A stretch of DNA of 64,000 nucleotides from Alienimonas californiensis (GTDB taxonomy: Bacteria; Planctomycetota; Planctomycetia; Planctomycetales; Planctomycetaceae). The stretch covers positions 1,142,501 through 1,206,500 of the forward strand of contig NZ_CP036265.1 in the NCBI RefSeq assembly GCF_007743815.1, in the 5' to 3' direction. Positions 1-64,000 of this stretch are shown one piece after another. Below the pieces are notes generated by a model. It saw only the letters and a program-made list of their open reading frames with translations. It searched no databases and was not told the DNA's origin. A program made the translations under genes and the position numbers. Positions within the stretch are counted from its first letter, which is position 1, and every line of letters starts with the position of its first letter.

Positions 1-201
1 TTCGCCAGCGGCTTTATGAACGGCTGGGGGCCGGGCGAGTTGATGACGCTGGAGTTCAGCCTGTTCGAACTGCTCAGCCTCGCCGCGGCGGTGCTGGTCG
101 CGGGGAACGCCCTGTCCGACGGGGAGTCGAACTGGCTGGAAGGAGCGATGTTCCTGGCGATGTACGTGTTCTTCGCCCTCGTCTTCTGGTTTCACCCTTG
201 A
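1..201 (+). CDS. Ca2+/H+ antiporter, C-terminal fragment (partial)
   Basis: This is the last 66 residues of a membrane protein that enters from the left edge; the frame is open from base 1, so the first internal ATG at 16 is not a start. The sequence has two hydrophobic helices around a DGESNWLEG motif and ends in a short aromatic tail. That motif and order match the C-terminal end of the CaxA/ChaA cation/proton exchangers, which export Ca2+ from the cytoplasm using the proton gradient. The assignment rests on this end alone. A perfect 15-nt inverted repeat follows at 236-312 and may end the transcript. Confidence 0.7.
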   Translation, partial: FASGFMNGWGPGELMTLEFSLFELLSLAAAVLVAGNALSDGESNWLEGAMFLAMYVFFALVFWFHP

Positions 202-235
202 GGCCGGCAGGTGAGGACGGCGGGGCGAGGGAGCA

Positions 236-312
236 GTGATGAGGGAGGGGGGAGGAGAGGTCAGTCGGCCGACGGCGGGCGACTCCGAAACTCCCCACCC
301 CTCCCTCATCAC
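236..312. repeat. Inverted repeat between antiporter and next gene
   Basis: The arms GTGATGAGGGAGGGG (236-250) and its exact complement (298-312) enclose a 47-base loop. It could act as a transcription end for the antiporter, but there is no T-run, so this is only a possibility. Confidence 0.5.
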
Positions 313-357
313 CCCTCCCCCCTCACCCGACCCGCCCCCGCGGCCTAAACTGGGCGG

Positions 358-1191
358 ATGACGGAACGCTCCGACGCCGCCCCCACGCACGGCCCCGGCG
401 GGCCGTATATCGAGGGCGTGTCCGATTACTGCGATCGCTGGTGCGAACGTTGCCCGCTGGCCGGGCGCTGCCGGTTGCGGGCGTTCGAGTTGGAACTGGG
501 CGATCTGGCGGACCCCGCCGACACCGACGCCGACCGCCGCGCCCGCTTCTGGCGGGCGCTGAAGACCGTTTACGGCGTAGACGCCCGCGGCGAACTGCAC
601 GAGTCGGACGCCTCCACCGTGGACGAAGTTTGGCAGGGCGACGGCGCCGCGGCGGCCATCTATGAGGAGGCCGAGGCGGACGACTGGGACGGCGACGCCG
701 CCCTCGAGGAGCGCGACGAACCGACCGACCCGCTGGCGATCGCCGCCCGGGAGTTGGCCGTCGACCTGCTGAAATGGCTGCGGGAGCACGGGGAGGCGGC
801 CCAGATCGCCTGCGACGCCGCCGCGGTGCATCCCTGCGGCGTGGCGCCGGCGGACGCGTTGGACGTGATCCGCTGGTACGGCGTGCAGTTGGGGCCGAAG
901 TTGCAGCGGGCCGTCCGCTCCGACGCCAAGGGGAACGCCCGGGACCGGGCCGGCAGCGCCAAGGTGGCGCTGCTCGCCGCAGAGCGGACGTTCGGCGGCT
1001 GGACCGTGCTGCGGGACGTACTCCCGGCCGCCCTGCCCGCCCGGCGGGCGGAGTTCGCCGCGGAGATCGCCGACTTCCAACGCCGTCTGGCCAGCCTGCG
1101 GGCCGGCATCGACCGGGCCTTCCCCGCCGCCCGCACCTTCGTCCGCCCCGGCTTCGACGACGGCACGCTGGAGGAACCGGCCGCACTCTGA
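358..1191 (+). CDS. Hypothetical protein with N-terminal Cys cluster
   Basis: A 277-residue cytoplasmic protein, with no signal peptide or membrane helix. Residues about 24-35 carry the cluster YCDRWCERCPLAGRC, four cysteines spaced C-x3-C-x2-C-x5-C, which would suit a zinc site or an iron-sulfur cluster. The middle is acidic and the C-terminal half is predicted helical, with the phrase AKGNARDRAGSAKVALLAAE. I do not recognise a named family. The ATG at 358 follows a weak GGGCGG element. The reading frame is consistent through its length and the base composition matches its neighbours. The upstream gene is cut off and downstream lies a long gene-free stretch, so context gives no hint of function. 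Confidence 0.7.
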   Translation: MTERSDAAPTHGPGGPYIEGVSDYCDRWCERCPLAGRCRLRAFELELGDLADPADTDADRRARFWRALKTVYGVDARGELHESDASTVDEVWQGDGAAAAIYEEAEADDWDGDAALEERDEPTDPLAIAARELAVDLLKWLREHGEAAQIACDAAAVHPCGVAPADALDVIRWYGVQLGPKLQRAVRSDAKGNARDRAGSAKVALLAAERTFGGWTVLRDVLPAALPARRAEFAAEIADFQRRLASLRAGIDRAFPAARTFVRPGFDDGTLEEPAAL

Positions 1192-1932
1192 CGGCAGCCC
1201 GGGGCGCGAGCCGAGGCCGGGCAATGCGGTGCATGCCGAACCGCCTCGGCGCGCGCCTCGGGCGGCCGTGGAGCGGCGCCGCGGCAGAATCCGCGCAGCG
1301 GCGAACCCGGCCGGGGAGGCGCTCCAAATCGGAGCGCTCCGCGGTCGGGCCGCCGGGTCCCCTTTTCGTGGGAGGACCGGTCGCCTGGGGTTCTGCATCA
1401 CGCGTGTCGTTCGCCGCCCCGCCCGGCCTGTACCGGGGAACCGGTGCCGGGGAAACCGGCGCCGGGGCCCGGCGGGTGGACGCCGGGGTGTGGGGAGTGA
1501 AGGAGGAATACGGGCGACCGGCGTTCGCCGGGCCTCGGGGACGTGCCGCCCGCGGCGCCCGGGGCCGGTCGAGCCCAGTTCGTGGGAACCTGGCTCGATG
1601 GCTCTCCCGGACGGTCGCGCGGCGGGGTGCGGCGTCCGTGCCGACGGGCGGGGGGCGGATCGCGCCGGCCGGCTGCGCAGGCCGATCGACGCGGGGGCGG
1701 GCTCGGCGGCGTCCGTCACCAACGTCGGCCGTTTCACCCGCCCCGCGAAGGCCCGACGGCCCCCGCATCCGGTGCGGGGGGAAACGATCGTGCCCTCACC
1801 CTCTGCGGGCTCGGGACCTGTTTTGCCGGAAGCCTCTGACAGGAGAGACGTTGCGGAGACGAACCGCGAGACCGCCCTGCGTCTCCGCGGGGTTTGGCAG
1901 CCCGACGCACGGCCGGAGCTTGCGCTCCGGGC
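1192..1932. other. 741-base gene-free region with hairpins
   Basis: No convincing gene is seen. Long frames exist on the plus strand only because GC-rich DNA has few stops; they contain runs of Arg, Pro and Gly and no recognisable motif. Structure that is visible: imperfect tandem repeats of the unit CCGGGGAACCGGTG near 1432-1475, and a hairpin at 1569-1598 (TCGAGCC arm, GTTC/GAAC inner stem, TGGCTCGA arm). I looked for signatures of RNase P RNA, SRP RNA and tmRNA on both strands and found none. Confidence 0.4.
1913..1930. repeat. Short palindrome at the 3' end of the APC permease gene
   Basis: CCGGAGC-TTGC-GCTCCGG is a perfect hairpin lying 3 bases beyond the stop codon of the permease. The same stem occurs at 39167-39184 inside the Amt-kinase gene, so it is one unit of a dispersed repeat family. 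Confidence 0.6.
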
Positions 1933-3342
1933 TCACAACGACGCGACGGGGCGGTCTTTCTGTGGGTCCTTCCAGGCCGCGAAGGCCCAGTAGAGAACCG
2001 CTCCGCTGATCACGGTCGCCGCCAGACCGGCCGGCGGGCCGAGCGGGTGGAACCATGCCGGCGGGTTCAGCAACTTCACCGCCGCCAACCCGACCGTGGC
2101 GAGCACGAAGACCGCCCCGCAGGCCAACCGCCACGCCGGCACCGGTTCGCCCCGCGACTTCAACAGGAACAAACAGGCGACCGCCCCGGCGGCGCTGAGG
2201 GAGAGCGTCAGCCCCAGATAATCCAGCCACCCGCGGATCGTCGTGCCGGAGAGGCACAGTGCCGCAACCAGCGCCGCCTGCAACAGCACCGTGGACGGCG
2301 GGGCGGAGCCGTCTTCACGCAGCCGGAACAGCTTCGGCAGGGGGAACAGGCCGTCGGCGGCCATTTTCGCATAGACCCGCGGGCCGGTCTGCACCAGCGC
2401 CGACAGGCTGGTGACGAGACCGATGCAGATCACCGCCCGCACGGCGAACTCCAGCTGCCCCCCGCCCAGAAACCGCGCCGCGACCGCCGCCACGTCATTC
2501 TGACCTGCGACTCGCTCGATCGGCGGGGCGAACACGAACACGGCGTTCAACAGCAAATAAAGAACCGTGACCGCCGCCGTGCCCCACAGCATCGCCCGGG
2601 GGACGCTGCGGCCGGGATCGCGGGCCTCCCCGGCGACGTACACCGCGGCGTTGAAGCCGGAGTAGCTCGCCGAGATCCACACCAACTGCCCCGCGAGCGC
2701 CGCGATCAGCGCCCAGCCGGCCGGGGCGTCCGCCGGCGGTTCCATGGGAAAGGTTGCCGCGTTGACGAAGTACCCGCGGAGCCAGCGGTCCCCGGCGTAC
2801 AGGCAGAACAGCGTGATCAGCGCCAGCTTCGCCGCGACCACGACGGTTTGCGTCCGCGTCCCGCCGCGGGGGGTGAGGGCGTGCAGCGCCCCGCACAGCA
2901 GCACGGCGGCGGCGGCGACCAGCCCCGGCGGGACGTCCTCCGGCCGGTCCGGCCAGAGGTAGCCCTCCAGCACCAGCCCCGCGAACGCCGCCGCCCCGGT
3001 GAAGCCGGCCAGCAGACTGACCCACCCGGCGAGGAATCCGGCGAGCGGGTGAACGGTGCGGGCGAGAAATAAATACTCCCCCCCGCTGCCCCGCACGCGC
3101 TCCGCCAGCCCGCCGTAGGCCGCCGCCCCGCACAGCGCCAGCGCCCCGCCCAGCGCCCAGACGAGCATCACCCGCTCCGGCGTGCCCAACGCCGCCAGGG
3201 TGTAGCCGGAGGTCGTCCACACGCCGGCGCCGATCATCGACGCCGCCACCACCGCGGCCAGCGCCGCCGTGTTGAAGGACCCGCCGCCGGCGTTCCCGGA
3301 CTCGGGTTCGCCGGGCTCGGCCGCTGTCGGTGCAGTCGTCAC
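1933..3342 (-). CDS. APC-family amino acid permease
   Basis: A 469-residue integral membrane protein with about twelve hydrophobic segments. Residues 35-46 (SMIGAGVWTTSG) match the conserved GxG motif in helix 1 of the amino acid-polyamine-organocation superfamily, followed by the helix-3 region GGEYLFLAR at 88-95. Members import or exchange amino acids across the cytoplasmic membrane; the substrate cannot be read here. The gene starts with GTG at 3342 and overlaps the stop of the upstream methyltransferase gene by four bases (GTGA), which points to translational coupling. A short palindrome follows its stop codon. Confidence 0.85.
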   Translation of the reverse strand: MTTAPTAAEPGEPESGNAGGGSFNTAALAAVVAASMIGAGVWTTSGYTLAALGTPERVMLVWALGGALALCGAAAYGGLAERVRGSGGEYLFLARTVHPLAGFLAGWVSLLAGFTGAAAFAGLVLEGYLWPDRPEDVPPGLVAAAAVLLCGALHALTPRGGTRTQTVVVAAKLALITLFCLYAGDRWLRGYFVNAATFPMEPPADAPAGWALIAALAGQLVWISASYSGFNAAVYVAGEARDPGRSVPRAMLWGTAAVTVLYLLLNAVFVFAPPIERVAGQNDVAAVAARFLGGGQLEFAVRAVICIGLVTSLSALVQTGPRVYAKMAADGLFPLPKLFRLREDGSAPPSTVLLQAALVAALCLSGTTIRGWLDYLGLTLSLSAAGAVACLFLLKSRGEPVPAWRLACGAVFVLATVGLAAVKLLNPPAWFHPLGPPAGLAATVISGAVLYWAFAAWKDPQKDRPVASL

Positions 3343-4097
3343 TCCGCGGCGTCCGGCGCGGGGAGCGGTTTGCGGAAGATGATGAGGTAGTTTTCGGAGA
3401 GCCCCTCCACCTTCGGCTCAGCGACGAATTCCAACCCCGCGGCTTCGATCTCCGCCCGCACCGTCGCCTTGCCGGCCCGCACGTGGCCCAGCGTCCATTC
3501 CGAACTGACGCCCGGGATCCGCTCAAAGTCCATCACCGCTAAGCGCCCGCCGGGCTTCAGGGCGGCGCGGATCGAATCCAGCGTGCGGTCGGGGAACTCG
3601 AAGTGGTGATAGGTGTCGCAATTAAAGACGAGGTCGCAGGAGTTCGCCGGCAGCATCACGGAGCGTTCCGAGCACAGCACCGGGGTGATCTGCGAGATCC
3701 CCCGCTCGGCGGCCCGGTCCCGCAGCCGGGCCACGAAGGCCGGCGCCAGATCGACCGCGAACAGCCGGCCGCCCTGCCCCACCGCCGCGGCGAACAGCTC
3801 CATGTGCGTGCCGGTCCCGGCGCCGACGTCCGCCACCGTCTGCCCCGGTTCGACCTTCAACGCGGCGACGACCGCTTCCCGGGCGGCGAACGCCTCCCGG
3901 CTTTCCACCTCGAACCGCCCGGCCCACTCCGCGGCGTCGAGGTCCTCGTTGAGGAAGCGGTCGTTAATCCCCGGCTTCACCGACTCCGGCGCCGGGGCGA
4001 CCTCCTCCTGAGCCCAACTCACGCCCACGCCGGGGGCGCACGCGACGGCCAGAAGGAACAGGGTCGCGGCGCGGCGGCGGGGCAGAGGACGATTCAT
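3339..4097 (-). CDS. Exported class I SAM-dependent methyltransferase
   Basis: A 252-residue protein with an N-terminal hydrophobic stretch (residues 10-29) ending in a signal-peptidase-like SWAQ site. The mature part holds a Rossmann-type methyltransferase: motif I VADVGAGTG at 88-96, the acidic motif FAVDLAP near 114-120, and the later FNCDTYHHF and LKPGGRLAVMDF segments. Such proteins methylate small molecules, but the substrate is unknown, and a secretion signal on a SAM-dependent enzyme is unexpected because SAM is cytoplasmic. Similar signal-bearing methyltransferases are familiar in planctomycetes. It is the first gene of a two-gene unit with the APC permease. Confidence 0.8.
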   Translation of the reverse strand: MNRPLPRRRAATLFLLAVACAPGVGVSWAQEEVAPAPESVKPGINDRFLNEDLDAAEWAGRFEVESREAFAAREAVVAALKVEPGQTVADVGAGTGTHMELFAAAVGQGGRLFAVDLAPAFVARLRDRAAERGISQITPVLCSERSVMLPANSCDLVFNCDTYHHFEFPDRTLDSIRAALKPGGRLAVMDFERIPGVSSEWTLGHVRAGKATVRAEIEAAGLEFVAEPKVEGLSENYLIIFRKPLPAPDAAE

Positions 4098-4301
4098 GGA
4101 GATGCGACAGCGGCGGGAGCGGGGGAGCGAAACGCAGCATACCGCGGCTGCGTCGATCGCGGCGCAGCCGGGATCCCCTTCCCGGGCCGCCGGCGGAGAC
4201 CTATCCTCCCTGTGCCGGCCCGTTCCCTACGTCGGCCCGACAGCCTGCGTTGGACAGTCTCTATTTCCTCCTCCCGTCGCTCCGTCCCCGTGTCGCACGT
4301 C

Positions 4302-5237
4302 ATGTCCGAATCGCCGACCGCGGGCCCCGCCCCGGCGACTGGTTCCCGCGACGAACGCTCCGCGAACGAGGGCCGAGACGAAACGGACGCCGCCGTGGAG
4401 GAACGCCCCGCCAAGGCCGAGACGGACGGCGAGTTCTGGAAGCTGGTCTGTCGCCGCCGGGACGTGAACCTCACCGCGGTGGCGCTGGAGATCGCCCGGG
4501 ATCACGACCCCGCCTTCGATCCGACGGACACCGTGCGTTGGCTGAAAGCCCGGGCCGTCGAGGCCCGCGGCCCGGTCGCCGCCGCCCCCGACGGCCGCGC
4601 CGCCCTGACGGCCCTCGCCGACGTGCTGTGCGGCGAACACGAACTCTGCGGCGGGGAAGCCGCCTTCGACGACCCCGCCGGCTCCCTGATTCACAAGGTG
4701 ATCGAAACCGGCGCCGGCCTGCCGATTTTGCTCTCGCTGATTTATATGGACGTCGCCCGCCGGGTGGGCTTGGAGCTGGTCGGCGTGAACGCCCCGCACC
4801 ACTTCCTGACCCGGCTGGACACCGCCGCCGGCCCGCTGTTCTGCGACCCCTACCACGGCGGTCGGGTGATGAACGCGGACGAGGCGGTCGAGTTTTTGAT
4901 GGAGCGCTGCGACCTCGCCCCCGCGGAGATCGCCGACAGCCTGCATCCGGCCCCGCCGCGGGCGATCGTGGTGCGGGTGTTGAACAATCTGAAGGCGATC
5001 CACGCCCGCCGCGGCGACTGGAACGCGGCCTGGACGGTGCAGACGCGCATCTCGGCCCTCTGCCCGGCCGACTATACGGAGCGCCGCGACCTCGCCCTGA
5101 TCGCCCTCCACGCCGGCCGCGCCGGCCAGGCGGTCGACCTGCTGACCGCCCTCCTCCCGGACGCCCCCACGGCGGAGAAACCGGTCCTCAAGCGCCACCT
5201 CAGCCGAGCCGTGGCCCAGGTGAGCAAGTGGAACTGA
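4302..5237 (+). CDS. SirB1-type transglutaminase-like protein with TPR tail
   Basis: A 311-residue cytoplasmic protein. After an acidic, low-complexity head of about 45 residues it shows the SirB1 N-terminal domain: LIHKVIETGAGLPILLSLIY, then NAPHHFLTRL and FCDPYHGG, the order typical of this transglutaminase-like fold. The end (ALHAGRAGQAVDLL and flanks) looks like a tetratricopeptide helix pair. Members are mostly uncharacterised. The frame is open far upstream, but the ATG at 4302 starts the recognisable sequence and leaves a 204-base divergent region shared with the methyltransferase gene. It converges with the next gene, 27 bases apart. Confidence 0.75.
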   Translation: MSESPTAGPAPATGSRDERSANEGRDETDAAVEERPAKAETDGEFWKLVCRRRDVNLTAVALEIARDHDPAFDPTDTVRWLKARAVEARGPVAAAPDGRAALTALADVLCGEHELCGGEAAFDDPAGSLIHKVIETGAGLPILLSLIYMDVARRVGLELVGVNAPHHFLTRLDTAAGPLFCDPYHGGRVMNADEAVEFLMERCDLAPAEIADSLHPAPPRAIVVRVLNNLKAIHARRGDWNAAWTVQTRISALCPADYTERRDLALIALHAGRAGQAVDLLTALLPDAPTAEKPVLKRHLSRAVAQVSKWN

Positions 5238-5264
5238 GGGGCGGGCGGCGTTCCGCCGCCGCGG

Positions 5265-6203
5265 TTAAGGGGCGTCGCCCCAGGCGTCCGCCGCCGGGGC
5301 GCCTTCTTCGTACTGATCTCCCGCCGCTTCGTCCGCGGCGCGTTCCGCCGCCTCGATCTCTTCGAACGTCGGCCAGTTATCCGACTGCCAGCGCCGCGTT
5401 TTACGGTTGAAATAATGCCGTGTGACGCCGTCCGTGGTCACGACGTAGTACGTCTCGCCGATCTCCAGTTCGATTTCGAACGGGTCTAAGCTGCGTCGCG
5501 GTCGGAAGTAGCCGTTGAGGTCGCGCTGCTCCGTGACGACCGCCAGGACGGGACCCCGGAGCCGGATCGGCTCTTCGATCATCGGGCCGGCCATACGGAG
5601 GACTTCGCGGGCGGGGACCGGCGGCAACGGCGGGCAGTCCGCGTTGAGCGGGGGCACGTCGGCGGCGTCCCGCCAGTCCTGACTGACTGCGTGGGGGTGG
5701 TCGACGAAGATCTCCAGCCGCGTGCCCGCCCGCGACGGGCCGAAGGCCATTTCGTCCTCCACCCAAGTCTCGTTGTAGCGGAGCCCGATCCCGCGGCGGC
5801 GGGGGTTGTAGTCGGAATTATAAAGGAACAGGTTGAAGCCGTTCGTTTCCCATTCCGTCACCGTGCCGTCGTCCTCGATCGCCTGACTGACTTCCCGAAA
5901 CACGACGTCCCGCCGCAAACGGTCGTACAGGTCGGCCAGACGAGCGGCGAGCGGGCTGTCGGCCGGTAGCCGGGCGTTCCAGTAGCCGGTGTAACCGCAG
6001 AAGCCGCCCTCCTCGTGGTCGGGCGTGGCGTACCGCAGCGGCGTCGAGGCGTCGGCCCTGAGTTTCTCGGCGACCTCCTTCGTGAGCGTCGTGTGGAAGA
6101 AGGCGTCGCCGGGGAAGAACCCGCGGTTCGTCGCCCACGCCGGCGTCGCCGCCGTGAGCGAGGCCAGCGAACACGCAACGGCGGCGACCGGCTTCCACAT
6201 CAT
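5265..6203 (-). CDS. Secreted hypothetical protein
   Basis: A 312-residue protein starting at the first of two adjacent ATG codons (6203); GAGAGGA sits just upstream as a good ribosome-binding site, so longer in-frame starts are not needed. The first 24 residues form a signal peptide ending in TPAWA. The mature part contains FPGDAFFHTTLTKEV, an FVDHPHAVSQDW segment and a C-terminal acidic Glu/Ala tail. No family is recognised. The gene is convergent with the SirB1-like gene and divergent from the hydroxylase gene. Confidence 0.7.
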   Translation of the reverse strand: MMWKPVAAVACSLASLTAATPAWATNRGFFPGDAFFHTTLTKEVAEKLRADASTPLRYATPDHEEGGFCGYTGYWNARLPADSPLAARLADLYDRLRRDVVFREVSQAIEDDGTVTEWETNGFNLFLYNSDYNPRRRGIGLRYNETWVEDEMAFGPSRAGTRLEIFVDHPHAVSQDWRDAADVPPLNADCPPLPPVPAREVLRMAGPMIEEPIRLRGPVLAVVTEQRDLNGYFRPRRSLDPFEIELEIGETYYVVTTDGVTRHYFNRKTRRWQSDNWPTFEEIEAAERAADEAAGDQYEEGAPAADAWGDAP

Positions 6204-6360
6204 GACATTCCTCTCAAAGGCGAACGAACGGTCGCCGGACGTTAGCCCGGCGCCGGACGGGCCACAATCCTCGGCGGACGGTCGCCCTGCGGCCGGGCGG
6301 GCTCCGCTATCATCCCGTTCTTCTCCCCCCAATCTCGCACGCCGCCGACCGGCTGCCGGT

Positions 6361-7575
6361 ATGACCGTTCTTCGTGATGAACTGGAATGTCCGCCGGAGC
6401 GGCGGCGGTTGGGGAGCGGGTGGCTGTCCGGCGTCGCCGGGTTGAGCCTCGCCCTGTTGGGGCTCGGGGCGGTGTTGTGTTTGAAGTACCCCTGGTTGCT
6501 GACGATGCCGGACGCCCGGCCGCATTATCCGGTGGCGGCGGTGCGGCTGGCGGTGCAACTCGTGTTGGCCGGGGGGTTCGCCTGCGGGCTGCTCAGCCTC
6601 ACGCTGCGCCCGCAAAAGTGGCTGGGCGGGCTGGCCGTCGCCGCCGCGATGGCCGCGACGCTGCTGGGCGGGGCGAACGCCGCCAGCGCCGCCGGGCCGG
6701 ACGCCTGGCGGTGGTCGCTCGGGCTGGACTGGTTCTTATTGAACCTGACGTTCACGGGGCTGCTGTTTATTCCGCTCGAAAAACTCTTCGGGCGCCGCAA
6801 CGACCCGCTGTCGACGTTCCGTCCCGAGTGGCGGGAGGACCTGTTTTATCTGCTGATCAGCAGTCTGTTGGTGCAGGGACTGGCGTATCTGAGCCTGTCG
6901 CCGGTGTTCTGGGTGCGGGATCATACCGGCTGGACGCCGTTTCGATCCTGGATCGCCGCTCAGCCGGCCGTGCTGCAATTTCTGGAGATCATGTTCCTCA
7001 CCGATCTGGTGCAATATTGGGTGCACCGGGCCTTTCACAAGTTCCCGCGGCTGTGGCGGTTCCACGCCGTGCATCACAGCGCCGAGACGCTGGACTGGCT
7101 GGCCGGCAGCCGGATGCACCTCATGGAGGTGGTCGTACTGCGGGGGCTGACGGTCGTGCCGATGTATTTATTGGGCTTCGGCGAGGGCCCGCTGTACGCC
7201 TATCTGTTCTTCGTTTATCTCTCCAGCACCCTGATTCACAGCAACCTGCGGGCGGATCGGGCGTGGCTGCGGACGCCGGGGATGCGGCGGTTCTGGTCGC
7301 TCTGGGAGCGCGTGCTGGTCACGCCGCGGTTCCACCACTGGCATCACGGCCGGGAGCGGGCGGCGATCGATAAAAACTTCGCCGTGCACTTTCCCGTGCT
7401 CGATCGGCTGTTCGGCACCCATCACTTGCCGGCCGGGACCGGGCCGGACGACGCCGGGGCCTGGCCGAAATCGACCGGCGTGGGCGGGCCGGACCGCCCG
7501 CCCAAAACCTTTACGGGGCAGTTCGCGTACCCGTTCCGCCGGCCCCCGCGGCCGGCGGCGAAGACTCCGACATAA
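6361..7575 (+). CDS. Sterol desaturase / fatty acid hydroxylase superfamily membrane protein
   Basis: A 404-residue membrane protein with about seven hydrophobic segments. It carries the three histidine clusters of the superfamily in the right order: HRAFH, then HAVHH, then RFHHWHH. These bind the di-iron centre that hydroxylates or desaturates lipid chains at the membrane surface. The true substrate could be a sterol, a hopanoid, a carotenoid or a fatty acid. The ATG at 6361 begins the protein proper; the open frame continues upstream without recognisable sequence. Its 3' end overlaps the small convergent gene by 65 bases. Confidence 0.85.
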   Translation: MTVLRDELECPPERRRLGSGWLSGVAGLSLALLGLGAVLCLKYPWLLTMPDARPHYPVAAVRLAVQLVLAGGFACGLLSLTLRPQKWLGGLAVAAAMAATLLGGANAASAAGPDAWRWSLGLDWFLLNLTFTGLLFIPLEKLFGRRNDPLSTFRPEWREDLFYLLISSLLVQGLAYLSLSPVFWVRDHTGWTPFRSWIAAQPAVLQFLEIMFLTDLVQYWVHRAFHKFPRLWRFHAVHHSAETLDWLAGSRMHLMEVVVLRGLTVVPMYLLGFGEGPLYAYLFFVYLSSTLIHSNLRADRAWLRTPGMRRFWSLWERVLVTPRFHHWHHGRERAAIDKNFAVHFPVLDRLFGTHHLPAGTGPDDAGAWPKSTGVGGPDRPPKTFTGQFAYPFRRPPRPAAKTPT

Positions 7576-7723
7576 GCTGCGCCGCGGCCTCGAACGCCGC
7601 GGCGTCGGCCTCGTTCTTCAGGCGAATCCGCTCCATCGCCAGGTGCCGGACGGTGAGATCGGCGAGGATCTTCAACGCCACGGCGCCCGCGACGAGCACG
7701 GCGACGACGGTGGGGGCGTCCAT
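7511..7723 (-). CDS. Small single-span membrane protein (hypothetical)
   Basis: A 70-residue protein with a hydrophobic helix at residues 4-22 (VVAVLVAGAVALKILADL) followed by a charged, helical segment (AMERIRLKNEADAAAFEAAAQ) and a small-residue tail. This pattern looks like a real protein and not a frame shadow, but the last 65 bases lie opposite the 3' end of the hydroxylase gene. Function unknown. Confidence 0.5.
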   Translation of the reverse strand: MDAPTVVAVLVAGAVALKILADLTVRHLAMERIRLKNEADAAAFEAAAQLMSESSPPAAGAGGTGTRTAP

Positions 7724-7752
7724 GCCCGCGGCCTCTTATCAAGGTGAAGTTG

Positions 7753-7825
7753 ACCAGCCCGAAGCGTCAGCGAGGGACGCGAGCGGAGACGGCGCCGGAC
7801 GCCCTCGCTGACGCTTCGGGTTGGT
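7753..7825. repeat. Palindromic repeat, family A
   Basis: Arms around CCCGAAGCGTCAGCGAGGG and CCCTCGCTGACGCTTCGGG enclose a 25-base centre. It lies between the small membrane protein gene and the 3' end of the EF-P gene. Other copies are at 14668-14746 and 47712-47807, with half copies at 37063-37086 and 63532-63556. Confidence 0.85.
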
Positions 7826-7837
7826 GGAGACGCCGCG

Positions 7838-8407
7838 TCAGGTGGAGACGCGTTCGATATACGTGCCGGACTCGGTGTCGATCTTAATGACGTTGCCTTC
7901 CTCGATGAAGGCGGGCACCTGGACCTCGGCGCCGGTCTCGACGGTGGCGGCCTTGGTCACGTTGGAGGTGGTGTTCCCGCGGGCGGCGGGCTCCGTGTAG
8001 GTGACCGCGAGCTGCACCTGGGAGGGGGGCGTCATGTCGATCGGCCGTTCGTTCCAGAACAGCAGGTCGACGGTGTCGCCCTCCTTGAGGAACCGCATCC
8101 GCTCCTCGACGCTCTCCACCGGCAGCGGGTGCTGCTCGTAGCTCGCCACGTCCATGAACACGTAGTTGGAGCCGTCGCGGAAGCTGAACTGGGCCGGCCC
8201 CTTGCGCACGTCCGCCCCCTCCAGCGAATCGCCGGAGCGGTACTTATTGGTGATAATCGTGCCCTTGAGCAGGTTCCGCATTTTGGTCGTATAAATCGCC
8301 TGCCCCTTGCCGGGCTTGACGAAGTTGACCTCCAGAATCTCGTACGGATCCCCGTTGTACTCCAGCTTCAAGCCCTTCTTCCAGTCGCCGACGTTAATGG
8401 AGGCCAT
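7838..8407 (-). CDS. efp: Elongation factor P
   Basis: A 189-residue protein with the full three-domain length of EF-P. It binds the ribosome between the P and E sites and relieves stalling at polyproline stretches. The N-terminal KOW-like domain holds the loop KPGKGQA, with Lys34 at the position that is beta-lysylated in Escherichia coli. The two OB-fold domains follow, ending in the IKIDTESGTYIERV signature. Lys34 together with the adjacent divergent epmB-like gene predicts beta-lysine modification. The window is rich in Pro-run proteins, which would need EF-P. Confidence 0.95.
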   Translation of the reverse strand: MASINVGDWKKGLKLEYNGDPYEILEVNFVKPGKGQAIYTTKMRNLLKGTIITNKYRSGDSLEGADVRKGPAQFSFRDGSNYVFMDVASYEQHPLPVESVEERMRFLKEGDTVDLLFWNERPIDMTPPSQVQLAVTYTEPAARGNTTSNVTKAATVETGAEVQVPAFIEEGNVIKIDTESGTYIERVST

Positions 8408-8498
8408 GATCCGTGACCCTGTGAAGGGGCCTTGTGCGGGGTGTGCGTGAGCGGAAACGCAAACGGCCCGCCGCCCGCCTTGACGGCCGACGGGGGGT

Positions 8499-9578
8499 GT
8501 GGTGCGGTGGAGAACCGTAGCAAACGGCCCCCCGCCCGGAAACCCGCCCGCGTTGTCCGTCGCCCCCGCCTCCGCGCCGGTTCGGGCGCAGTCCGCCGCG
8601 AAGCCGGCCTACATGCGGTCGCTGGCGGAGTCGATCCGCACCGCGGACGGGCTGATCGACGCCCTGGGCCTGCCGGAGGACCTGCGGGAGCCGGCCCGGG
8701 CGGCGGAGAAGTTGTTCCCCACGTTCGTCCCCCGCAGCTTCCTGGCCCGGATGCGGCCCGGCGACCCGGCCGACCCCCTGCTCCGTCAGGTGTTGCCGCT
8801 GGGCGAAGAAACGGCCCCCCCGCCGCCGGGCTACGCGACCGACGCCGTCGGCGACGCCGCCGCCCGCCCCGTCCCCGGCCTGCTGCACAAGTACCGCGGC
8901 CGGGCCCTGCTGATCCTCGCCGGCGCCTGTGCGGTGCATTGCCGGTACTGCTTCCGCCGCCACTACCCCTACGGCGAGGACCCCCGGCGGCTGGAGGACT
9001 GGGAGCCGGCGTTCGAGTACCTGGAGAACGACCCGTCGATCCGCGAAGTCCTGCTCAGCGGCGGCGACCCGCTGATGCTCACCGACGACCGCCTCCGGCA
9101 GGTCGTCGAGCGGCTGGAATGCATCCCGCACCTGACCCGCCTGCGGGTTCACACCCGCCTGCCGATCGTCCTGCCGGACCGGGTGACGGACGAACTGCTG
9201 GCCCTGTTGCGGTCGACCCGGCTCACGCCGTGGGTCGTGGTGCACGCCAATCACGCGAACGAACTGGTCGGCGACTGCGCCGCGGCGCTGCGGGCCCTCG
9301 TCCAAAACGGCACGCCGGTGTTGAACCAGGCGGTGCTGCTCAAAGGGGTGAACGACGACGCGGACGCCCTATGCGCCCTCGGCGAACGGCTGGCGGACCT
9401 CGGGGTGCAGAACTATTACCTGCACCAATTAGACCGCGTCGCCGGCGCCGGGCATTTTGAAGTCCCCGACGACCGGGCCGCGGCGCTGATGGCCCAGATG
9501 CACGCCCGCCTGCCCGGCTACGCCGTCCCCCGACTGGTGCGGGAGGAACCCGGCGCCCCGGGCAAAACGCCGCTGTGA
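8499..9578 (+). CDS. epmB: Lysine 2,3-aminomutase family protein (EF-P beta-lysylation, EpmB)
   Basis: A 359-residue radical SAM enzyme. The cluster motif CAVHCRYC (Cys144, Cys148, Cys151) binds the 4Fe-4S cluster, and the LLSGGDPLM segment follows. The protein ends in GKTPL, where Lys356 matches the PLP-binding lysine of the short EpmB forms. EpmB converts lysine to (R)-beta-lysine for transfer to EF-P Lys34. It is divergent from efp, with 91 bases between the starts, so the two may share a control region. The start at 8499 is a GTG followed by a second GTG and is uncertain by several residues. No epmA (the ligase) is in the window. Confidence 0.88.
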   Translation: MVRWRTVANGPPPGNPPALSVAPASAPVRAQSAAKPAYMRSLAESIRTADGLIDALGLPEDLREPARAAEKLFPTFVPRSFLARMRPGDPADPLLRQVLPLGEETAPPPPGYATDAVGDAAARPVPGLLHKYRGRALLILAGACAVHCRYCFRRHYPYGEDPRRLEDWEPAFEYLENDPSIREVLLSGGDPLMLTDDRLRQVVERLECIPHLTRLRVHTRLPIVLPDRVTDELLALLRSTRLTPWVVVHANHANELVGDCAAALRALVQNGTPVLNQAVLLKGVNDDADALCALGERLADLGVQNYYLHQLDRVAGAGHFEVPDDRAAALMAQMHARLPGYAVPRLVREEPGAPGKTPL

Positions 9579-9588
9579 CGGGTCGGAA

Positions 9589-10098
9589 TTATTCGTCTGC
9601 GTCGTCGTGGGCGAACTCAATATTCCCCGGCTTCACGTCGGCCAGATACACGCCGTATCTGCGAAACGTCGCCAGCACGCCGGTCACGACCGACCAGCGC
9701 TCGCCGAACTGCTCCTGTTTTTCGAGCAGCCAGGCGCCGTAGACCTCCTCGTCGCCGGCCCAAGGCGGTTCCCGATCGAGATACGCCCCGGCGAAGTCGA
9801 GGACGAACGGCGGCGTCACCCAACTCATCTCGAACGTCCAACGTTCATCGTCCGCACGGATCAGGCGGGGGATGCGAAACCCCTCGACGCTCCGAACTCC
9901 CTGCTGCTCCAGTCGGCGATAGACCGCGATTTCGTTCCGATACAGTCGATCATGCCGAAGGGCTTTGTCCGCCGAGGGAGCCGAGGTTCCGAAGACGATT
10001 CCGTCGTAGCCGGCCCCCAGTTCCGTCGTGTAGACTGTGCCGTACCGATCGGCGAATCGTTCCGCCCGTTCCGCGGCTTCCTGAAAGTGCGGCATCAT
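9589..10098 (-). CDS. Protein kinase-like protein
   Basis: A 169-residue protein resembling a shortened protein-kinase fold. Residues 27-35 (ELGAGYDGIVFG) look like a glycine-rich loop, a conserved RNEIAVYRRLEQQGV helix follows, and YLADVKPGNIEF near the end resembles the catalytic HxDxxxxN loop with the first His replaced by Leu. It is too short for a full Ser/Thr kinase, so it may be an atypical or inactive member. The first two codons are both ATG; the first overlaps the start codon of the divergent gene, so the second (10095) may be used. It ends 10 bases from the epmB stop, convergent. Confidence 0.65.
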   Translation of the reverse strand: MMPHFQEAAERAERFADRYGTVYTTELGAGYDGIVFGTSAPSADKALRHDRLYRNEIAVYRRLEQQGVRSVEGFRIPRLIRADDERWTFEMSWVTPPFVLDFAGAYLDREPPWAGDEEVYGAWLLEKQEQFGERWSVVTGVLATFRRYGVYLADVKPGNIEFAHDDADE

Positions 10099-10399
10099 GA
10101 TTCAGGCCCTCCCGAAGTCGTCGCCGACCGTTCCGTCCGCGCCCTTCTCGGCACGAACCTCACTGACGCTGCTATGCGGCGATCAAGAGGTTGCCGTGTC
10201 AGAGATTGGCCCCGGCTTCCTGTCATTGCAGAAGCCTAGCGACCTGCCGCCCGGCCCCGCCACGGTTCGGGCGACGGTGAACGGGCAGGAGCACCGCTGG
10301 GCCGTCGTGATTCCCGAAGGACTCGACCCGACCGCCACCGAGGTCATGCTGCCGACGCTCGGGCCGGAGAATTATTCTCGCGATGAAGAGGCCGAATAA
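10097..10399 (+). CDS. Hypothetical 100-residue protein
   Basis: A small soluble protein with a predicted beta-rich centre: LTLLCGDQEVAVSEIGPG, then LPPGPATVRATVNGQ and the HRWAVVIPEGLDP strand. No family is named. Its ATG at 10097 overlaps the ATG of the divergent kinase-like gene by two bases, and its last 28 bases overlap the 3' end of murD on the other strand. The protein-like composition supports a real gene, and pairing with the kinase-like gene is a common arrangement for small partner proteins, but this is inference. Confidence 0.55.
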   Translation: MIQALPKSSPTVPSAPFSARTSLTLLCGDQEVAVSEIGPGFLSLQKPSDLPPGPATVRATVNGQEHRWAVVIPEGLDPTATEVMLPTLGPENYSRDEEAE

Positions 10400-11676
10400 C
10401 TCCCGGCCAACGCCGCGAACGCCGCCCCGCGGGCTTCGAAACTGGCGAATTGATCCAGGCTCGAACAGCCGGGCGATAACAACACCGTTCCGCCGGTCGG
10501 CTCCGCGGCGGTGAGGGCGGCGGCGAAGGCGGCGGGGAGGTCGCCGCAGTGGATTGCGGGATGGCGGGGGTTCGCGGCGAGCGTCAGTTCCCGCCATCGC
10601 GGCCCCGTCGTGCCGAGGAAATAGGCCCCCGCGGTTCGGGCGGCGATCGCGGCGGCCGCGGCGGACAGGTCGGCCCCCTTGTCGGCCCCGCCGGCGATCA
10701 GGAACAGCGGGGCCGGCAGCGCCTCCAGGGCGGCGATCACGCTCTCCGGCGTCGTGGCGGCGCTGTCGTCGACGAACCGCACGCGGCCCCGCTCGGCCAC
10801 GCAGTGCAGCCGGTGCGGGGGGAGCACGGCGGTTTTTAATCCCGCCTCCGCGTCCGCCGCCGTGCAGTCCAGCGCCAGCGCCGCGGCCTCCGCGGCGGCG
10901 GCGTTTTGAGCGTTATGAACGCCCGGCAGCGGACAGATGCGGGTCTCGAACAGAACCCGCCGGGCCGCCGTCGGCCAGGTGCGCACGTCCAGGTCCGCCG
11001 CGTTCAAGACGGCCGTGTCCGCGGGGCGCAGGTGCTCCAACAGGGCCTGTTTGGCGGAGCGATATGCGGCCAGCGTGCCGTGCCAGTCGAGGTGGTTGGG
11101 GGCGAAGTTTGTCACCACCGCGGCGTCCGCCCGGAACTGCACCTCGGCGAGATATTCCAGTTGAAAACTGCTCACCTCCCAGACCACCGCATCGCCCGGC
11201 CGCACGTCGTCCATGCGGTCCAATAAACTGCCCCCGCCGTTGCCGGCCAGCCACGCGGCGCCGCGGCCGAGGCGGGCGTGCCTGGCGGTCAGCATCGCGT
11301 GCAGCAGGGCGCAGGTGGTGCTCTTGCCGTTGGAGCCGGTCACCGCGGCGGTCGCCACGTTCGCCGGCAGGGCGGCGGCGGCGACGGCCAGTTCCGTCGT
11401 CACCGGCACGCCGACGCTGCGGGCCGCCTCCAAAAATTCATGCCGATAAGGAACCGCGGGCGAGGCGACGACCAAATCGGCGTTCAAAAAGTCCGCCGGG
11501 TCGTGCCCGCCGAGTTTGAACACCGCCGGCTCGCAACCCAGGGCGGCCAACGGTTCGGCCAGCTCCTGCTCCGTCCGCCGATCGGTGAGCGTGACCCGCG
11601 CCCCCCGTCGGCAGAAAGACCGCACCGCCCCGGCCCCGCCGCCGTGGACGCCGAGGCCCATCACGGTGACGTTCAT
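10372..11676 (-). CDS. murD: UDP-N-acetylmuramoylalanine--D-glutamate ligase
   Basis: A 434-residue Mur ligase. The N-terminal dinucleotide-binding fold begins VMGLGVHGGGAGAVR, the central domain has the ATP loop TGSNGKSTT, and the FAPNHLDWHG and FVDDSAATTPESV segments are typical of MurD. It adds D-glutamate to UDP-MurNAc-L-alanine in the cytoplasmic stage of peptidoglycan synthesis, so this planctomycete retains that step. It stands alone and not in a dcw cluster. A long inverted repeat lies just upstream of its start. Confidence 0.93.
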   Translation of the reverse strand: MNVTVMGLGVHGGGAGAVRSFCRRGARVTLTDRRTEQELAEPLAALGCEPAVFKLGGHDPADFLNADLVVASPAVPYRHEFLEAARSVGVPVTTELAVAAAALPANVATAAVTGSNGKSTTCALLHAMLTARHARLGRGAAWLAGNGGGSLLDRMDDVRPGDAVVWEVSSFQLEYLAEVQFRADAAVVTNFAPNHLDWHGTLAAYRSAKQALLEHLRPADTAVLNAADLDVRTWPTAARRVLFETRICPLPGVHNAQNAAAAEAAALALDCTAADAEAGLKTAVLPPHRLHCVAERGRVRFVDDSAATTPESVIAALEALPAPLFLIAGGADKGADLSAAAAAIAARTAGAYFLGTTGPRWRELTLAANPRHPAIHCGDLPAAFAAALTAAEPTGGTVLLSPGCSSLDQFASFEARGAAFAALAGSYSASSSRE

Positions 11677-11693
11677 GCGGAAGCCTCAATGAC

Positions 11694-11754
11694 CAAGAAC
11701 CCAAGAACCAAAACGGAGCGTCGGCTCCGATCATATTTGGTTCTTGGGTTCTTG
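11694..11754. repeat. Perfect 19-nt inverted repeat upstream of murD
   Basis: The arm CAAGAACCCAAGAACCAAA (11694-11712) is exactly complementary to 11736-11754. The loop contains a second small palindrome (CGGAGC-GTC-GGCTCCG, one mismatch or bulge). The element sits between two genes on the same strand, so it could end the upstream transcript, control murD, or be a mobile palindromic repeat. Confidence 0.8.
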
Positions 11755-11777
11755 AACATTGGAGCTTCTCACCCCCG

Positions 11778-13223
11778 TTAGTCGTCGTAATCGACTCTCA
11801 CGTAGCCGTCGCGGCTGGTCAGGGTGACTTCGTATTTGCCGAAGTCCAGGTGCACGCGGTAGCCGTGGCGGGTGACCTTCACCTCCTCCGGCTGGCAGGG
11901 GGGCACGCAGATCTCGACGAACACCAACGCGCAGCCGTCGTCGCACAGCGCATCGCACTCCCGACAGCCGTGCAGGCAGCCCTTGCATTCGCGGTGGAAC
12001 AGCTTGGCCAGCCCGATCGGCGGGGCCGGGATGCGGGGGTCGGCGACGGCCACCACCTGCCGCACGGCGAGGGGGTGCACGTGGTCCGGGTCTTCAATTT
12101 CGACCCGCGTGAACAGCGGCACGGCGCCGTCGCACAGGCCGAGTTCGCACATGCCGCCCGCCGAGCCGAGGCTGGCGATCGGCCCGGCGCCGAACCCGCC
12201 GAGCCCGGCGTAGGGGTTCCCGTAGGACTCGCCGTACCGGTCGCCGTACGGGTCGCCGAAGGGCAGGCCGGTCGGCGGCAGCGGGGCGCCGGCGCCGTAC
12301 CGGTTCGCCCCATACGGGTAGGAGTCGCCGTCGACGTGCGGGGCGTACGGCGGGGGCTCCGGGGAACGCAGATCGCGGACCGGCACGCCGTTGCGGATCA
12401 CCGTGTCCGAGGGCAGCGCGTACGACGGCCGCCGGAGCGGGGCGTCGTCGACCGCCGGCGGGGCCGGCCGCGGGGGGGCCAGCCGGGCCGGCACCGGGTC
12501 GAACCCGCCGTCCGCCAGCGCCGGGTCGTCGGCGGGGCCCATCGGGATCGGCAGCGGGGCGGGGGCGGGGCCGACGTTCTCCAGATCCTGCGAGCGATAC
12601 GCCGTGCGGGGCGAGGAGATCGGGTCCGGCTCCGGCGCCAGGGTCGGCGTCGGCGATTCGACGTAGCCGCCGTCCGCATAGCCGCCGCCGGGATAACCCC
12701 CGTCCCCGTAGCCGCCGCCGAGGCTGCCTTCATAGAAGCTCGCCCCGCCGCTCGGACCGCCGACGAAGGAATCGCCGAAGTCCGTGAATCCGGCGTAGTT
12801 CGACGCCGTCCGCACCCGCCGCGGGGAGAAGCTGAGCCAGCCGCGATGGTCGGGCTTGTCCTCGTCAGCGGCGTCCTCGGCGAGTTCGGCCGGAGGGGCG
12901 GCGAAGCGTTCCGGCGCCGGGGCGCGGAGCGACTCGGCGGACGGGGCCGCCAGCGACGGCCACGGTTCCGTGCGCAGCGGCGCCGTCGGCAGCGGCGCCG
13001 GGGTCGGTTCAAAGCGGTCGGCGGGCCCCGCGAGCGACGGCGCCGCCAACCCGGGAACCGCATGGGGATCGGCGAACGAATCGCCGCCGGCGTCCGGGGC
13101 GGCAAGGGCCGGCGGTTCGGCGGGGGCGGCGCCGGCGAGCGACAGCAGGCCGACCGCGGCGAGGGCGGCCCCGGCCCGGCGGCGGTCCGGCCGAGGGAGG
13201 GGAGGCAGGGCGGCGGGGGGCAT
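11778..13223 (-). CDS. Secreted protein with disordered middle and Cys-rich C-terminal domain
   Basis: A 481-residue protein. Residues 1-36 form a signal sequence ending near GAAPAE. About 310 residues of Pro, Ala, Gly and Tyr rich sequence follow, with repeated GGYGDGGYPGGGYADGGY and GDPYGDRYGESYG units. The C-terminal 130 residues are folded-looking and hold a cysteine-dense stretch (ECKGCLHGCRECDALCDDGCA, then CVPPC), ending in a beta-rich YEVTLTSRDGYVRVDY. This suggests an envelope or matrix protein with disulfides. The ATG at 13223 opens the signal peptide; the frame continues upstream without protein-like sequence. It is divergent from the cytochrome-like gene, 204 bases apart. Confidence 0.7.
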   Translation of the reverse strand: MPPAALPPLPRPDRRRAGAALAAVGLLSLAGAAPAEPPALAAPDAGGDSFADPHAVPGLAAPSLAGPADRFEPTPAPLPTAPLRTEPWPSLAAPSAESLRAPAPERFAAPPAELAEDAADEDKPDHRGWLSFSPRRVRTASNYAGFTDFGDSFVGGPSGGASFYEGSLGGGYGDGGYPGGGYADGGYVESPTPTLAPEPDPISSPRTAYRSQDLENVGPAPAPLPIPMGPADDPALADGGFDPVPARLAPPRPAPPAVDDAPLRRPSYALPSDTVIRNGVPVRDLRSPEPPPYAPHVDGDSYPYGANRYGAGAPLPPTGLPFGDPYGDRYGESYGNPYAGLGGFGAGPIASLGSAGGMCELGLCDGAVPLFTRVEIEDPDHVHPLAVRQVVAVADPRIPAPPIGLAKLFHRECKGCLHGCRECDALCDDGCALVFVEICVPPCQPEEVKVTRHGYRVHLDFGKYEVTLTSRDGYVRVDYDD

Positions 13224-13427
13224 GCAATACGATCCGAACGGGGGGCGCGGCGGGCGACGACAGGAAACCGCGTCCGTCAGCCTACCCGCTGTCCGGGCGC
13301 GCCGAGGACCCGTCGGCTCCCCGAGAGGGCGAACCGGCCGGCGCCGCGACGGACGGCGCCGGCCGGCGCGATTGGCGCGGGCCGGAGCGGGGTTGTCCCG
13401 GAATCGCCCCGGCGGGAGACTCTTGGG

Positions 13428-14642
13428 ATGAAGTTCGCCTCGCCCTCCCCGCTCGCCGTGTGGACGCTCGCCGCGTGCGGGGCGGTCGCCGCGGCCGGGT
13501 GCGGCGGCTCCGACCCCAACGGCGCCCCTTCTGCCAACGGCGACCCCTCGCCCAACGGCGCCCCTGCCGCAAACGGCGACCCCGCAGGGAACGCCCCCGC
13601 CGGGCGAGCGGCCGCCGACGCCGGCGGCATCGCCCCCTTCACGGACCCGGCGGGGCGAAAGTGGTTGAACAAGACGATTCCCTACGACGCCTACGCCACG
13701 GCCCCGGATCGCAGCCCGGGCGCCGCCGCCGCCGTGGCGACGACCAACGCCGGCCCCCGCAACCTGCTGGCGGGCATCGGCTCCGGCATGTCCGCCCCCC
13801 GCAGCCCGGGCGGCCCCGCGATGGGCGCCCCGGTCGACGTCGGCCGCGGGGCGACGCCCTCCCCGGCGATGGCCGGCGGCATGGGCTCCGGGGCCGTGGG
13901 CGAGGAGCCGACGGGCGAGGACTCCGGCGGCTGGGGGACGGTGATCTCCGCGGAGGACCTGCGGGACGAAATTAAACGCTCCCGCAACGAGATCGCCGCC
14001 GCGGTCGGCACGGTGGCGGCCTTCAACCGCATGCAGGCCGATCTGCCCGCGGAGGCCGCGGCGCTGGCGGCGATGGCTCAGATCACCGCGGAGCACCCCG
14101 GCGCCGTGCCGTGGAAGGAGAACGCCGACGCCGTCCGCACCCTCGCCGTCCGCGTGGGCGAAGCGGCCGGCTCCCGCGGCCGCACGGCCCGGGACGAGGC
14201 CCGGGAATCGTTCGACCCGCTGGACTCCATCCTCGGCGGCAACCCCCCGCCGGACGGCGCCGTCGCGGAGTTCGATCGCCAGATCGACGCCCCCCGCGGC
14301 GACCTGATGAAGCGGATGGGAACCGCCCTCAAATACCTCCAACAGGAGGCCCCCGACGCCGACACGATGACGGCGAACGCCGACGACCTCGCCCGGCAGG
14401 CCGCGGTCCTGGCCGCCCTGGGCCGCTTCACCGCTCACGAGGCATACGACAACGCCGCCGAGCCGGACTATCAGCAGTGGGCGAGCGGCCTGACTGCCGC
14501 CGCGATTGAGGCCGGTCGCAAAACCGGCGCGGTCTACGATGTGCCGAACAACCTCCGGGAGGTTCCGGACTACGCCGCCTTCCGGGCCGCCGTCGACCGG
14601 GCCGCCGCCACCTGCGCCGACTGCCACGGCGCCTACCGCTGA
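13428..14642 (+). CDS. Cytochrome c'-like lipoprotein
   Basis: A 404-residue protein with a lipobox (AAGC, lipidated Cys25) followed by a low-complexity tether of PNGAP/ANGDP units. The C-terminal half is helical, and the protein ends in TCADCHGAYR: CADCH (Cys396, Cys399, His400) is a c-type haem attachment motif placed near the C-terminus, as in the four-helix cytochromes c'. It would be anchored on the outer face of a membrane and carry one haem. Function could be electron transfer or gas binding. GGGAG upstream of ATG 13428 serves as ribosome-binding site. Family A repeat follows the stop. Confidence 0.7.
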   Translation: MKFASPSPLAVWTLAACGAVAAAGCGGSDPNGAPSANGDPSPNGAPAANGDPAGNAPAGRAAADAGGIAPFTDPAGRKWLNKTIPYDAYATAPDRSPGAAAAVATTNAGPRNLLAGIGSGMSAPRSPGGPAMGAPVDVGRGATPSPAMAGGMGSGAVGEEPTGEDSGGWGTVISAEDLRDEIKRSRNEIAAAVGTVAAFNRMQADLPAEAAALAAMAQITAEHPGAVPWKENADAVRTLAVRVGEAAGSRGRTARDEARESFDPLDSILGGNPPPDGAVAEFDRQIDAPRGDLMKRMGTALKYLQQEAPDADTMTANADDLARQAAVLAALGRFTAHEAYDNAAEPDYQQWASGLTAAAIEAGRKTGAVYDVPNNLREVPDYAAFRAAVDRAAATCADCHGAYR

Positions 14643-14667
14643 GCCGGCGGTTCGGTCCACGGCCCAC

Positions 14668-14746
14668 GAACCCGAAGCGTCAGCGAGGGCCGCCCGCCGC
14701 GCGGCGGCGGGTGCGTTAAGCGCCCTCGCTGACGCTTCGGGTTGGT
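14668..14746. repeat. Palindromic repeat, family A
   Basis: Arms GAACCCGAAGCGTCAGCGAG and the complementary CTCGCTGACGCTTCGGGTT enclose a GC-rich centre, in the gap between the cytochrome-like and PepSY genes. It may serve as a terminator for the first gene. Confidence 0.85.
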
Positions 14747-14838
14747 GTTGAGAGGGTGTCTTGCCCCCCGCAAATCGCGGGGCGGCGGGCGGATCGATAA
14801 GCTCGCCGCCGTTCCGCGTTCCCGCCCGAGTGGAAGCC

Positions 14839-15801
14839 GTGTCTCTGGTCGAACCGTCCCCCGTCGACGCCGATGACTCGGGCGCCCCCGCGGAACGGTC
14901 GCAACCGGCCCGCCGGCCGCGGTCGTTCAAATCGCGGGCGCTGATGCTCGTCCGCCGGGTGCACCTCTACGCCGGGCTGTTTTTATTGCCGTGGGTCTTC
15001 CTCTACGGCGTGACCGGGGCGATGTTCAATCACCACGATCTGTTCCCGCACCCGACCATCGAAACGGTCGACGCTCGGGGGTCCCTGATCGGCCTGCCCA
15101 CGCCGGCGGCGCTGGCCGAGCAGGTCACCGCCGCCCTCGACGCCCACGCGGCCGACGCGACGGTCGCCCTGCACCCGGACGGCGTGCCGGAATATACCGG
15201 CGATTTGATGTTCGAAACGTGGGAGGGCGGCGCCCGCCGGGTGGTGCACCTCGACCCGATCACCGGGGCCGCGACCGTGGAGACCTTCCCGGAGAACGCC
15301 GAGCAACCGGAGGCGCTCCTCAAAGCGACGAACCTCAAACTCTCCCCGGACCCGTTCCTGGACAGTCAGCAGGACGCCCGGACCGTGCTGCAAAAGGCCG
15401 GGATCGATCAGAAGCAACCGCCCAAGCCGCTGGGGTGGACGAAGCTCAATTATCTCGTCACCGTCGACGGCGAGCCGGCCCGGGTGACGTACGTGTTAAA
15501 GGACGGCCACGTCGACGTGGAACGCTACACCGGCGAGGACGGCATGAACCCGCGGGCGTTCTTCCTGCGACTACACACCTCGCACGGCCAGCCGCCGCAC
15601 TGGAACTACCGGTTCGTCTGGTCGCTGTTCGTGGACGCGATGGCGATCGCGATGGTCGGCTGGGGGCTGACGGGGCTGGTGATGTGGTGGACGATCAAAC
15701 GCACCCGCCTGTTCGGCGCCGCCGTGCTGGCCGCCAGCGTGGCGACCGCGGCAGTGATGTATTTCGGGATGGAACACTACTACGCCAGCACGAAGCTCTA
15801 G
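14839..15801 (+). CDS. PepSY-associated transmembrane protein
   Basis: About 320 residues. Near the N-terminus is the PepSY-TM signature RRVHLYAGLFLLPWVFLYGV followed by TGAMFNHHD; two further membrane helices lie at the C-terminus. The large loop between them is extracytoplasmic and contains a PepSY-like region. Family members occur with iron uptake and flavin or haem reductase systems, but the role here is unknown. The GTG at 14839 is chosen because sequence before it is low in protein character; a GTG at 14830 and a TTG at 14761 are in frame. It follows the haem lipoprotein gene on the same strand, perhaps a functional pair. Confidence 0.75.
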   Translation: MSLVEPSPVDADDSGAPAERSQPARRPRSFKSRALMLVRRVHLYAGLFLLPWVFLYGVTGAMFNHHDLFPHPTIETVDARGSLIGLPTPAALAEQVTAALDAHAADATVALHPDGVPEYTGDLMFETWEGGARRVVHLDPITGAATVETFPENAEQPEALLKATNLKLSPDPFLDSQQDARTVLQKAGIDQKQPPKPLGWTKLNYLVTVDGEPARVTYVLKDGHVDVERYTGEDGMNPRAFFLRLHTSHGQPPHWNYRFVWSLFVDAMAIAMVGWGLTGLVMWWTIKRTRLFGAAVLAASVATAAVMYFGMEHYYASTKL

Positions 15802-15815
15802 AAACGCCGAGCCCG

Positions 15816-16181
15816 TCACGGTCCCTCGTCAGTTCCTTGGGGCGAGACGTTCATTGACTCCAATGCGGCCGCCGCGAGGCGACGGACCGTGTGCATCTCC
15901 GGCGATTCGATCATCGTTTCGAGAGCCTGCCCCTCATCGACCGAGCGAACGGCGTCGAGCAGCCGGCCCAGCAATTCGGTCGTTCCCGGTCCGAGGCCGA
16001 GCACGCCCAGCGGGTCCTCAAGCTGCTCGTCCAGGTTGCTGTCGTCGAACGCACGGCACACCGCTTCCGTGAAACACCCCATCTGATGCGGAATTTGTCC
16101 GGTCCAGAGCGTTCTCTGAACTTCAAGATCCGCGAGTTCACGGAGCCCGCTGATCAAATGCATACGCAGCGGGTCGTCCAC
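15816..16181 (-). CDS. Hypothetical 121-residue protein
   Basis: A small acidic soluble protein, predicted all-helical, with RELADLEVQRTLWTG and FTEAVCRAFDDSNLDEQLED segments. I do not recognise the family; proteins of this type are scattered in planctomycetes and could be immunity-like or regulatory. Convergent with the PepSY gene, 14 bases apart. Composition is slightly less GC-rich than its neighbours. Confidence 0.6.
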   Translation of the reverse strand: MDDPLRMHLISGLRELADLEVQRTLWTGQIPHQMGCFTEAVCRAFDDSNLDEQLEDPLGVLGLGPGTTELLGRLLDAVRSVDEGQALETMIESPEMHTVRRLAAAALESMNVSPQGTDEGP

Positions 16182-16410
16182 GGCGCGACCTCCTGCTGGG
16201 GGGAGTGCGGAAGGGACGCCACTCTAACCTGATGGGCGCCAGCCCGACCCATCGGCCGAAATGGATTGAAATGGTTTGCCCCCGCCGGGGCGGTCCCGCG
16301 GTTGCCCCGATCGACAGGCCGCGAAAGATCGACTATCCCGCCGCCGTCGGTCGCCCGCGCTCCCCCCATCGCGACCCGCGCCCCCCGCCCTCCCCGGTTC
16401 TGCGTCTCCC

Positions 16411-17823
16411 GTGCCCACCGCCGTCGCGGATCGTCCCGCCGTCGCTCCCGCTCCCGCTCCCGCCGCGCACCCCAAACGGGCGCTTCGGCCGAGCCAGCCG
16501 GTCGCCCACGCCGAACCGGCCCCGCCGGCGGCGCCGCGTCGGGGGTTCTTCTACGGCTGGCTGATGGTGCCGGTCGCGGCGCTGCTGCACGCGGGCACCG
16601 GGGTCGGGCAGACGTACGGGGTCAGCGTGTTCAACCCGCTGATCCTGGCGGATCTGGGGGTCTCGGAGACGGCGCTGTCGCTGACGTATATGGTCGCCTC
16701 GCTGGTCGCGGCGACGCCGTTGCCGATGGTCGGCCTGCTGATCGATAAATACGGCCTGCGGGCGGTGGCGATCTGGCTGGTGATCGGGCTGGCCGGCGGG
16801 TGCGCCGTGACCGGGTTCGCCCCGAACCTCGTCGTGCTGGCCCTGGGCTTCTTTTTGCTGCGGACGCTCGGTCAGGGGGCGTTGACGCTGGTCGCCTCGA
16901 ACGCCCCGGCGATGTGGTTCGACCGTCGCCTGGGTCTGGCCGGCGGACTGGTGGCGCTGGGGCAGAGCGCCGCGATCGCCTTCCTGCCGGCAGTGTTTTT
17001 ATACGTCATCTCCGGCGTCCCGGACGCCGCGGCGACCGGCGGCTTCGCCGGCCTGGGTTGGCGGCAGGGCTACCTGTTCCTCGGCTTGGCGAACGCGGCG
17101 ATCCTGCTGCCGGTGCTGTTCTTCGTGTTTCGAAACCGTCCGGAAGACGTCGGCCAACACGTGGACGGCGCCGCCTCCGACGTGGCGTCCCCCGGTTCGC
17201 CGTCGCCGTTCGGCGGCGCGACCCCGGCGCCGGCCCCGCGGGCCTCCCTCACCGCCGCGCAGGCCTATCGCACGATTCAATTCTGGTACGGGGCGGCGGT
17301 TTCGGGCCTGTGGGGGATGATCGCGACGGCGATCTTCTATCACCTGCTCACGATGCTGGCCGAACGGGGCGTGAGCAAGGCGGACGCGGCCGTCTGCTTC
17401 ACCGTGTTTGCCGGGATGATGGCGGGCTGGCAGTTCCTCGGCGGCGTGCTGGCCGACCGCATTCCGCCGCGGTTCCTGCTCAGCGTGTTCGGCCTGCTGG
17501 CGGCCGCGGGGTGCGGGCTGCTGTTCTTCGCCCAGGATTATCGGCTCGCCTGGGGGATGATGGCGGCGTTCGGGTCGGCCCAGGGACTGCTGAACGTGAC
17601 GATGAACGTGCTGTGGCCGCGGTTCTTCGGGGTGGCGGCGCTGGGGGCGATCCGCGGCTCGGTGCAGACGCTGGTCGTGGCGGCGTGCGCCGCGGGGCCG
17701 GTGCTCGTGGCCCTCAGCCGCGAACAACTCGGCTCGGAGAACCCGGCGCTGCTGCTGTTCGGCGGCCTGCTGGCGGCGATCGCCCTGACCGCTCCGTTCC
17801 TCCGCCCGCCGGTGCGGGCCTGA
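16411..17823 (+). CDS. MFS transporter
   Basis: A 470-residue major facilitator with about twelve hydrophobic segments. The signature between helices 2 and 3 reads GLLIDKYGLRAVAI, and the first segment FYGWLMVPVAALLHAGTGVG with VSVFNPLIL resembles the oxalate/formate and monocarboxylate branch. The substrate is not readable. An Ala/Pro-rich head precedes helix 1. The start is taken as GTG 16411; the frame is open further upstream without protein-like sequence. A hairpin follows at 17849-17893. Confidence 0.82.
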   Translation: MPTAVADRPAVAPAPAPAAHPKRALRPSQPVAHAEPAPPAAPRRGFFYGWLMVPVAALLHAGTGVGQTYGVSVFNPLILADLGVSETALSLTYMVASLVAATPLPMVGLLIDKYGLRAVAIWLVIGLAGGCAVTGFAPNLVVLALGFFLLRTLGQGALTLVASNAPAMWFDRRLGLAGGLVALGQSAAIAFLPAVFLYVISGVPDAAATGGFAGLGWRQGYLFLGLANAAILLPVLFFVFRNRPEDVGQHVDGAASDVASPGSPSPFGGATPAPAPRASLTAAQAYRTIQFWYGAAVSGLWGMIATAIFYHLLTMLAERGVSKADAAVCFTVFAGMMAGWQFLGGVLADRIPPRFLLSVFGLLAAAGCGLLFFAQDYRLAWGMMAAFGSAQGLLNVTMNVLWPRFFGVAALGAIRGSVQTLVVAACAAGPVLVALSREQLGSENPALLLFGGLLAAIALTAPFLRPPVRA

Positions 17824-17848
17824 GTCGCCGCCGGGGATGAACGTCGCG

Positions 17849-17893
17849 TGCGGTTTCGCGGGCGCGGGAACTCGCCGGCCCCGCGAAACCGCA
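17849..17893 (+). terminator. Possible terminator hairpin after the MFS gene
   Basis: TGCGGTTTCGCGGG (17849-17862) pairs exactly with 17880-17893 across a 17-base loop. No clear T-run follows. Confidence 0.45.
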
Positions 17894-17945
17894 AGCGGTC
17901 GACGGCCGACGGCGGCGTGTCGGATCGGTAGCTTGGGCCGCCGCC

Positions 17946-19169
17946 ATGAACGACGCCCCCGCTCCCCCGCCGGTCCCCGGCTCCGCCCCGCCCCCGCCGG
18001 TCCCGGCCCCGGTTCCGGAGCGATCCCCGGAGGAGGAACCGCACGGCTCCACCCGCTTCGCCGGCGCCCTGACCGACCGCGGCCGGGGTCGCACCTTCCC
18101 CTGCCCGACCTGCGGGGCGGCGCTGGAGTTTCATATCGGCGCCCAGGCGCTGAAGTGCCCCTTCTGCGGGGCGGAGGAGGCGGTCGTCCACGCCGAGGAC
18201 GCCGCCGTCGCGGAACGCGATTTTCAGGAGATGCTGACCCGCCTGCGGGAAACCCACGACGGCGGCTCGCATCAATACGACGAGATGAGCGAGGTCCGCT
18301 GTCGAAGCTGCGGCGGAACGGTGCTGTTCGCCGGCACGATCACCGGCACGGAGTGCCCCTACTGCGCCACGCCCCTGCAACTGGCCGCCGCCGAGCAGGC
18401 GAAAAGCCGCATCGCCCTCGACGGCGTGCTGCCCTTTCAGGTGCCGGAGAGACAGGCCGCGGAGAACCTCAAACAGTGGGTCGCCAGCCGCTGGTTCGCC
18501 CCCAACGACTTTCGCAAACGGGGCGTGACGGGCAAATTTAACGGCGTGTATCTGCCCTATTGGACGTTCGACTCCCTCACCTACACCCGCTATCACGGCC
18601 AGCGGGGCGAACATTATTGGGTGACGGTCGGCAGCGGCGAGAAACAGCGGCGGGTGCGGAAAACGCGGTGGTGGCCGGCCAGCGGGGCCTTTGAGCGGTT
18701 CTTCGACGACACGCTGGTCGTCGCCAGCGACGCCGTCAGCCGCGGCCTCGCCGAGGACCTCGAACCGTGGCCGTTGCCGAAGGTGAACCCCTACGATCAG
18801 CGGCTGCTCGCGGGGTTCCTCGTCCGCACCTACGACGTGGAATTAGAACCGGGCTTCCAACTCGCCGACGCCCGCATGCGGCAGCAATTGGAGTACGACG
18901 TCCGCCGCCGCATCGGCGGGGACGAACAGCGGATCACCTCAATGGACGTCCGCCACGACGCGGTGACGTTCAAGCATCTCCTGCTGCCAGTCTGGATGCT
19001 GGCCTACCGCTACCGGGACGAACCGCACCAGGTCTTGGTAAACGCCGTGACCGGCCGGGTGACGGGCGAACGGCCGTACTCGTGGATTAAAATCACGCTG
19101 GCGGTGATCGCGGGCCTGATCGCGTTCGGCCTGATCTGGCTCCTCACCCAGGGCGGTGCGCTGCGATGA
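17946..19169 (+). CDS. Double zinc-ribbon protein with C-terminal membrane anchor
   Basis: A 407-residue protein. After a Pro-rich head it has two TFIIB-like zinc ribbons: CPTCG with CPFCG (about residues 53-77) and CRSCGG with CPYC (about 119-140). A long globular region with PYWTFDSLTYTRYHGQRGEHYW follows, and a membrane helix ends the chain (WIKITLAVIAGLIAFGLIWLL). Proteins of this type are often neighbours of SPFH/virion-core-like proteins, and one lies nearby at 21988. Exact function unknown. Its stop overlaps the next start by four bases (ATGA), so the next gene is probably co-translated. Confidence 0.75.
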   Translation: MNDAPAPPPVPGSAPPPPVPAPVPERSPEEEPHGSTRFAGALTDRGRGRTFPCPTCGAALEFHIGAQALKCPFCGAEEAVVHAEDAAVAERDFQEMLTRLRETHDGGSHQYDEMSEVRCRSCGGTVLFAGTITGTECPYCATPLQLAAAEQAKSRIALDGVLPFQVPERQAAENLKQWVASRWFAPNDFRKRGVTGKFNGVYLPYWTFDSLTYTRYHGQRGEHYWVTVGSGEKQRRVRKTRWWPASGAFERFFDDTLVVASDAVSRGLAEDLEPWPLPKVNPYDQRLLAGFLVRTYDVELEPGFQLADARMRQQLEYDVRRRIGGDEQRITSMDVRHDAVTFKHLLLPVWMLAYRYRDEPHQVLVNAVTGRVTGERPYSWIKITLAVIAGLIAFGLIWLLTQGGALR

Positions 19170-20590
19170 GAGGTTTGCCAACCGCCGACCGCCGCCTCTG
19201 GCTGACCCGACTCACCGGCGTCGCGGCGCTGCTGTTGATCGGGGTCACGTGGCCGCTATGGCTGCCGCCGACGCCGACGTCGTTTCCCCAACTCCCCCTG
19301 TTCGGCTGGCTGATCCCCGCCCCGGCGTGGTGCGATTGGATTGCGTTGGCCGGGGCGTTATTGGGGGCGGTCGGGATGGCCGTTCTTTGTGAGCCCGAAG
19401 CGCAAGCGAGGCCGGACGCCGCTCCGCCTCGCTTGCGCTTCGGGCTCACTCGAGCGCTCGCATTCGCCCCCGCACTGTTCACTATCTCCCTCGCCTTCGC
19501 CCTGGCCCTCAATCAGATCCGCGTTCAGGTCTGGGCGTATCAATTCCTGTTGCTGGGGTCCGTGTTGAGCCTCTGCCCGCGGACGGAGACCGGGGATCGG
19601 GCGGCGGTCGCGTTGGGGCGGGTTCTGGCCATGGGGATTTTATTTCACTCCGGGCTGTCGAAGCTGGACCTCGCCTTCGCCGAGGGGCCGGGGCGGTGGT
19701 TGATGGGCGGGTTTCTGGGGCTGTTCGGGGTGGAGGCGGACGGGCTCGACGAGAAGGCCGTGGCGGCGATCGCGTTCGCAGTGCCGGCGTGGGAGATCGC
19801 CCTCAGCCTGCTACTGGCCCTGCCGGGCACGCGGCGGGTCGGGCTGATCGCGGCCGTGTTCATGCACACGTCGGTCGTGGCGACGCTGTGGAAGCTCGAT
19901 CAGAGTTGGGGCGTGCTGCTGTGGAACGCCTTCTTCCTCGCCCACGAGTTCCTCCTGTTCTGGCCCGCCCCGAGGGCCGAGGGCGTGCCGCTGTGGACGA
20001 CGCTGCGCACCGCGGGTCCGCGGGCGGCGCCCGCGGCGTTACTCATTCTGGCCGCCGTGCTGCTGCCGTTCGGCACGCGCAGCGGGTCTTGGGACGTGTG
20101 GCCGGGGTGGGCGGTGTACGCGGGGGGGGTGCCGCGGGCCGTCATTATGCGTGGGACGAACGGCGACGATTGGGAACGGGCAGGTCGTAGTTTCGCGGCA
20201 CGCCCGGATCATCATCCTGGCGACAGCTTCTCGCTCGCTCCTATCACCACCCTAGACATGGAGAGGAGCGGTCTCGCAGAACTTTTTGCACCGATCCCTC
20301 AGGACCCTCGCACGAGGGTGGGAGTTGCGCGAACCTTGGAAGCCCGTTCGAGAGCGGAGTCCCGCCGCAGCCTTGGCGAATCGTCGGATGTAATGGATAT
20401 GGTCATGGCGGCGCCGGACGACGAAATACAACTCTATTCCGTCACCCGCACCACGCCGAACGGGCGTTGGGACGAACCAATCGCGGAGCGGTGGGGACTG
20501 GGGCAGCGACGCGGCATCGACAACCTGCTCGACTCCTTCCTCCTCAACGCCCGGCCCCGTGCGTTGAGCCTGCCGGCGGAAGCCCGATGA
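19166..20590 (+). CDS. Polytopic membrane protein carrying an in-frame palindromic repeat
   Basis: A 474-residue protein with about eight hydrophobic segments in the first 320 residues and a soluble tail of about 150. The layout resembles HTTM or DoxX-like integral membrane proteins, but no catalytic motif is seen, so the function is open. Residues about 75-95 ([20 protein letters not shown]) are encoded by a family B palindromic repeat at 19389-19449, lying between two membrane helices. The soluble tail is encoded by DNA of somewhat lower GC. It overlaps the zinc-ribbon gene by four bases. Confidence 0.7.
19389..19449. repeat. Palindromic repeat, family B, inside a coding sequence
   Basis: GTGAGCCCGAAGCGCAAGCG (left arm start) pairs with the exact complement ending at 19449. 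The repeat is read in frame as part of the membrane protein. A second copy is intergenic at 63455-63515. Confidence 0.9.
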
Positions 20591-20693
20591 TGGGCGCCCC
20601 GCCCCGGGGACGCGCCGCCTCACGGCGACGGCGAACCGGGGCGGCCGTGTTCTGTCATCCTTCCGTCCTCCCACTTCCCCCGCCCCCTTCGTC

Positions 20694-21923
<1,230 letters not shown>

Positions 21924-21933
21924 GGCTCCCCTG

Positions 21934-21983
21934 GAACCGCGACCGTCAGGGAGCCGGCTCCCTGACGGTCGCGGTTCTATTTT
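21934..21983 (+). terminator. Terminator-like palindrome after dapL (repeat family D)
   Basis: GAACCGCGACCGTCAGGGAG pairs perfectly with the following arm around a CCGG centre, and TTCTATTTT follows, giving a rho-independent terminator shape. The same stem, split by about 65 bases, recurs at 54181-54286, so this is also a dispersed repeat. Confidence 0.75.
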
Positions 21984-21987
21984 GCGG

Positions 21988-23106
21988 TTACCCGCCCGGC
22001 AGCGGCGGGGGAGCGCTGCCGAGTTGGCTGGCGAAGATCGGCGTGCGGCTGACCGATTCCCAGACCGGCATCCCCGCGGTCCAGACCAGCGCGTCCGGGC
22101 CGACCTGCCCGGCCCGGACCGCCTGTTCCAATTGGCTTTGCGGGATCGGGCCGCGGCTCTGGCCGCCCGAGGCGACGTGCCACATCACGGCTCCGGGCAG
22201 CGGCGGCGGGGGCGGCGGGGCCGGGGCGTTCTGTTGGGCGGCGGGCGCCAGTTGCGAGTTGCCCTGGGCGAGTTGGTTCGCCATCTGGAAGCCGAGGCCC
22301 AGCCCCACGCCCTCGCCCAGGCCGCCGCCGGGGCCGCCCGGCTGGCCGAGGGCGTTGCCCAGTTGGAACTGCTGATAACGGCCGAGGTCGCCGATCACGC
22401 CCATGCTGCTGCGGGCGTCGAGGGCCTTCTCCACGCTCTCCGGCAGGGAGACGTTGATAATATAGAGCTGCGGGACTTCGAGGCCGTATTCGTCGTCGAT
22501 CCGCTCGTTGACCATCTTGGCGAGGTCGTCGCCCAGTTCCCGGTAATTCGCAGCGAGATCGAGCGCCGCGATCTTCGATTCGCCCAGCAGGTCGGCGAAG
22601 GCGCTGACGACCACGCCCCGCATCAATTCCGTGATCTCGCCGGTCTCCAGGGCGGAGTCGGTCCCGACGAGTTCCTTGAGCAGGATCTGCGGATCCTGGG
22701 CCCGCAACGTGTAGGTGCCGAAGGCCCGCAGGCGGACCGGGCCGAAGTCGTCGTCCCGCAGCATGATGGGGTTCGGCGTGCCCCACTTCAGCTCCCCGAT
22801 GGTGCGGGTGGAGACGAAATAGACCTCGCTTTTAAACGGACTCTCGAAGCCGTGCTTCCAACCCTGGAGGGTGGACAGGAGCGGCAGGTTATCCGTGTCG
22901 AGGGTGTAGTGGCCGGGCTCGAAGACGTCGGCGATCCGGCCGTTGGAGACGAAGACCGCCGTCTGCCCGGGGCGGACGATCAGTTGCGCCCCGTTTTTGA
23001 TTTCGTTGCGGTAACGGGGAAAGCGCCAGACGAGGGTGTGACGGTCGTCGTCCACCCACTCGATAATGTCGACGAGTTCGCCGCGGAGTCGATCAAACAG
23101 GCCCAT
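21988..23106 (-). CDS. SPFH-domain protein with C-terminal GYF-like domain
   Basis: A 372-residue cytoplasmic protein. The first 250 residues are an SPFH/band-7-type domain of the virion-core-like (YdjI) branch: MGLFDRLRGELVDIIEW, YFVSTRTIGELKWGT, VPQLYIINVSLPESVEKALD. A Gly/Pro-rich linker leads to a GYF_2-like module, MWHVASGGQSRGPIPQSQLE through VWTAGMPVWESV. Such proteins scaffold membrane-associated or stress complexes. Start is the ATG at 23106. It converges on dapL; the double zinc-ribbon membrane protein upstream is a known type of partner. Confidence 0.8.
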   Translation of the reverse strand: MGLFDRLRGELVDIIEWVDDDRHTLVWRFPRYRNEIKNGAQLIVRPGQTAVFVSNGRIADVFEPGHYTLDTDNLPLLSTLQGWKHGFESPFKSEVYFVSTRTIGELKWGTPNPIMLRDDDFGPVRLRAFGTYTLRAQDPQILLKELVGTDSALETGEITELMRGVVVSAFADLLGESKIAALDLAANYRELGDDLAKMVNERIDDEYGLEVPQLYIINVSLPESVEKALDARSSMGVIGDLGRYQQFQLGNALGQPGGPGGGLGEGVGLGLGFQMANQLAQGNSQLAPAAQQNAPAPPPPPPLPGAVMWHVASGGQSRGPIPQSQLEQAVRAGQVGPDALVWTAGMPVWESVSRTPIFASQLGSAPPPLPGG

Positions 23107-23221
23107 CGAACGGTACCGCCGCCAGGGTGGGGGAAGCCGGGGAGAACCCGGGGGGAGCCCCGATCGTGGCCTTCCGCGGCCCATCTCGCAACGACGTCCC
23201 GCCGCGGGGCCGATGCGGCTC

Positions 23222-24553
23222 TCAGGCGGCGCGGCGGGCGGGGCGGGGGCGAACCGGCTGGGGGTCGCCGGCGGCGGGGCTCGCGTCCAGGACGGGCTCC
23301 GCCTCGGGAAGCGGCAGAGCGCCTGAGCGCGAGGGGCGCACGATCCGGATGCCGTATTCGGTCCGCCGCTGCCAGGCGGCGCCGGCCCAGGCCCCCAGCA
23401 GGGCCGCTTCGTGATGGCCGAACACCTTGGCGGCGGCCAGCCCCGCGAACAGGGCGGCGCAGACCCCGGGGGCGAGCCAGGGCGTCCGCCAATGAGCGCC
23501 CAGCACGCCGGCGGCGGCGGTGAGGGCCGTCATGCTGAGGATCACCGCGAGGGTGCGGCGGACGCTCAGCCCGCGGTCCTGCAACCGGTGGTGGAGGTGA
23601 TGGCGGTCGGCGGCGGCGATGCTCTGGCCGGACAGCTTGCGGCGGGCCATCGCGGTCATCACGTCCCACCCGCTGACGGCCCCGGCGGCCAGCACGCCCA
23701 CGAGCGTCACGCCGCTGAAGGTTTTGCTCTCGATCCACAGGCTCAGCATGCCCAGGCAGGCCCCGATCGCGAGGCTGCCGGAGTCGCCGAGGAAGATCTT
23801 CGCCCGTTTGGTGGGCAGGTTATGGGGCAGGAAGCCGAACACCGCCGCGGAAAACGCCAGCGCCAGCGTGGTGACGCCCCACTGCCCGACGAGGGCGCTG
23901 TGCACGGCGATCGCCATCGCCACGATCCAGCCGACGCCGGAGGCCAGCCCGTCCAGGCCGTCCGACAGGTTCACCACGTTCGCCCAGCCGACGAGCCACA
24001 GCACGACGAACACCGCCGCGGCGACCTGTCCCCAGAGACCCCAATCCGTGAACTGCAGCACGTAGCCGCTCAGTTCCAACTGCGTCACTGACGGGCCGAG
24101 CAGGGCGAACGGCAGGGCGGCGAGGAACATGCCCAGCAGCTTGGTGCGGGCCCGCATCGGGCGCCGGTCGTCCCAGGCGCCGACGAAACAGAACAGTGCC
24201 GCGGTCAGCGTGAGGCCCCAGAGGTGGGCCGTCGGCCCGGCGGGGGTGCGGCCGAGGGCGGCGAAGGCGGCGACGCCGGCGACGAACGCAGTGACCACCG
24301 CGATGCCGCCCCACAGCGGCGTGACTTTGCGATGGCGCTTGCGACCGCCGTCCGGGGCGTCGACGGCGCCGAGCCGCGGGGCGATCCAGCGGACGACGCC
24401 GGCGCCGGCCGCCGCCAGCACCGTCATCCCGAACAGGACCGCCCAGACCCGCAGGTCCAGCCACGGCTCGCCGAAGGCGCCGGCCATGGACACGTGGGCG
24501 AACAACAACGGGAGCGTCTCGGGCGAGAGCGGGAGGAGCGGGGCCAGCGGCAT
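23222..24553 (-). CDS. UDP-GlcNAc:undecaprenyl-phosphate sugar-1-P transferase (WecA/TagO-like)
   Basis: A 443-residue membrane protein of the polyprenyl-phosphate HexNAc-1-P transferase family. Motifs in order: GAWDDRRPMRARTK (the metal-binding Asp pair), NLSDGLDGLASG, FLGDSGSLAIG and the cytoplasmic HHLHHRLQDRG loop that separates WecA/TagO types from MraY. It loads the first sugar on the lipid carrier for surface polysaccharide. About ten membrane helices; a basic, Pro-rich tail. The ATG at 24553 is 8 bases after the stop of the upstream GT39-like gene, an operon. Confidence 0.85.
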   Translation of the reverse strand: MPLAPLLPLSPETLPLLFAHVSMAGAFGEPWLDLRVWAVLFGMTVLAAAGAGVVRWIAPRLGAVDAPDGGRKRHRKVTPLWGGIAVVTAFVAGVAAFAALGRTPAGPTAHLWGLTLTAALFCFVGAWDDRRPMRARTKLLGMFLAALPFALLGPSVTQLELSGYVLQFTDWGLWGQVAAAVFVVLWLVGWANVVNLSDGLDGLASGVGWIVAMAIAVHSALVGQWGVTTLALAFSAAVFGFLPHNLPTKRAKIFLGDSGSLAIGACLGMLSLWIESKTFSGVTLVGVLAAGAVSGWDVMTAMARRKLSGQSIAAADRHHLHHRLQDRGLSVRRTLAVILSMTALTAAAGVLGAHWRTPWLAPGVCAALFAGLAAAKVFGHHEAALLGAWAGAAWQRRTEYGIRIVRPSRSGALPLPEAEPVLDASPAAGDPQPVRPRPARRAA

Positions 24554-24560
24554 CGGGAGG

Positions 24561-26540
24561 TCAGCGCCTCGCGGAACGATCGGGGGCGCCGGGGCCGTTG
24601 AGAGCCCCAGCGTAACGCGCGGCGGCGGACGCCGCCGCCGCGTGGATGCCGGTTTGGGGTTCGGTCGGGGCTTTCGCCGGGGGCGGCGCGGGCGCCGTCG
24701 GGCGGGAGGACGCCCCCGGGGCACCGGCGGCGCCCGCCGTCCGGCCGAGGGGGGCCTCCGCGGGCACGAGCACGACCAGATCCTTCCAGATCTCCCGTTC
24801 CGCCGCCGCACGCTTGCCGTGCCGATCGGCGGCGGGCGGGGGGGGCAGCACCCGGAACCCGGCGGCGAGCCACTGCGGCCCGGTGACGTTGAAGTCGTAC
24901 CACTGCCCGGAGTTCCGCGGCAGCACGATCAGGTCCGGGCGGGCGGCCACGGCGTCCTCGATCACCACGCCGTTGAAGGAGGTATGAACTTCCCCGCCCA
25001 TCTCCCGCTCCAACTCCTTCACCAGGCGGGCGGCCGTCCCCACGCCCCAAACCTGCGGCGGGTGGGCGTCGGCGGCGGCGTCGCTGGCCCGTGATTCCTC
25101 TAGGCGCTCCCGCAGCACGGCGGCGACGCGCAGTTCCGCATCACGTCCCGGATGATCCGCCTGCAGGCCGTCGACAACGTGCAGCGCCGCCAACACCAGC
25201 AGCGTTCCGCCGACCACCGCGGTCCGCCACCACCGCCGCACCGGCGAGCGATTCGCCCCCGCCCGGTTCACGCGGGGCAGCGACTTCCCCGCCCACCGCA
25301 CTGCGTCGTCCAGCAGCATCCCGACCAACGGCAGGGAGACCAGCGCCGGCAGCAGGAAGTACCGCCCATTGATCTCCCCATATTGCACCAGCCGTTGCGC
25401 CACCGCGGCCATCACGCCCAGCGACACGCACCAGACCGGCCAGATGTCCCGCCGCACCAACCGCCGGCAGTACACCAGCAACCCAATTCCGCAGAACAGC
25501 AGGAAGACGGGCTTGTACGCCCCGAGCAGGCCCTCGGCGTAGATCAGCCACAGGGGGTCGGCGGCCTCAGCGGAGCCGTTCGTCATGGCGGCGTCCGCGG
25601 CGGCGATGGCGGCGTCGTGCAGGGCGGCGTCCTGAAGCACGGGGTCGGCGACGACGAACTCCGGGCCGGCGGGGTCGGCGGAGGAGCCGGTCAAACGCTC
25701 GCGGCCCCAGCGGACCATGCTGCGGAGGACGCCCAGCCGACCCCACTCCCAGCGAGAATGGCCGTGCAGCAGGGTGAGGTTCACGACCAGCAGCATCGCC
25801 GGCACGGTCGCCAGTGCCGCCGCCACGCCGCCCAGCAGCGTCCGACGGTCCGCCGGCCGCCGCCACGCCGCCAGGGCGCTCCAGCCGAGCAGCGGGGCGA
25901 ACAGCAGCCAACCCTCGGTGCGGGTCAGCGTCGCGGCGGTCGCCGCCAGCCCGGCGAGCAGGAACCAGCCCCAGCGGAGCGGGGTCGGCCGGCCGTCGGC
26001 GGGTGGATCACGCTGCGGTTCGGCGGCCCGAAAGCAGGCGGCGAGGGTGCAGGCGGTCAGCAGCCAGAAGGTCCCGTCGCGGATCGGCTCGACGCCCGTC
26101 TCCGTGAACGCCGGATGCACCGCGAAAATGGCGACCCCGGCCACGGCGACGCCGAACCCGAACTGCCGCTTCAACCAGTCGAACAGCGGCGGGACCGTCA
26201 GCCCGGCGACGAGCACGCCCCACGCCAGCGACGCGTTCGTCGCCCCCACGCCCAGGGCCTCCCCCGCCGCCCGCAGCAGGGCGAGCAGCCCCACGTACAG
26301 GTTCAGTTCCACCCCCTGCATCGCCCCGTCGACGTCCCCGACCCGCAGCCGGTCGGCGAGCATCCCGTAGAAGTGGGCGTCGCGGCAGACCGCTTCCAAC
26401 CGCAGGGCCAACGTCCCGCGGGTCGCCACGGCGACCAGCGCCAGCGCCGGAACCGCCCACCGAATCCAGAATCGGCCGTCCGGCTCAGCCGGAGCGTCCG
26501 ACTCCGGGCGGTTCTCCGGCGAGGAAGAGACGGTGGACAT
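24561..26540 (-). CDS. GT39-like membrane glycosyltransferase
   Basis: A 659-residue integral membrane protein with about ten hydrophobic segments in the first 440 residues. The early loop has ATRGTLALRLEAVCRDAHFY (acidic/aromatic, as in dolichyl-phosphate-mannose type PMT enzymes), then ETGVEPIRDGTFWL and LTRTEGWLLFAP. These are typical of the PMT/ArnT superfamily, which moves sugars from a lipid carrier on the outer face. The tail is soluble and ends in a Pro/Ala-rich stretch. Start taken as ATG 26540; an ATG at 26558 is possible. It leads the two-gene unit with the WecA-like gene. Confidence 0.7.
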   Translation of the reverse strand: MSTVSSSPENRPESDAPAEPDGRFWIRWAVPALALVAVATRGTLALRLEAVCRDAHFYGMLADRLRVGDVDGAMQGVELNLYVGLLALLRAAGEALGVGATNASLAWGVLVAGLTVPPLFDWLKRQFGFGVAVAGVAIFAVHPAFTETGVEPIRDGTFWLLTACTLAACFRAAEPQRDPPADGRPTPLRWGWFLLAGLAATAATLTRTEGWLLFAPLLGWSALAAWRRPADRRTLLGGVAAALATVPAMLLVVNLTLLHGHSRWEWGRLGVLRSMVRWGRERLTGSSADPAGPEFVVADPVLQDAALHDAAIAAADAAMTNGSAEAADPLWLIYAEGLLGAYKPVFLLFCGIGLLVYCRRLVRRDIWPVWCVSLGVMAAVAQRLVQYGEINGRYFLLPALVSLPLVGMLLDDAVRWAGKSLPRVNRAGANRSPVRRWWRTAVVGGTLLVLAALHVVDGLQADHPGRDAELRVAAVLRERLEESRASDAAADAHPPQVWGVGTAARLVKELEREMGGEVHTSFNGVVIEDAVAARPDLIVLPRNSGQWYDFNVTGPQWLAAGFRVLPPPPAADRHGKRAAAEREIWKDLVVLVPAEAPLGRTAGAAGAPGASSRPTAPAPPPAKAPTEPQTGIHAAAASAAARYAGALNGPGAPDRSARR

Positions 26541-26987
26541 ATCGGGGGGCGACAGCAATCGCGGTCAGGGTCGCCGAAGGGATCGACCCGCATCCATGGA
26601 CGAGGTGAGGTTAAGAGGGCGGAAAGTCTCTCGGAAGCGGCAATCTGTAATCGGACGCGACGGAGCAGGTCGCGGCGCCCGCACGTTCCCGGCAACGCCG
26701 CACGATCCGACGAGCCGGACCACGGCCGCGAGGCGCAGGGATGAGGACACGCTTAGCGCCGGGCCGATCCTTCGGCCCAGAGCGATTTGGCGGCGAAGAC
26801 GCCCACAGCCGCCCGGCCCTCTATCTTACCCATCTCCCCCGAGGCGGTCCCGCATCATGCCGCACCCGAACCACCCGACGCCACCGCTCGGCCCGGGGTG
26901 GCGAATTCGCAGTCGCCGACCGATCTGTCTTGACAGCCCCGAATGGACTCGGCGGCTTCACGTTTCCCCCCCTCCCCGGCGGTAGTC
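26541..26987. promoter_or_regulatory. Divergent control region of the exopolysaccharide genes
   Basis: A 447-base gap between the divergent GT39-like and export genes. No protein-like frame is seen. A TTGACA hexamer lies at 26930-26935, pointing toward the export gene, but no matching -10 box stands at the usual distance, so it is only suggestive. Confidence 0.35.
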
Positions 26988-28358
26988 ATGGCACGGACGC
27001 CCCTTTCACGCCCGGGCCGTCTTCTGCGGTCCGCGCTCCGTCGTTCCCGTTTGGCGCACCGCTCGTTGGCGGTCGCGGCGTTGGCGACGGGACTGACGGC
27101 CTCCCTGCTGGGGTGCGCCGGCAGCGGCCTGAGCCAGGCCGACCCCCTCATCCCGCAGGCGGACATGGCCCGCCGCACGGTGCCGCAACCGGTCCAGGTG
27201 CCGCGGGAGTTCTCCAAGACCCTGCTGCCGACCTACCGCCTCGCCCCGGGCGATACGTTGCTGGTCGAGCCGGCCCGGTTCGACACGCCGCTGCGGTTCC
27301 CCGCCGATCAGACCGTCCAGCCGGACGGCACGATCGACCTGGGCCGGTTCGGCCGGGCCCCGGTGGCGGGGCTGAGCGTCGCCGAGGTGGAAGACGTCGT
27401 CGCCCGCCGCGTCGCCCTGATCGCGGAGCAGGACGAGGCCCTCGCCGAAGCGTTCGCCGAGGACCCCACCGCCGCCGAAGTCAACGTGCGGCTGATCGAC
27501 CCGAACGGCAGCGTGTACTACGTGCTGGGCGCCGTGCAGACCCCCGGCGTGTTCCAACTGGCCGGCCGTGAGACGGTGCTGGACGCGATCCTGACCGCCG
27601 GCGGCCTGACCGACAACGCCAAGCGGTGCGACATCATCCTGGCGCGTCCCTCGGTGCCCGCCGACTGCCGCACCGTGCTGCCGGTCTGCTACGACCACCT
27701 CACGCAGATGGGGGACAGCACGACGAACTACCAGATTCTGCCCGGCGACCGGATCTTCGTGCCCAGCCGCGGCTGCAAGGACACGATCTCCGAGTTCTTC
27801 GGCTGCCAGGACGAGTGCGATCTGTGCCGCTGCTCCCCGCAGTTCGGCTGCGGCCCGGACGCCAAGCCCTGCCCCACCCCCACCCGCTACGCGGCGATGT
27901 GCCCGGACCGGGCCGGCGTGAGCTCCCTGGACTACCCCGGCCCCTACGGCCACGAGGTCTCCGACCTGCACGAACTGGCCGCCCCGCCGGCGCCCGCCCC
28001 GGCCGTGAACGACAGGGGCTTCGGCCCGGTGCCCGCCCCGGCCCCGGCCCCGATCGACGTGCGGGAGGTCGACCCCGCCGACGACGCCGCGGCTCCGCCC
28101 GTGACCGTCGATCCCGAGATGGCCGAGCCCCGCGTGACGAACGAGCCGCCCGCCGCCCCGGCGACCCCGGCCGCCCCCGCGACGCCCGCCGCCCCGGACG
28201 CCCCGGCGGGACGCACGACCGATCCCGCTCCGCTGGCGCCGGAGATCCCGGACCTGCCGGACCTGGACGATTTGACCGCCGGCCGGGCCGCCCTGCCCTC
28301 GGCCCCGACGTGGAACACGGAACTGCCCGTGCTGGAGATCCGCGGGGAAGGCTTCTGA
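26988..28358 (+). CDS. Polysaccharide export lipoprotein (Wza/SLBB-like)
   Basis: A 456-residue outer-membrane-type lipoprotein with lipobox LLGC (Cys43). The Poly_export domain runs YRLAPGDTLLVEPARFDT to about residue 140, and an SLBB domain follows (YYVLGAVQTPGVFQLAG, ILTAGGLTDNAKRCD). These form the polysaccharide exit channel. Beyond the SLBB is an unusual cysteine-rich stretch (FFGCQDECDLCRCSPQFGCG) and a Pro/Ala tail of about 130 residues, not typical of Wza and perhaps a planctomycete addition. The ATG at 26988 opens a basic head and hydrophobic signal. It faces away from the transferase genes and is followed by a terminator. Confidence 0.82.
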   Translation: MARTPLSRPGRLLRSALRRSRLAHRSLAVAALATGLTASLLGCAGSGLSQADPLIPQADMARRTVPQPVQVPREFSKTLLPTYRLAPGDTLLVEPARFDTPLRFPADQTVQPDGTIDLGRFGRAPVAGLSVAEVEDVVARRVALIAEQDEALAEAFAEDPTAAEVNVRLIDPNGSVYYVLGAVQTPGVFQLAGRETVLDAILTAGGLTDNAKRCDIILARPSVPADCRTVLPVCYDHLTQMGDSTTNYQILPGDRIFVPSRGCKDTISEFFGCQDECDLCRCSPQFGCGPDAKPCPTPTRYAAMCPDRAGVSSLDYPGPYGHEVSDLHELAAPPAPAPAVNDRGFGPVPAPAPAPIDVREVDPADDAAAPPVTVDPEMAEPRVTNEPPAAPATPAAPATPAAPDAPAGRTTDPAPLAPEIPDLPDLDDLTAGRAALPSAPTWNTELPVLEIRGEGF

Positions 28359-28687
28359 GCGGACGGCCGCTGGACGCGGAGCGAGCGACGCCCCGCCGCG
28401 TCCTGCCAAACTGACGAACGCCCGCCGGGCCGGTCTCTGACCGGCCCGGCGGTTTGCGTTTGGCGGCCCGCCGGCCGGACGCCGGGCACTGGACGTGGGG
28501 CGCCCGCGCTCACCGGAACGACGTCTTGCGTCAATCAGGGGGATGGATAGCATAGGGGTTCATCGATTTGATGCCGGCGCGGGGTTCTCCCGCTTTCCTC
28601 CGGCCCGATGTACTCCCCCCCCCAATCCATCCGTTGGCCCCCCCCCGCTGCGGCGGTCGACGCCTGCGTCTTTTCCGAAGCCCCCCC
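28359..28687. other. Gap between export gene and first DUF1559 gene
   Basis: 329 bases holding one clear terminator (28422-28461) and then the leader of the DUF1559 gene. No gene is seen. Confidence 0.6.
28422..28461 (+). terminator. Rho-independent terminator after the export gene
   Basis: CCGCCGGGCCGGTC-TCT-GACCGGCCCGGCGG, a perfect 14-bp stem with a 3-base loop, followed by TTTGCGTTT. Confidence 0.85.
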
Positions 28688-29839
28688 ATGTCCTCGCCAC
28701 AACGTTCCGCCCGCCGGCCCGGCCGACGCGGGTTCACGCTGATCGAACTCCTGGTGGTGATCGCAATTATAGCGATCCTGGTTTCCCTGCTGCTGCCTGC
28801 CGTGCAGCAGGCTCGGGAGGCCGCCCGCCGCAGCCAGTGCCAGAACAACCTCAAGCAGTTGGGGCTGGCCGCCCACAACTATCACAGCACATACAAGGTC
28901 TTCCCGCTGTGCGGGGCCAGAACCTCCAGCAAGATCGCTTGGGGGCGGATGAGCCCCTTCGTGAGCATGTCGCCGTACCTCGACGAGACGGCGTTCTGGA
29001 ATCAGGTGAGCAAGCCGCTCGATACCGACGGCGACGACGTGATCGATTTCCCGCCGTTCGGGCCGGACGATTCCAACTACGCGATGCCCGGCAGCACTCG
29101 GTACCCGCTGTGGCGGTACCAACCGAACGTCCTGATCTGCCCGAGCGACCCCGCCGCGTTGCCGAGCGGGACCCTGCTCGGGCAGACCAACTACGGCATT
29201 AATGCCGGCGACAGCGACATGTTGCACTCCAATAATCTGGGCCACGCTCGCGGCATGTGGTCCTGGGGTCGTTCCCTGGGCCTGCGGGACGCCCGGGACG
29301 GCACGGTCAACACCATGCTGTTCGCCGAAATCGGCCGGCCCTCGCCGGAACGCACGTGGCAGGGCGGATTGTTGAGCAACGGCGAAGCCAGTTCGGGCCG
29401 AGTCGACGTGAACGCCTGCTTGGCCGACGCCATCGACGCCAACAATCCCGGGTACTACCCGCCCGACGGCCAAGGCGGCACCTACGCTCGATTCTATGCG
29501 GAGCGGGGCAAGGCTTGGATCTCCACGGAGAACCAGTTCACCGTCTTCAACGCCATGCTGTCCCCCAACGGCCCGAGCTGCGCCAACGACGACAACTACC
29601 GGGGAGCCAGCCCCGGGACGAGCGGCAACCACTATATCGTCTCCGCCGGCAGCTATCACACCGGCATTGTGCAGGTGGTGATGGCCGACGGCAGCGTGAC
29701 GTCGATCTCCGACACGATCGACGCCCAGACCGGCTCCGGCAGCACACTGCCCAGCCCGGTCACGAGCGGTAAGAGCCCCTACGGCGTGTGGGGCGCCCTC
29801 GCCACCCGGACCGGCGGTGAGGTCGTCGACGAGTACTGA
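28688..29839 (+). CDS. DUF1559 prepilin-like protein (copy 1)
   Basis: A 383-residue protein. A short basic head leads to the type IV prepilin methylation site and helix ([20 protein letters not shown]), then [20 protein letters not shown]. The rest is the DUF1559 globular domain, with the H-X9-DG motif (His of SYHTGIVQ nine residues before DG) near the end. Such pseudopilins are expanded in planctomycetes and are thought to be surface or secretion-related; exact roles are unknown. The ATG at 28688 is chosen as the usual short leader. Followed by its own terminator. Confidence 0.9.
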
Positions 29840-30167
29840 GCCGACGCCCGACGCTCCGCCGTCAGGCCTTCCAGCAACGGACCGCCCGCCCGGAACCCCG
29901 GGCGGGCGGTTTTGTGTTGGGCAAACTGGTTCGACAAGGACGGCTCCGGCCGGATGGCCGAAGATCCCCGATGCGGAGATAGGGGAAAAGGGTCTTCACA
30001 TCCGATCTTGCGGCCCCACCGCAGTCAAGTAAGATTGGGGCTTCGTGATCGATCTCTTCCGGCTCGGCCCTTCTCCGCCGACCGAACGTGGCGATTTCTC
30101 CCCCTCTCCCCTGCCGTCGCCCCTCAGGCGATCGGCGCCTCCCTCGGAGTCCTCGTTGACTTCTGCC
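29840..30167. other. Gap between DUF1559 copies 1 and 2
   Basis: 328 bases with a terminator at 29882-29913 and then the leader of copy 2. A less GC-rich patch at about 29990-30050 (ATCTTGCGG to AAGATTGG) may hold the promoter. No gene is seen. Confidence 0.5.
29882..29913 (+). terminator. Terminator after DUF1559 copy 1
   Basis: CCGCCCGCCCGG-AACC-CCGGGCGGGCGG then TTTT: a perfect 12-bp stem and T-run. Confidence 0.9.
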
Positions 30168-31322
30168 ATGTCCCGTGTCCGTCGGTCCGTCCGGTCGGGC
30201 TTCACGCTCATCGAACTCCTGGTGGTGATCGCAATTATCGCGATCCTGGTCTCCCTGCTGCTGCCCGCCGTGCAGCAGGCCCGCGAGGCCGCCCGCCGCA
30301 GCCAGTGCCAGAACAATCTCAAGCAAATCGGCCTGGCGCTGCACAATTATCACAGCACCTATAACGTCTTCCCGCTGTGCGGGACGGGCCAGTCGGACCG
30401 GAAAATCTGCTACGGCATGATGTCCCCGCTGGTCGGTCTTCTGCCGTACCTGGACCAGACGGCCTTGTGGGGCCAGGTCAGCAAGCCGATGCCGGCCAAT
30501 CCCGCCGCGACGCCGCCGACCACGGTCAGCTTCTTGCCGTTCGGCAACCCCAACCCCACCGGCGCCAGCTATACGGACTACTCGGAAACCGCCAACAGCT
30601 ACCCGCCGTGGCGGACGCAGATCACCTCGCTGCTCTGCCCCTCGGATCCCGCGGCGCCCCCCGCCGGGAACGAGGTCGGCGAGACCAACTACGGCTACTG
30701 CATGGGCGACAGCACCCGGACCAACACCAACGCCGCCGGCATCGCCCGCGGGATGTGGGTGAACGGCAAAGCGATGGGCCTGCGGGACGCCCGCGACGGG
30801 ACCGTCAACACGATTCTCTACGGCGAGATTGGCCGTCCGGCTCCCGGCCGGGAATGGCAGGGCGGGTACGTCAACAGCACGACGGCGAACGTCTACGTCG
30901 ATCCGGCTTCCTGCCTGACCTCCGCCACCGACGCCAATAACCCCGGCTACTACCCGAATCCGGCCGTCAGCCCCTTCACGAACTTCCAAGGCCGTCGCGG
31001 CGACGCCTGGCACAGCGCCGAGGGTCAGTTCGGCGGCTTCAACGCGATCCTGTCGCCCAACGGCCCCAGCTGCGGGAACGACAACACGAGCCGCAGCGCT
31101 GACCCCTCGACCGAGGGCTACATCCTCAGCGCCGGCTCCTATCACACCGGCATCGTGCAGGTCGTGATGGGCGACGGCAGCGTGAAGAGCATCTCCGAGA
31201 CGATCAACGCCACCACCGCCGGCATGACCGTTACGGCTCCGCCGACCAGCGGCAAGAGCCCCTACGGCGTCTGGGGCGCCCTCGCCACCCGCTCCGGCGG
31301 CGAAGTCGTCGGCGAGTTCTGA
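30168..31322 (+). CDS. DUF1559 prepilin-like protein (copy 2)
   Basis: A 384-residue paralogue of copy 1 with the same prepilin helix ([18 protein letters not shown]), the [20 protein letters not shown] segment, a [16 protein letters not shown] stretch and the H-X9-DG motif. The ATG at 30168 gives a 10-residue basic leader. The first hundred or so bases after the leader are almost identical at the DNA level to those of copies 1 and 3, while the globular parts diverge. Followed by its own terminator of the same shape. Confidence 0.9.
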
Positions 31323-31376
31323 GTCCGGCGGCCCGCGGGCCGGGTTTGACCCCGGACGCGTCCGCCGATCGCTCCG

Positions 31377-31412
31377 CCGCCCGTCCGGGAACGTTCCCGG
31401 GCGGGCGGTTTT
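31377..31412 (+). terminator. Terminator after DUF1559 copy 2
   Basis: CCGCCCGTCCGGGAA-CG-TTCCCGGGCGGGCGG then TTTT, with one mismatch in the stem. Confidence 0.88.
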
Positions 31413-31526
31413 GCGTTGCCGGAGCGAATTCCCGCGGCGGTTTTCGAGGTTCCCGCGTCGCCCCCGTCCGGCCGTCGGGCCGCGGGGCGATAGGATCGAA
31501 CCCCGCACGAGCCCGCAGGTTTTAAG

Positions 31527-32975
31527 ATGACCGCCGCCGCCGCCCGCACGAGCCCGTCCTCGGTCGTTCCGCCATCGGGAATTGATCTGCCGGCTCTGGT
31601 GCGACGGGCGAAGGAGTTGCTGCATCGCAACCGCCGCGGCGATCACACCATCCCCGCCGCCGGCCTCTATCCGCACCAGTGGAGTTGGGACAGTGCCTTC
31701 ATCGCGATCGGGCTGTCGCACTACGACGTTCCGGCGGCGAAGCAGGAGCTGCGCACGCTGTTCCGCGGGCAATGGGCCAACGGCCTGCTGCCTCATATCG
31801 TGTTCAGCGAGGGGGACGACGGCCGCGGCGCCGAGGAATACTTCCCCGGCCCGGACTGGTGGGACAGCGCCCGCAGCCCGCACGCCCCGCGGGACGAACA
31901 GGGCGCGCCGATCAAAACCAGCGGGCTCGTGCAGCCGCCGGTGCACGCGACCGCCGTGCTGCAGGTCGCCGACCGCGACCCGGACCCCGCCGCCGCCGCC
32001 GTCTGGCTGCGGGAGATGCACCCGAAGCTCGTCGCCTGGCACGACTATCTCTACCGGGAGCGGGACGTGGACGGGAACGGGCTGGTGTCGATCCGCCACC
32101 CGTGGGAGAGCGGGATGGACAACTCGCCGCTGTGGGACGAGCCGCTGGGCCGCATCGACGTGCCCGAGGGCTCCATTCCGGACTACAGGCGCAGCGACCG
32201 GGAGCACGCCGACCCCGACAACCGCCCCGACGACGCCACCTACGACCGCTACGTCCTGCTGGTCGAACTGGCGAAGGCCTGCGACTACGACGAAGACCGC
32301 CTGCGATGCGGCGGCGGCTCGGACGGCGGGGCGTTTCCCTTCCGGGTGGAGGACGTGCTGTTCAATTCGCTGCTGGCCCGCTCGGAGCAGGATCTTGCCG
32401 AGATCGCCCGCCGCGTCGGCGCCGACGACGCCCCCCACCGTCGCCGGGCGGAGACGACCGCCGCCTTTCTCAATGCGAATCTGTGGTGCCCGGACACGCA
32501 CATGTATCGCAATTACGACCTCGCCGCCGACGAGCCGTTCCTGCGGCGGGTCGCCGGCGGGTTCGCCCCGCTGTTCGCCGGCGTCCCCTGCCGCGACCGG
32601 GCCGAGCAGATGCGGCGGGCGATGCGCTCCACGAGTTTCAACGCCTGCGCCGACGGCTGCCACGACGGCGTCGGCTACGCGGTCGCCTCCTTCGACCGCG
32701 ATCACCCCGATTATCAGTCCGACGGCTACTGGCGCGGCCCGGTCTGGATGAACGTCGACTGGCTGCTGCTCGCCGGCCTGCGGCGTTACGGGATGGCCGG
32801 CGAGGAGAGCGTCGTCCGCGACAGCATGCTCCAACTGACCGCCCGCAGCGGCTTCCGCGAACACTACGACGCCGAAACCGGCGCCGGCGGCGGCGCCGAG
32901 GGCTTCAGCTGGTCCGCCGCCCTGCTGATCGACCTGGCGGCGACAGAGTTCGGCCTGGACGTCCGGGCCGTCTGA
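31527..32975 (+). CDS. MGH1/GH63-like (alpha/alpha)6 glycosidase
   Basis: A 482-residue cytoplasmic protein with the aromatic, acid-rich pattern of (alpha/alpha)6-barrel glycosidases: [18 protein letters not shown] at about 50-67, then [26 protein letters not shown] and [17 protein letters not shown]. This matches the mannosylglycerate hydrolase (MGH1) and GH63 group, which cleaves compatible solutes such as mannosyl- or glucosylglycerate, or trehalose-like sugars. The substrate is not certain. Starts at ATG 31527. It sits between DUF1559 copies but on its own transcript. Confidence 0.78.
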
Positions 32976-32992
32976 CGGCCGCGCCGCCAGGT

Positions 32993-33193
32993 TCAGACCT
33001 CGTCGCCGGATTCCGTGCGCTGCACCTCCGAGGGCGCCCCCTCGGCGCCGCCCTCAGCCCCGCCCTCGGCGCCGCCTTCCCCGCCGGTGGCGGGCAGATA
33101 GCCGTCCTCGCCGCCGGAGCCGCACCCGCCGGCGAGCGGGATCAGGCACCCCAGCAGGAACGCGGCGAACGAGACGGGCGGGCGGCGGAGCAT
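32993..33193 (-). CDS. Small lipoprotein
   Basis: A 66-residue protein: hydrophobic signal with lipobox LAGGC, then an acidic Gly/Glu-rich tail containing three GGAE-type repeats ([18 protein letters not shown]). Small lipoproteins of this kind often flank DUF1559 genes in planctomycetes. The ATG at 33193 gives the standard signal; the frame is open further upstream. Convergent with the glycosidase gene, divergent from DUF1559 copy 3. Confidence 0.65.
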
Positions 33194-33466
33194 CGATCCG
33201 GGCGGAAGAACGGCGGCGAACGAAACGGGGGCGGCCCCCTCATACCGGCCGCGGCCCCGCCCTGCCAGTCGCTCCCGCGAGCGCCGGAGAACTTGCCGCC
33301 CCCGGCGCCCGCCCGGCTCATCTTGCGGGCAGCAGATTGCGGGCAGCAGACCGAACAGTACCATCGGATGCGATCTTCACTTCGCCGGCTGCTAAGTTCG
33401 CGCGCCGCCAAGTTCGGCGTTCGCCTTTTCCGTCCGCTGCGGTTCCTCCCTCATTTCGGTGTCCTT

Positions 33467-34636
33467 ATGCGTCCGCAAGCCTCTTCTCGCCCGGTCGGCC
33501 GGTCCGGGTTCACGCTGATCGAACTCCTGGTGGTGATCGCGATCATCGCGATCCTGGTCTCCCTGCTGCTGCCCGCGGTGCAGCAGGCCCGCGAGGCGGC
33601 CCGCCGCAGCCAGTGCCAGAACAATCTCAAGCAGATTGGTCTGGCCATGCACAATTATCACGCTACTTATAAGATCTTCCCGGCGTCGATGGGCGGAACG
33701 ACGAACGTGAATTCCGCTACCACGCACAACAACGGCGAGCTGAGTTTCTTCGCCGCCCTGCTGCCGTATCTGGATCAGACGGCCCTGTGGAACCAGCTCA
33801 GCAAGCCGCTGGACGCGGACGGCGACGGCACGGCCGAATATCCCGCCTTTGGCACCCAACCCCGCGGCGGGAGCAACCTCAATTATCCGCCCTACCGTTA
33901 CCAGATCGCCACGCTGCTGTGCCCCAGCGACGGCACCGAGGCGGAGAGCGCCGGCGACACGAATTACGGCATCAACCACGGCGACAACGGCCTGTCCGCC
34001 GAGGCCGCCTCCGGGAACCGCGCCCGCGGCGCCCTCCGCTGCCGCGGCATGGCGGGGGGGCTTTATCAGGATTGCGCCCCATTTTATGTCGGGTTGAAAG
34101 ACGCCCGCGACGGCACGGTGAACACGTTGCTGCTCGGCGAGATCGCCCGCAGCGAGTCGAACCGCAGTTATCTCGGCGGGGCGGCCGAGAACCTCAGTAT
34201 GGCGACCGTGACCGTCGACAACCTCGTCTCCTTCGTCAATCCTCAACGGGACTGCATCGACAAAGTTCAGAACCCGGACGACCCCGGCCTCTACCCCGCC
34301 TCCGTCGGCTATGAATTCAGTCGCGGCAAGGCCTGGCCGATCGGCAGCGCGGAGTACACCGGCTTTACCACCATCACCCCGCCCAACGGCCCCTCCTGCC
34401 TGCGGCTGACCAGCCCCACCGACGGCAACCGCATGGGCAAGGGCATTCTGGCCCCCACCAGCTATCACACCGGCGGCGCCCAGTTCGGCATGGTCGACGG
34501 CAGCGTGAGATTCATCACCGAGAATATCGACACCGGCGACCTCTCCAAGCCGACCGGCGGCTACGGAAAAAGCAACTACGGCACCTGGGGCGGCCTGGGC
34601 AGCCGCGCCGGCGGCGAGGTCGGCGGCGAGTATTAG
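33467..34636 (+). CDS. DUF1559 prepilin-like protein (copy 3)
   Basis: A 389-residue paralogue with a 14-residue leader from ATG 33467, the same prepilin helix and [20 protein letters not shown], then a divergent globular domain. The end reads [16 protein letters not shown], again H-X9-DG. Compared with copies 1 and 2 it has an added Cys-containing insert ([16 protein letters not shown]). No terminator hairpin is seen behind it; the next gene is convergent 16 bases away. Confidence 0.9.
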
Positions 34637-34652
34637 GCCAGCCTCCCCGCGG

Positions 34653-35144
34653 TCACAGCACGCGCGGGGCGAGTTCGTCCAGCGCCTCCCGGCGGCCGGT
34701 CTCGGCGATCTCGAGACCGGCCGGCGTGGACATGTAATGCGGCGCCGCCTCGATCCCCAGCCGGATTAAGTCCAGCCGATCGCCGTCCCAGCAGGCGCCG
34801 ATCGTGGGGTCGTCCGTCGTCTCGCCGTCGGTATGCCGGGCGCAGGCCGCGACCAGCGTGGCCAGCCGGTCCGGTTCGAGTTGAAAGAACCGCCCGTTCA
34901 AGCGCTCCGCGAAGGCCCCCCCGCGGCGGCCGTGGTCCGGGTCGTGGCCGTCGTTCATCCGTCGGCAGTCGTGAAACAGGGCGAACAGGGTGACGACCTC
35001 CCCGTCCGCCCCGCAGGAGCGGGCGCAATACAGCCCGTTCCGCTCCACCCGCGCCCAATGCCGCGGCCCGTGGATGGAGTGATGGTCCGAGAACCCGGCC
35101 CCTTTGACCGTCGCGATCAGGCCGTCGGGATCGAAGATGGCCAT
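34653..35144 (-). CDS. HD-domain-like protein
   Basis: A 163-residue soluble protein with histidine/aspartate motifs resembling an HD-type metal-dependent phosphohydrolase: HGPRHWARV (His25 and His29), [17 protein letters not shown] (His58-Asp59, then further His). The substrate is unknown. The ATG at 35144 begins protein-like sequence; an upstream extension to 35237 would be encoded by repeat DNA and is unlikely. Confidence 0.68.
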
Positions 35145-35543
35145 GGGGCGGAGCGGGATGAAGAAGTCGGCGCTGGGTCCTACGAGTCCATCGTCACCTT
35201 GCCCCTCGTCGGGTGCCACTGGCTTGGCCAGTGGCACGGAGGACGGACGAGCGATTTAGAACGGGAACAGCAATCGGAAGCCGAACGCACTGGCAGAGCC
35301 AGTGGCACCCGAAAAAGCAAGGTGCTGTCGGGCCCCACCAGTGCCACCCGCCGAGCGTTCGGACATCGCCCCAGCATGCCTACAGCCTAAAAAGGCTGAA
35401 GGCATGCCACCCCGAGTGGAAAGGAAATCGCACGCCATCAGCATGCCACCCGCCCGTGTTCGGGGGCTACGAGAACGACAACGCTGGGGCACATGATCTG
35501 CAAGCTCACAGGATGTATCCCCAGAATCGAAAGATGATCTCGA
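35145..35543. repeat. Repeat-rich intergenic region (GTGCCACTGGC palindromes)
   Basis: 399 bases without a gene. GTGCCACTGGC-TTG-GCCAGTGGCAC is a perfect palindrome at 35213-35237; a second, CACTGGC-AGA-GCCAGTG, lies at 35288-35306, and half units occur near 35335-35347. Two ATGCCACC units follow at about 35403-35450, one preceded by AGCCT-AAAA-AGGCT. These look like copies of one or two mobile palindromic families piled up at the edge of the lower-GC island. Confidence 0.75.
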
Positions 35544-36398
35544 CTACATAGCTTCCGCAGTCCAGTTTAGCTCACGCATCTTGGCCTTTGTACGTTCGAC
35601 AAGTAAGGCAATCAGATTTAGCGTCTCAACGATTGCGTTGAGAGTTGACTCTAAGATTTCCATCAGTCTCGCCTGAGTTATTGACCCAAGCATTGCGTCG
35701 GAAAGACTGTTGGTCAGGCGGCAGATACTCCAATATGCATCTACTTCCCTTGTGAACTCTAGATCCTTTGAGACCGCCTTCTGCAACATTGCGTCCGCCG
35801 CACATACTCTCAGCATTCCCGGAAATCTTTCATACGCCCCGGTTTTCAGACCTTTTCGGGTTCGGTCTTCGGCTCTAGTCAAGATGTCTCTATTACGTTG
35901 CAACTCCACCCAGAACGCCGTGAGTATCGATAATTCCGCCCGATTTGCGGTGCCTATCGCTATCTTGTTCAACCCCACCAGTGATTTGCCGTCCATCAAC
36001 CGAACATTCGCCCCAAACGCCGGCCTCAATGAGTCGAAGAAGTGTCTCTTCGCTTGATCTGATATGCTCCCCCCATTCATTGCGTAGAATGTCGAGATCC
36101 TTTCCTCGGCTCCGGTATGAGGATGAAGAAACGGGGTGGCAAACGCCTGCTTGGCATCGTTTACAAGGTCAGCCCCAGCCGTGAGACTTATCGACGGAAC
36201 AAACTTTGCCTGAATCCCGTGGTAGACGACATGACCGAATCTATCTACCTCGCCAAACACGACATCCTTCCCGAACTCTGACGCCCCGTGGTAGTTCATC
36301 ACCACGGAGAAGCCTAGCCGCCGCATCAAGGGGATAAGGAACTCGTCGGTAAACTGTTCCTCGTTCTGATACTGCGTCAGTTCAGAAGCCAGTGCCAT
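35544..36398 (-). CDS. Putative restriction-endonuclease-fold protein in low-GC island
   Basis: A 284-residue protein whose DNA is clearly less GC-rich (near 50% by eye) than the roughly 70% around it. The first 70 residues read like a PD-(D/E)xK nuclease fold: an acidic helix (EEQFTDEFLIPLMRRLGF), then SEFGKDVVFGEVDRFG with Asp, and GIQAKF giving the QxK pair. The remainder is helical, with a C-terminal VETLNLIALLVERTKAKMREL segment. It may be a defence or DNA-repair nuclease gained by transfer. No methylase partner is seen next to it. Other roles are possible. Confidence 0.6.
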   Translation of the reverse strand: MALASELTQYQNEEQFTDEFLIPLMRRLGFSVVMNYHGASEFGKDVVFGEVDRFGHVVYHGIQAKFVPSISLTAGADLVNDAKQAFATPFLHPHTGAEERISTFYAMNGGSISDQAKRHFFDSLRPAFGANVRLMDGKSLVGLNKIAIGTANRAELSILTAFWVELQRNRDILTRAEDRTRKGLKTGAYERFPGMLRVCAADAMLQKAVSKDLEFTREVDAYWSICRLTNSLSDAMLGSITQARLMEILESTLNAIVETLNLIALLVERTKAKMRELNWTAEAM

Positions 36399-36604
36399 TT
36401 GTGAAGTAGGCGATGAAGAATGGGATCGGCAACTTTGCCGGAAGACAGGAGTAGTTCAACGTGGCAAAGCCGACAACCATGTTGCCCATCGATGCCGAAG
36501 CCCGGAGAGGGCTAAGCGGAAGCGGTCGGGACGCTGGAAAGAACCGGAAGCTTCGGGCAGGCTGCTGATTCCCGACCCGATGCCCACCGACCCGACCCGA
36601 ACCG

Positions 36605-36826
36605 ATGCCGAAGAAGTTTGCTGATTTCGTTTCGTCCGACGAGTTGCGAGAAGTTCACAGAGAGCTTGGACATGTGTACAACAGTATCAGTGAGATGATC
36701 GCCCGGCTCGACAACTCTCAAGACCCCAAAGACGGCGAAGCCCTGCCGAAAGTCGGTGTACTTGATGCGGCCAAGGCGCAGATCGCTGGAGTCATGCAGC
36801 AGATCGACGTGCTAGCGAAGTCCTGA
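36605..36826 (+). CDS. Small hypothetical helical protein
   Basis: A 73-residue protein, mostly helical and amphipathic (ELREVHRELGHVYNSISEM, AKAQIAGVMQQIDVLAKS), with a lower GC than the surroundings. It starts at ATG 36605. The composition looks genuine, but no family is recognised. It is divergent from the nuclease-like gene, 206 bases away, and lies in the same island. Confidence 0.5.
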   Translation: MPKKFADFVSSDELREVHRELGHVYNSISEMIARLDNSQDPKDGEALPKVGVLDAAKAQIAGVMQQIDVLAKS

Positions 36827-36878
36827 CCGTCACGCCGTTCGGCGGATAACCCCTACAAACAAAGGGTGAAGCGGCCGA

Positions 36879-37024
36879 GTGGCCGGGGTCGGCCCACAGT
36901 GGGTATGGGTCTTGGTGATGTCGTCGCCGGGCCGCCCCCGGAACAAGCGGCGTCGCTCTCCCGGGGGCGGCCGATTCGCGTCGAGACGCTCTCCGGACGC
37001 CGCTCGTCGGCCGACCCCGGCCAC
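36879..37024. ncRNA. Nested long hairpin, possible structured RNA
   Basis: A perfect 16-bp outer pair (GTGGCCGGGGTCGGCC at 36879-36894 with 37009-37024) encloses a perfect 12-bp inner pair (GGCCGCCCCCGG at 36930-36941 with 36961-36972). Both fit one coaxial fold of about 146 bases. The strand is unknown. It could also be a dormant repeat element. Confidence 0.4.
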
Positions 37025-37062
37025 CCCTGTTGACCTTGGGCACCATCAGGCTGCGGACGCTT

Positions 37063-37086
37063 CCCTCGCTGACGCTTCGGGTTGGT
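37063..37086. repeat. Half copy of palindromic repeat family A
   Basis: Only the right arm, CCCTCGCTGACGCTTCGGG followed by TTGGT, is present, just before the 3' end of the YifB gene. Confidence 0.75.
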
Positions 37087-37096
37087 GTTGAGGCGC

Positions 37097-38647
37097 TCAC
37101 CAAAACTTCCGATCCAACGCCCGATAATTAATCGCCTCGCTGAGGTGGCCCGGGCCGATGCGGTCCGCGGCGTCGAGGTCGGCGATGGTGCGGCCGACGC
37201 GCAAAATGCGGTCGTGGGCGCGGGCGGAGAGGCCCATTTCTTCCATCGCGGCTTTCAAGAGTTGCTCCGCGTCGGCGTCCAGTTCGCAGTGGCGGCGGAT
37301 CTGGCGGGCGGTCATGCGGCCGTTCAACATCGCCTTGCCGCGGGTCTCCGGGTCGGCGTCGAACCGCTCCTGTTGGCGCTCCCGGGCGGCGAGGACCTGG
37401 GCCCGCATCGTGGCGCTGTCGGTGCCGGGCTTTTTGTTCGACAACTCCCGGAAGGGCACCTGCGGGACTTCGAGGTGAATGTCGATCCGGTCCAGCAGCG
37501 GGCCGCTGATCTTGGAAAGATACCGCTCCACCGCCGCGGCGTTGTCCGCCTTGCGGCCGGCGCCGTCGTCGGCGTGGTAGCCGCTGGGCGTGGGGTTCAT
37601 CGCCGCCACCATCATAAACCGGGCCGGAAACTCCCGCGTGCCGATCGCCCGGCTGATCGTCACCCTTCCTTCTTCCAACGGCTGCCGGAGCACCTCCAGC
37701 GTCTTCCGATTAAACTCCGGCAGTTCGTCGAGGAACAACACGCCGTTGTGAGCCTGACTAATTTCCCCCGGCCGCGGGACGCTGCCGCCGCCGACCAGGC
37801 CGGCCTCGCTGATCGTGTGGTGCGGCGTGCGGAACGGCCGCTGCAACACCAGGCTCCGCCCGTCCCGCAGTTTTCCTAACGCGCTCCAGATGCGGGTCGT
37901 CTGCAGGCTTTCCTCCGCCGACAGCGGCGGCAGGATCGTACCGAGGCGGGAGGCCAATAACGTCTTACCGGTGCCGGGGGGGCCGATCATCAATAAATGA
38001 TGACTGCCGGCGGCGCTGACGGTGACGGCCCGTTTGGCGAACTCCTGGCCCTTCACGTCGGCGTAGTCGACGGTGTAGCCCTCGTCGGAGGCGACGGCGT
38101 CCTCCCAGCGGAAGGGGTGCGGGTCGATGTTTAACTCGCCGGTGTAGAACCCGACCGCCTCAGCGAGGGAGCCGACGGGGATCGCTTCGATCTCCCCCAC
38201 CACGGCGGCCTCGGCGGCGGTTTCGGCGGGGACGAGAATGCCCCGCAGGCCCTGCTGGCGGGCGGCGAGGGCCATGCTGAGCACCCCGCGGATCGGCCGC
38301 AGCGACCCGTCCAGCCCCAGCTCGCCCACGGCGGCGTACTGCTCGAACCGTTCCGATAAAAACTGCCCGCTGGCCGCCAGCGTGCCGAGAGCGATCGGGA
38401 GGTCCAGCCCGGGGGCGTCCTTGGGCAGATCGGCCGGGGAGAGGGCGATGACGATGCGGTCGACGGGCCGGGTATAGCCCGAATTGACCAGCGCCCGCTC
38501 GATGCGGTGGGTGCTCTCGCGGGTGGCGGCCTCGGCGAGGCCGACGAGCGTCGTTTTGGGCAGCGCCGCGGGGGAGATGTCCACCTCCACCGCGACCGGC
38601 TCCGCGTCGATGCCGTATAAAGAGTAGCTCCGCAATTGGGCCAGCAT
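37097..38647 (-). CDS. YifB/ComM-family AAA+ Mg-chelatase-like protein
   Basis: A 516-residue protein with a ribosomal-S5/Lon-like N-terminal domain (SYSLYGIDAEPVAVEVDIS), the Mg-chelatase AAA core with Walker A GPPGTGKT, LFLDELPEFNR as Walker B, and a C-terminal helical domain ending in GHLSEAINYRALDR. ComM in Vibrio is a branch-migration helicase used in natural transformation, and this suggests a recombination role here. Full length for the family. ATG at 38647. A half repeat lies beyond its 3' end. Confidence 0.92.
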   Translation of the reverse strand: MLAQLRSYSLYGIDAEPVAVEVDISPAALPKTTLVGLAEAATRESTHRIERALVNSGYTRPVDRIVIALSPADLPKDAPGLDLPIALGTLAASGQFLSERFEQYAAVGELGLDGSLRPIRGVLSMALAARQQGLRGILVPAETAAEAAVVGEIEAIPVGSLAEAVGFYTGELNIDPHPFRWEDAVASDEGYTVDYADVKGQEFAKRAVTVSAAGSHHLLMIGPPGTGKTLLASRLGTILPPLSAEESLQTTRIWSALGKLRDGRSLVLQRPFRTPHHTISEAGLVGGGSVPRPGEISQAHNGVLFLDELPEFNRKTLEVLRQPLEEGRVTISRAIGTREFPARFMMVAAMNPTPSGYHADDGAGRKADNAAAVERYLSKISGPLLDRIDIHLEVPQVPFRELSNKKPGTDSATMRAQVLAARERQQERFDADPETRGKAMLNGRMTARQIRRHCELDADAEQLLKAAMEEMGLSARAHDRILRVGRTIADLDAADRIGPGHLSEAINYRALDRKFW

Positions 38648-38763
38648 CGCGGCGATCCGGGTCCGGGTGATCGGTGAACGGGCGTGAGCGTTCGCCGATT
38701 GTGCGACCGCCGGCTCGTCCGTGCAAATGCGGGCGGACCCGGATCGGCGGCGCTCGCCCCCGC

Positions 38764-38781
38764 TCTCCCCTCGGGGAGAGG
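38764..38781. repeat. Short palindrome of the family C type
   Basis: CTCTCCCCTCGGGGAGAG is a perfect palindrome in the gap between the Amt-kinase and YifB genes; it resembles the core of the longer family C elements. Confidence 0.6.
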
Positions 38782-38815
38782 GGGGGAATGAGGATATCCC
38801 AACTGGAACGGAGAC

Positions 38816-41800
38816 TCATTCCGTCTGACGGGAAACCTTGAGCGCCGGGTTGCGCGGCAGGGCGGCGGCGAGGGCGTCGACCAGCGCGTTCAGTGCCTCA
38901 GCGTCCGCCGACGGGGACTCCGCGGCCGACTCGAGCGCCTTGGCGGCGGCGCTGCTGCGGGGGAAGCCGAAGGTGCCGGCGCTGCCGGCGATCTTGTGGG
39001 CCAGCCGGGCCACCTCCGCCCGCGCGCCGGCGGCGTGGGCCGCGGTGAGGGCCGCCGCGTCCCGCCGCAGTTCCGCCCGATAGCCGTCCCGCAGTTCGAG
39101 CAGGTCCGGGTCGAAGTCCGCGGGCGGTTCGTCGTCGGACTCCGTCGCGGAGCGTTCACTACCGACCCGGAGCGCAAGCTCCGGCGGTGCGTCGTCGCGT
39201 CCGACGGCTGCGCCGACGGCCGATGCTTGCGCATCGGGCTGGTATGAAGGAGAGCCCCCCAGCAACGCTGCCAGTCGGTCCAGCAGGGCGTGCAGATCGA
39301 GCGGCTTGGGCACGTGGCCGGTGCAGCCGGCGGCTTCGCAGCGTTCGCGGTCGCCGGCGAGGGCCTGGGCGGTCACCGCCAGCACCGGGCCGTCGTAGCC
39401 GCGGCGGCGGAGTTCCCGCGTGGCCCCCAGCCCGTCCAGCACGGGCATCTGCACGTCCATCAGCGCCGCGTGGAAGACCGGCGCCGGGGAGCCGTCGGGG
39501 GGGAACAGGGCGTCGACGGCGGCCCGGCCGTCCGGCACGCAGAGGACCTCCGCCCCGGCCCGGCGGAGGGCCAGGTCCAGCAGTTTGCGGTTCGCCTCGC
39601 CGTCGTCCGCCACGAGGATGCGGCAGTCGGGCAGCCGGGTGAACTTGCGGCGGGCGCCGCCGGGGGAGGCCCCCGCGGCGGCGTGGGACGGCCGGGAGAG
39701 GTCGCCCGCGGCGGGGGTGTCGCGGGGTTGTTCGAGGAGGGTGAGGCGGTCGGCGGGGCCGGCGTCGATTTCCAGAGTGAACGTGCTGCCGCGGCCGCGT
39801 TCGCTGGCGGCGGTCAGGGACCCGCCCAGCAGGGCGGCGAACTCCCGGCTGATCGCCAGGCCCAGGCCGGTGCCGCCGACGGCGCTTTTGCCCTCGGCGG
39901 TCTGTTCGAAGGGCTTGAAGACGCGTTCGAGGTCCTCCGGGCCGATGCCCGAGCCGGTGTCCGCCACGTCGATCCGCAGCCGCGCGGGGGCGGAGGAGCC
40001 GGCGCCGTCGGCGGGCATCCGCAGGGCCGCCGTCACCCGCACGCCGCCGCGGGCGGTGAACTTCAACGCGTTGCCGACGAGGTTCACCACGATCTGCCGC
40101 AACCGGCCGGTGTCGGTCCAGACCGATTCGGGCACCGGGCCGTCCCAGGCGAAGTCCAGGTCCAGGCCCTTCTCCCCCGCCCGCACCCGTAGCATGGAGA
40201 CGACCCCCGCCAGCACCTCGTGCGGCACACACCGCTGACGGCAAACCTCCGCCTTGCCGGCCTCGATCCGGGAGAGGTCCAGCACGTCGCCGACTAATCC
40301 GGTCAGGTGTTCGCCGCTGCGGCGGATCGCTTCGAGGTGGTCGCGGCGCTGCTCCGGGTCCTCGTCCGCCCCCTCCAGCAGCAGGTCCGCGAAGCCGACC
40401 ATCGCGTTCAGCGGGGTGCGGATCTCGTGGGACATCTGGGCGAGGAACTGCGACTTGGCCCGGTCGGCGGCCTCCGCGGCGAGTTGCGCGCGGCGGCGGT
40501 CCTCCGCCTCGCGGCGGGCGGAGACGTCCTGGATGAACAGCGTGAGCACCTCCGCCACGTCGTCCGACCGGCGGCCCACCCGGGTGATGACCGCGGCCAG
40601 TTTGGCGGCGATCTCCGCGGGGAACGTGGCGCCGTCGGCCCGGCGGGCGACGGCCTCGATGCGGGCGGACTGATTCGCCTTCGCCCCGGCCCGGATCACC
40701 TTGCGGAGGGCGGAGCCGACCCGCAGCCGTTCCTCCTCGGGGAACAGCACCCCGAGGTTCCGGCCCAGCGTCTGGTCGCGGCGGCGGCCGAAGGTGCGTT
40801 CGGCGGCGGGGTTGAACTCCACGATCCGGCCGGCGCCGTCGGCGGCGACGATCGGTTCGGTCGACCCCGCCAGGATCGCCTCCACCCGGGCGGCGCCCAC
40901 CCGGGCCTTCGTGCGGGAGGCGTCGAAGGCCTGCAGCACGCGGTTGTACTGCTCCGCGACCGGGGCGGCCTCGGAGTACGGCTCGACCGGCACCGGCCGC
41001 AGCGATTCGCCCCGACGGTGCGGCTCCATCGCCTGGACCAGCTCCCACAGATCGGTTTTCGCCCCGTGCTCGCTGGCGTTCAGGCCGGCGGCCTCGGCGG
41101 CGGCGTTGACCCGCAGCGGGGTCACGCACTTCAGCAATCGCAGCGCCGGGTAGATCGACCCCAGCGTGAACGTCGCGCAGGCCAGCACGCCGGTCGCCTG
41201 CACCGCCAGCCAGCCGCCCCGCGACAGCCCGGTCTCGGCGACGACCTCCGAGGAGGCCAGCAGCGGGACCGCCAGCGTGCCCCACGCCCCGCAGAAGGCG
41301 TGCACCGGCACGGCGCCGACGGCGTCGTCCAGCCGCAGCCGGGCCAGCAGGTGCGTGCCGCAGACCACCAGCGGCCCCGCCGCCAGCCCGGCCAGCAGCG
41401 CCCCGCCCGGGGACAGGTGGGCGCAGCCCGCCGTCACCGCCACCAGCCCGCCCAGCAGCCCGTTGAGCAGCTCCACCGCGTCCACCGTCCACACGTCCGA
41501 CCGCCCCGCCCGCAGGGCCCGCAGGTGGTCGCGGAAGAACGCCGTCAGCCCGGCCCCGATCGCCCCGGCACAGGCCGCCAGCAGCGTGTTCGCCGCGATG
41601 GAGCCGACGGCGGAGTCCGCGCCCAGCGTGCTGCCGGCGTTGAACCCGAACCAGCCCACCAGCAACAGCAGCGCCCCCAAGTGCGCCAGCGTGGGGTTCG
41701 AGGGCCGCGGCACGTGGCCCGCCCCCCCGGCCCGCCCCGGCGCGGGCCGTCGCCAGCCGAACCGGCCCCGCCGCGGGCCGACGGCGGCGATGGTCGCCAG

Positions 41801-42400
41801 CGCCGCCCACCCGCCGACCGAGTGCACCACCGTGGAGCCGGCGAAGTCCACGAAGCCCAGCGCCGCCAGCCAGCCCGGTTCGTCCCCGCCCGGCCCGCCC
41901 AGGTCGATCGCCCCGCCCCAGGCCCAGTGCCCGACCAGCGGATAGATCGCGGCGCCCAGCCCCGCGGCGACGGTCAGGTAGACGGGGAACCGCGTCCGCC
42001 CGGCGCAGGCCCCGGAGACGATCGTCGCCGCCGCCCCGCAGAACACCGCCTGAAACGCGAAGAACGCCGCCGTGTGCGGGTCCGACAGCGACGGCCCGAA
42101 CGCCCCGGTCCCCACGATGCCGAAGGCGCTGGCGCCGAACATCGCCCCGAAACCCACCAGCCAGAACAGCGTCACGCTGACGGCGAAGTCCGCCGTGTTC
42201 TTCACCGCGACGTTGATCGAGTCCTTCGCCCGGGTCAGCCCGGCCTCCAAACAGAGGAAGCCCGCCTGCATCAGCGCCACCAGCGCCGTCGCGACCACCA
42301 GCCAGAGCAGGTCGAGGTTCTCCGCCAGCGTCGCCAACTCGGCGAGGGCGTCCGGGGGCGGCGACTCGGCGGCGAGGAGGTTGGGGGGAATGCCGTTCAT
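38816..42400 (-). CDS. Ammonium transporter-histidine kinase fusion (Amt-PAS-HisKA-HATPase-REC-HPt)
   Basis: A 1194-residue single chain. Residues about 25-425 are an Amt/MEP/Rh channel with eleven or so helices; both pore histidines are kept (His193 in TVVHSVGG and His367 in VPVHAFCGAWG). A PAS domain follows at about 500-630 (AILAGSTEPIVAADGAGRI). The kinase has the phosphoacceptor His658 in SHEIRTPLNAM and the ATP-binding N and G boxes (NLVGNALKF, DTGSGIG, GGTGLGLAI) to 880. A receiver carries Asp982 in LMDVQMP, and an HPt ends the chain with His1135 in LAHKIAGSAG. It most likely senses external ammonium and runs a phosphorelay to an unseen regulator. The linker 1050-1090 is made from repeat DNA. 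Confidence 0.93.
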   Translation of the reverse strand: MNGIPPNLLAAESPPPDALAELATLAENLDLLWLVVATALVALMQAGFLCLEAGLTRAKDSINVAVKNTADFAVSVTLFWLVGFGAMFGASAFGIVGTGAFGPSLSDPHTAAFFAFQAVFCGAAATIVSGACAGRTRFPVYLTVAAGLGAAIYPLVGHWAWGGAIDLGGPGGDEPGWLAALGFVDFAGSTVVHSVGGWAALATIAAVGPRRGRFGWRRPAPGRAGGAGHVPRPSNPTLAHLGALLLLVGWFGFNAGSTLGADSAVGSIAANTLLAACAGAIGAGLTAFFRDHLRALRAGRSDVWTVDAVELLNGLLGGLVAVTAGCAHLSPGGALLAGLAAGPLVVCGTHLLARLRLDDAVGAVPVHAFCGAWGTLAVPLLASSEVVAETGLSRGGWLAVQATGVLACATFTLGSIYPALRLLKCVTPLRVNAAAEAAGLNASEHGAKTDLWELVQAMEPHRRGESLRPVPVEPYSEAAPVAEQYNRVLQAFDASRTKARVGAARVEAILAGSTEPIVAADGAGRIVEFNPAAERTFGRRRDQTLGRNLGVLFPEEERLRVGSALRKVIRAGAKANQSARIEAVARRADGATFPAEIAAKLAAVITRVGRRSDDVAEVLTLFIQDVSARREAEDRRRAQLAAEAADRAKSQFLAQMSHEIRTPLNAMVGFADLLLEGADEDPEQRRDHLEAIRRSGEHLTGLVGDVLDLSRIEAGKAEVCRQRCVPHEVLAGVVSMLRVRAGEKGLDLDFAWDGPVPESVWTDTGRLRQIVVNLVGNALKFTARGGVRVTAALRMPADGAGSSAPARLRIDVADTGSGIGPEDLERVFKPFEQTAEGKSAVGGTGLGLAISREFAALLGGSLTAASERGRGSTFTLEIDAGPADRLTLLEQPRDTPAAGDLSRPSHAAAGASPGGARRKFTRLPDCRILVADDGEANRKLLDLALRRAGAEVLCVPDGRAAVDALFPPDGSPAPVFHAALMDVQMPVLDGLGATRELRRRGYDGPVLAVTAQALAGDRERCEAAGCTGHVPKPLDLHALLDRLAALLGGSPSYQPDAQASAVGAAVGRDDAPPELALRVGSERSATESDDEPPADFDPDLLELRDGYRAELRRDAAALTAAHAAGARAEVARLAHKIAGSAGTFGFPRSSAAAKALESAAESPSADAEALNALVDALAAALPRNPALKVSRQTE
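39167..39236. repeat. Palindromic repeat inside the Amt-kinase gene (REC-HPt linker)
   Basis: Two perfect hairpins, CCGGAGC-GCAA-GCTCCGG (39167-39184) and CGATGC-TTGC-GCATCG (39221-39236), lie in the stretch read as YQPDAQASAVGAAVG and PPELALRVGS. The first stem also occurs at 1913-1930. Confidence 0.75.
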
Positions 42401-42598
42401 CGCCGCGGGGGGAAGCGTGGTGAGGGAACTGCGAGCCGGCCGTTGTCACTGTTCAGCCCCAAATCGACTGGGGAGGCAGGGCAAACTCTGCGGCACGGGG
42501 AAACCCTGACAGCACACGACGACCCTCACGATCGCAGCGATTGAGCAGAGGAAATGGGGCGGTTCGCGTCCGCTCTGACCGGCTCTCACTGCAGAGCC

Positions 42599-42647
42599 GC
42601 CGGCTCCGCTCACCGCCGGCTCCGCTCGTCGCCGGCTCCGCTCACCG
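42599..42647. repeat. Short tandem repeat between the Amt-kinase and the 1002-residue protein genes
   Basis: About three units of GCCGGCTCCGCTCACC (one diverged to GCTCGTC) lie just beyond and into the last codons of the large membrane protein gene. Confidence 0.6.
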
Positions 42648-45600
42648 CCAGTCGAGGATGCGGAACAGCCCGTCGCGGGCGGCGACGCGGTCCGGCAGGG
42701 AGAGCAGGCGGTCGCGGTACACGCTCAGCAGCGCCCCCGCCGCGAACAGCGCCAGCCCGCCGAAGCCCAGATACACGCCCACCGCCACCTGCGGCCGGTA
42801 CGCCACGGAGACGATTAGCACGGCCAGATAGACCGCCAGCGCCCCGCCGCCCAGCAGGGTGGGCGCCTTGGCCCGGGCCGTCAGCCCCGCGACCAGCAGG
42901 CCGACGGTGATCGTGATGAGGATCAGCTGATCCGCCGGGCCGGAGCCGACGGCATCCTGTCCGCCGTAGCCGAACCGGTTGACCAGCGCGGCGATCAGCG
43001 GGGGGAAGGTCGCCAGGGCGCTGCCGGTCCAGAGGGCTAGCCCGACGAGGTCCTCGTGGCCGGCGCCGCGGTTGTGGGTCGAGAACAGCTTGAGCCGCAC
43101 GACCAGCGCCGCGACGACCGCGATCAGCCCGGCGGCGACGCAGAAGATCTCCGCCTTCCGCCACCCGTTCAGATCGAGCAGGACGTTGAGGGTCAGGAAC
43201 GCCAGCCCCGTCAGCGCCACCGCCGCGACGGCGAAGGTGCGCCGCCAGCCCGGCAGCGGCCCGAACGCCGCCGCGGCCCCCGACGCCGCCGCGGTGACCA
43301 GCAGCGTGGCGATCTGAATTCCCGCCGCCCCGCCCGCCAGCCGGGCGAGGCCCTGCAACCCGGCCGCCAGCACGGCGACCAGCAACACGCCCGCCCCGCA
43401 ATAAAACAGCGCCGCCCCCGGGCCGATCAGATGCGTCCGCGAGTCCGCGGCTCGCACATCCCGCAGGCGGCGGAGCGAAGGGGCGCCGCGGTCCCAGCGA
43501 TGGCCGACCGCCGCCGGTTCGGCGACCGGCTCCTCGGGGAACAGGTCGACGGGTTCGTCGGGGCGTTCAAAGCTGAGTTCCGTCCCCCGCCAACGCCCGG
43601 CGAGGATGCCGGCCAGCCCCAGCAGGGCGTAGATCGCGGGGTGCCAGACGTCCGGCACGTTCCAGTAGCCCAGCCCCTGCCACAGCGCCGCCGCGGCGCA
43701 GGCGGCGCCGGCGGGAATATTGAACCGGCGGTCCCCCCGCCACAGCGCCGCGAGGAAATAAAAGGCCGCCGCCAGCAGAAACGTCCCGCCCAGCCAGAGG
43801 TTCGTGCGTTCCCCGCTGATCCAGGTCAGCGTGGCGAGGTCCCGCAGCGCGTTATAAACGACGTGCGCGAGGATCACCGCCGCCCCGCCCTCGGCGACCC
43901 AGTACAGCGGCCGCTCCAACGCCCGGCCGCGCTCCGGGGCGAACGCCCGCCACAGCCGGCCCGCGGCGAGGTACGCCAGCGGGATGAGCATGAGCAGCGG
44001 CGCCTGACGCAGCCAGTCGGTCAGCCCGAAGACCCGCAGCAACCCGGCGGCGCCGATCAGCAGCGCCGCCCCGGTGAAGAATAAACAGGTCGCCGACCAC
44101 CGCGGGCTGTCCGCCCGGAACAGCCACGCCGCCAGCCGATTGCAGACCGCGACCAGCGCCATCGCCGCCACGAACGCCCAGCCGGTTTCATAGTCCCAGC
44201 CCAGCGCCGCAGCCCCGCGGGAGGTCGCCCGCCAGTGCAGCGCCGCCCCCAACGCCAACGGCAGGGCATTCAATAAAAGACCCGTCTTCGGCACTCGCCC
44301 CTGCGCTCCGGGCTCAGACGCTTCGTCCGCCCGGTCCCGCCGCATCAGCCAAAGCTGGGCGGCGTTCGCGGCCAGCCCGATCCCGGCCAAAGCGGCAATA
44401 TACCATTCGGCTTGCAATTCCGCGGCGAGCAGCACGGTGACCCCCGCCATCGCCGCACAGCCGGCGGCGTTAAATAAATCGTATCCGCTGCGCCGCACGA
44501 CCAGTTCGGAATAGAGGAAGGCGTACGCCCCCGCCAGCCAGACGCCCGCCGCCACCGCGGCGCTGCGGACCAGCAGATTGATCGGCCGAGTCCCGGTGAA
44601 CTCCTCGCCGAGGTCCGCCAGCGCCGCGGTCAGCGGATCGAAGCTCCAGCCCCACACCTGCGCCCCCAACAGAATCAGCAGGGCGCCGGCGATCACGACC
44701 CGACCCCCGCGGAACAGCGGAAGCCCATAGCGGGCACGGGAGAATTCAGGAGCCTCCGGGGCGAAGGCCCGTTCGGCGTGCAGGGCGACCAGGCCCATCG
44801 CCATCAAAAACAGGCTCAGCCACGCCGGGTCAGTGATCTTACCCAGGTCGCCGAGCAGCAGAACCAACGTCAGCACCACGCCGCCCTGCATCGCGTATAA
44901 AAACAGCGGGTCGCGGAGCGCGACCACCGTGGCGACATAGGCCAGGCAGCAAATCAGCCCGCCGACCCACAGCCCGCCGTCGACCGTCACCAGATCCTGC
45001 GCGTGCAGGAACCACAGGATCAGCGGGGCGACGACGCAGGCCAGACTGGTCAGCGCCCGCCCGGCGACGGCGTAGCGGGTCTTCAGCGAGACCCACCATC
45101 CGGCCGCCAGCCCGGCGACGGTCGCGGCGATCATCCCCGCCGCCAGCGCCCGCGGATTGTCGAAGGCCCCGACGCTGACCAGCCAGACCAGCGCCCCGAT
45201 CACCGCCAGCCCCCCGCCGAGCATCAGCAACCACTGCACCGCCCGCGGGTCCAGCAGCGCCTCAAACGCCCGCCGCAACACCGACGGCGGCCCCTCCCCT
45301 GCGCTCGCCGGCTCCTGCTCGCCCGCCGCCTCGCCTTCGTCCGCCGTCTCCCCCGCCAGTCCGCCCTGGTCGACCACCCGCTGTTTGACCCGGGCGAACC
45401 GCTCTGCCCGCGTCGCCGGGGCGGCGCCGTCTTCAGCCAAGTTCTCGGTCGACTCGAACTGAACCCCGTCGACCCCCGGCGGCGATGCGTCGACGGGTTC
45501 GATCCGCAGCGGTCGTTTGCAGAACGGGCAGCGCAGCGTCCGCCCCGCCATCCGCCGCGGCGCCCGCATCGTGCGGCCGCACGCGCAGGTCACCAGGATG

Positions 45601-45650
45601 GGGGCGGGGGCGCTGTCGGCGCCGGGGGCGAGGTCCGGGGCGGCGGTCAT
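42642..45650 (-). CDS. Large polytopic membrane protein with N-terminal zinc ribbon
   Basis: A 1002-residue protein. Residues about 18-50 form a short zinc-ribbon-like module (CACGRTM then CPFCKRPLRI). The remainder is almost entirely hydrophobic with 25 or more predicted membrane helices and no obvious catalytic motif. The build recalls DUF2339/DUF2157-type membrane proteins, but I do not assign it. Start at ATG 45650. It lies upstream of the Amt-kinase on the same strand, about 240 bases apart, with short tandem repeats between; no clear functional link. Confidence 0.75.
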   Translation of the reverse strand: MTAAPDLAPGADSAPAPILVTCACGRTMRAPRRMAGRTLRCPFCKRPLRIEPVDASPPGVDGVQFESTENLAEDGAAPATRAERFARVKQRVVDQGGLAGETADEGEAAGEQEPASAGEGPPSVLRRAFEALLDPRAVQWLLMLGGGLAVIGALVWLVSVGAFDNPRALAAGMIAATVAGLAAGWWVSLKTRYAVAGRALTSLACVVAPLILWFLHAQDLVTVDGGLWVGGLICCLAYVATVVALRDPLFLYAMQGGVVLTLVLLLGDLGKITDPAWLSLFLMAMGLVALHAERAFAPEAPEFSRARYGLPLFRGGRVVIAGALLILLGAQVWGWSFDPLTAALADLGEEFTGTRPINLLVRSAAVAAGVWLAGAYAFLYSELVVRRSGYDLFNAAGCAAMAGVTVLLAAELQAEWYIAALAGIGLAANAAQLWLMRRDRADEASEPGAQGRVPKTGLLLNALPLALGAALHWRATSRGAAALGWDYETGWAFVAAMALVAVCNRLAAWLFRADSPRWSATCLFFTGAALLIGAAGLLRVFGLTDWLRQAPLLMLIPLAYLAAGRLWRAFAPERGRALERPLYWVAEGGAAVILAHVVYNALRDLATLTWISGERTNLWLGGTFLLAAAFYFLAALWRGDRRFNIPAGAACAAAALWQGLGYWNVPDVWHPAIYALLGLAGILAGRWRGTELSFERPDEPVDLFPEEPVAEPAAVGHRWDRGAPSLRRLRDVRAADSRTHLIGPGAALFYCGAGVLLVAVLAAGLQGLARLAGGAAGIQIATLLVTAAASGAAAAFGPLPGWRRTFAVAAVALTGLAFLTLNVLLDLNGWRKAEIFCVAAGLIAVVAALVVRLKLFSTHNRGAGHEDLVGLALWTGSALATFPPLIAALVNRFGYGGQDAVGSGPADQLILITITVGLLVAGLTARAKAPTLLGGGALAVYLAVLIVSVAYRPQVAVGVYLGFGGLALFAAGALLSVYRDRLLSLPDRVAARDGLFRILDWR

Positions 45651-45816
45651 GGGAGGGGGCGGCGGGGCGGACAGCGGGGACGATCGGGCGATCGTCTCAA
45701 CGGAGCCCGATCCGTGCGCGGCGAACCGCGGCGGCGAAATTCGCTCGGGGCGTCGCCCCCGCCCGCTTCGTGACGTTCCCTGACCGTCGCGGCTCCCGCG
45801 TCGCTAATCTCCGGCC

Positions 45817-47694
45817 ATGTTCGACGCCCTCTCCCCCGCCGCGCTCCCCGCCCTGCTGGCCGGCGGCGGGTTGGCGGCGGTGCTGGCCGGCACGCTGGCC
45901 CTGCGGCAGCACGCCCTGGTCGTGCTGGTCGTCGCCGGCCTGGGCGTGATGTGGCTCACCCCACGGGAGAACGTCGTCCGGGCCGAGGCCGAGGCAACCG
46001 CGGAGCGCTTCGCCGTCCGGGCCGTGGGCGAGGAGGCGAACTCCGGCGGGTGGGTCGTTCAAAGCAACGGCGTCTTTATGATGGGACAGACCGCCGCGAT
46101 GACGGCTTACCGCCCCGGCCTCGGCGGCGGACTGGGGGAGCCGGTCGCCAGCCTGAAGCCCGATCAGGGCACGCAGTGGGACTGGAAGTTCCCGCGGCAC
46201 ATCGACGGCGACGCACTCGTCCGCACCGAACAGGGCGACTACGTCGTCACGCCCTATCAGGCGTTCCTCAATATCAACGGCCGGGTCGACAACGGCGGCG
46301 GCTGGCCGCTGTCCCCCCAACCGCAGGCCACGCCCGGGCTGCTGAAGCCGGGGGACCTGCTCGTCGCGGTGGAGGACCAGGCCGTCGCGAACGCGACCGC
46401 CTCCCTCGCCCCGCCGGCCCGGTTCGCGGCGGCGTTCGGGGACACCGCGGCGGATATCGGCCTGTTGATCGCCCTGGCCAGCGTGCTCGGCGCCGGGCTG
46501 ACGCACTCCGGCGCCGCCGAGCGCCTGGTGCGGGCGCTGCTCTCGACCGTCGGCCCCCGCGGCCACCCGGCGGCGTTCTGCGCCGGCTCGCTGGCCCTGG
46601 GCGTGCCGGTGTTCTTCGACGCCGTCTTCCTGCTGTGCGCCCCGCTGGCGAAGTCCACCGCGCTCCGCACCGGCCGCGGGCCGCTCTTATTGCTCCTGTC
46701 CGTCTGTTGCGGCGGGGCGCTGACGCACTCCCTCGCCCCGCCGACCCCCGGCCCGCTGCTGGTCGCCGCGGAACTGGACGTCTCCATCCCGCTGATGATC
46801 GGCGTGGGGTTGGGCATCAGCGTCGCCACGGCTCCGCTCTGTCTGCTGTGGTGCTGGTGGCGGGTCCGGCGGTGGGAGCGGCGGGGCGAGGCGATTCCTG
46901 TCCGCGAGGGCGCCGGGGCCAGCCTGGGGCGCCTGCGGGAACTCGCCGAACGCCCTGCCCACGAACTCCCCCCGCTGTGGGCCAGCCTGCTGCCGCTGGC
47001 CGTCCCGGTGTTCCTCATCGCCCAGAAGGCCGCCTGGGAAATGGCCGTGCCGCGTTCGGGGACGGTCGTCGTGGCGGGCCTCCCGGTGTCCATCGCCGCG
47101 CCGCCCGTTCAGGAGAACTGGCGCGTCCCGATGGCGATCGTCGAGGCGCTGGGCGACCCGACGATCGCGGTGCTGGCGGGCACGCTGATCTCCCTGTTCC
47201 TGCTCTGGCGGTATACGGCCCCGTTGGAGCGGAAATCGGTCGTTGCGGACGCCGTCGCGGAGGGCGGCGGCATCCTGCTGGTCGCCGCCGCCGGCGGGGC
47301 CTTCGGCACAGCCCTCCGGCAGACCGGCGTGGGCGGGCTGATCGCCGCCGCCCCGGAACTCGACGGGCTGGGCCTGCTGGCGTTGGCGTGGGGCATCTCG
47401 CTGGCGGTGCGGACCGCCCAGGGGTCGGCGACGGTGGCGATGGTCGTCGCCGCCGGGCTGGTCGCCGCCGCGATCCCCGCCAGCGGGCTGCACCCGGTCT
47501 GGGTCGCCTGCGCGATCGGCTGCGGGTCGAAGGCGGTGCTCTGGCTGAACTCCAGCGGCTTCTGGGTGATCTGCCGGGCCGGCGGCCTGACCGAACGCGA
47601 AGCCCTCGCCACCGTCACCCCACTGACGGTCGTGATGGCCGTCGTCGGCTTGGGCGCCACCCTCACCGGCGCCTGGCTCTGGCCGGGCGTCTGA
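45817..47694 (+). CDS. GntP-family permease with extracytoplasmic PDZ-like insert
   Basis: A 625-residue membrane protein. From residue 206 on it is a recognisable gluconate/H+ symporter (GntP) type: ADIGLLIALASVLGAGLTHSGAAERL, PVFFDAVFLL, and near the end RTAQGSATVAMVV and KAVLWLNSSGFWV. GntP proteins are about 440 residues; here two N-terminal helices are followed by an insert of about 155 residues (50-205) with no membrane span. Within it, LLKPGDLLVAVEDQAV at 175-190 resembles the ligand-groove region of a PDZ domain. The substrate is probably a sugar acid or related carboxylate. Start at ATG 45817. Confidence 0.82.
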   Translation: MFDALSPAALPALLAGGGLAAVLAGTLALRQHALVVLVVAGLGVMWLTPRENVVRAEAEATAERFAVRAVGEEANSGGWVVQSNGVFMMGQTAAMTAYRPGLGGGLGEPVASLKPDQGTQWDWKFPRHIDGDALVRTEQGDYVVTPYQAFLNINGRVDNGGGWPLSPQPQATPGLLKPGDLLVAVEDQAVANATASLAPPARFAAAFGDTAADIGLLIALASVLGAGLTHSGAAERLVRALLSTVGPRGHPAAFCAGSLALGVPVFFDAVFLLCAPLAKSTALRTGRGPLLLLLSVCCGGALTHSLAPPTPGPLLVAAELDVSIPLMIGVGLGISVATAPLCLLWCWWRVRRWERRGEAIPVREGAGASLGRLRELAERPAHELPPLWASLLPLAVPVFLIAQKAAWEMAVPRSGTVVVAGLPVSIAAPPVQENWRVPMAIVEALGDPTIAVLAGTLISLFLLWRYTAPLERKSVVADAVAEGGGILLVAAAGGAFGTALRQTGVGGLIAAAPELDGLGLLALAWGISLAVRTAQGSATVAMVVAAGLVAAAIPASGLHPVWVACAIGCGSKAVLWLNSSGFWVICRAGGLTEREALATVTPLTVVMAVVGLGATLTGAWLWPGV

Positions 47695-47711
47695 GACCCG
47701 CGGTTCGGTCC

Positions 47712-47807
47712 ACCAACCCGACGCGTCAGCGAGGGCCGCGGCGCAGCCGCGGGGGGCGTCCGTCGGGCGTCGTTCGACGGACGCCCTCGCTGACGCTTCG
47801 GGTTGGT
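47712..47807. repeat. Palindromic repeat, family A
   Basis: Arms ACCAACCCGACGCGTCAGCG and the complementary CGCTGACGCTTCGGGTTGGT (one mismatch) flank a GC-rich centre with its own small hairpin, between the permease and the next small gene. Confidence 0.85.
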
Positions 47808-47933
47808 ATTGAAATGCGGTTCATAAGTCCCCGTCTCATCGGGCCCGCCCGGCGGCGCCCCCAGAGCCGCTTGAACGCAAGTCCCGCGCGTCTCACGATC
47901 GCCCGTCCGGCGTTCCCCCTTCGAAAGCAGTCC

Positions 47934-48410
47934 GTGAGCGACGAAACCGAAACGTACGGCACGGGGCTGTCGCTGACGAAGACCGCGGTCATCCTCGCCG
48001 TGGTCGTGGCGCTGTTCGCCTGGGGCGTGGCGGCGGCGGAGTACGCCGCCGAGGCGGAGGGCTGGACGTCGGTCGACACCCCGGACGAGGACGCCTCCCC
48101 GGGCGGGCTCCGCCGCAACCGCAGCGCCGGGCTGCGACTGATGATCGGGGCGCTGCTGGCGTTCCTCTGGAACGGCGTCGTCCAGATCCCCAACGCCCCG
48201 TGGGTCGCGTGGTTCGCCCTGACGAACCGCTGGTGGATCGTCGTTCTGTTCCTGCTGGCGGAACTGGCGATCGCCGGCGGGGCGTTCCTGCTCCGCAAAC
48301 TCGACGCGGAACTGCACGGCAAGACCGTGCGCGAAAGCGAACGCCCGGTCCGTCCGCAGCGACGCAAGACACGCCGCCCGGCCCGCCGGCCGCCCCCGGG
48401 CTACGGGTGA
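47934..48410 (+). CDS. Small membrane protein (hypothetical)
   Basis: A 158-residue protein with three hydrophobic segments (TAVILAVVVALFAWGVAAAEY, MIGALLAFLWNGVVQI, WWIVVLFLLAELAIAGGAFLL) and a very basic C-terminal tail (RPQRRKTRRPARRPPPG). The GTG at 47934 begins protein-like sequence; the open frame upstream runs through the repeat and is not coding. Function unknown. Confidence 0.6.
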   Translation: MSDETETYGTGLSLTKTAVILAVVVALFAWGVAAAEYAAEAEGWTSVDTPDEDASPGGLRRNRSAGLRLMIGALLAFLWNGVVQIPNAPWVAWFALTNRWWIVVLFLLAELAIAGGAFLLRKLDAELHGKTVRESERPVRPQRRKTRRPARRPPPGYG

Positions 48411-48449
48411 GCGGTCCGGCCGGCGTGCGCCGCCGCGTTCCGTCGGCCG

Positions 48450-49580
48450 TCAGAACGCCGCCGGGTCGAGCACGGCGTGGACGATCGACTTGCGCTGCCA
48501 CGTGTAGGTGACGTGCAACCGCCCGTCGGCGGTTTGAATGACCGCCGGGTAGCTGTATTCGCCGGGGGCGTCCTCCAGCGTGAGGACCGTCCGCCAACGC
48601 CGGCCGTCGTCGGAGACCGCCACGTTCAGCGGCGTCCGCGGCCCGCCCCAGCGGCCCTCCGTGAGGCCGGAGTGGTTATAGACGACCGCGTGGGAGCCGT
48701 CCCGCAGCGTGACGGCGTCCGTGCCGGAGTTCGGGTTCGGCAGTTCGCCCAACGTCATCGGTCCCCAGGTTCGGCCGCCGTCCTCGGAATCGATTTCGAA
48801 CAGCTTGCCCTGCCGCGTCCGCCCGATCGCCCGCAACCGTTCGCCGCCCAGGTTCAGCAGGCTCGGCTGGATCGCCTGAATCTCCACCCCCTCGTTCACC
48901 GGCCCGATCCGCTCCCAGGTGACGCCGTGGTCCACGGTGCGTTCGAAGTGCACCGCCCACGCGTCCGGCCCGCCCTGCTCGCCGGAAGTCTCCGTGCTGA
49001 CCGGGCAGAGGATCGACCCGTCGGCGAGTCGAATCGGCTTGTTCTTCACCGGGCCGAGGATCCCCTCCGGCAACCGCCGCGGCGTCGCCCAGGTCCGGCC
49101 GCCGTCCTCGGAGGTCGTCAGCATCCCCCACCACTCCCGCGGCGACGGGCCGGCTTTATAGAACAGCAGCAGCGGCCCGTCCGCGGGTTGGAACAACACC
49201 GGGTTCCAGGTCGGGTACCGCAGCACGGAGCCGTCCGGCCGGCGGTATTGCACCCCGTTCGCCACTTCGACCGGCGCCGTCCACGCGGCCTCTCCCCGAT
49301 CGGTCGGCTCCCGCCGGGACAGCCAGATCCCCACGTCGTCGTTCCCCTCGCGGGTTCCCCCGAACCAGGCGACGACCAGCGTCCCGTCCGCCGCCTCGGC
49401 GAGCGTCGACGCATGACAGGACGCGAACGGTGCCGAGTCCGGTTCGAACACGAACCCCGACCGCAGCAGCCCCGGCTGGGCTGCGTCGGCCGGGTCGTCG
49501 GCCGCGGCCGGGGTCGCGGGCAGCACGGCCAGGGCCAGCGCGGCGGCGGGAAGCAGGAGGGAGCGGGAAGACAGCGGCAC
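48450..49580 (-). CDS. Secreted BNR sialidase family protein
   Basis: A 376-residue protein with a signal peptide (PAAALALAVLPATPAAA). It has repeated Asp boxes, SEDGGRTWATP, FERTVDHGVTWERI, SEDGGRTWGPM and a looser SDDGRRWRTV, which mark a six-bladed beta-propeller of the exo-alpha-sialidase type. These enzymes release sialic acids or related sugars from glycans outside the cytoplasm; some homologues act on other substrates. It suits a planctomycete that degrades complex polysaccharides, alongside the sulfatase at 61832. Confidence 0.85.
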   Translation of the reverse strand: MPLSSRSLLLPAAALALAVLPATPAAADDPADAAQPGLLRSGFVFEPDSAPFASCHASTLAEAADGTLVVAWFGGTREGNDDVGIWLSRREPTDRGEAAWTAPVEVANGVQYRRPDGSVLRYPTWNPVLFQPADGPLLLFYKAGPSPREWWGMLTTSEDGGRTWATPRRLPEGILGPVKNKPIRLADGSILCPVSTETSGEQGGPDAWAVHFERTVDHGVTWERIGPVNEGVEIQAIQPSLLNLGGERLRAIGRTRQGKLFEIDSEDGGRTWGPMTLGELPNPNSGTDAVTLRDGSHAVVYNHSGLTEGRWGGPRTPLNVAVSDDGRRWRTVLTLEDAPGEYSYPAVIQTADGRLHVTYTWQRKSIVHAVLDPAAF

Positions 49581-49613
49581 GGCGAGGGCGTCCGTGGAGG
49601 GAATCGGGCAGGG

Positions 49614-50000
49614 TTATTCGGGAGGCGCCGCGGCTTCGAGGCGGTCGTCCGGCGGTTCGACGCCGATCACCTCGTCCAGCTTCGCCCAGACGGCCGTCCC
49701 CTCGCCGGTCGCCCCGACCTTGGCCGGGTCCGACAGCGCCGCCGCCACCCGCACCGTGCGGCCGGGGGCGAGGTCGGCGACCAGCCCGTCGAGCTGCTCG
49801 GGCACGACCGGCCCGCGGACCCGCAGCGGTTCGGCCTGCACGTTATCCGCGTCCCGCAGGGGGTTTTCGGGCGGATCGGCGATTGGCTTCGCCGGCGGCG
49901 CCGGCCGCCACGGGCTCAGCGTGAACTCCAGCTCCCAGCCCTTGCCGGTGCTGATGCCGGTCGCCCCGGCGTCGTTGACCACCCCCAGCAATTCCACCAC
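49614..50000 (-). CDS. Hypothetical protein (start uncertain)
   Basis: About 128 residues from a GTG at 50000 (a second GTG at 49997 is possible). The sequence GISTGKGWELEFTLSPWRP, then LVADLAPGRTVRVAAALSDP looks like a small beta-rich domain, and the composition is protein-like. The frame continues upstream to 50222, but that part is Arg/Ser/Pro runs and repeat DNA, so I exclude it. Unknown function. Confidence 0.45.
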   Translation of the reverse strand: MVELLGVVNDAGATGISTGKGWELEFTLSPWRPAPPAKPIADPPENPLRDADNVQAEPLRVRGPVVPEQLDGLVADLAPGRTVRVAAALSDPAKVGATGEGTAVWAKLDEVIGVEPPDDRLEAAAPPE

Positions 50001-50434
50001 CGCCCGCGCCGGCGGCCGCCGGGACCGGGGGGAATGCGGCGGACGGGACGAAGGAGATCGGCTCAAACGGCGTCGGGCGGGTTGGGGAACGGCGAACGCG
50101 GCGACGGTAACCGCCCCCCCGCCCCGCCGCCACGGGGCGATCGCCCGGACGCGTCTGTCGCCCTTTTGGGGGAGAGGGGGGAAGAACGGCGGCCGACCGC
50201 TGCTCAAGCCCTCAATATTCAATCTCCCCTCGCCCCCCTTTGGGGGAGAGGGGTCGGGGGTGAGGGGGCTGTGACTCCCGCCCGCCGTTCAACGTCCGTT
50301 CGCTCATCCGTCACCCCGATTTATCACCGCAGAGAGCGGGGACGTAGGAACCGTGCGTCACCCTCACCCCCGGCCCCTCTCCCTCGAGGGAGAAGGGGGA
50401 AGAACGAATTGAACCTCGCCCCGCCGCTGGCCGC
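50001..50434. repeat. Repeat-rich gap with family C elements
   Basis: 434 bases without a gene. Family C units are present: GGGGGAGAGGGG near 50169-50180, CCCCTCGCCCCCC with a GGGGGAGAGGGG partner near 50226-50252, and CACCCCCGGCCCCTCTCCCT at about 50363-50382. The elements are long, imperfect palindromes separated by about 110 bases. Confidence 0.7.
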
Positions 50435-51598
50435 TCACACCCCCGCCAGTTTAATCTCGTGCCCGCCCGCCCAGCCGGTGAGGTCGTCGCCCTTCAAGGC
50501 GGCGGCCATCAGGTTGGGGAACAGGTCCGGGGTGCAGGCGAAACTGGGGATGCCCAGTTCCGCGAAGGCCCGGGCGTTGTTCTGATCGAACATCGGGGCG
50601 CCCTCGTCGGAGAGGGCCAACAGGCAAACCGCCCGGGCCCCGCTGTCCACGATCTCCGCGGCCCGGCGGAGCATCTGTTGGTTGTTGCCGCCCTCGTAGA
50701 GGTCCGTGATCAGCACGAACACCGTCTTCTCCGGCCGGTCGATCAGCCCCTGACAGTAGGCGAGGGCGCGATTAATGTCCGTCCCGCCGCCCAGTTGGGT
50801 GCCGAACAGTAAATCGACCGGATCGCCGGCCAGTTCGGTGAGGTCCACGACGGCCGTATCGAACACGATCATGCTGGTCTTCACCGCCCGCAGGCTGGCC
50901 AGCACGGCCCCGAAGATGCCGCTATAGACGACGCTGGTGGCCATCGAACCGCTCTGATCCACGCACAGCACCACGTCCTTCATCGCCGACCGCTTGCGGC
51001 CGTGGCCGACGAGCCGTTCGGCGACGACCGTGCCGGTCTCCGGCAGGTAATTGTGCAGGTTCTTGCGGATCGTGCGGTCCCAGTCGATCTCCGCCGCCCG
51101 GGGGCGATAGTTGCGGACCGCTTTATTGAGCGCCCCGGTCACCGCCTGCCGCATCGGCTCGGCGAGCTTCTTTTGCAGTTCCTCGCACACCTTCCGCACC
51201 ACCGCCCGGGCCGTCTCCCGCGAGCTCGCCGGCAGCGCCTTGCCCAGCGAGAGCAGCGTGCCGACCAGGTGCACGTCGGCCTCGACGGTCTCTAATAATT
51301 CCGGTTCCGTCAGCATCCGGGTGAGGTGCAGCCGATCCAGGGCGTCCCGCTGCATGACCTGCACGACGGACTTCGGGAAATACCCCCGCACGTCCCCCAG
51401 CCAGCGGGCAACGTTGGGGTTGGAGCCCCCCAGCCCGGCCCGCCGCTGCGTGGAGCCGTCCGGCCGCTGGCCGGCGTCGTAAAGAGCGGCGAGGCAGCCG
51501 TCCACACCGGCGTCGCCCTTGGACAGCCCCCCGCAGGACTCCTCGGCGGGCGAACCGAGGATCAGGCGCCAACGGCGACGGCGTTCTTCGTTGGTCAT
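50435..51598 (-). CDS. vWA-domain protein of the MoxR-vWA cluster
   Basis: A 387-residue cytoplasmic protein. The first 200 residues are helical; the von Willebrand A domain then has an intact MIDAS: DQSGSMATS (Asp214, Ser216, Ser218), GGTDINRAL (Thr273) and ITDLYEGGN (Asp299). vWA proteins of this CoxE-like kind act with MoxR ATPases as metal-dependent binding or assembly partners. It is the last gene of the five-gene cluster; a 235-base gap carrying a family C repeat separates it from the DUF5682-like gene. Confidence 0.88.
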   Translation of the reverse strand: MTNEERRRRWRLILGSPAEESCGGLSKGDAGVDGCLAALYDAGQRPDGSTQRRAGLGGSNPNVARWLGDVRGYFPKSVVQVMQRDALDRLHLTRMLTEPELLETVEADVHLVGTLLSLGKALPASSRETARAVVRKVCEELQKKLAEPMRQAVTGALNKAVRNYRPRAAEIDWDRTIRKNLHNYLPETGTVVAERLVGHGRKRSAMKDVVLCVDQSGSMATSVVYSGIFGAVLASLRAVKTSMIVFDTAVVDLTELAGDPVDLLFGTQLGGGTDINRALAYCQGLIDRPEKTVFVLITDLYEGGNNQQMLRRAAEIVDSGARAVCLLALSDEGAPMFDQNNARAFAELGIPSFACTPDLFPNLMAAALKGDDLTGWAGGHEIKLAGV

Positions 51599-51635
51599 CA
51601 GTGGGTTCCGGCCGGGGAGAGACGTCGGCGACAGT

Positions 51636-51812
51636 CCCCCCTCGCCCCCTTTTGGGGGAGAGGGGTCGGGGGTGAGGGGGCAGTGACTGCCGGTTGCTCG
51701 TGACGGTCCGCCCGCTCACCCGGCACCTCACTGCATGAGCGGATGCGTGGGAACCGTTCGCTCACCCTCACCCCCGGCCCCTCTCCCTCAAGGGAGAGGG
51801 GGGAAGAACGAA
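51636..51812. repeat. Family C palindromic element between two cluster genes
   Basis: CCCCTCGCCCCCTTTTGGGG followed by GAGAGGGGTCGGGGGTGAGG, then after about 90 bases CACCCCCGGCCCCTCTCCCT and its mirror. Together the halves make one long palindrome, as at 60848-61026. Confidence 0.8.
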
Positions 51813-51833
51813 CGTCGATTCCTGCTCGGTGCG

Positions 51834-54167
51834 TCATGCCGCCCCCAAAATCAGTTTTAACACCGGGATCACCCGCCGCGCCCGCTCCTCGTCCACCGCC
51901 GGGCCGGCAGCGAGGGATTTCGATCTCGCCCCCGAGGCCCCGCCGCCGGCGAGGTTCTTGACCCGAGCGCCCATCTCCCGCCGCTCCGGGTGGGAGAAGT
52001 GGGCGAACGACCGGCGGAGCAGCGGCAACACCTCGAGAAACCGCTCGTCGTCCAGCGTGCCCAGCCAGCCGTCCAGGGCCGCCCAGACGGCGTCTTCATA
52101 TAGCAATACCTTTGCGGAACCTTTTAAAAGCCCCTCGACCCATGCGGCGGCGGCGGCCGGTTCGGATGCGGCGGCCAACGCCAGCCGGGCGCGGCGGGCC
52201 AGTTCGTCGGCGTCGATCGCCCGCTCCTCCAACAGCGTGCGGGCCGCCCAGCCGCGGAGCAGCCCGTGCACCTCCTCCGTATTCGTGAGGGCGAACAACA
52301 CGCCGCGCCAGGTCTCCGCCTCCTCAGTCAATTCCAGCGTCTTGAGCGCCGTGTGGACGCCCTCCGCCCCGGCGAGCGCGGCGGCGGCCGCTTCGTCGTC
52401 CAGCGACCGGCAGGCCGGCGGGAGGCCGACGAAGTAGCGTTCCAGCATCCCCCGCAGCACGGGCAATAATTCCTGCGCCCCGGTCCCGCGGACGTCCCCG
52501 TAGCGGGCCACGCGGGCCAGCGGCGGGATCGCGGCGGCCAGCCCGGCCGCGTCCGCGGCGACCGCCGCGGCGTCCCGCACCCGGCCCACCAGCAGCCCCA
52601 CGGCGCCCGGCAGGTCGGCCAGCAGCGCCGCATCCAGCCGTTTGACCAGATCGGCCAGCCCGTCGTTGCCGCCGGCGTGCTCCGTGAGTTTGGAAGACGC
52701 CGCCGCCGGGACCGTGCCGCCGTAGCGGTTCGCTTCGATCACCCGCACGGCGAACTCCGGCCGCCAGTCGAGCGTCCAAGCCTCTTTGTAGGTGCCCGTG
52801 CCGCTTTCGTAGCCCCGCACGCCCCACGGCACGCCGAGGATTGTCAGCCGGTGCAATAAGCGGCTGCGTTCCAGATCCGTCTCCTTGCGCAGGTCCAGCG
52901 TGATCGGTTTTTTCTCGCCAGTCGGTTTGAACCGCAGGCGTTTCTGGGTCGCCTCGAGATCCTTTTGCAGAGGGACGGCGGGGGCGTCCGGCGGGACGGA
53001 ACCGAGCGCGTCGCCAACTTCTAATTTGCAACGAATCAGCGCCAGCGGGGCCGGCTCCCCGTGGCAGAGCACGCCGAGGATCGCCTGGCTCAATTCGCTG
53101 AGGCCGGGGGCGCAGAACCCCCGCAGGGCGGCGAGGGCGTCGGCGAGGCGGACCGCTTCAATCACCCCGGCGCTGCTGGCGTCCTGCCCCTCCTCCCGTA
53201 ATAGGCGAGCCGCCCGCGTGACCCAGCCGATCGCGGGTTGATTGACGTTTTGCCACAGGTGGCCGTACCAGCCGGGACTTTCAATGCCGGCGCCGTAGCC
53301 GCTGGCGTGGGTCAGGCGGTCGTTCGTCCACGGGCAGAGCGTCGCCGCGGTTTTCACCTTCGGCAGCCCCTTTAACAACTCCCGATCCGGCTTGTCCGGC
53401 CCGAGGTCGGCGAGGGCCGGCACGTGCCACGCCCCGCAGACGACGGCGATTTTGTGGCGACCGGCCTTCACCGCGGCCCGCAGCCGGCGCCGCATATGGG
53501 CCTCCCGCAGGGCGTCGCGGGACTCGTCGGGGCCGTCGCCGACCGCTGCGATTTCAACCTCCGCGGCGGTGCGGAGTTCGGTCATGGCCTCGGCGATGGC
53601 GTCGAACAATCCGGCGGCGTTCTGCCGCTGTTCGACCTGCTGTTCCCACCAGCGCTCCCGGTCGTCGTACCCCGCCGCCCGGGCCAGCCAGCCGAGGGGG
53701 TCGGCGCGAATGGGGTGCGGTTGGGACCGCTCACGGGGTTCCCCCGCTTCGCCGTCGCCGTTAGGCGGCGCGTCCTCCGGCAAGTCTTCGTCCTCCCCGG
53801 GGAGCACGTCCCCCTCCGGCGTGTCCGCCTCCTCCAGCCCGAATTGATGCGTCATCGGCAGGTCGATGAACTCGACCTCCGCGTTGTGGCTCAGGGCCCA
53901 GCGGGCGGCGGTGAGTTCGGGGGAATACTCCGCCAGCGGGAAGAACGCGGCTTTGGACGGGTCGTCCGCCGGGTGCACGAGAATCGCCGCCGGCGGGATG
54001 AACGCCGGGTCGGCAAGCAGCGGGATGAGGTCGTTCGCCTCCGGCGGGCCCTCGATGAGCACGGCGTCCGGCTGATACTCGTGCAACGCCGCCCCCAGCG
54101 CCCGGGCGCAACCGGGGCCGTGGTGACGGACGCCGAAGAGTTTGACGGGGGCGGGGGCGTCGTTCAT
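51834..54167 (-). CDS. DUF5682-like protein with TraB/TIKI-type motifs
   Basis: A 777-residue cytoplasmic protein. The first 50 residues read FGVRHHGPGCARALGAALHE (His15, His16) and DAVLIEGPPEAND (Glu39), and residues 240-251 are IAVVCGAWHVPAL (His248). A GxxH/E motif pair at the two ends of one domain is the pattern of the TraB/TIKI/EreA-ChaN hydrolase fold, whose members are metal-dependent. The remaining 500 residues are helical and repeat-like. It matches what is annotated as DUF5682 in MoxR-vWA clusters. Its active site, if real, would make it the candidate effector. Third from the end of the cluster by position, fourth in transcription. Confidence 0.75.
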   Translation of the reverse strand: MNDAPAPVKLFGVRHHGPGCARALGAALHEYQPDAVLIEGPPEANDLIPLLADPAFIPPAAILVHPADDPSKAAFFPLAEYSPELTAARWALSHNAEVEFIDLPMTHQFGLEEADTPEGDVLPGEDEDLPEDAPPNGDGEAGEPRERSQPHPIRADPLGWLARAAGYDDRERWWEQQVEQRQNAAGLFDAIAEAMTELRTAAEVEIAAVGDGPDESRDALREAHMRRRLRAAVKAGRHKIAVVCGAWHVPALADLGPDKPDRELLKGLPKVKTAATLCPWTNDRLTHASGYGAGIESPGWYGHLWQNVNQPAIGWVTRAARLLREEGQDASSAGVIEAVRLADALAALRGFCAPGLSELSQAILGVLCHGEPAPLALIRCKLEVGDALGSVPPDAPAVPLQKDLEATQKRLRFKPTGEKKPITLDLRKETDLERSRLLHRLTILGVPWGVRGYESGTGTYKEAWTLDWRPEFAVRVIEANRYGGTVPAAASSKLTEHAGGNDGLADLVKRLDAALLADLPGAVGLLVGRVRDAAAVAADAAGLAAAIPPLARVARYGDVRGTGAQELLPVLRGMLERYFVGLPPACRSLDDEAAAAALAGAEGVHTALKTLELTEEAETWRGVLFALTNTEEVHGLLRGWAARTLLEERAIDADELARRARLALAAASEPAAAAAWVEGLLKGSAKVLLYEDAVWAALDGWLGTLDDERFLEVLPLLRRSFAHFSHPERREMGARVKNLAGGGASGARSKSLAAGPAVDEERARRVIPVLKLILGAA

Positions 54168-54180
54168 GACTGCGTGATTG

Positions 54181-54286
54181 GAACCGCGACCGTCAGGGAG
54201 TCGGCACGCGCGGCGCTGCGGTCGAAACGGGCGGCGAGTCGGGAGGGGCGATCCGAAGGAGCCGGCTCCCTGACGGTCGCGGTTCT
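54181..54286. repeat. Split palindrome, family D, between DUF5682-like and MoxR genes
   Basis: GAACCGCGACCGTCAGGGAG at 54181-54200 and the complementary CTCCCTGACGGTCGCGGTTC ending at 54285 are separated by about 65 bases. The same stem forms the terminator at 21934-21977. Confidence 0.85.
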
Positions 54287-54294
54287 ATAGCAAC

Positions 54295-55431
54295 TCACAG
54301 CGCCTCCCGGCAGGCGCGGTAGAAGTCGCCCCAGCCGTCGCGTTCCTTGACGACGGTTTGCAAATATTCCTGCCAGACGAGGCGGTCCTGCACCGGGTCC
54401 TTGACGATCGCCCCGGTGATGCCGCTGGCGAGGTCGCGGGCGTTTAGTTTGCCGTCGCCGTAAAAGGCGGCCATCGCCGTGCCGCTGTTGACCACGCTGA
54501 TCGCCTCCGCCGCGGAGAGCGTGCCGCTGGGGCTTTTTAACTTCGTCTTGCCGTCGTCCGTCAGGCCGTCGCGGAGTTCGCGGAAGACCGTCACCACCCG
54601 GCGGACCTCCTCCAGCGCCGGGGCCTCCGCCGGCAGTTCCAGGGCCCGGCCGAGCTGTTCGCTGCGGCTGCGGACGATTTCCACCTCGTCCTCCAAATTG
54701 TCCGGCACCGGCAGCACGACGGTATTAAAGCGCCGCATCAGGGCCGAACTCAGCTCGTTCACGCCGCGGTCGCGGTTGTTGGCGGTGGCGATGACGTTGA
54801 AGCCGCGCTGGGCCTGCACCTCCGTATTCAATTCCGGCACCGGCAGGGATTTTTCGGAGAGGATGGTGATGAGCGTGTCCTGCACCTCGCTGGGGATGCG
54901 GGTCAGTTCCTCTACCCGGCAGATGGTGCCGGTCGCCATCGCCCGCAGCATGGGGGATTCGGTCATCGCCGCTTCGCTGGGGCCCTCGGCCAACAACCGG
55001 GCGTAGTTCCAGCCGTACCGCAGGGCAGATTCGTCCGTGCCGGCGGTGCCCTGCACCAACAGCGTGCTGTTCCCGCTGATCGCCGCGGCGAGGTGCTCGC
55101 TGACCCACGATTTCGCCGTGCCCGGCACGCCATAGAGAAGCAGCGCCCGGTCGGTGGCGAGGGTGGCGACGGCGATCTCGATCAGGCGCTCGTTGCCCAC
55201 ATATTTCGGCGTGATCGTCGTGCCGTCGGCCAGCGTGCCGCCCAATAAATACTGCTTCACCGCCCAGGGGGAGAGGTTCCAGTTCGGCGGCTTGGGCTTG
55301 TCGTCGACCGCGGCGAGGGCGGCCAGTTCGTGGGCGTATTCCTCCTCCGCGTGCCGACGCAGGACCGTGGCCTGATCGACCTTCGGCTTGTTCGCGGCGG
55401 GCGCCGGGGGGGAGTTCGTCTTGGCGGCCAT
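54295..55431 (-). CDS. MoxR-type AAA+ ATPase
   Basis: A 378-residue AAA+ protein. Walker A is GVPGTAKS (101-108), the Walker B region TICRVEELTR (169-178) has Glu-Glu where the usual Asp-Glu stands, sensor 1 is ATANNRDRG (216-223) and the arginine finger region is ALMRRFN (230-236). The N-terminal 80 residues are a divergent helical extension. MoxR proteins remodel or load metal or cofactor onto partner proteins in an ATP-dependent way. It lies 30 bases after the DUF5691-like gene, so it is probably co-transcribed. Confidence 0.9.
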   Translation of the reverse strand: MAAKTNSPPAPAANKPKVDQATVLRRHAEEEYAHELAALAAVDDKPKPPNWNLSPWAVKQYLLGGTLADGTTITPKYVGNERLIEIAVATLATDRALLLYGVPGTAKSWVSEHLAAAISGNSTLLVQGTAGTDESALRYGWNYARLLAEGPSEAAMTESPMLRAMATGTICRVEELTRIPSEVQDTLITILSEKSLPVPELNTEVQAQRGFNVIATANNRDRGVNELSSALMRRFNTVVLPVPDNLEDEVEIVRSRSEQLGRALELPAEAPALEEVRRVVTVFRELRDGLTDDGKTKLKSPSGTLSAAEAISVVNSGTAMAAFYGDGKLNARDLASGITGAIVKDPVQDRLVWQEYLQTVVKERDGWGDFYRACREAL

Positions 55432-55461
55432 CGGGCGTTCCGGGAGGACTGACAGGAGGAA

Positions 55462-57090
55462 TTAGGGGAGGAGTTCGTGCAGGCGGCGCCGCAGCAGCGC
55501 CGCGGCGGAGGCCCGTTCGAGCCAATTGGGCAGGTCGTGCGGTGCCGGCCAGCCGGGGGGCAGGTCGGCGAGGACCGCCGGCGGGAGGCGTTCGAGCACG
55601 CGGCCGATCGGCTCCTGCCATTTCCAATAGTCGTACCCCCGCTTGCCGTCGCCGGCCTCGATCGCGGCGACAACGGCCCGGGCGAAGTCGTCCGGCCACG
55701 GGTCCGGCACGGCGTTCCAGAGCAGCGCCCCCAATTCCTCCGGCGCCTTCGCCACCGCCTTCGCAGTCAGCAACGGCCGGACGAAATCGGCCGCGGCGGC
55801 CGGGGGCAGGGCGGCGATGAATTCAGTCAGCGACTCGCCCGCCGCCGGCACGGCCGCGGCGGCCTTCTTGCCGCGACGGGCGCGGTTCAATTGAGCGCAC
55901 GCCCACTCCGACAGCGCCGGCGCCCACCCGGCGGCGACCGTCGCGTCGGTCGTCGCGAAGCGGGCGGCGGCGGCGGTCCAGCCGGCGAGCACGTCCTCGC
56001 CGTGCTCCGCCGGCTCCGCCAGGGCGATGAGGTCCGCGGGCTCCCGGCCGAAGCGGTCCAACCAATGCGACGGCGGCACGCTCGCCAAGGCACGCACCAG
56101 TCGTTCGGCCCGCACGCCGCGGCCGCCCGCCGCCCCCTTCGCCGGCTCCGTCGCCAGCAGACCCCAGTCGATGCCCGCGTCGCCCTCGATCTGCTGCCCG
56201 GAGGCGGGGGGCAGCGTGACGACCAGCTTCGCCTTGAGCCGTCCCGCAACGTCCAGCAGGGCGTCCGCCGCCGCGCGGCGGGCCGCGGCGAAGGCGGAGT
56301 CCGGCAGGCCGAGCAGCAGATTCTCCGCGACCGCCGGCAGGGCCTTACTGCGGTCGGCGAGGGCCGCCTCCAGAAAGGGCTCGTCCGCCGCGGAGAGGCC
56401 CGTCTCGAAGGTCTCCAGCAACGCGGCCCGGCGGAAGGCGGTTTCGCCTTTCCACGTCTCCTCCAAGGCGGCCCGGGCGGCGGCAGGGTCGGCGGCCCGC
56501 CAGCGCCGCAGGGCGTTCAGGCGCGTGCCGAAGTGATCGGCGGCGAACGCCTCCGCCAGATCGGCGGGAGCCTTCCCTTCGGACGCGGGCGTCGGGCCGG
56601 CGGCCTGCTCCGAGACCCAGGCCCAGTCCGGGTTGAACCCGGCGAGCCAGCGGCCGCGGGGTCCGGCGGCCGCGGCGACCGCCGCCCGAATCGCCGTCGT
56701 CCGGCCGCCGCGGGCGCCGGCGCCGGAGGAGGCGACCCCGAACGCGGCCGGCAACGTCCGCGGCGGCAGGCTCAGGCCGCGGTCGACCAGCCGTTCGCAC
56801 ACCTCCCGCAGCAGGACGGGATGCTCCTCGCAGACGGCGGCCACGACCGCCGCCAACTCTGGCGGAGCGGGGGGAACGGCCCTGTCGTCGCAGGGTTCCG
56901 GCACCGCGGGGGCGGGCGCCGCTTCACGACCCGCCTGCTCCCAGAGATCCGCGGCCGCGGCGGCCAGCAGGAACCGTGTCTCCGGCGTGTCTCCCTCACG
57001 GGAGACATACGGGAGTTCCTCGGGAGTCAGATCCGCCGCGGGACCGGCCTTGGCGAGACCGACGACGGCGGCGCGGACGCGTTCGTTCAT
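55462..57090 (-). CDS. DUF5691-like helical protein
   Basis: A 542-residue cytoplasmic protein, predicted all-helical with repeating pairs (AAREALLA-type segments), beginning MNERVRAAVVGLAKAG. No catalytic motif is seen. Its build suits an alpha-solenoid scaffold. It matches proteins annotated as DUF5691 that occur with MoxR and SWIM proteins. Its ATG at 57090 overlaps the SWIM stop by four bases; the frame is open further upstream but that part lies over the SWIM gene. Confidence 0.75.
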   Translation of the reverse strand: MNERVRAAVVGLAKAGPAADLTPEELPYVSREGDTPETRFLLAAAAADLWEQAGREAAPAPAVPEPCDDRAVPPAPPELAAVVAAVCEEHPVLLREVCERLVDRGLSLPPRTLPAAFGVASSGAGARGGRTTAIRAAVAAAAGPRGRWLAGFNPDWAWVSEQAAGPTPASEGKAPADLAEAFAADHFGTRLNALRRWRAADPAAARAALEETWKGETAFRRAALLETFETGLSAADEPFLEAALADRSKALPAVAENLLLGLPDSAFAAARRAAADALLDVAGRLKAKLVVTLPPASGQQIEGDAGIDWGLLATEPAKGAAGGRGVRAERLVRALASVPPSHWLDRFGREPADLIALAEPAEHGEDVLAGWTAAAARFATTDATVAAGWAPALSEWACAQLNRARRGKKAAAAVPAAGESLTEFIAALPPAAAADFVRPLLTAKAVAKAPEELGALLWNAVPDPWPDDFARAVVAAIEAGDGKRGYDYWKWQEPIGRVLERLPPAVLADLPPGWPAPHDLPNWLERASAAALLRRRLHELLP

Positions 57091-58457
57091 CGCGGCGCTC
57101 CCGACGCCAAGGCGTCGGCTTGGGGGGCGGGCACACCGGCGTCCCACCGCAGCGGGCGGAACCGCGGACCGCCGGGGGCGTCGGTGACGTACTCGCCGGC
57201 CACCGTCAGCGGGCGGCCGCCGCTCTCGGCGAGCAACCCCCACCACTCGCCCCGGGTCAGCCGCACGCCGGCGCCGGACTCGTCCCGCAACCACCAGGCC
57301 CCGTCGTCCACCAACGGCGTCACTCCCCCGAGCAACCCTGAAAACGTCGTGCGAAACGGGCAGGCGGCCAGTTCGTCCGCGACGTCGTTCAACAAGCCTG
57401 CGACGCCCGCCCCCGGCGGCAGCGGCACGGGCACCGGCTCCGCCTCACGGCCGACCACGACCGCCCGGCGGGGGGCGGCGGAGGGGTGGAACGCCAACTC
57501 CATCGCCTGGACGCAGCCCTCGACGAACGTCTCCACGAACCCCTGCCCGCCGGCGCCCCCGTAGGCCGCGAACTGCACCACCTCGGCGGTACGGTCGGTC
57601 ATGACCCCCTTCAACCACGTCCGCCGACCGCGGACGCGGTCCTCCTCCCACTCGACCGTTCCGAGAGTCAGCCAGGCGTCATTGACTCTCTCCCCGGAGT
57701 CAACTGTCTCCCGTTCCGTGCGGCTCCAGCCGATCAGCGTGCGGACGTCCTCCCGCAGCTCCTCCGGCAGGGCATCCTGGTTCTGATAGGCGGCGACCAG
57801 CAACCGCAGGACGGCGCAGCCGGAAAGCAGCCGCTCCGGCCAGTCCGGGCCGCTGCCGGGGATCTCGGAGAGGGCCCGCAGCCGGGCGGCGAGGCCGGGG
57901 GCCTGGGCGTCCACCAATCGGGCGGCCTGCTCCTCGAAGGGGCCGGGGCCGCTGGTTTCCAACTCCGCCAGCCCCTGCCGCAGGCGGTCGTCCAGCCAGA
58001 GGTTCAGCCGGTCCAGCCCGTCGGCGATCTTTGCCTCCCGGGCGGCCCGGCGTTTGGCTTGGGCGGCGGGGTCGGCCGGCTTGCTGGAGGCGGCCTTCGT
58101 GGCCTTGGCCTGAGCGGTGGAGGAGCGTTTGGAGAGCCACTCCGCGACCCAGTCCGGCGGCTCGCCGGCGGGGCAGAAGGCGTCGCTGCCCGCGGCGCCG
58201 ATCAGCAAACCCAACGTGTGCTTGCAGGGCAATTTGCGGCTGGGACAACTGCACTTCCAGGCCGGCCCGGCCAGATCGACCCGCACCTGATACGGCGTTT
58301 TCCCGCTGCCCCGGAAGGCCCCCCACAGGGCGGCGTCGGACCGGCCGCGGTCGCTCCACTTGGCGGCCTGCCCGGCGAGTTTGCGGCCGTTCTTCAAGCT
58401 CGCCGCATCCGGGGCGAGGCCCTCGGTCCATTCGACGGTGAGCAGCGCGGCGGACAC
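57087..58457 (-). CDS. SWIM zinc-finger protein
   Basis: A 456-residue cytoplasmic protein. The SWIM motif CSCPSRKLPCKH (Cys69, Cys71, Cys78, His80, counting from the GTG) is complete and would bind zinc; such fingers bind DNA, RNA or protein. A helical, Lys/Ala-rich linker leads to a larger beta-rich region (AWLTLGTVEWEEDRVRGRRT). The GTG at 58457 is preferred because GAGG stands nine bases upstream; a TTG at 58472 is the alternative. It is the first gene of the five-gene cluster. Confidence 0.85.
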   Translation of the reverse strand: MSAALLTVEWTEGLAPDAASLKNGRKLAGQAAKWSDRGRSDAALWGAFRGSGKTPYQVRVDLAGPAWKCSCPSRKLPCKHTLGLLIGAAGSDAFCPAGEPPDWVAEWLSKRSSTAQAKATKAASSKPADPAAQAKRRAAREAKIADGLDRLNLWLDDRLRQGLAELETSGPGPFEEQAARLVDAQAPGLAARLRALSEIPGSGPDWPERLLSGCAVLRLLVAAYQNQDALPEELREDVRTLIGWSRTERETVDSGERVNDAWLTLGTVEWEEDRVRGRRTWLKGVMTDRTAEVVQFAAYGGAGGQGFVETFVEGCVQAMELAFHPSAAPRRAVVVGREAEPVPVPLPPGAGVAGLLNDVADELAACPFRTTFSGLLGGVTPLVDDGAWWLRDESGAGVRLTRGEWWGLLAESGGRPLTVAGEYVTDAPGGPRFRPLRWDAGVPAPQADALASGAPR

Positions 58458-58630
58458 GGCGGCGAACCTCAAATCGCACCGGGGACAGAAGAAGTGTGCG
58501 CACGTTCATGTGTCGTCGCAACCTCGACCGGGGGAGTTTGCGGAACGAATCAGAAATTTCCTCTCCGGCCGGAACGGTCGGATCCTAAGCGGGACGCATG
58601 CGCCTCGCTGGGGCGGGAGGCGGACGCGGC

Positions 58631-59203
58631 TCACGCTGGCCAGGGGACTTCCAGAAACCGCGGTTTCCACTTCGCCGGGTCCTGCGGCGGGAAGCCCTGC
58701 GGCGGGAGGTCCAGCAGGGCGACGGTGCGGGGGGTCGCACGCCAGCAGGCGCCGGGGTTCAATAAATACGCCGACCGGTCGCCGAACCGCCGGCGTTCCC
58801 AGGTCGGCCGGTGGGTGTGGCCGCTGAGGATTATATCGTGGAAGGTCCCGTCGAGGCCGTGTTCGGCGAATTCCTCGTGCTCCCAGGTCGTGCCGTGGGT
58901 GACGCAGAGGCGGACGCCGTCCACTTCCAGCAGTGCCGGGTCGCCGTAATCAATCCCGCGTTCCGCGGCGAGGGCCTTGAGGGCGGCGGGGTCGCGGTCG
59001 TTGTTGCCGGGAACGAGGTACACCGGCCGGCCGTCGGCGACGCGGGCCAGTTCCTTCAACACGCCGTGCGGGGAGTAGCGCCCGCCGCCCACGTCGCCGC
59101 AGTGCAGGAAGAGGTCCGGAGCGTGGGCGTTGAGAACCGCCAGCGCCGCGGCGGTCTCGGGGACGCGGCCGTGGGTGTCGGAGAGAACGGCGAGTCGGGT
59201 CAC
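58631..59203 (-). CDS. Calcineurin-like metallophosphoesterase (YfcE-type)
   Basis: A 190-residue cytoplasmic protein with all the metal-binding motifs of the family in order: DTHGR, HCGDVGG, PGNNDRD, CVTHGT and LSGHTHRPTWE, ending with a LLNPGACWR strand. YfcE/Vps29-like enzymes cleave phosphodiesters. The substrate is unknown. It starts with GTG at 59203, since no better start stands before DTHG. Divergent from the propeller gene with 135 bases between. Confidence 0.88.
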   Translation of the reverse strand: MTRLAVLSDTHGRVPETAAALAVLNAHAPDLFLHCGDVGGGRYSPHGVLKELARVADGRPVYLVPGNNDRDPAALKALAAERGIDYGDPALLEVDGVRLCVTHGTTWEHEEFAEHGLDGTFHDIILSGHTHRPTWERRRFGDRSAYLLNPGACWRATPRTVALLDLPPQGFPPQDPAKWKPRFLEVPWPA

Positions 59204-59338
59204 GGCGGGCCGGGAGAAACAGAAGGGAAAAGACGGACGACGGCAGGGGGCGATCCGCGGGGGCGGTCGCGGGGTTGGGAAGGATATCGTCTCGGGCTCT
59301 CCTCCGTTCCCGCCCCCGTTCCCCCTCCGAATCGCCCG

Positions 59339-60832
59339 ATGCCCCGCTCGCGTCTCGCTCCTGCCCTCGCCAGCGTTTGCCTGCTGGGTTTGACCGCGTC
59401 GCCGGGCGCCGCCGCGGAGGGCGAGGAGTGGTCCCAGTGGCGCGGCCCGGGCCGCGCCGGCGCGATCCCGCTGCCCGCCGACGCCCCCGCCCTGCGGACC
59501 GACGCCCCCGCGGACGGCCTGAAGCCGGCGTGGATCGCCAAGATCGAAGGCGCCAGCGGCGGCTGGGCCAGCCCGGTGGTCGCCGACGGCCGGGTCTTCC
59601 TCGCCGTCGCGGGACGGGTGAAGCGGGAGGGCGTGGAACTGCCCCCGCCGAAGTATCCGCCCCTGCCGGAGGGCGAGGACGACGACCTGCCCGCGGGCGA
59701 ACTGGATGAATACGAGCGCAACCGCCGGGCCGAGAGCCTCGAGCGCCGCAAGCTCGAATACACCGGCCGGGAGGTCGTGCACTGCTTCGACGCCGCCACC
59801 GGCGAGACGCTGTGGACGAACGAGCGCGACGCCGCCGTCACCCGCTTCCCGCAGTCCAGCACCCCGGCGGTCGCCGGCGACAAGCTCGTCTGCCTCGGCG
59901 GCGACCGCGTGCTGCGGGCGCTGGACGTCAAAACGGGCGAGAAGGTCTGGGAAACGACCCTGCCGGGCGAAGTGGACGGGGAGCAGATTTCGTCCTCCCC
60001 CGCCATCCTGGAAGACGGCGACGGCGGCGGCACGATCGTCCTGCTGGCCGACGGCCTGTACGGCGTGGACCTCGCCGATGGCGCCCTGCTGTGGGAGAAC
60101 GCGGAACTGGGCGGCCGCGATTCCAGCCCCGCGCTCTGGGACGGGCTGGCGATCGTGAACGTCGACGGGGGGGCGACCGTCGCCGTGAACCTCGCCGACG
60201 GAGAGGAAGCCTGGCGGTTGGAGGAGACCGGCGCCTCCCGCTCCTCCCCGGTCGTCACGACGACGGCCGCCGACGAGCCCCGCCTGCTGACGTTCGGCGG
60301 CAGCCGCAAGGGCGGCCTGCGGTGCTTCGCCCTGAACGGGGCCGAGGAGCCCGAACTGCTGTGGGCCTATCAACAACTCTCCGACCCCGGCGCCAGCCCG
60401 GTCGTCGCCGGGGACCTGGTGCTCGCCCCCGGCGACCGCCGGTTGGACTGCGTGAGCCTGGAGGACGGAAGCGGCCTGTGGACGGCCCGGCTGGACCTCG
60501 CCAAGCCGCGGTACACCTCCCCCGCGGCCGTCGTCACCGGGGACGGCGGCGTCGGCCTGTATACCTTCGGCCGCCTGCTGGCCTTCGACCTGACCGCCGA
60601 GGAGTTCCGCCCCCGCTACGACCTCTCCGTCGGCCCCGAGGGCCTCGCCAAGACGGAGGATCAATGGCGGGAGGAATTGAACGTCTCCCCCGGCGACCCG
60701 GAGGGCGTGGCGAAGTACGACCGGGTGATCACCCGCGCCGGCCTGCTGGACTGCGCCAGCCCCGCCGTGGCCGAGGGCCGCGTGTATCTGCGGCTGCGGA
60801 ACCACCTCGTCTGCTACGATTTGACGAAGTAA
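59339..60832 (+). CDS. PQQ-like beta-propeller protein, secreted
   Basis: A 497-residue protein with a signal peptide (ALASVCLLGLTASPGAAA). The mature part has repeated propeller blades with a WxxxxxD-type rhythm, e.g. WSQWRGPGR, CFDAATGETLWTNE, ALDVKTGEKVWETTL, GVDLADGALLWENA, and AVNLADGEEAWRLEE, the tryptophan-docking repeat of PQQ-binding-like proteins. These are usually cofactor-free or PQQ-using outer-face proteins in planctomycetes. No catalytic set of PQQ dehydrogenase is seen. ATG at 59339. Confidence 0.88.
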   Translation: MPRSRLAPALASVCLLGLTASPGAAAEGEEWSQWRGPGRAGAIPLPADAPALRTDAPADGLKPAWIAKIEGASGGWASPVVADGRVFLAVAGRVKREGVELPPPKYPPLPEGEDDDLPAGELDEYERNRRAESLERRKLEYTGREVVHCFDAATGETLWTNERDAAVTRFPQSSTPAVAGDKLVCLGGDRVLRALDVKTGEKVWETTLPGEVDGEQISSSPAILEDGDGGGTIVLLADGLYGVDLADGALLWENAELGGRDSSPALWDGLAIVNVDGGATVAVNLADGEEAWRLEETGASRSSPVVTTTAADEPRLLTFGGSRKGGLRCFALNGAEEPELLWAYQQLSDPGASPVVAGDLVLAPGDRRLDCVSLEDGSGLWTARLDLAKPRYTSPAAVVTGDGGVGLYTFGRLLAFDLTAEEFRPRYDLSVGPEGLAKTEDQWREELNVSPGDPEGVAKYDRVITRAGLLDCASPAVAEGRVYLRLRNHLVCYDLTK

Positions 60833-60847
60833 AGGGACGTATTGAAC

Positions 60848-61026
60848 TCCCCTCGCCCCCTTTTGGGGGAGAGGGGTCGGGGGTGAGGGGGCAGCGGCGC
60901 CCGCTTGCGGTTCACCGTCCGCCGGCTCGTCCGTCGTCCGGTCCGTCACCGCAGAGAGCGGAGACGGGTGAACCGTTCGCCCACCCTCACCCCCGGCCCC
61001 TCTCCCTCGAGGGAGAGGGGAGAAGG
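60848..61026. repeat. Family C palindromic element
   Basis: CCCCTCGCCCCCTTTTGGGG, then GAGAGGGGTCGGGGGTGAGG, and after about 70 bases CACCCCCGGCCCCTCTCCCT with its mirror. It fills the convergent gap between the propeller and TPR genes and could work as a bidirectional terminator. Confidence 0.8.
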
Positions 61027-61029
61027 ACG

Positions 61030-61644
61030 CTATCGCCGGACGTCGGCGGGGGTTTTGACGGTCCAGTCCTTCTGCTTTGCCGCGGCGGCGGTTTGGGCGG
61101 CCTCGCGGGTGCGGCCGGTGCGGGCCTGCAACTCCGCGAGGTTCGCCAGGGCGATCGCGTGGTTCGGGTCGGCGGCCAACGCGGTCCGCAACTCGCGTTC
61201 GGCGCCGAGGGGGTCGCCGGTGCGCCTCAGCACGTAGGCGACTTCGACGTGCGGCCGCGGATCGCCCGGCCGGGCCGCCGCCCATTGGGCGGTCAGGGCG
61301 CGGGCCGCCTGCGGGCGGCCGGTGTTCAGATACAACTCGGCCAGCTTGTGGACGGTCGGCTGGTGGTCCGGGTCGAGGGCCAGCGTCTGTTTGTAGAGAG
61401 CCTCCGCCGGCCCGGGGCCGCGGAGCGTCTGCGTGGCGGCGGCGAGGTTGTGGCGGTAATCGGCCTCGGCGGGATCGTCCAGTGCCGCCCGCCGGAACTC
61501 CTCCGCCGCGGCGGCGGTTTGCCCTTGGGCGTACAGCTGCTTGCCCCGCATGTTCGCCGCGTGCCCGGCGAGTTGATGGCAGCCCGAGAGCGCCGCCGCG
61601 AGCGCGGCGCTTCCCAGAACGGCAACGGTCGTTCGCACGAACAT
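61030..61644 (-). CDS. Tetratricopeptide lipoprotein
   Basis: A 204-residue protein with lipobox LSGC (Cys22) and four or so TPR helix pairs (AQGQTAAAAEEFRRAALDDP, QTLALDPDHQPTVHKLAELY, LRTALAADPNHAIALANLAEL). TPR proteins scaffold other proteins at the membrane. Starts at ATG 61644. It lies downstream of the sulfatase unit on the same strand. Confidence 0.8.
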   Translation of the reverse strand: MFVRTTVAVLGSAALAAALSGCHQLAGHAANMRGKQLYAQGQTAAAAEEFRRAALDDPAEADYRHNLAAATQTLRGPGPAEALYKQTLALDPDHQPTVHKLAELYLNTGRPQAARALTAQWAAARPGDPRPHVEVAYVLRRTGDPLGAERELRTALAADPNHAIALANLAELQARTGRTREAAQTAAAAKQKDWTVKTPADVRR

Positions 61645-61698
61645 GCGCGGGGGATAGCGGTTCGCGCGCGAACCGCCAAGGCGAACCGACCGCGAGCC

Positions 61699-61824
61699 TC
61701 ACGCCCCGGCGGGCCGCCCCCCGGTGTGGGCGAGGGAGTCGACGTGCAGCTCGACGCTGCGGGCCAGATCGAACACGACCTCCCGCGGCGCGGCGATCAC
61801 GGTCGTGAGTTCGAGAACCGGCAC
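61699..61824 (-). pseudogene. Truncated SRPBCC-domain gene remnant
   Basis: A 41-codon frame starting with GTG at 61824, seven bases after the sulfatase stop. It reads MPVLELTTVIAAPREVVFDL then ARSVELHVDSLAHTGGRPAG and stops. This is very close to the start of SRPBCC (polyketide cyclase/START-like) proteins, which normally continue for another 100 or more residues. The stop TGA at 61699 ends it early, and no continuation is seen in any frame before the TPR gene. It is most likely a decayed gene that shared the sulfatase operon. A short functional peptide is less likely. Confidence 0.6.
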
Positions 61825-61831
61825 GGGCGGT

Positions 61832-63346
61832 TCAGTTCGCCGCCGCTTCGGACCGCCCCGCACGGTCGCCGGTCGCCGCGGAGAGCTTGGCGTCCAGTTT
61901 GGCGTTGAGATCCGCTTCGACCGCGGCGTAGGCCGGGTCGCCGGCGTGGTTCTTTTTGCCCAGCGGGTCGGCCTTGCGGTCGATCAGCAGGGCGGACCGC
62001 TCGCCGTTCGGCTGGCGGTAGCGGACGTAGTGGTAGTCCGCCGACGCGATCGAATCGCCCGCTTTGAACCGGGTGTAGGCGTGGTCGCGATGGGCGGCGG
62101 ACGGATCCTGCAAGACCGCGGCGAAGCTGCGGCCGTGGATCTCGCCCTCGGGGACCGGGACGCCGGCCAGTTCGCAGAGGGTGGGGTGCAGGTCGACGAA
62201 TTCGACGTAACTCGGGACCGCGGCGCCCCGGGCCACGCCGGGGCCGCTCATCCACAGGGCCGTGCGGAGGGCGTCGTGCAGCAGGGTGTTTTTCGCCCAC
62301 TGATTGTGCTCGCCCAGCAGCCAGCCGTGGTCGCCCAGGACGACCACGACGGTGTTCTCCGCCAGGCCCGTCTGCTCCAGCTTGTCCGTCACCCGCCCCA
62401 ATAAATCGTCGGCGTGGGAGACGGAGGCGGAATACCCCTGCTGCATCCGGCGGTGATAATCGTCGGAGTTGTATTTCACCTCGAACTTCATATCCAAGGT
62501 CATCGGGACGTAGGCGAACTGCTCCTTCACGCCGTTCAGCCCGGCCGGTTTGGGCTGCGGCCAATCGCGATACTCGGCCAGTTCAATTTTCGGCCGGGGA
62601 TAGAGGGCGTAGGTCTCCTCCGGGGAGAAGAACGGCATGTGCGGCTTGGCGAGGCCGCAGGCGAGGAAGAACGGCTCGCCCCCCGCGGCCAGGCGGTCGA
62701 GGTCGGCCATCGTTTTGGCGGCGATCAGGCCGTCGCTGGTTTCCAGCGGGTCGACCTCGCCGGCCTCCCACATCGGGACCTTCTTCACCGTTTTGCCGCC
62801 GGGCAGTTTGCGGGTCTCCTCGTTCGTCTTCATCCACGCCGCGGTGGCGTCGTTATAAAAATGCCGGCCGCCGATCGCCGGCTTCCAGGGGGTTTCGCTC
62901 CAACTGCGGTCGGCCGTGTCTTTGGGGTGATGAAAGATCTTGCCGTTGCTGATCGTCGTATAGCCCGCCTCCTTGAACCGCTGCGGCAGCGTCTTCGCGT
63001 TCGGGGCGTCGCGCTCGGCCCAGGTGAGGAAGTCCGGGAACCGCTCGCGGGTGGGATACAGCCCCGTCATCAGGCTGGCCCGGCTGGCGCCGCAGGTGGG
63101 CACCTGACAGTAGGCGTTCTCGAACCGCACGCCGGACTCGGCCAGACGGGTGAAGTTCGGCGTGACCATCCGCTCGTGGCCGTAGTCCGCGGTCTGGGGC
63201 CGCAGGTCGTCGATATAAAACAGCAGCACGTTCGGCCGGCCCGCCGACGGGGCCGGCGTCTCGGCGACCGGTTCCGCGGCGGACAGCGGCAAACCGACGG
63301 CGAATCCCGCCGCGACGAAGAGGAACGGGCGGAGCGGCGAACGCAT
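61832..63346 (-). CDS. Secreted type I sulfatase (iduronate-2-sulfatase-like)
   Basis: A 504-residue protein with a signal peptide ending near LSAAEP. The formylglycine motif is CGASRAS (Cys becomes formylglycine; C-x-A-x-R), followed by LMTGLYPTR. The opening LFYIDDLRPQTADYGHE (metal ligands Asp-Asp) and later LGDHGWLLGEHNQWAK (Asp, His) complete the active site. The overall order resembles iduronate-2- and choline-sulfatase groups. It removes sulfate from glycans or small sulfate esters outside the cytoplasm. Planctomycetes have many of these. ATG at 63346. The SRPBCC remnant follows. Confidence 0.93.
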   Translation of the reverse strand: MRSPLRPFLFVAAGFAVGLPLSAAEPVAETPAPSAGRPNVLLFYIDDLRPQTADYGHERMVTPNFTRLAESGVRFENAYCQVPTCGASRASLMTGLYPTRERFPDFLTWAERDAPNAKTLPQRFKEAGYTTISNGKIFHHPKDTADRSWSETPWKPAIGGRHFYNDATAAWMKTNEETRKLPGGKTVKKVPMWEAGEVDPLETSDGLIAAKTMADLDRLAAGGEPFFLACGLAKPHMPFFSPEETYALYPRPKIELAEYRDWPQPKPAGLNGVKEQFAYVPMTLDMKFEVKYNSDDYHRRMQQGYSASVSHADDLLGRVTDKLEQTGLAENTVVVVLGDHGWLLGEHNQWAKNTLLHDALRTALWMSGPGVARGAAVPSYVEFVDLHPTLCELAGVPVPEGEIHGRSFAAVLQDPSAAHRDHAYTRFKAGDSIASADYHYVRYRQPNGERSALLIDRKADPLGKKNHAGDPAYAAVEADLNAKLDAKLSAATGDRAGRSEAAAN

Positions 63347-63454
63347 CGGCGACACGGCGGAACGGGCGGGGAGCGGCGACGCCGCGGACGGCGGCGCGGG
63401 CCCAGCGTAGCCGGCCGCGGCGCCGCTCCGCCAAGCCGGCCGGCGCAGCCTCCC

Positions 63455-63515
63455 GTGAGCCCGAAGCGCAAGCGAGGCGCGCGACTCACCCACCTCGCTT
63501 GCGCTTCGGGCTCAC
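63455..63515. repeat. Palindromic repeat, family B
   Basis: GTGAGCCCGAAGCGCAAGCG (start of left arm) pairs with the arm ending at 63515, 109 bases upstream of the sulfatase start. The same unit is found inside a coding sequence at 19389-19449. Confidence 0.88.
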
Positions 63516-63531
63516 TCGGGGACGCCGGACG

Positions 63532-63556
63532 GCCCTCGCTGACGCGTCGGGTTGGT
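63532..63556. repeat. Half copy of palindromic repeat family A
   Basis: Only the right arm, GCCCTCGCTGACGCGTCGGG then TTGGT, is present, directly beside family B and the end of the partial methyltransferase gene. Confidence 0.7.
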
Positions 63557-63567
63557 GTGCGGCGGGC

Positions 63568-64000
63568 TCAGCCGGTGTAGCGGCCGTCGTCGGTGCGGCC
63601 GGCGTGGCCGAGGTCGGCCAGCACTTCCAACACCGGGGCGACCTTCGCCGGGCCGGCGCCTTGGAAGAAGGCGGCGACGTCCGCGGGCGCCAGGGGGCGG
63701 TCGGCGGCGGCCAGCACGCCGCGGACGGCCCGGTACTGGGCGACCGGGTCGGACATCGCCGGCCACTTGCGGACGGCGGCGGCGGGCGGCGGCGGGGCGG
63801 CGGCCTCCCCGGTGAGGGAGCGTTGCCGTTTGGCCTCCGCGGCCCGGGCGGCGGCGCCGTCGGGGTCCTGAAACTCCGGCCGCAGATAGCGAATCCGCCC
63901 GCGGGCCTCCTCGGCGGCCCGTTCGGCGTTGAGGGCGACCAACCGGGCGAGGATCGCCTCGTCCTCCAGCCCGACCGGCCAGCCGTAGGCGTCGGCGACG
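63568..64000 (-). CDS. DNA methyltransferase-like protein, C-terminal fragment (partial)
   Basis: The frame is open to the right edge, so the gene starts outside the window. The last 144 residues include AYGWPVGLEDEAILARLVAL, then NAERAAEEARGRIRYLRPEF, the segment that closes Eco57I/MmeI-type N6-adenine DNA methyltransferases, followed by a winged-helix-like tail (VLEVLADLGHAGRTDDGRY). If the rest agrees, it would be a type IIG/L restriction-modification or BREX-like methylase. The TTG near 63942 is inside the chain and not a start. Confidence 0.6.
   Translation of the reverse strand, partial: VADAYGWPVGLEDEAILARLVALNAERAAEEARGRIRYLRPEFQDPDGAAARAAEAKRQRSLTGEAAAPPPPAAAVRKWPAMSDPVAQYRAVRGVLAAADRPLAPADVAAFFQGAGPAKVAPVLEVLADLGHAGRTDDGRYTG

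Follow-up and report, generated by a model that had tools for sequence, protein, structure and literature searches.

A low-GC nuclease-like gene between GTGG-footed REPINs: a possible exchangeable slot in a planctomycete chromosome

Results and Discussion

At positions 35145–37096 of a 64-kb window, the whole stretch of DNA that was analysed, the source genome (G000; 5.48 Mb, single contig) carries a foreign-looking gene for a nuclease-like protein, P0001, in a low-GC segment edged by REPINs (G000:C1 1177645–1179596). With about even confidence we read this segment as one of a number of chromosomal slots, in which a conserved core gene and GTGG-footed REPINs accompany an exchangeable low-GC cargo that would be replaced by recombination. 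We describe here the low-GC islands, the anatomy of the REPINs, their linkage to RAYT genes, the difference in cargo at conserved sites and the excess of defence families among the cargos, and we infer that the cargo is exchanged by recombination at REPIN-marked sites.

Layout of the low-GC island

The layout of the segment is given in Table 1. A drop in GC over the nuclease-like gene from about 70% in its neighbours had been proposed from the letters alone and was borne out, as the cargo gene has a GC content of 0.513 compared to 0.709 for the HD-like gene and 0.687 for the YifB gene, and a third-position GC of 0.596 compared to 0.896 and 0.888. Nowhere else in the window does the 1-kb GC profile fall below 0.65, and 35241–36930 is by far its longest low-GC stretch. 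An even sample of the same genome (33 stretches of 20 kb at roughly even spacing; 660 kb, GC 0.71) contained just two islands of at least 1 kb with a GC below 0.58. The YifB gene was matched in all nine genomes searched, and the Pfam HD match of the gene on the other side is weak (E 0.041, under the cut-off). An Rfam search of 34500–37600 gave no match up to E 1. The 73-aa ORF upstream of the nuclease-like gene might be a partner of it or a chance ORF; it showed no Pfam match up to E 1 and no PADLOC match up to 0.01.

Table 1: Features of the studied segment and its flanks (window positions).
Feature	Position	Strand	Basis or remark
Left flank: HD-domain-like gene, native GC	34653..35144	-	ORF, start codon chosen by hand at 35144
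Class A REPIN, GTGCCACTGGC palindromes, foot CCACCC near right end	35169..35352	.	ends by eye; model match 35177–35358
Class A2 REP cluster (GCATGCC...GGCATGCCACCC)	35372..35456	.	further copies at 626 kb and 1375 kb
Cargo gene P0001, 284 aa, PD-(D/E)xK-nuclease-like (E13, D45, Q63-x-K65)	35544..36398	-	ORF and alignment
73-aa ORF, divergent, low GC (0.541); may be a second cargo gene	36605..36826	+	ORF
Class B REPIN, nested hairpin, feet GTGG/CCAC	36874..37027	.	fold and alignment
Class C REP (abundant, CGTC-containing, unrelated to the others), half copy	37056..37095	.	
Right flank: YifB-type Mg-chelatase-like ATPase, conserved anchor gene	37097..38647	-	Pfam Mg_chelatase 3.8e-85

The sequence-only reading had taken the segment for a transferred one and had named the same genes at the same place with similar GC in related genomes as the finding that would speak against it. 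No such arrangement was found in G001, the one same-genus genome searched, which has a different low-GC gene at the orthologous YifB, and relatives of P0001 were found in 2 of the 58 other genomes searched. The cargo as a foreign-looking gene in a transferred segment is therefore supported.

Anatomy of the repeats

The repeats at both edges are REPINs, that is inverted palindromes with a GTGG/CCAC foot. The palindromes that had been noticed at one edge are present as GTGCCACTGGC at 35213 and GCCAGTGGCAC at 35227 and 35298, as are the nested hairpin and the half repeat at the other. In the class A copy two 25-nt inverted arms (35209–35233/35288–35312) are 92% complementary. The unusual feature is the folded array and not the bare 11-mer of the palindrome, which is found at 12 genome places against 12 for its backward control and thus is not over-represented. 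Folding gave z -5.15 for class A (35183–35332) and z -4.59 for class B (36874–37023) with none of 200 shuffles folding as well as either array, and other 150-nt pieces fold variably (L096 z -2.90, L083 right end -2.04, L088 0.00). The feet were located at 36879 (GTGGCCGGGG) and 37015 (CCCCGGCCAC) for class B and at 35336 (CACCAGTGCCACCCGCC) for class A. This GTGG foot together with the inverted CCAC foot agrees with the definition of a REP by a 5' GT[AG]G tetranucleotide at the foot of a hairpin, as worded in excerpts of two papers (PMC6006769, PMC3686654). Of the further REP/REPIN criteria, the window repeats show a foldable inverted doublet, multiple dispersed copies and a cognate RAYT with the same REPs.

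The distal end of another island revealed a fourth class, D (GGGTGGCTGGGGC...GCCCCAGCCACCC). The ends GGGTGGC/GCCACCC, with variants, are common to the classes and the stem word differs, as seen by eye in the alignments. G000 holds at least six full-length places of class A, at least four of class B and, from a pattern search, six of class D, three of them with both ends exact. Covariance models for A and B were run on 12 genomes with the best 150 first-look candidates scored per genome, so that elements may be missing: class B was found in G000 and G001 only, class A in full length in G000, G001, G003 and weakly in G039, with a part copy in G040. Like published REPINs, RAYTs and REPtrons, the elements have a GTGG foot with an inverted CCAC, palindromic arms, doublets, dispersed copies and several families per genome, and copies flank a tyrosine transposase gene. 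Unlike published REPs they form one superfamily with variable stem words (CACTGG, CCGGGG, CTGGGGC, CATGC) and a low copy number. As a side observation, class C (which contains GCGTCAGCGAGGG and has the CGTC tag) flanks a Y1 transposase on both sides at about 956 kb of G000 (L105 3565–4270); according to excerpts of PMC3733652, CGTC REPs have no transposase dedicated to them.

REPINs and low-GC islands

GTGG-type REPINs mark low-GC single-gene islands, as shown here for this genus only. With an island defined as at least 700 bp of mean GC below 0.585, 9 of 13 loci with full A, B or D elements in G000 lie within 300 bp of an island, compared to 2 of 78 merged loci from five further repeat families (3/90 counted apart) and 0.6% of random positions in the even sample. 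The difference between element loci and merged controls is significant (Fisher p 4.6e-8; 2.6e-7 without the element locus of the window), where A, B, C or D sites were part of the reason for choosing the 1.05 Mb of fetched G000 sequence with its 13 islands, most islands were found via element loci, and partial elements (621, 626, 1816 and 2054 kb) are excluded from the 13 loci. By family, the controls gave 2/27 for class C and 0/17, 1/19, 0/12 and 0/15 for four Y1-linked families with some overlap, and both control loci near islands belong to islands that carry GTGG elements. Copies of A, A2 and B elsewhere adjoin, in most loci fetched, other low-GC stretches of 1–2 kb.

At four of the 13 loci with full elements (2054, 2357, 2535 and 5308 kb) no island is called at this threshold; the cargo at 2054 kb, with a GC of 0.56, misses it. 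In a small blind test with three unread full D loci of G000, two abut islands (1596 and 4264 kb) and the one at 2535 kb does not, and a half D at 621 kb as well as a D on contig 155 of G001 are surrounded by sequence of normal GC. What fraction of the islands carries REPINs can be judged from the two even-sample islands only, one of which has a degenerate B at the cargo 3' end while none was seen at the other. The latter (L113 18731–20000, about 869 kb of G000) lies beside a transposase-like gene and is cut by the end of its stretch.

In G003, which is of another genus, A-type palindromes are numerous, yet mostly between ordinary genes, and 2 of the 15 stretches read hold an ORF of GC ~0.4 within ~1.5 kb. 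The link between REPIN and cargo is missing from G003 and from most of the other RAYT loci read, the groEL locus of G013 being an outlier, and is thus shown for this genus only. The common G003 palindromes (L182–L196) have the stem word CACTGGC, and several of these stretches adjoin GGGTGGCCCAGCCGTTCATG-like repeats.

The same arrangement might also arise if accessory sites merely tolerate insertions, so that REPINs pile up there without a role and the cargo comes in by ordinary horizontal transfer, a possibility to which we give modest weight. REPs generally lie near 3' ends and prefer intergenic space according to excerpts of PMC3733652, and a REPIN beside the stop codon of a cargo therefore proves nothing; some full elements also sit alone, and the surroundings are mostly ordinary in other genera. 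However, the five other repeat families of G000 would be expected in the same havens and are near islands at the few loci given above. In excerpts of PMC3390384, moreover, the REPs of Pseudomonas avoid acquired regions and acquired genes fall in "REP deserts", so that the concentration at low-GC exchangeable genes found here is the reverse of the published pattern.

Link to RAYT genes

The sequence-only reading had further called the segment mobile, and here the repeats turned out to be REPINs of a RAYT system, while a movement of the cargo is suggested by the site comparisons below. The model for REP-associated tyrosine transposases (NF047646, cut-off 80) gave 89.7 bits in G000, 88.9 in G001 and 92.2 in G013, and RAYT homologues at E<=1e-10 are present in 46 of 79 genomes. 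The G000 RAYT has a reading frame without stops and is located at 1215.6 kb, where this genome has its groEL; it adjoins a low-GC cargo and is flanked by D copies and an A-like copy. We had considered G000 to be a genome without a cognate RAYT, as a PF01797 search missed this gene, and dropped this idea when the G013 protein found it. In G001 one RAYT neighbours two D copies at the groEL site, and another (contig 314) has a class B copy 31 bp away; no RAYT beside a class B copy was seen in G000. In G013, which belongs to another genus, the groEL-dnaJ interval contains a RAYT gene, a half element and two D-like copies that enclose a small ORF. Among the 26 RAYT loci that are complete on both sides, of 30 returned, the foot word occurs within 250 bp of 22, as GGGTGSC on the upstream or GSCACCC on the downstream side and in nine cases on both, compared to 1/26 upstream and 0/26 downstream in control windows 1–1.25 kb off these loci.

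The PF01797 search of G000 gave five Y1 transposases, each by eye beside short repeats of another family. Those at L103, L104, L106 and L107 each adjoin short repeats of their own, and with these four further Y1-linked sets the number of REP-like families in G000 is probably six or more, with overlap between two of them at some loci. The idea that every RAYT locus carries cargo was given up, as visual inspection of 16 stretches from twelve genomes showed mostly ordinary neighbourhoods. In G013 a PDC-M36A-like gene of GC 0.45 (L287 3685–5022, E 7.3e-28) starts just past a GGGTGGC repeat, and partial RAYT copies come after it.

Comparison with a sister genome

At all ten sites compared between G000 and G001 a flank is conserved and the cargo is different or missing (Table 2); the G000 islands at 1246, 1373, 2423 and 5075 kb are not part of this set, and at the YifB and M16 sites one flank is readable in G001, the contig ending at the repeat in the case of YifB. 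BLASTN between cargos of the same site revealed no similarity, and BLASTP among 22 cargo proteins linked just ATPase-type pairs from different sites. A same-class REPIN is found in both species at five of the ten sites (RNR, acs, ispG, groEL and L090/L098), with an unbroken alignment through the REPIN at the L090/L098 site only; because members of one class look alike in any event, finding the same class at a site in both species does not establish orthology. In G013 the ispG site encodes a TIR-like protein (NCBIfam Thoeris ThcB4, E 1.1e-10, under the cut-off).

Table 2: Cargo at ten sites in both species (flank names such as RNR, acs, ispG, leuC and groEL were read from translations).
Site	G000	G001
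YifB	nuclease-like P0001	Abi_alpha gene, 246 aa
RNR	TIR protein	fused AriAB
M16 peptidase	OLD-like	GmrSD
ispG	AAA ATPase	140 aa
groEL	PD-T7-3-like	429 aa
acs	353 aa	279 aa
leuC	286 aa	no low-GC gene
DUF4145	221 aa	197 aa
DUF3644	PDC-S19	no low-GC gene
L090/L098	495-aa gene, GC 0.62, no PADLOC match	224 aa

One island may record a movement. At about 1373.4 kb of G000 a 129-bp groEL 3' tail (L084 3416–3545), 88% identical to the resident groEL, sits between a B element and a PEP-CTERM cargo gene, and the D copy of this island resembles those at groEL in G001. This suggests that a segment of the groEL site has moved there; alternatively, the tail is the remnant of a second groEL copy. Such a transfer would fit a composite transposition, in which the RAYT as an HUH single-strand transposase excises and inserts the whole REP-to-REP stretch with its cargo in the manner of the IS200/IS605 transposases. 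REPs lie on both sides of the cargo in the window (A/B), at L083 (A/D) and at L084 (B/A), the two similar copies around the small ORF of G013 have a RAYT adjoining, and the G000 RAYT has an open frame. We nevertheless consider this explanation unlikely, as the persistence of same-class REPINs in both species while the cargo changes fits resident anchors better and no two islands among the 22 cargos have the same one.

Exchange of cargo between resident anchors is the most economical reading, since both the flanks and the class of the REPIN are retained at sites whose cargo is not. Following this model, the RAYT would act on single-stranded-DNA hairpins and so plant and maintain the REPINs, a role that is suggested by the REPINs adjoining RAYT genes and by what has been published on the biochemistry of these transposases. 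Homology anchors would then be provided by the core gene and the resident REPIN, between which DNA of other strains replaces the cargo by recombination and the anchors stay, as the conserved flanks and the same-class REPINs with different cargo indicate. Each slot would hold one, sometimes two, low-GC cargo genes that are frequently anti-phage.

An old resident gene that lost its GC locally without any transfer is very improbable: the cargo gene does retain some codon structure (GC1 0.537, GC2 0.407, GC3 0.596), but the sister genome has another gene at the same place and relatives of P0001 are as rare as stated above. Chromosomal integron cassettes are single-gene units with a folded 3' site that are moved by a tyrosine recombinase, and the attC core reads GTTRRRY/RYYYAAC. 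By eye, most islands resemble such cassettes in having single-gene cargo with a long, imperfect hairpin next to its stop codon, but an integron-like origin is hardly credible and the identification of the element as attC was rejected, since the A and B elements in alignments A1 and A2 end by eye in GGGTGGC/GCCACCC instead of this core, the slots are dispersed and form no array, and such elements flank RAYT genes in place of a gene for a site-specific tyrosine recombinase.

Defence families and the nuclease-like protein

At E<=1e-10 PADLOC models matched 6 of 22 cargos (models TIR, OLD-like, fused AriAB, GmrSD-like, PD-T7-3 and PDC-S19; the six cargos belong to the loci L083, L086, L100, L112, L200 and L242, in no particular order) compared to 1 of 33 ordinary genes (Fisher p 0.013), with the list of 22 drawn up after part of it had been scanned. 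The control consisted of gene-like ORFs picked by rule from the even sample, and its sole match was IetA. The other 16 cargos, P0001 among them, matched no PADLOC model at this threshold; they include a PEP-CTERM protein (L084), a PIN-domain protein (L085) and several unknowns. The Abi_alpha gene at the YifB site of G001 was identified with Pfam (E 3.9e-7). Conserved flanks with a variable defence cargo between related genomes are also typical of defence hotspots and islands, whereas here mostly one gene is found per slot, the slots are many and REPIN-marked, and no prophage, integrase or conjugative genes were noticed by eye in the slots read.

A bolder and rather doubtful possibility is that RAYT/REPIN pairs form a capture-and-exchange system, with REPINs as attachment sites where transposase or recombination would load interchangeable anti-phage cargo. 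If true, this would explain what genomes gain from keeping RAYTs, a benefit long sought; why they are kept as near-domesticated genes is called an open question in excerpts of PMC6006769. A REPIN class that marks exchangeable defence slots would offer a testable benefit for RAYT retention, and no paper tying REPINs or RAYTs to defence cargo was among the matches listed from a mostly non-subscription literature. GTGG REPINs could also serve as a sequence handle for new defence genes in GC-rich planctomycetes, where the unmatched cargos including P0001 become defence candidates.

In P0001 itself the GKDVVF...QAKF pattern pointed out earlier is present, and E13, G43-K44-D45, Q63 and K65 are invariant in all seven aligned sequences. 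We take E13, D45, Q63 and K65 to be catalytic and to form a PD-(D/E)xK site of the QxK kind. These residues are what argues for the proposed PD-(D/E)xK fold, whereas P0001 matched no family among the Pfam, NCBIfam and PADLOC models and an AlphaFold2 model from two sequences was unusable (mean pLDDT 41.3). PDB sequences contained no convincing relative and no nuclease, only a chance-level MarR hit (E 0.24). With Mrr-like and other PD-(D/E)xK restriction nucleases the protein shares D45 and Q63-x-K65, and differs from them in having no curated family match; its relative in G015 has a weak Mrr_cat match (E 0.049, under the cut-off). A role in defence, which the sequence-only reading had also suggested, is plausible by the company of the gene, namely the sister gene in G001 and the cargos of other sites, and not by any match of P0001 itself. 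Judged from motif and company, the cargo most likely encodes a nuclease that would cut invading DNA.

The two genomes with relatives are G015 (40% identity over the alignment) and G022 (weak), and a scan of genome contigs gave the G015 protein again as the single relative. Viral contigs and phages yielded none. Further relatives come from 23 plasmid records, the best 20 of which show 24–28% identity over approximately residues 12–143, and four plasmid relatives aligned from the 5 of 23 records opened are unlike P0001 outside the N-terminal domain. One plasmid relative adjoins VapBC, a HEPN nuclease and an AAA ATPase gene.
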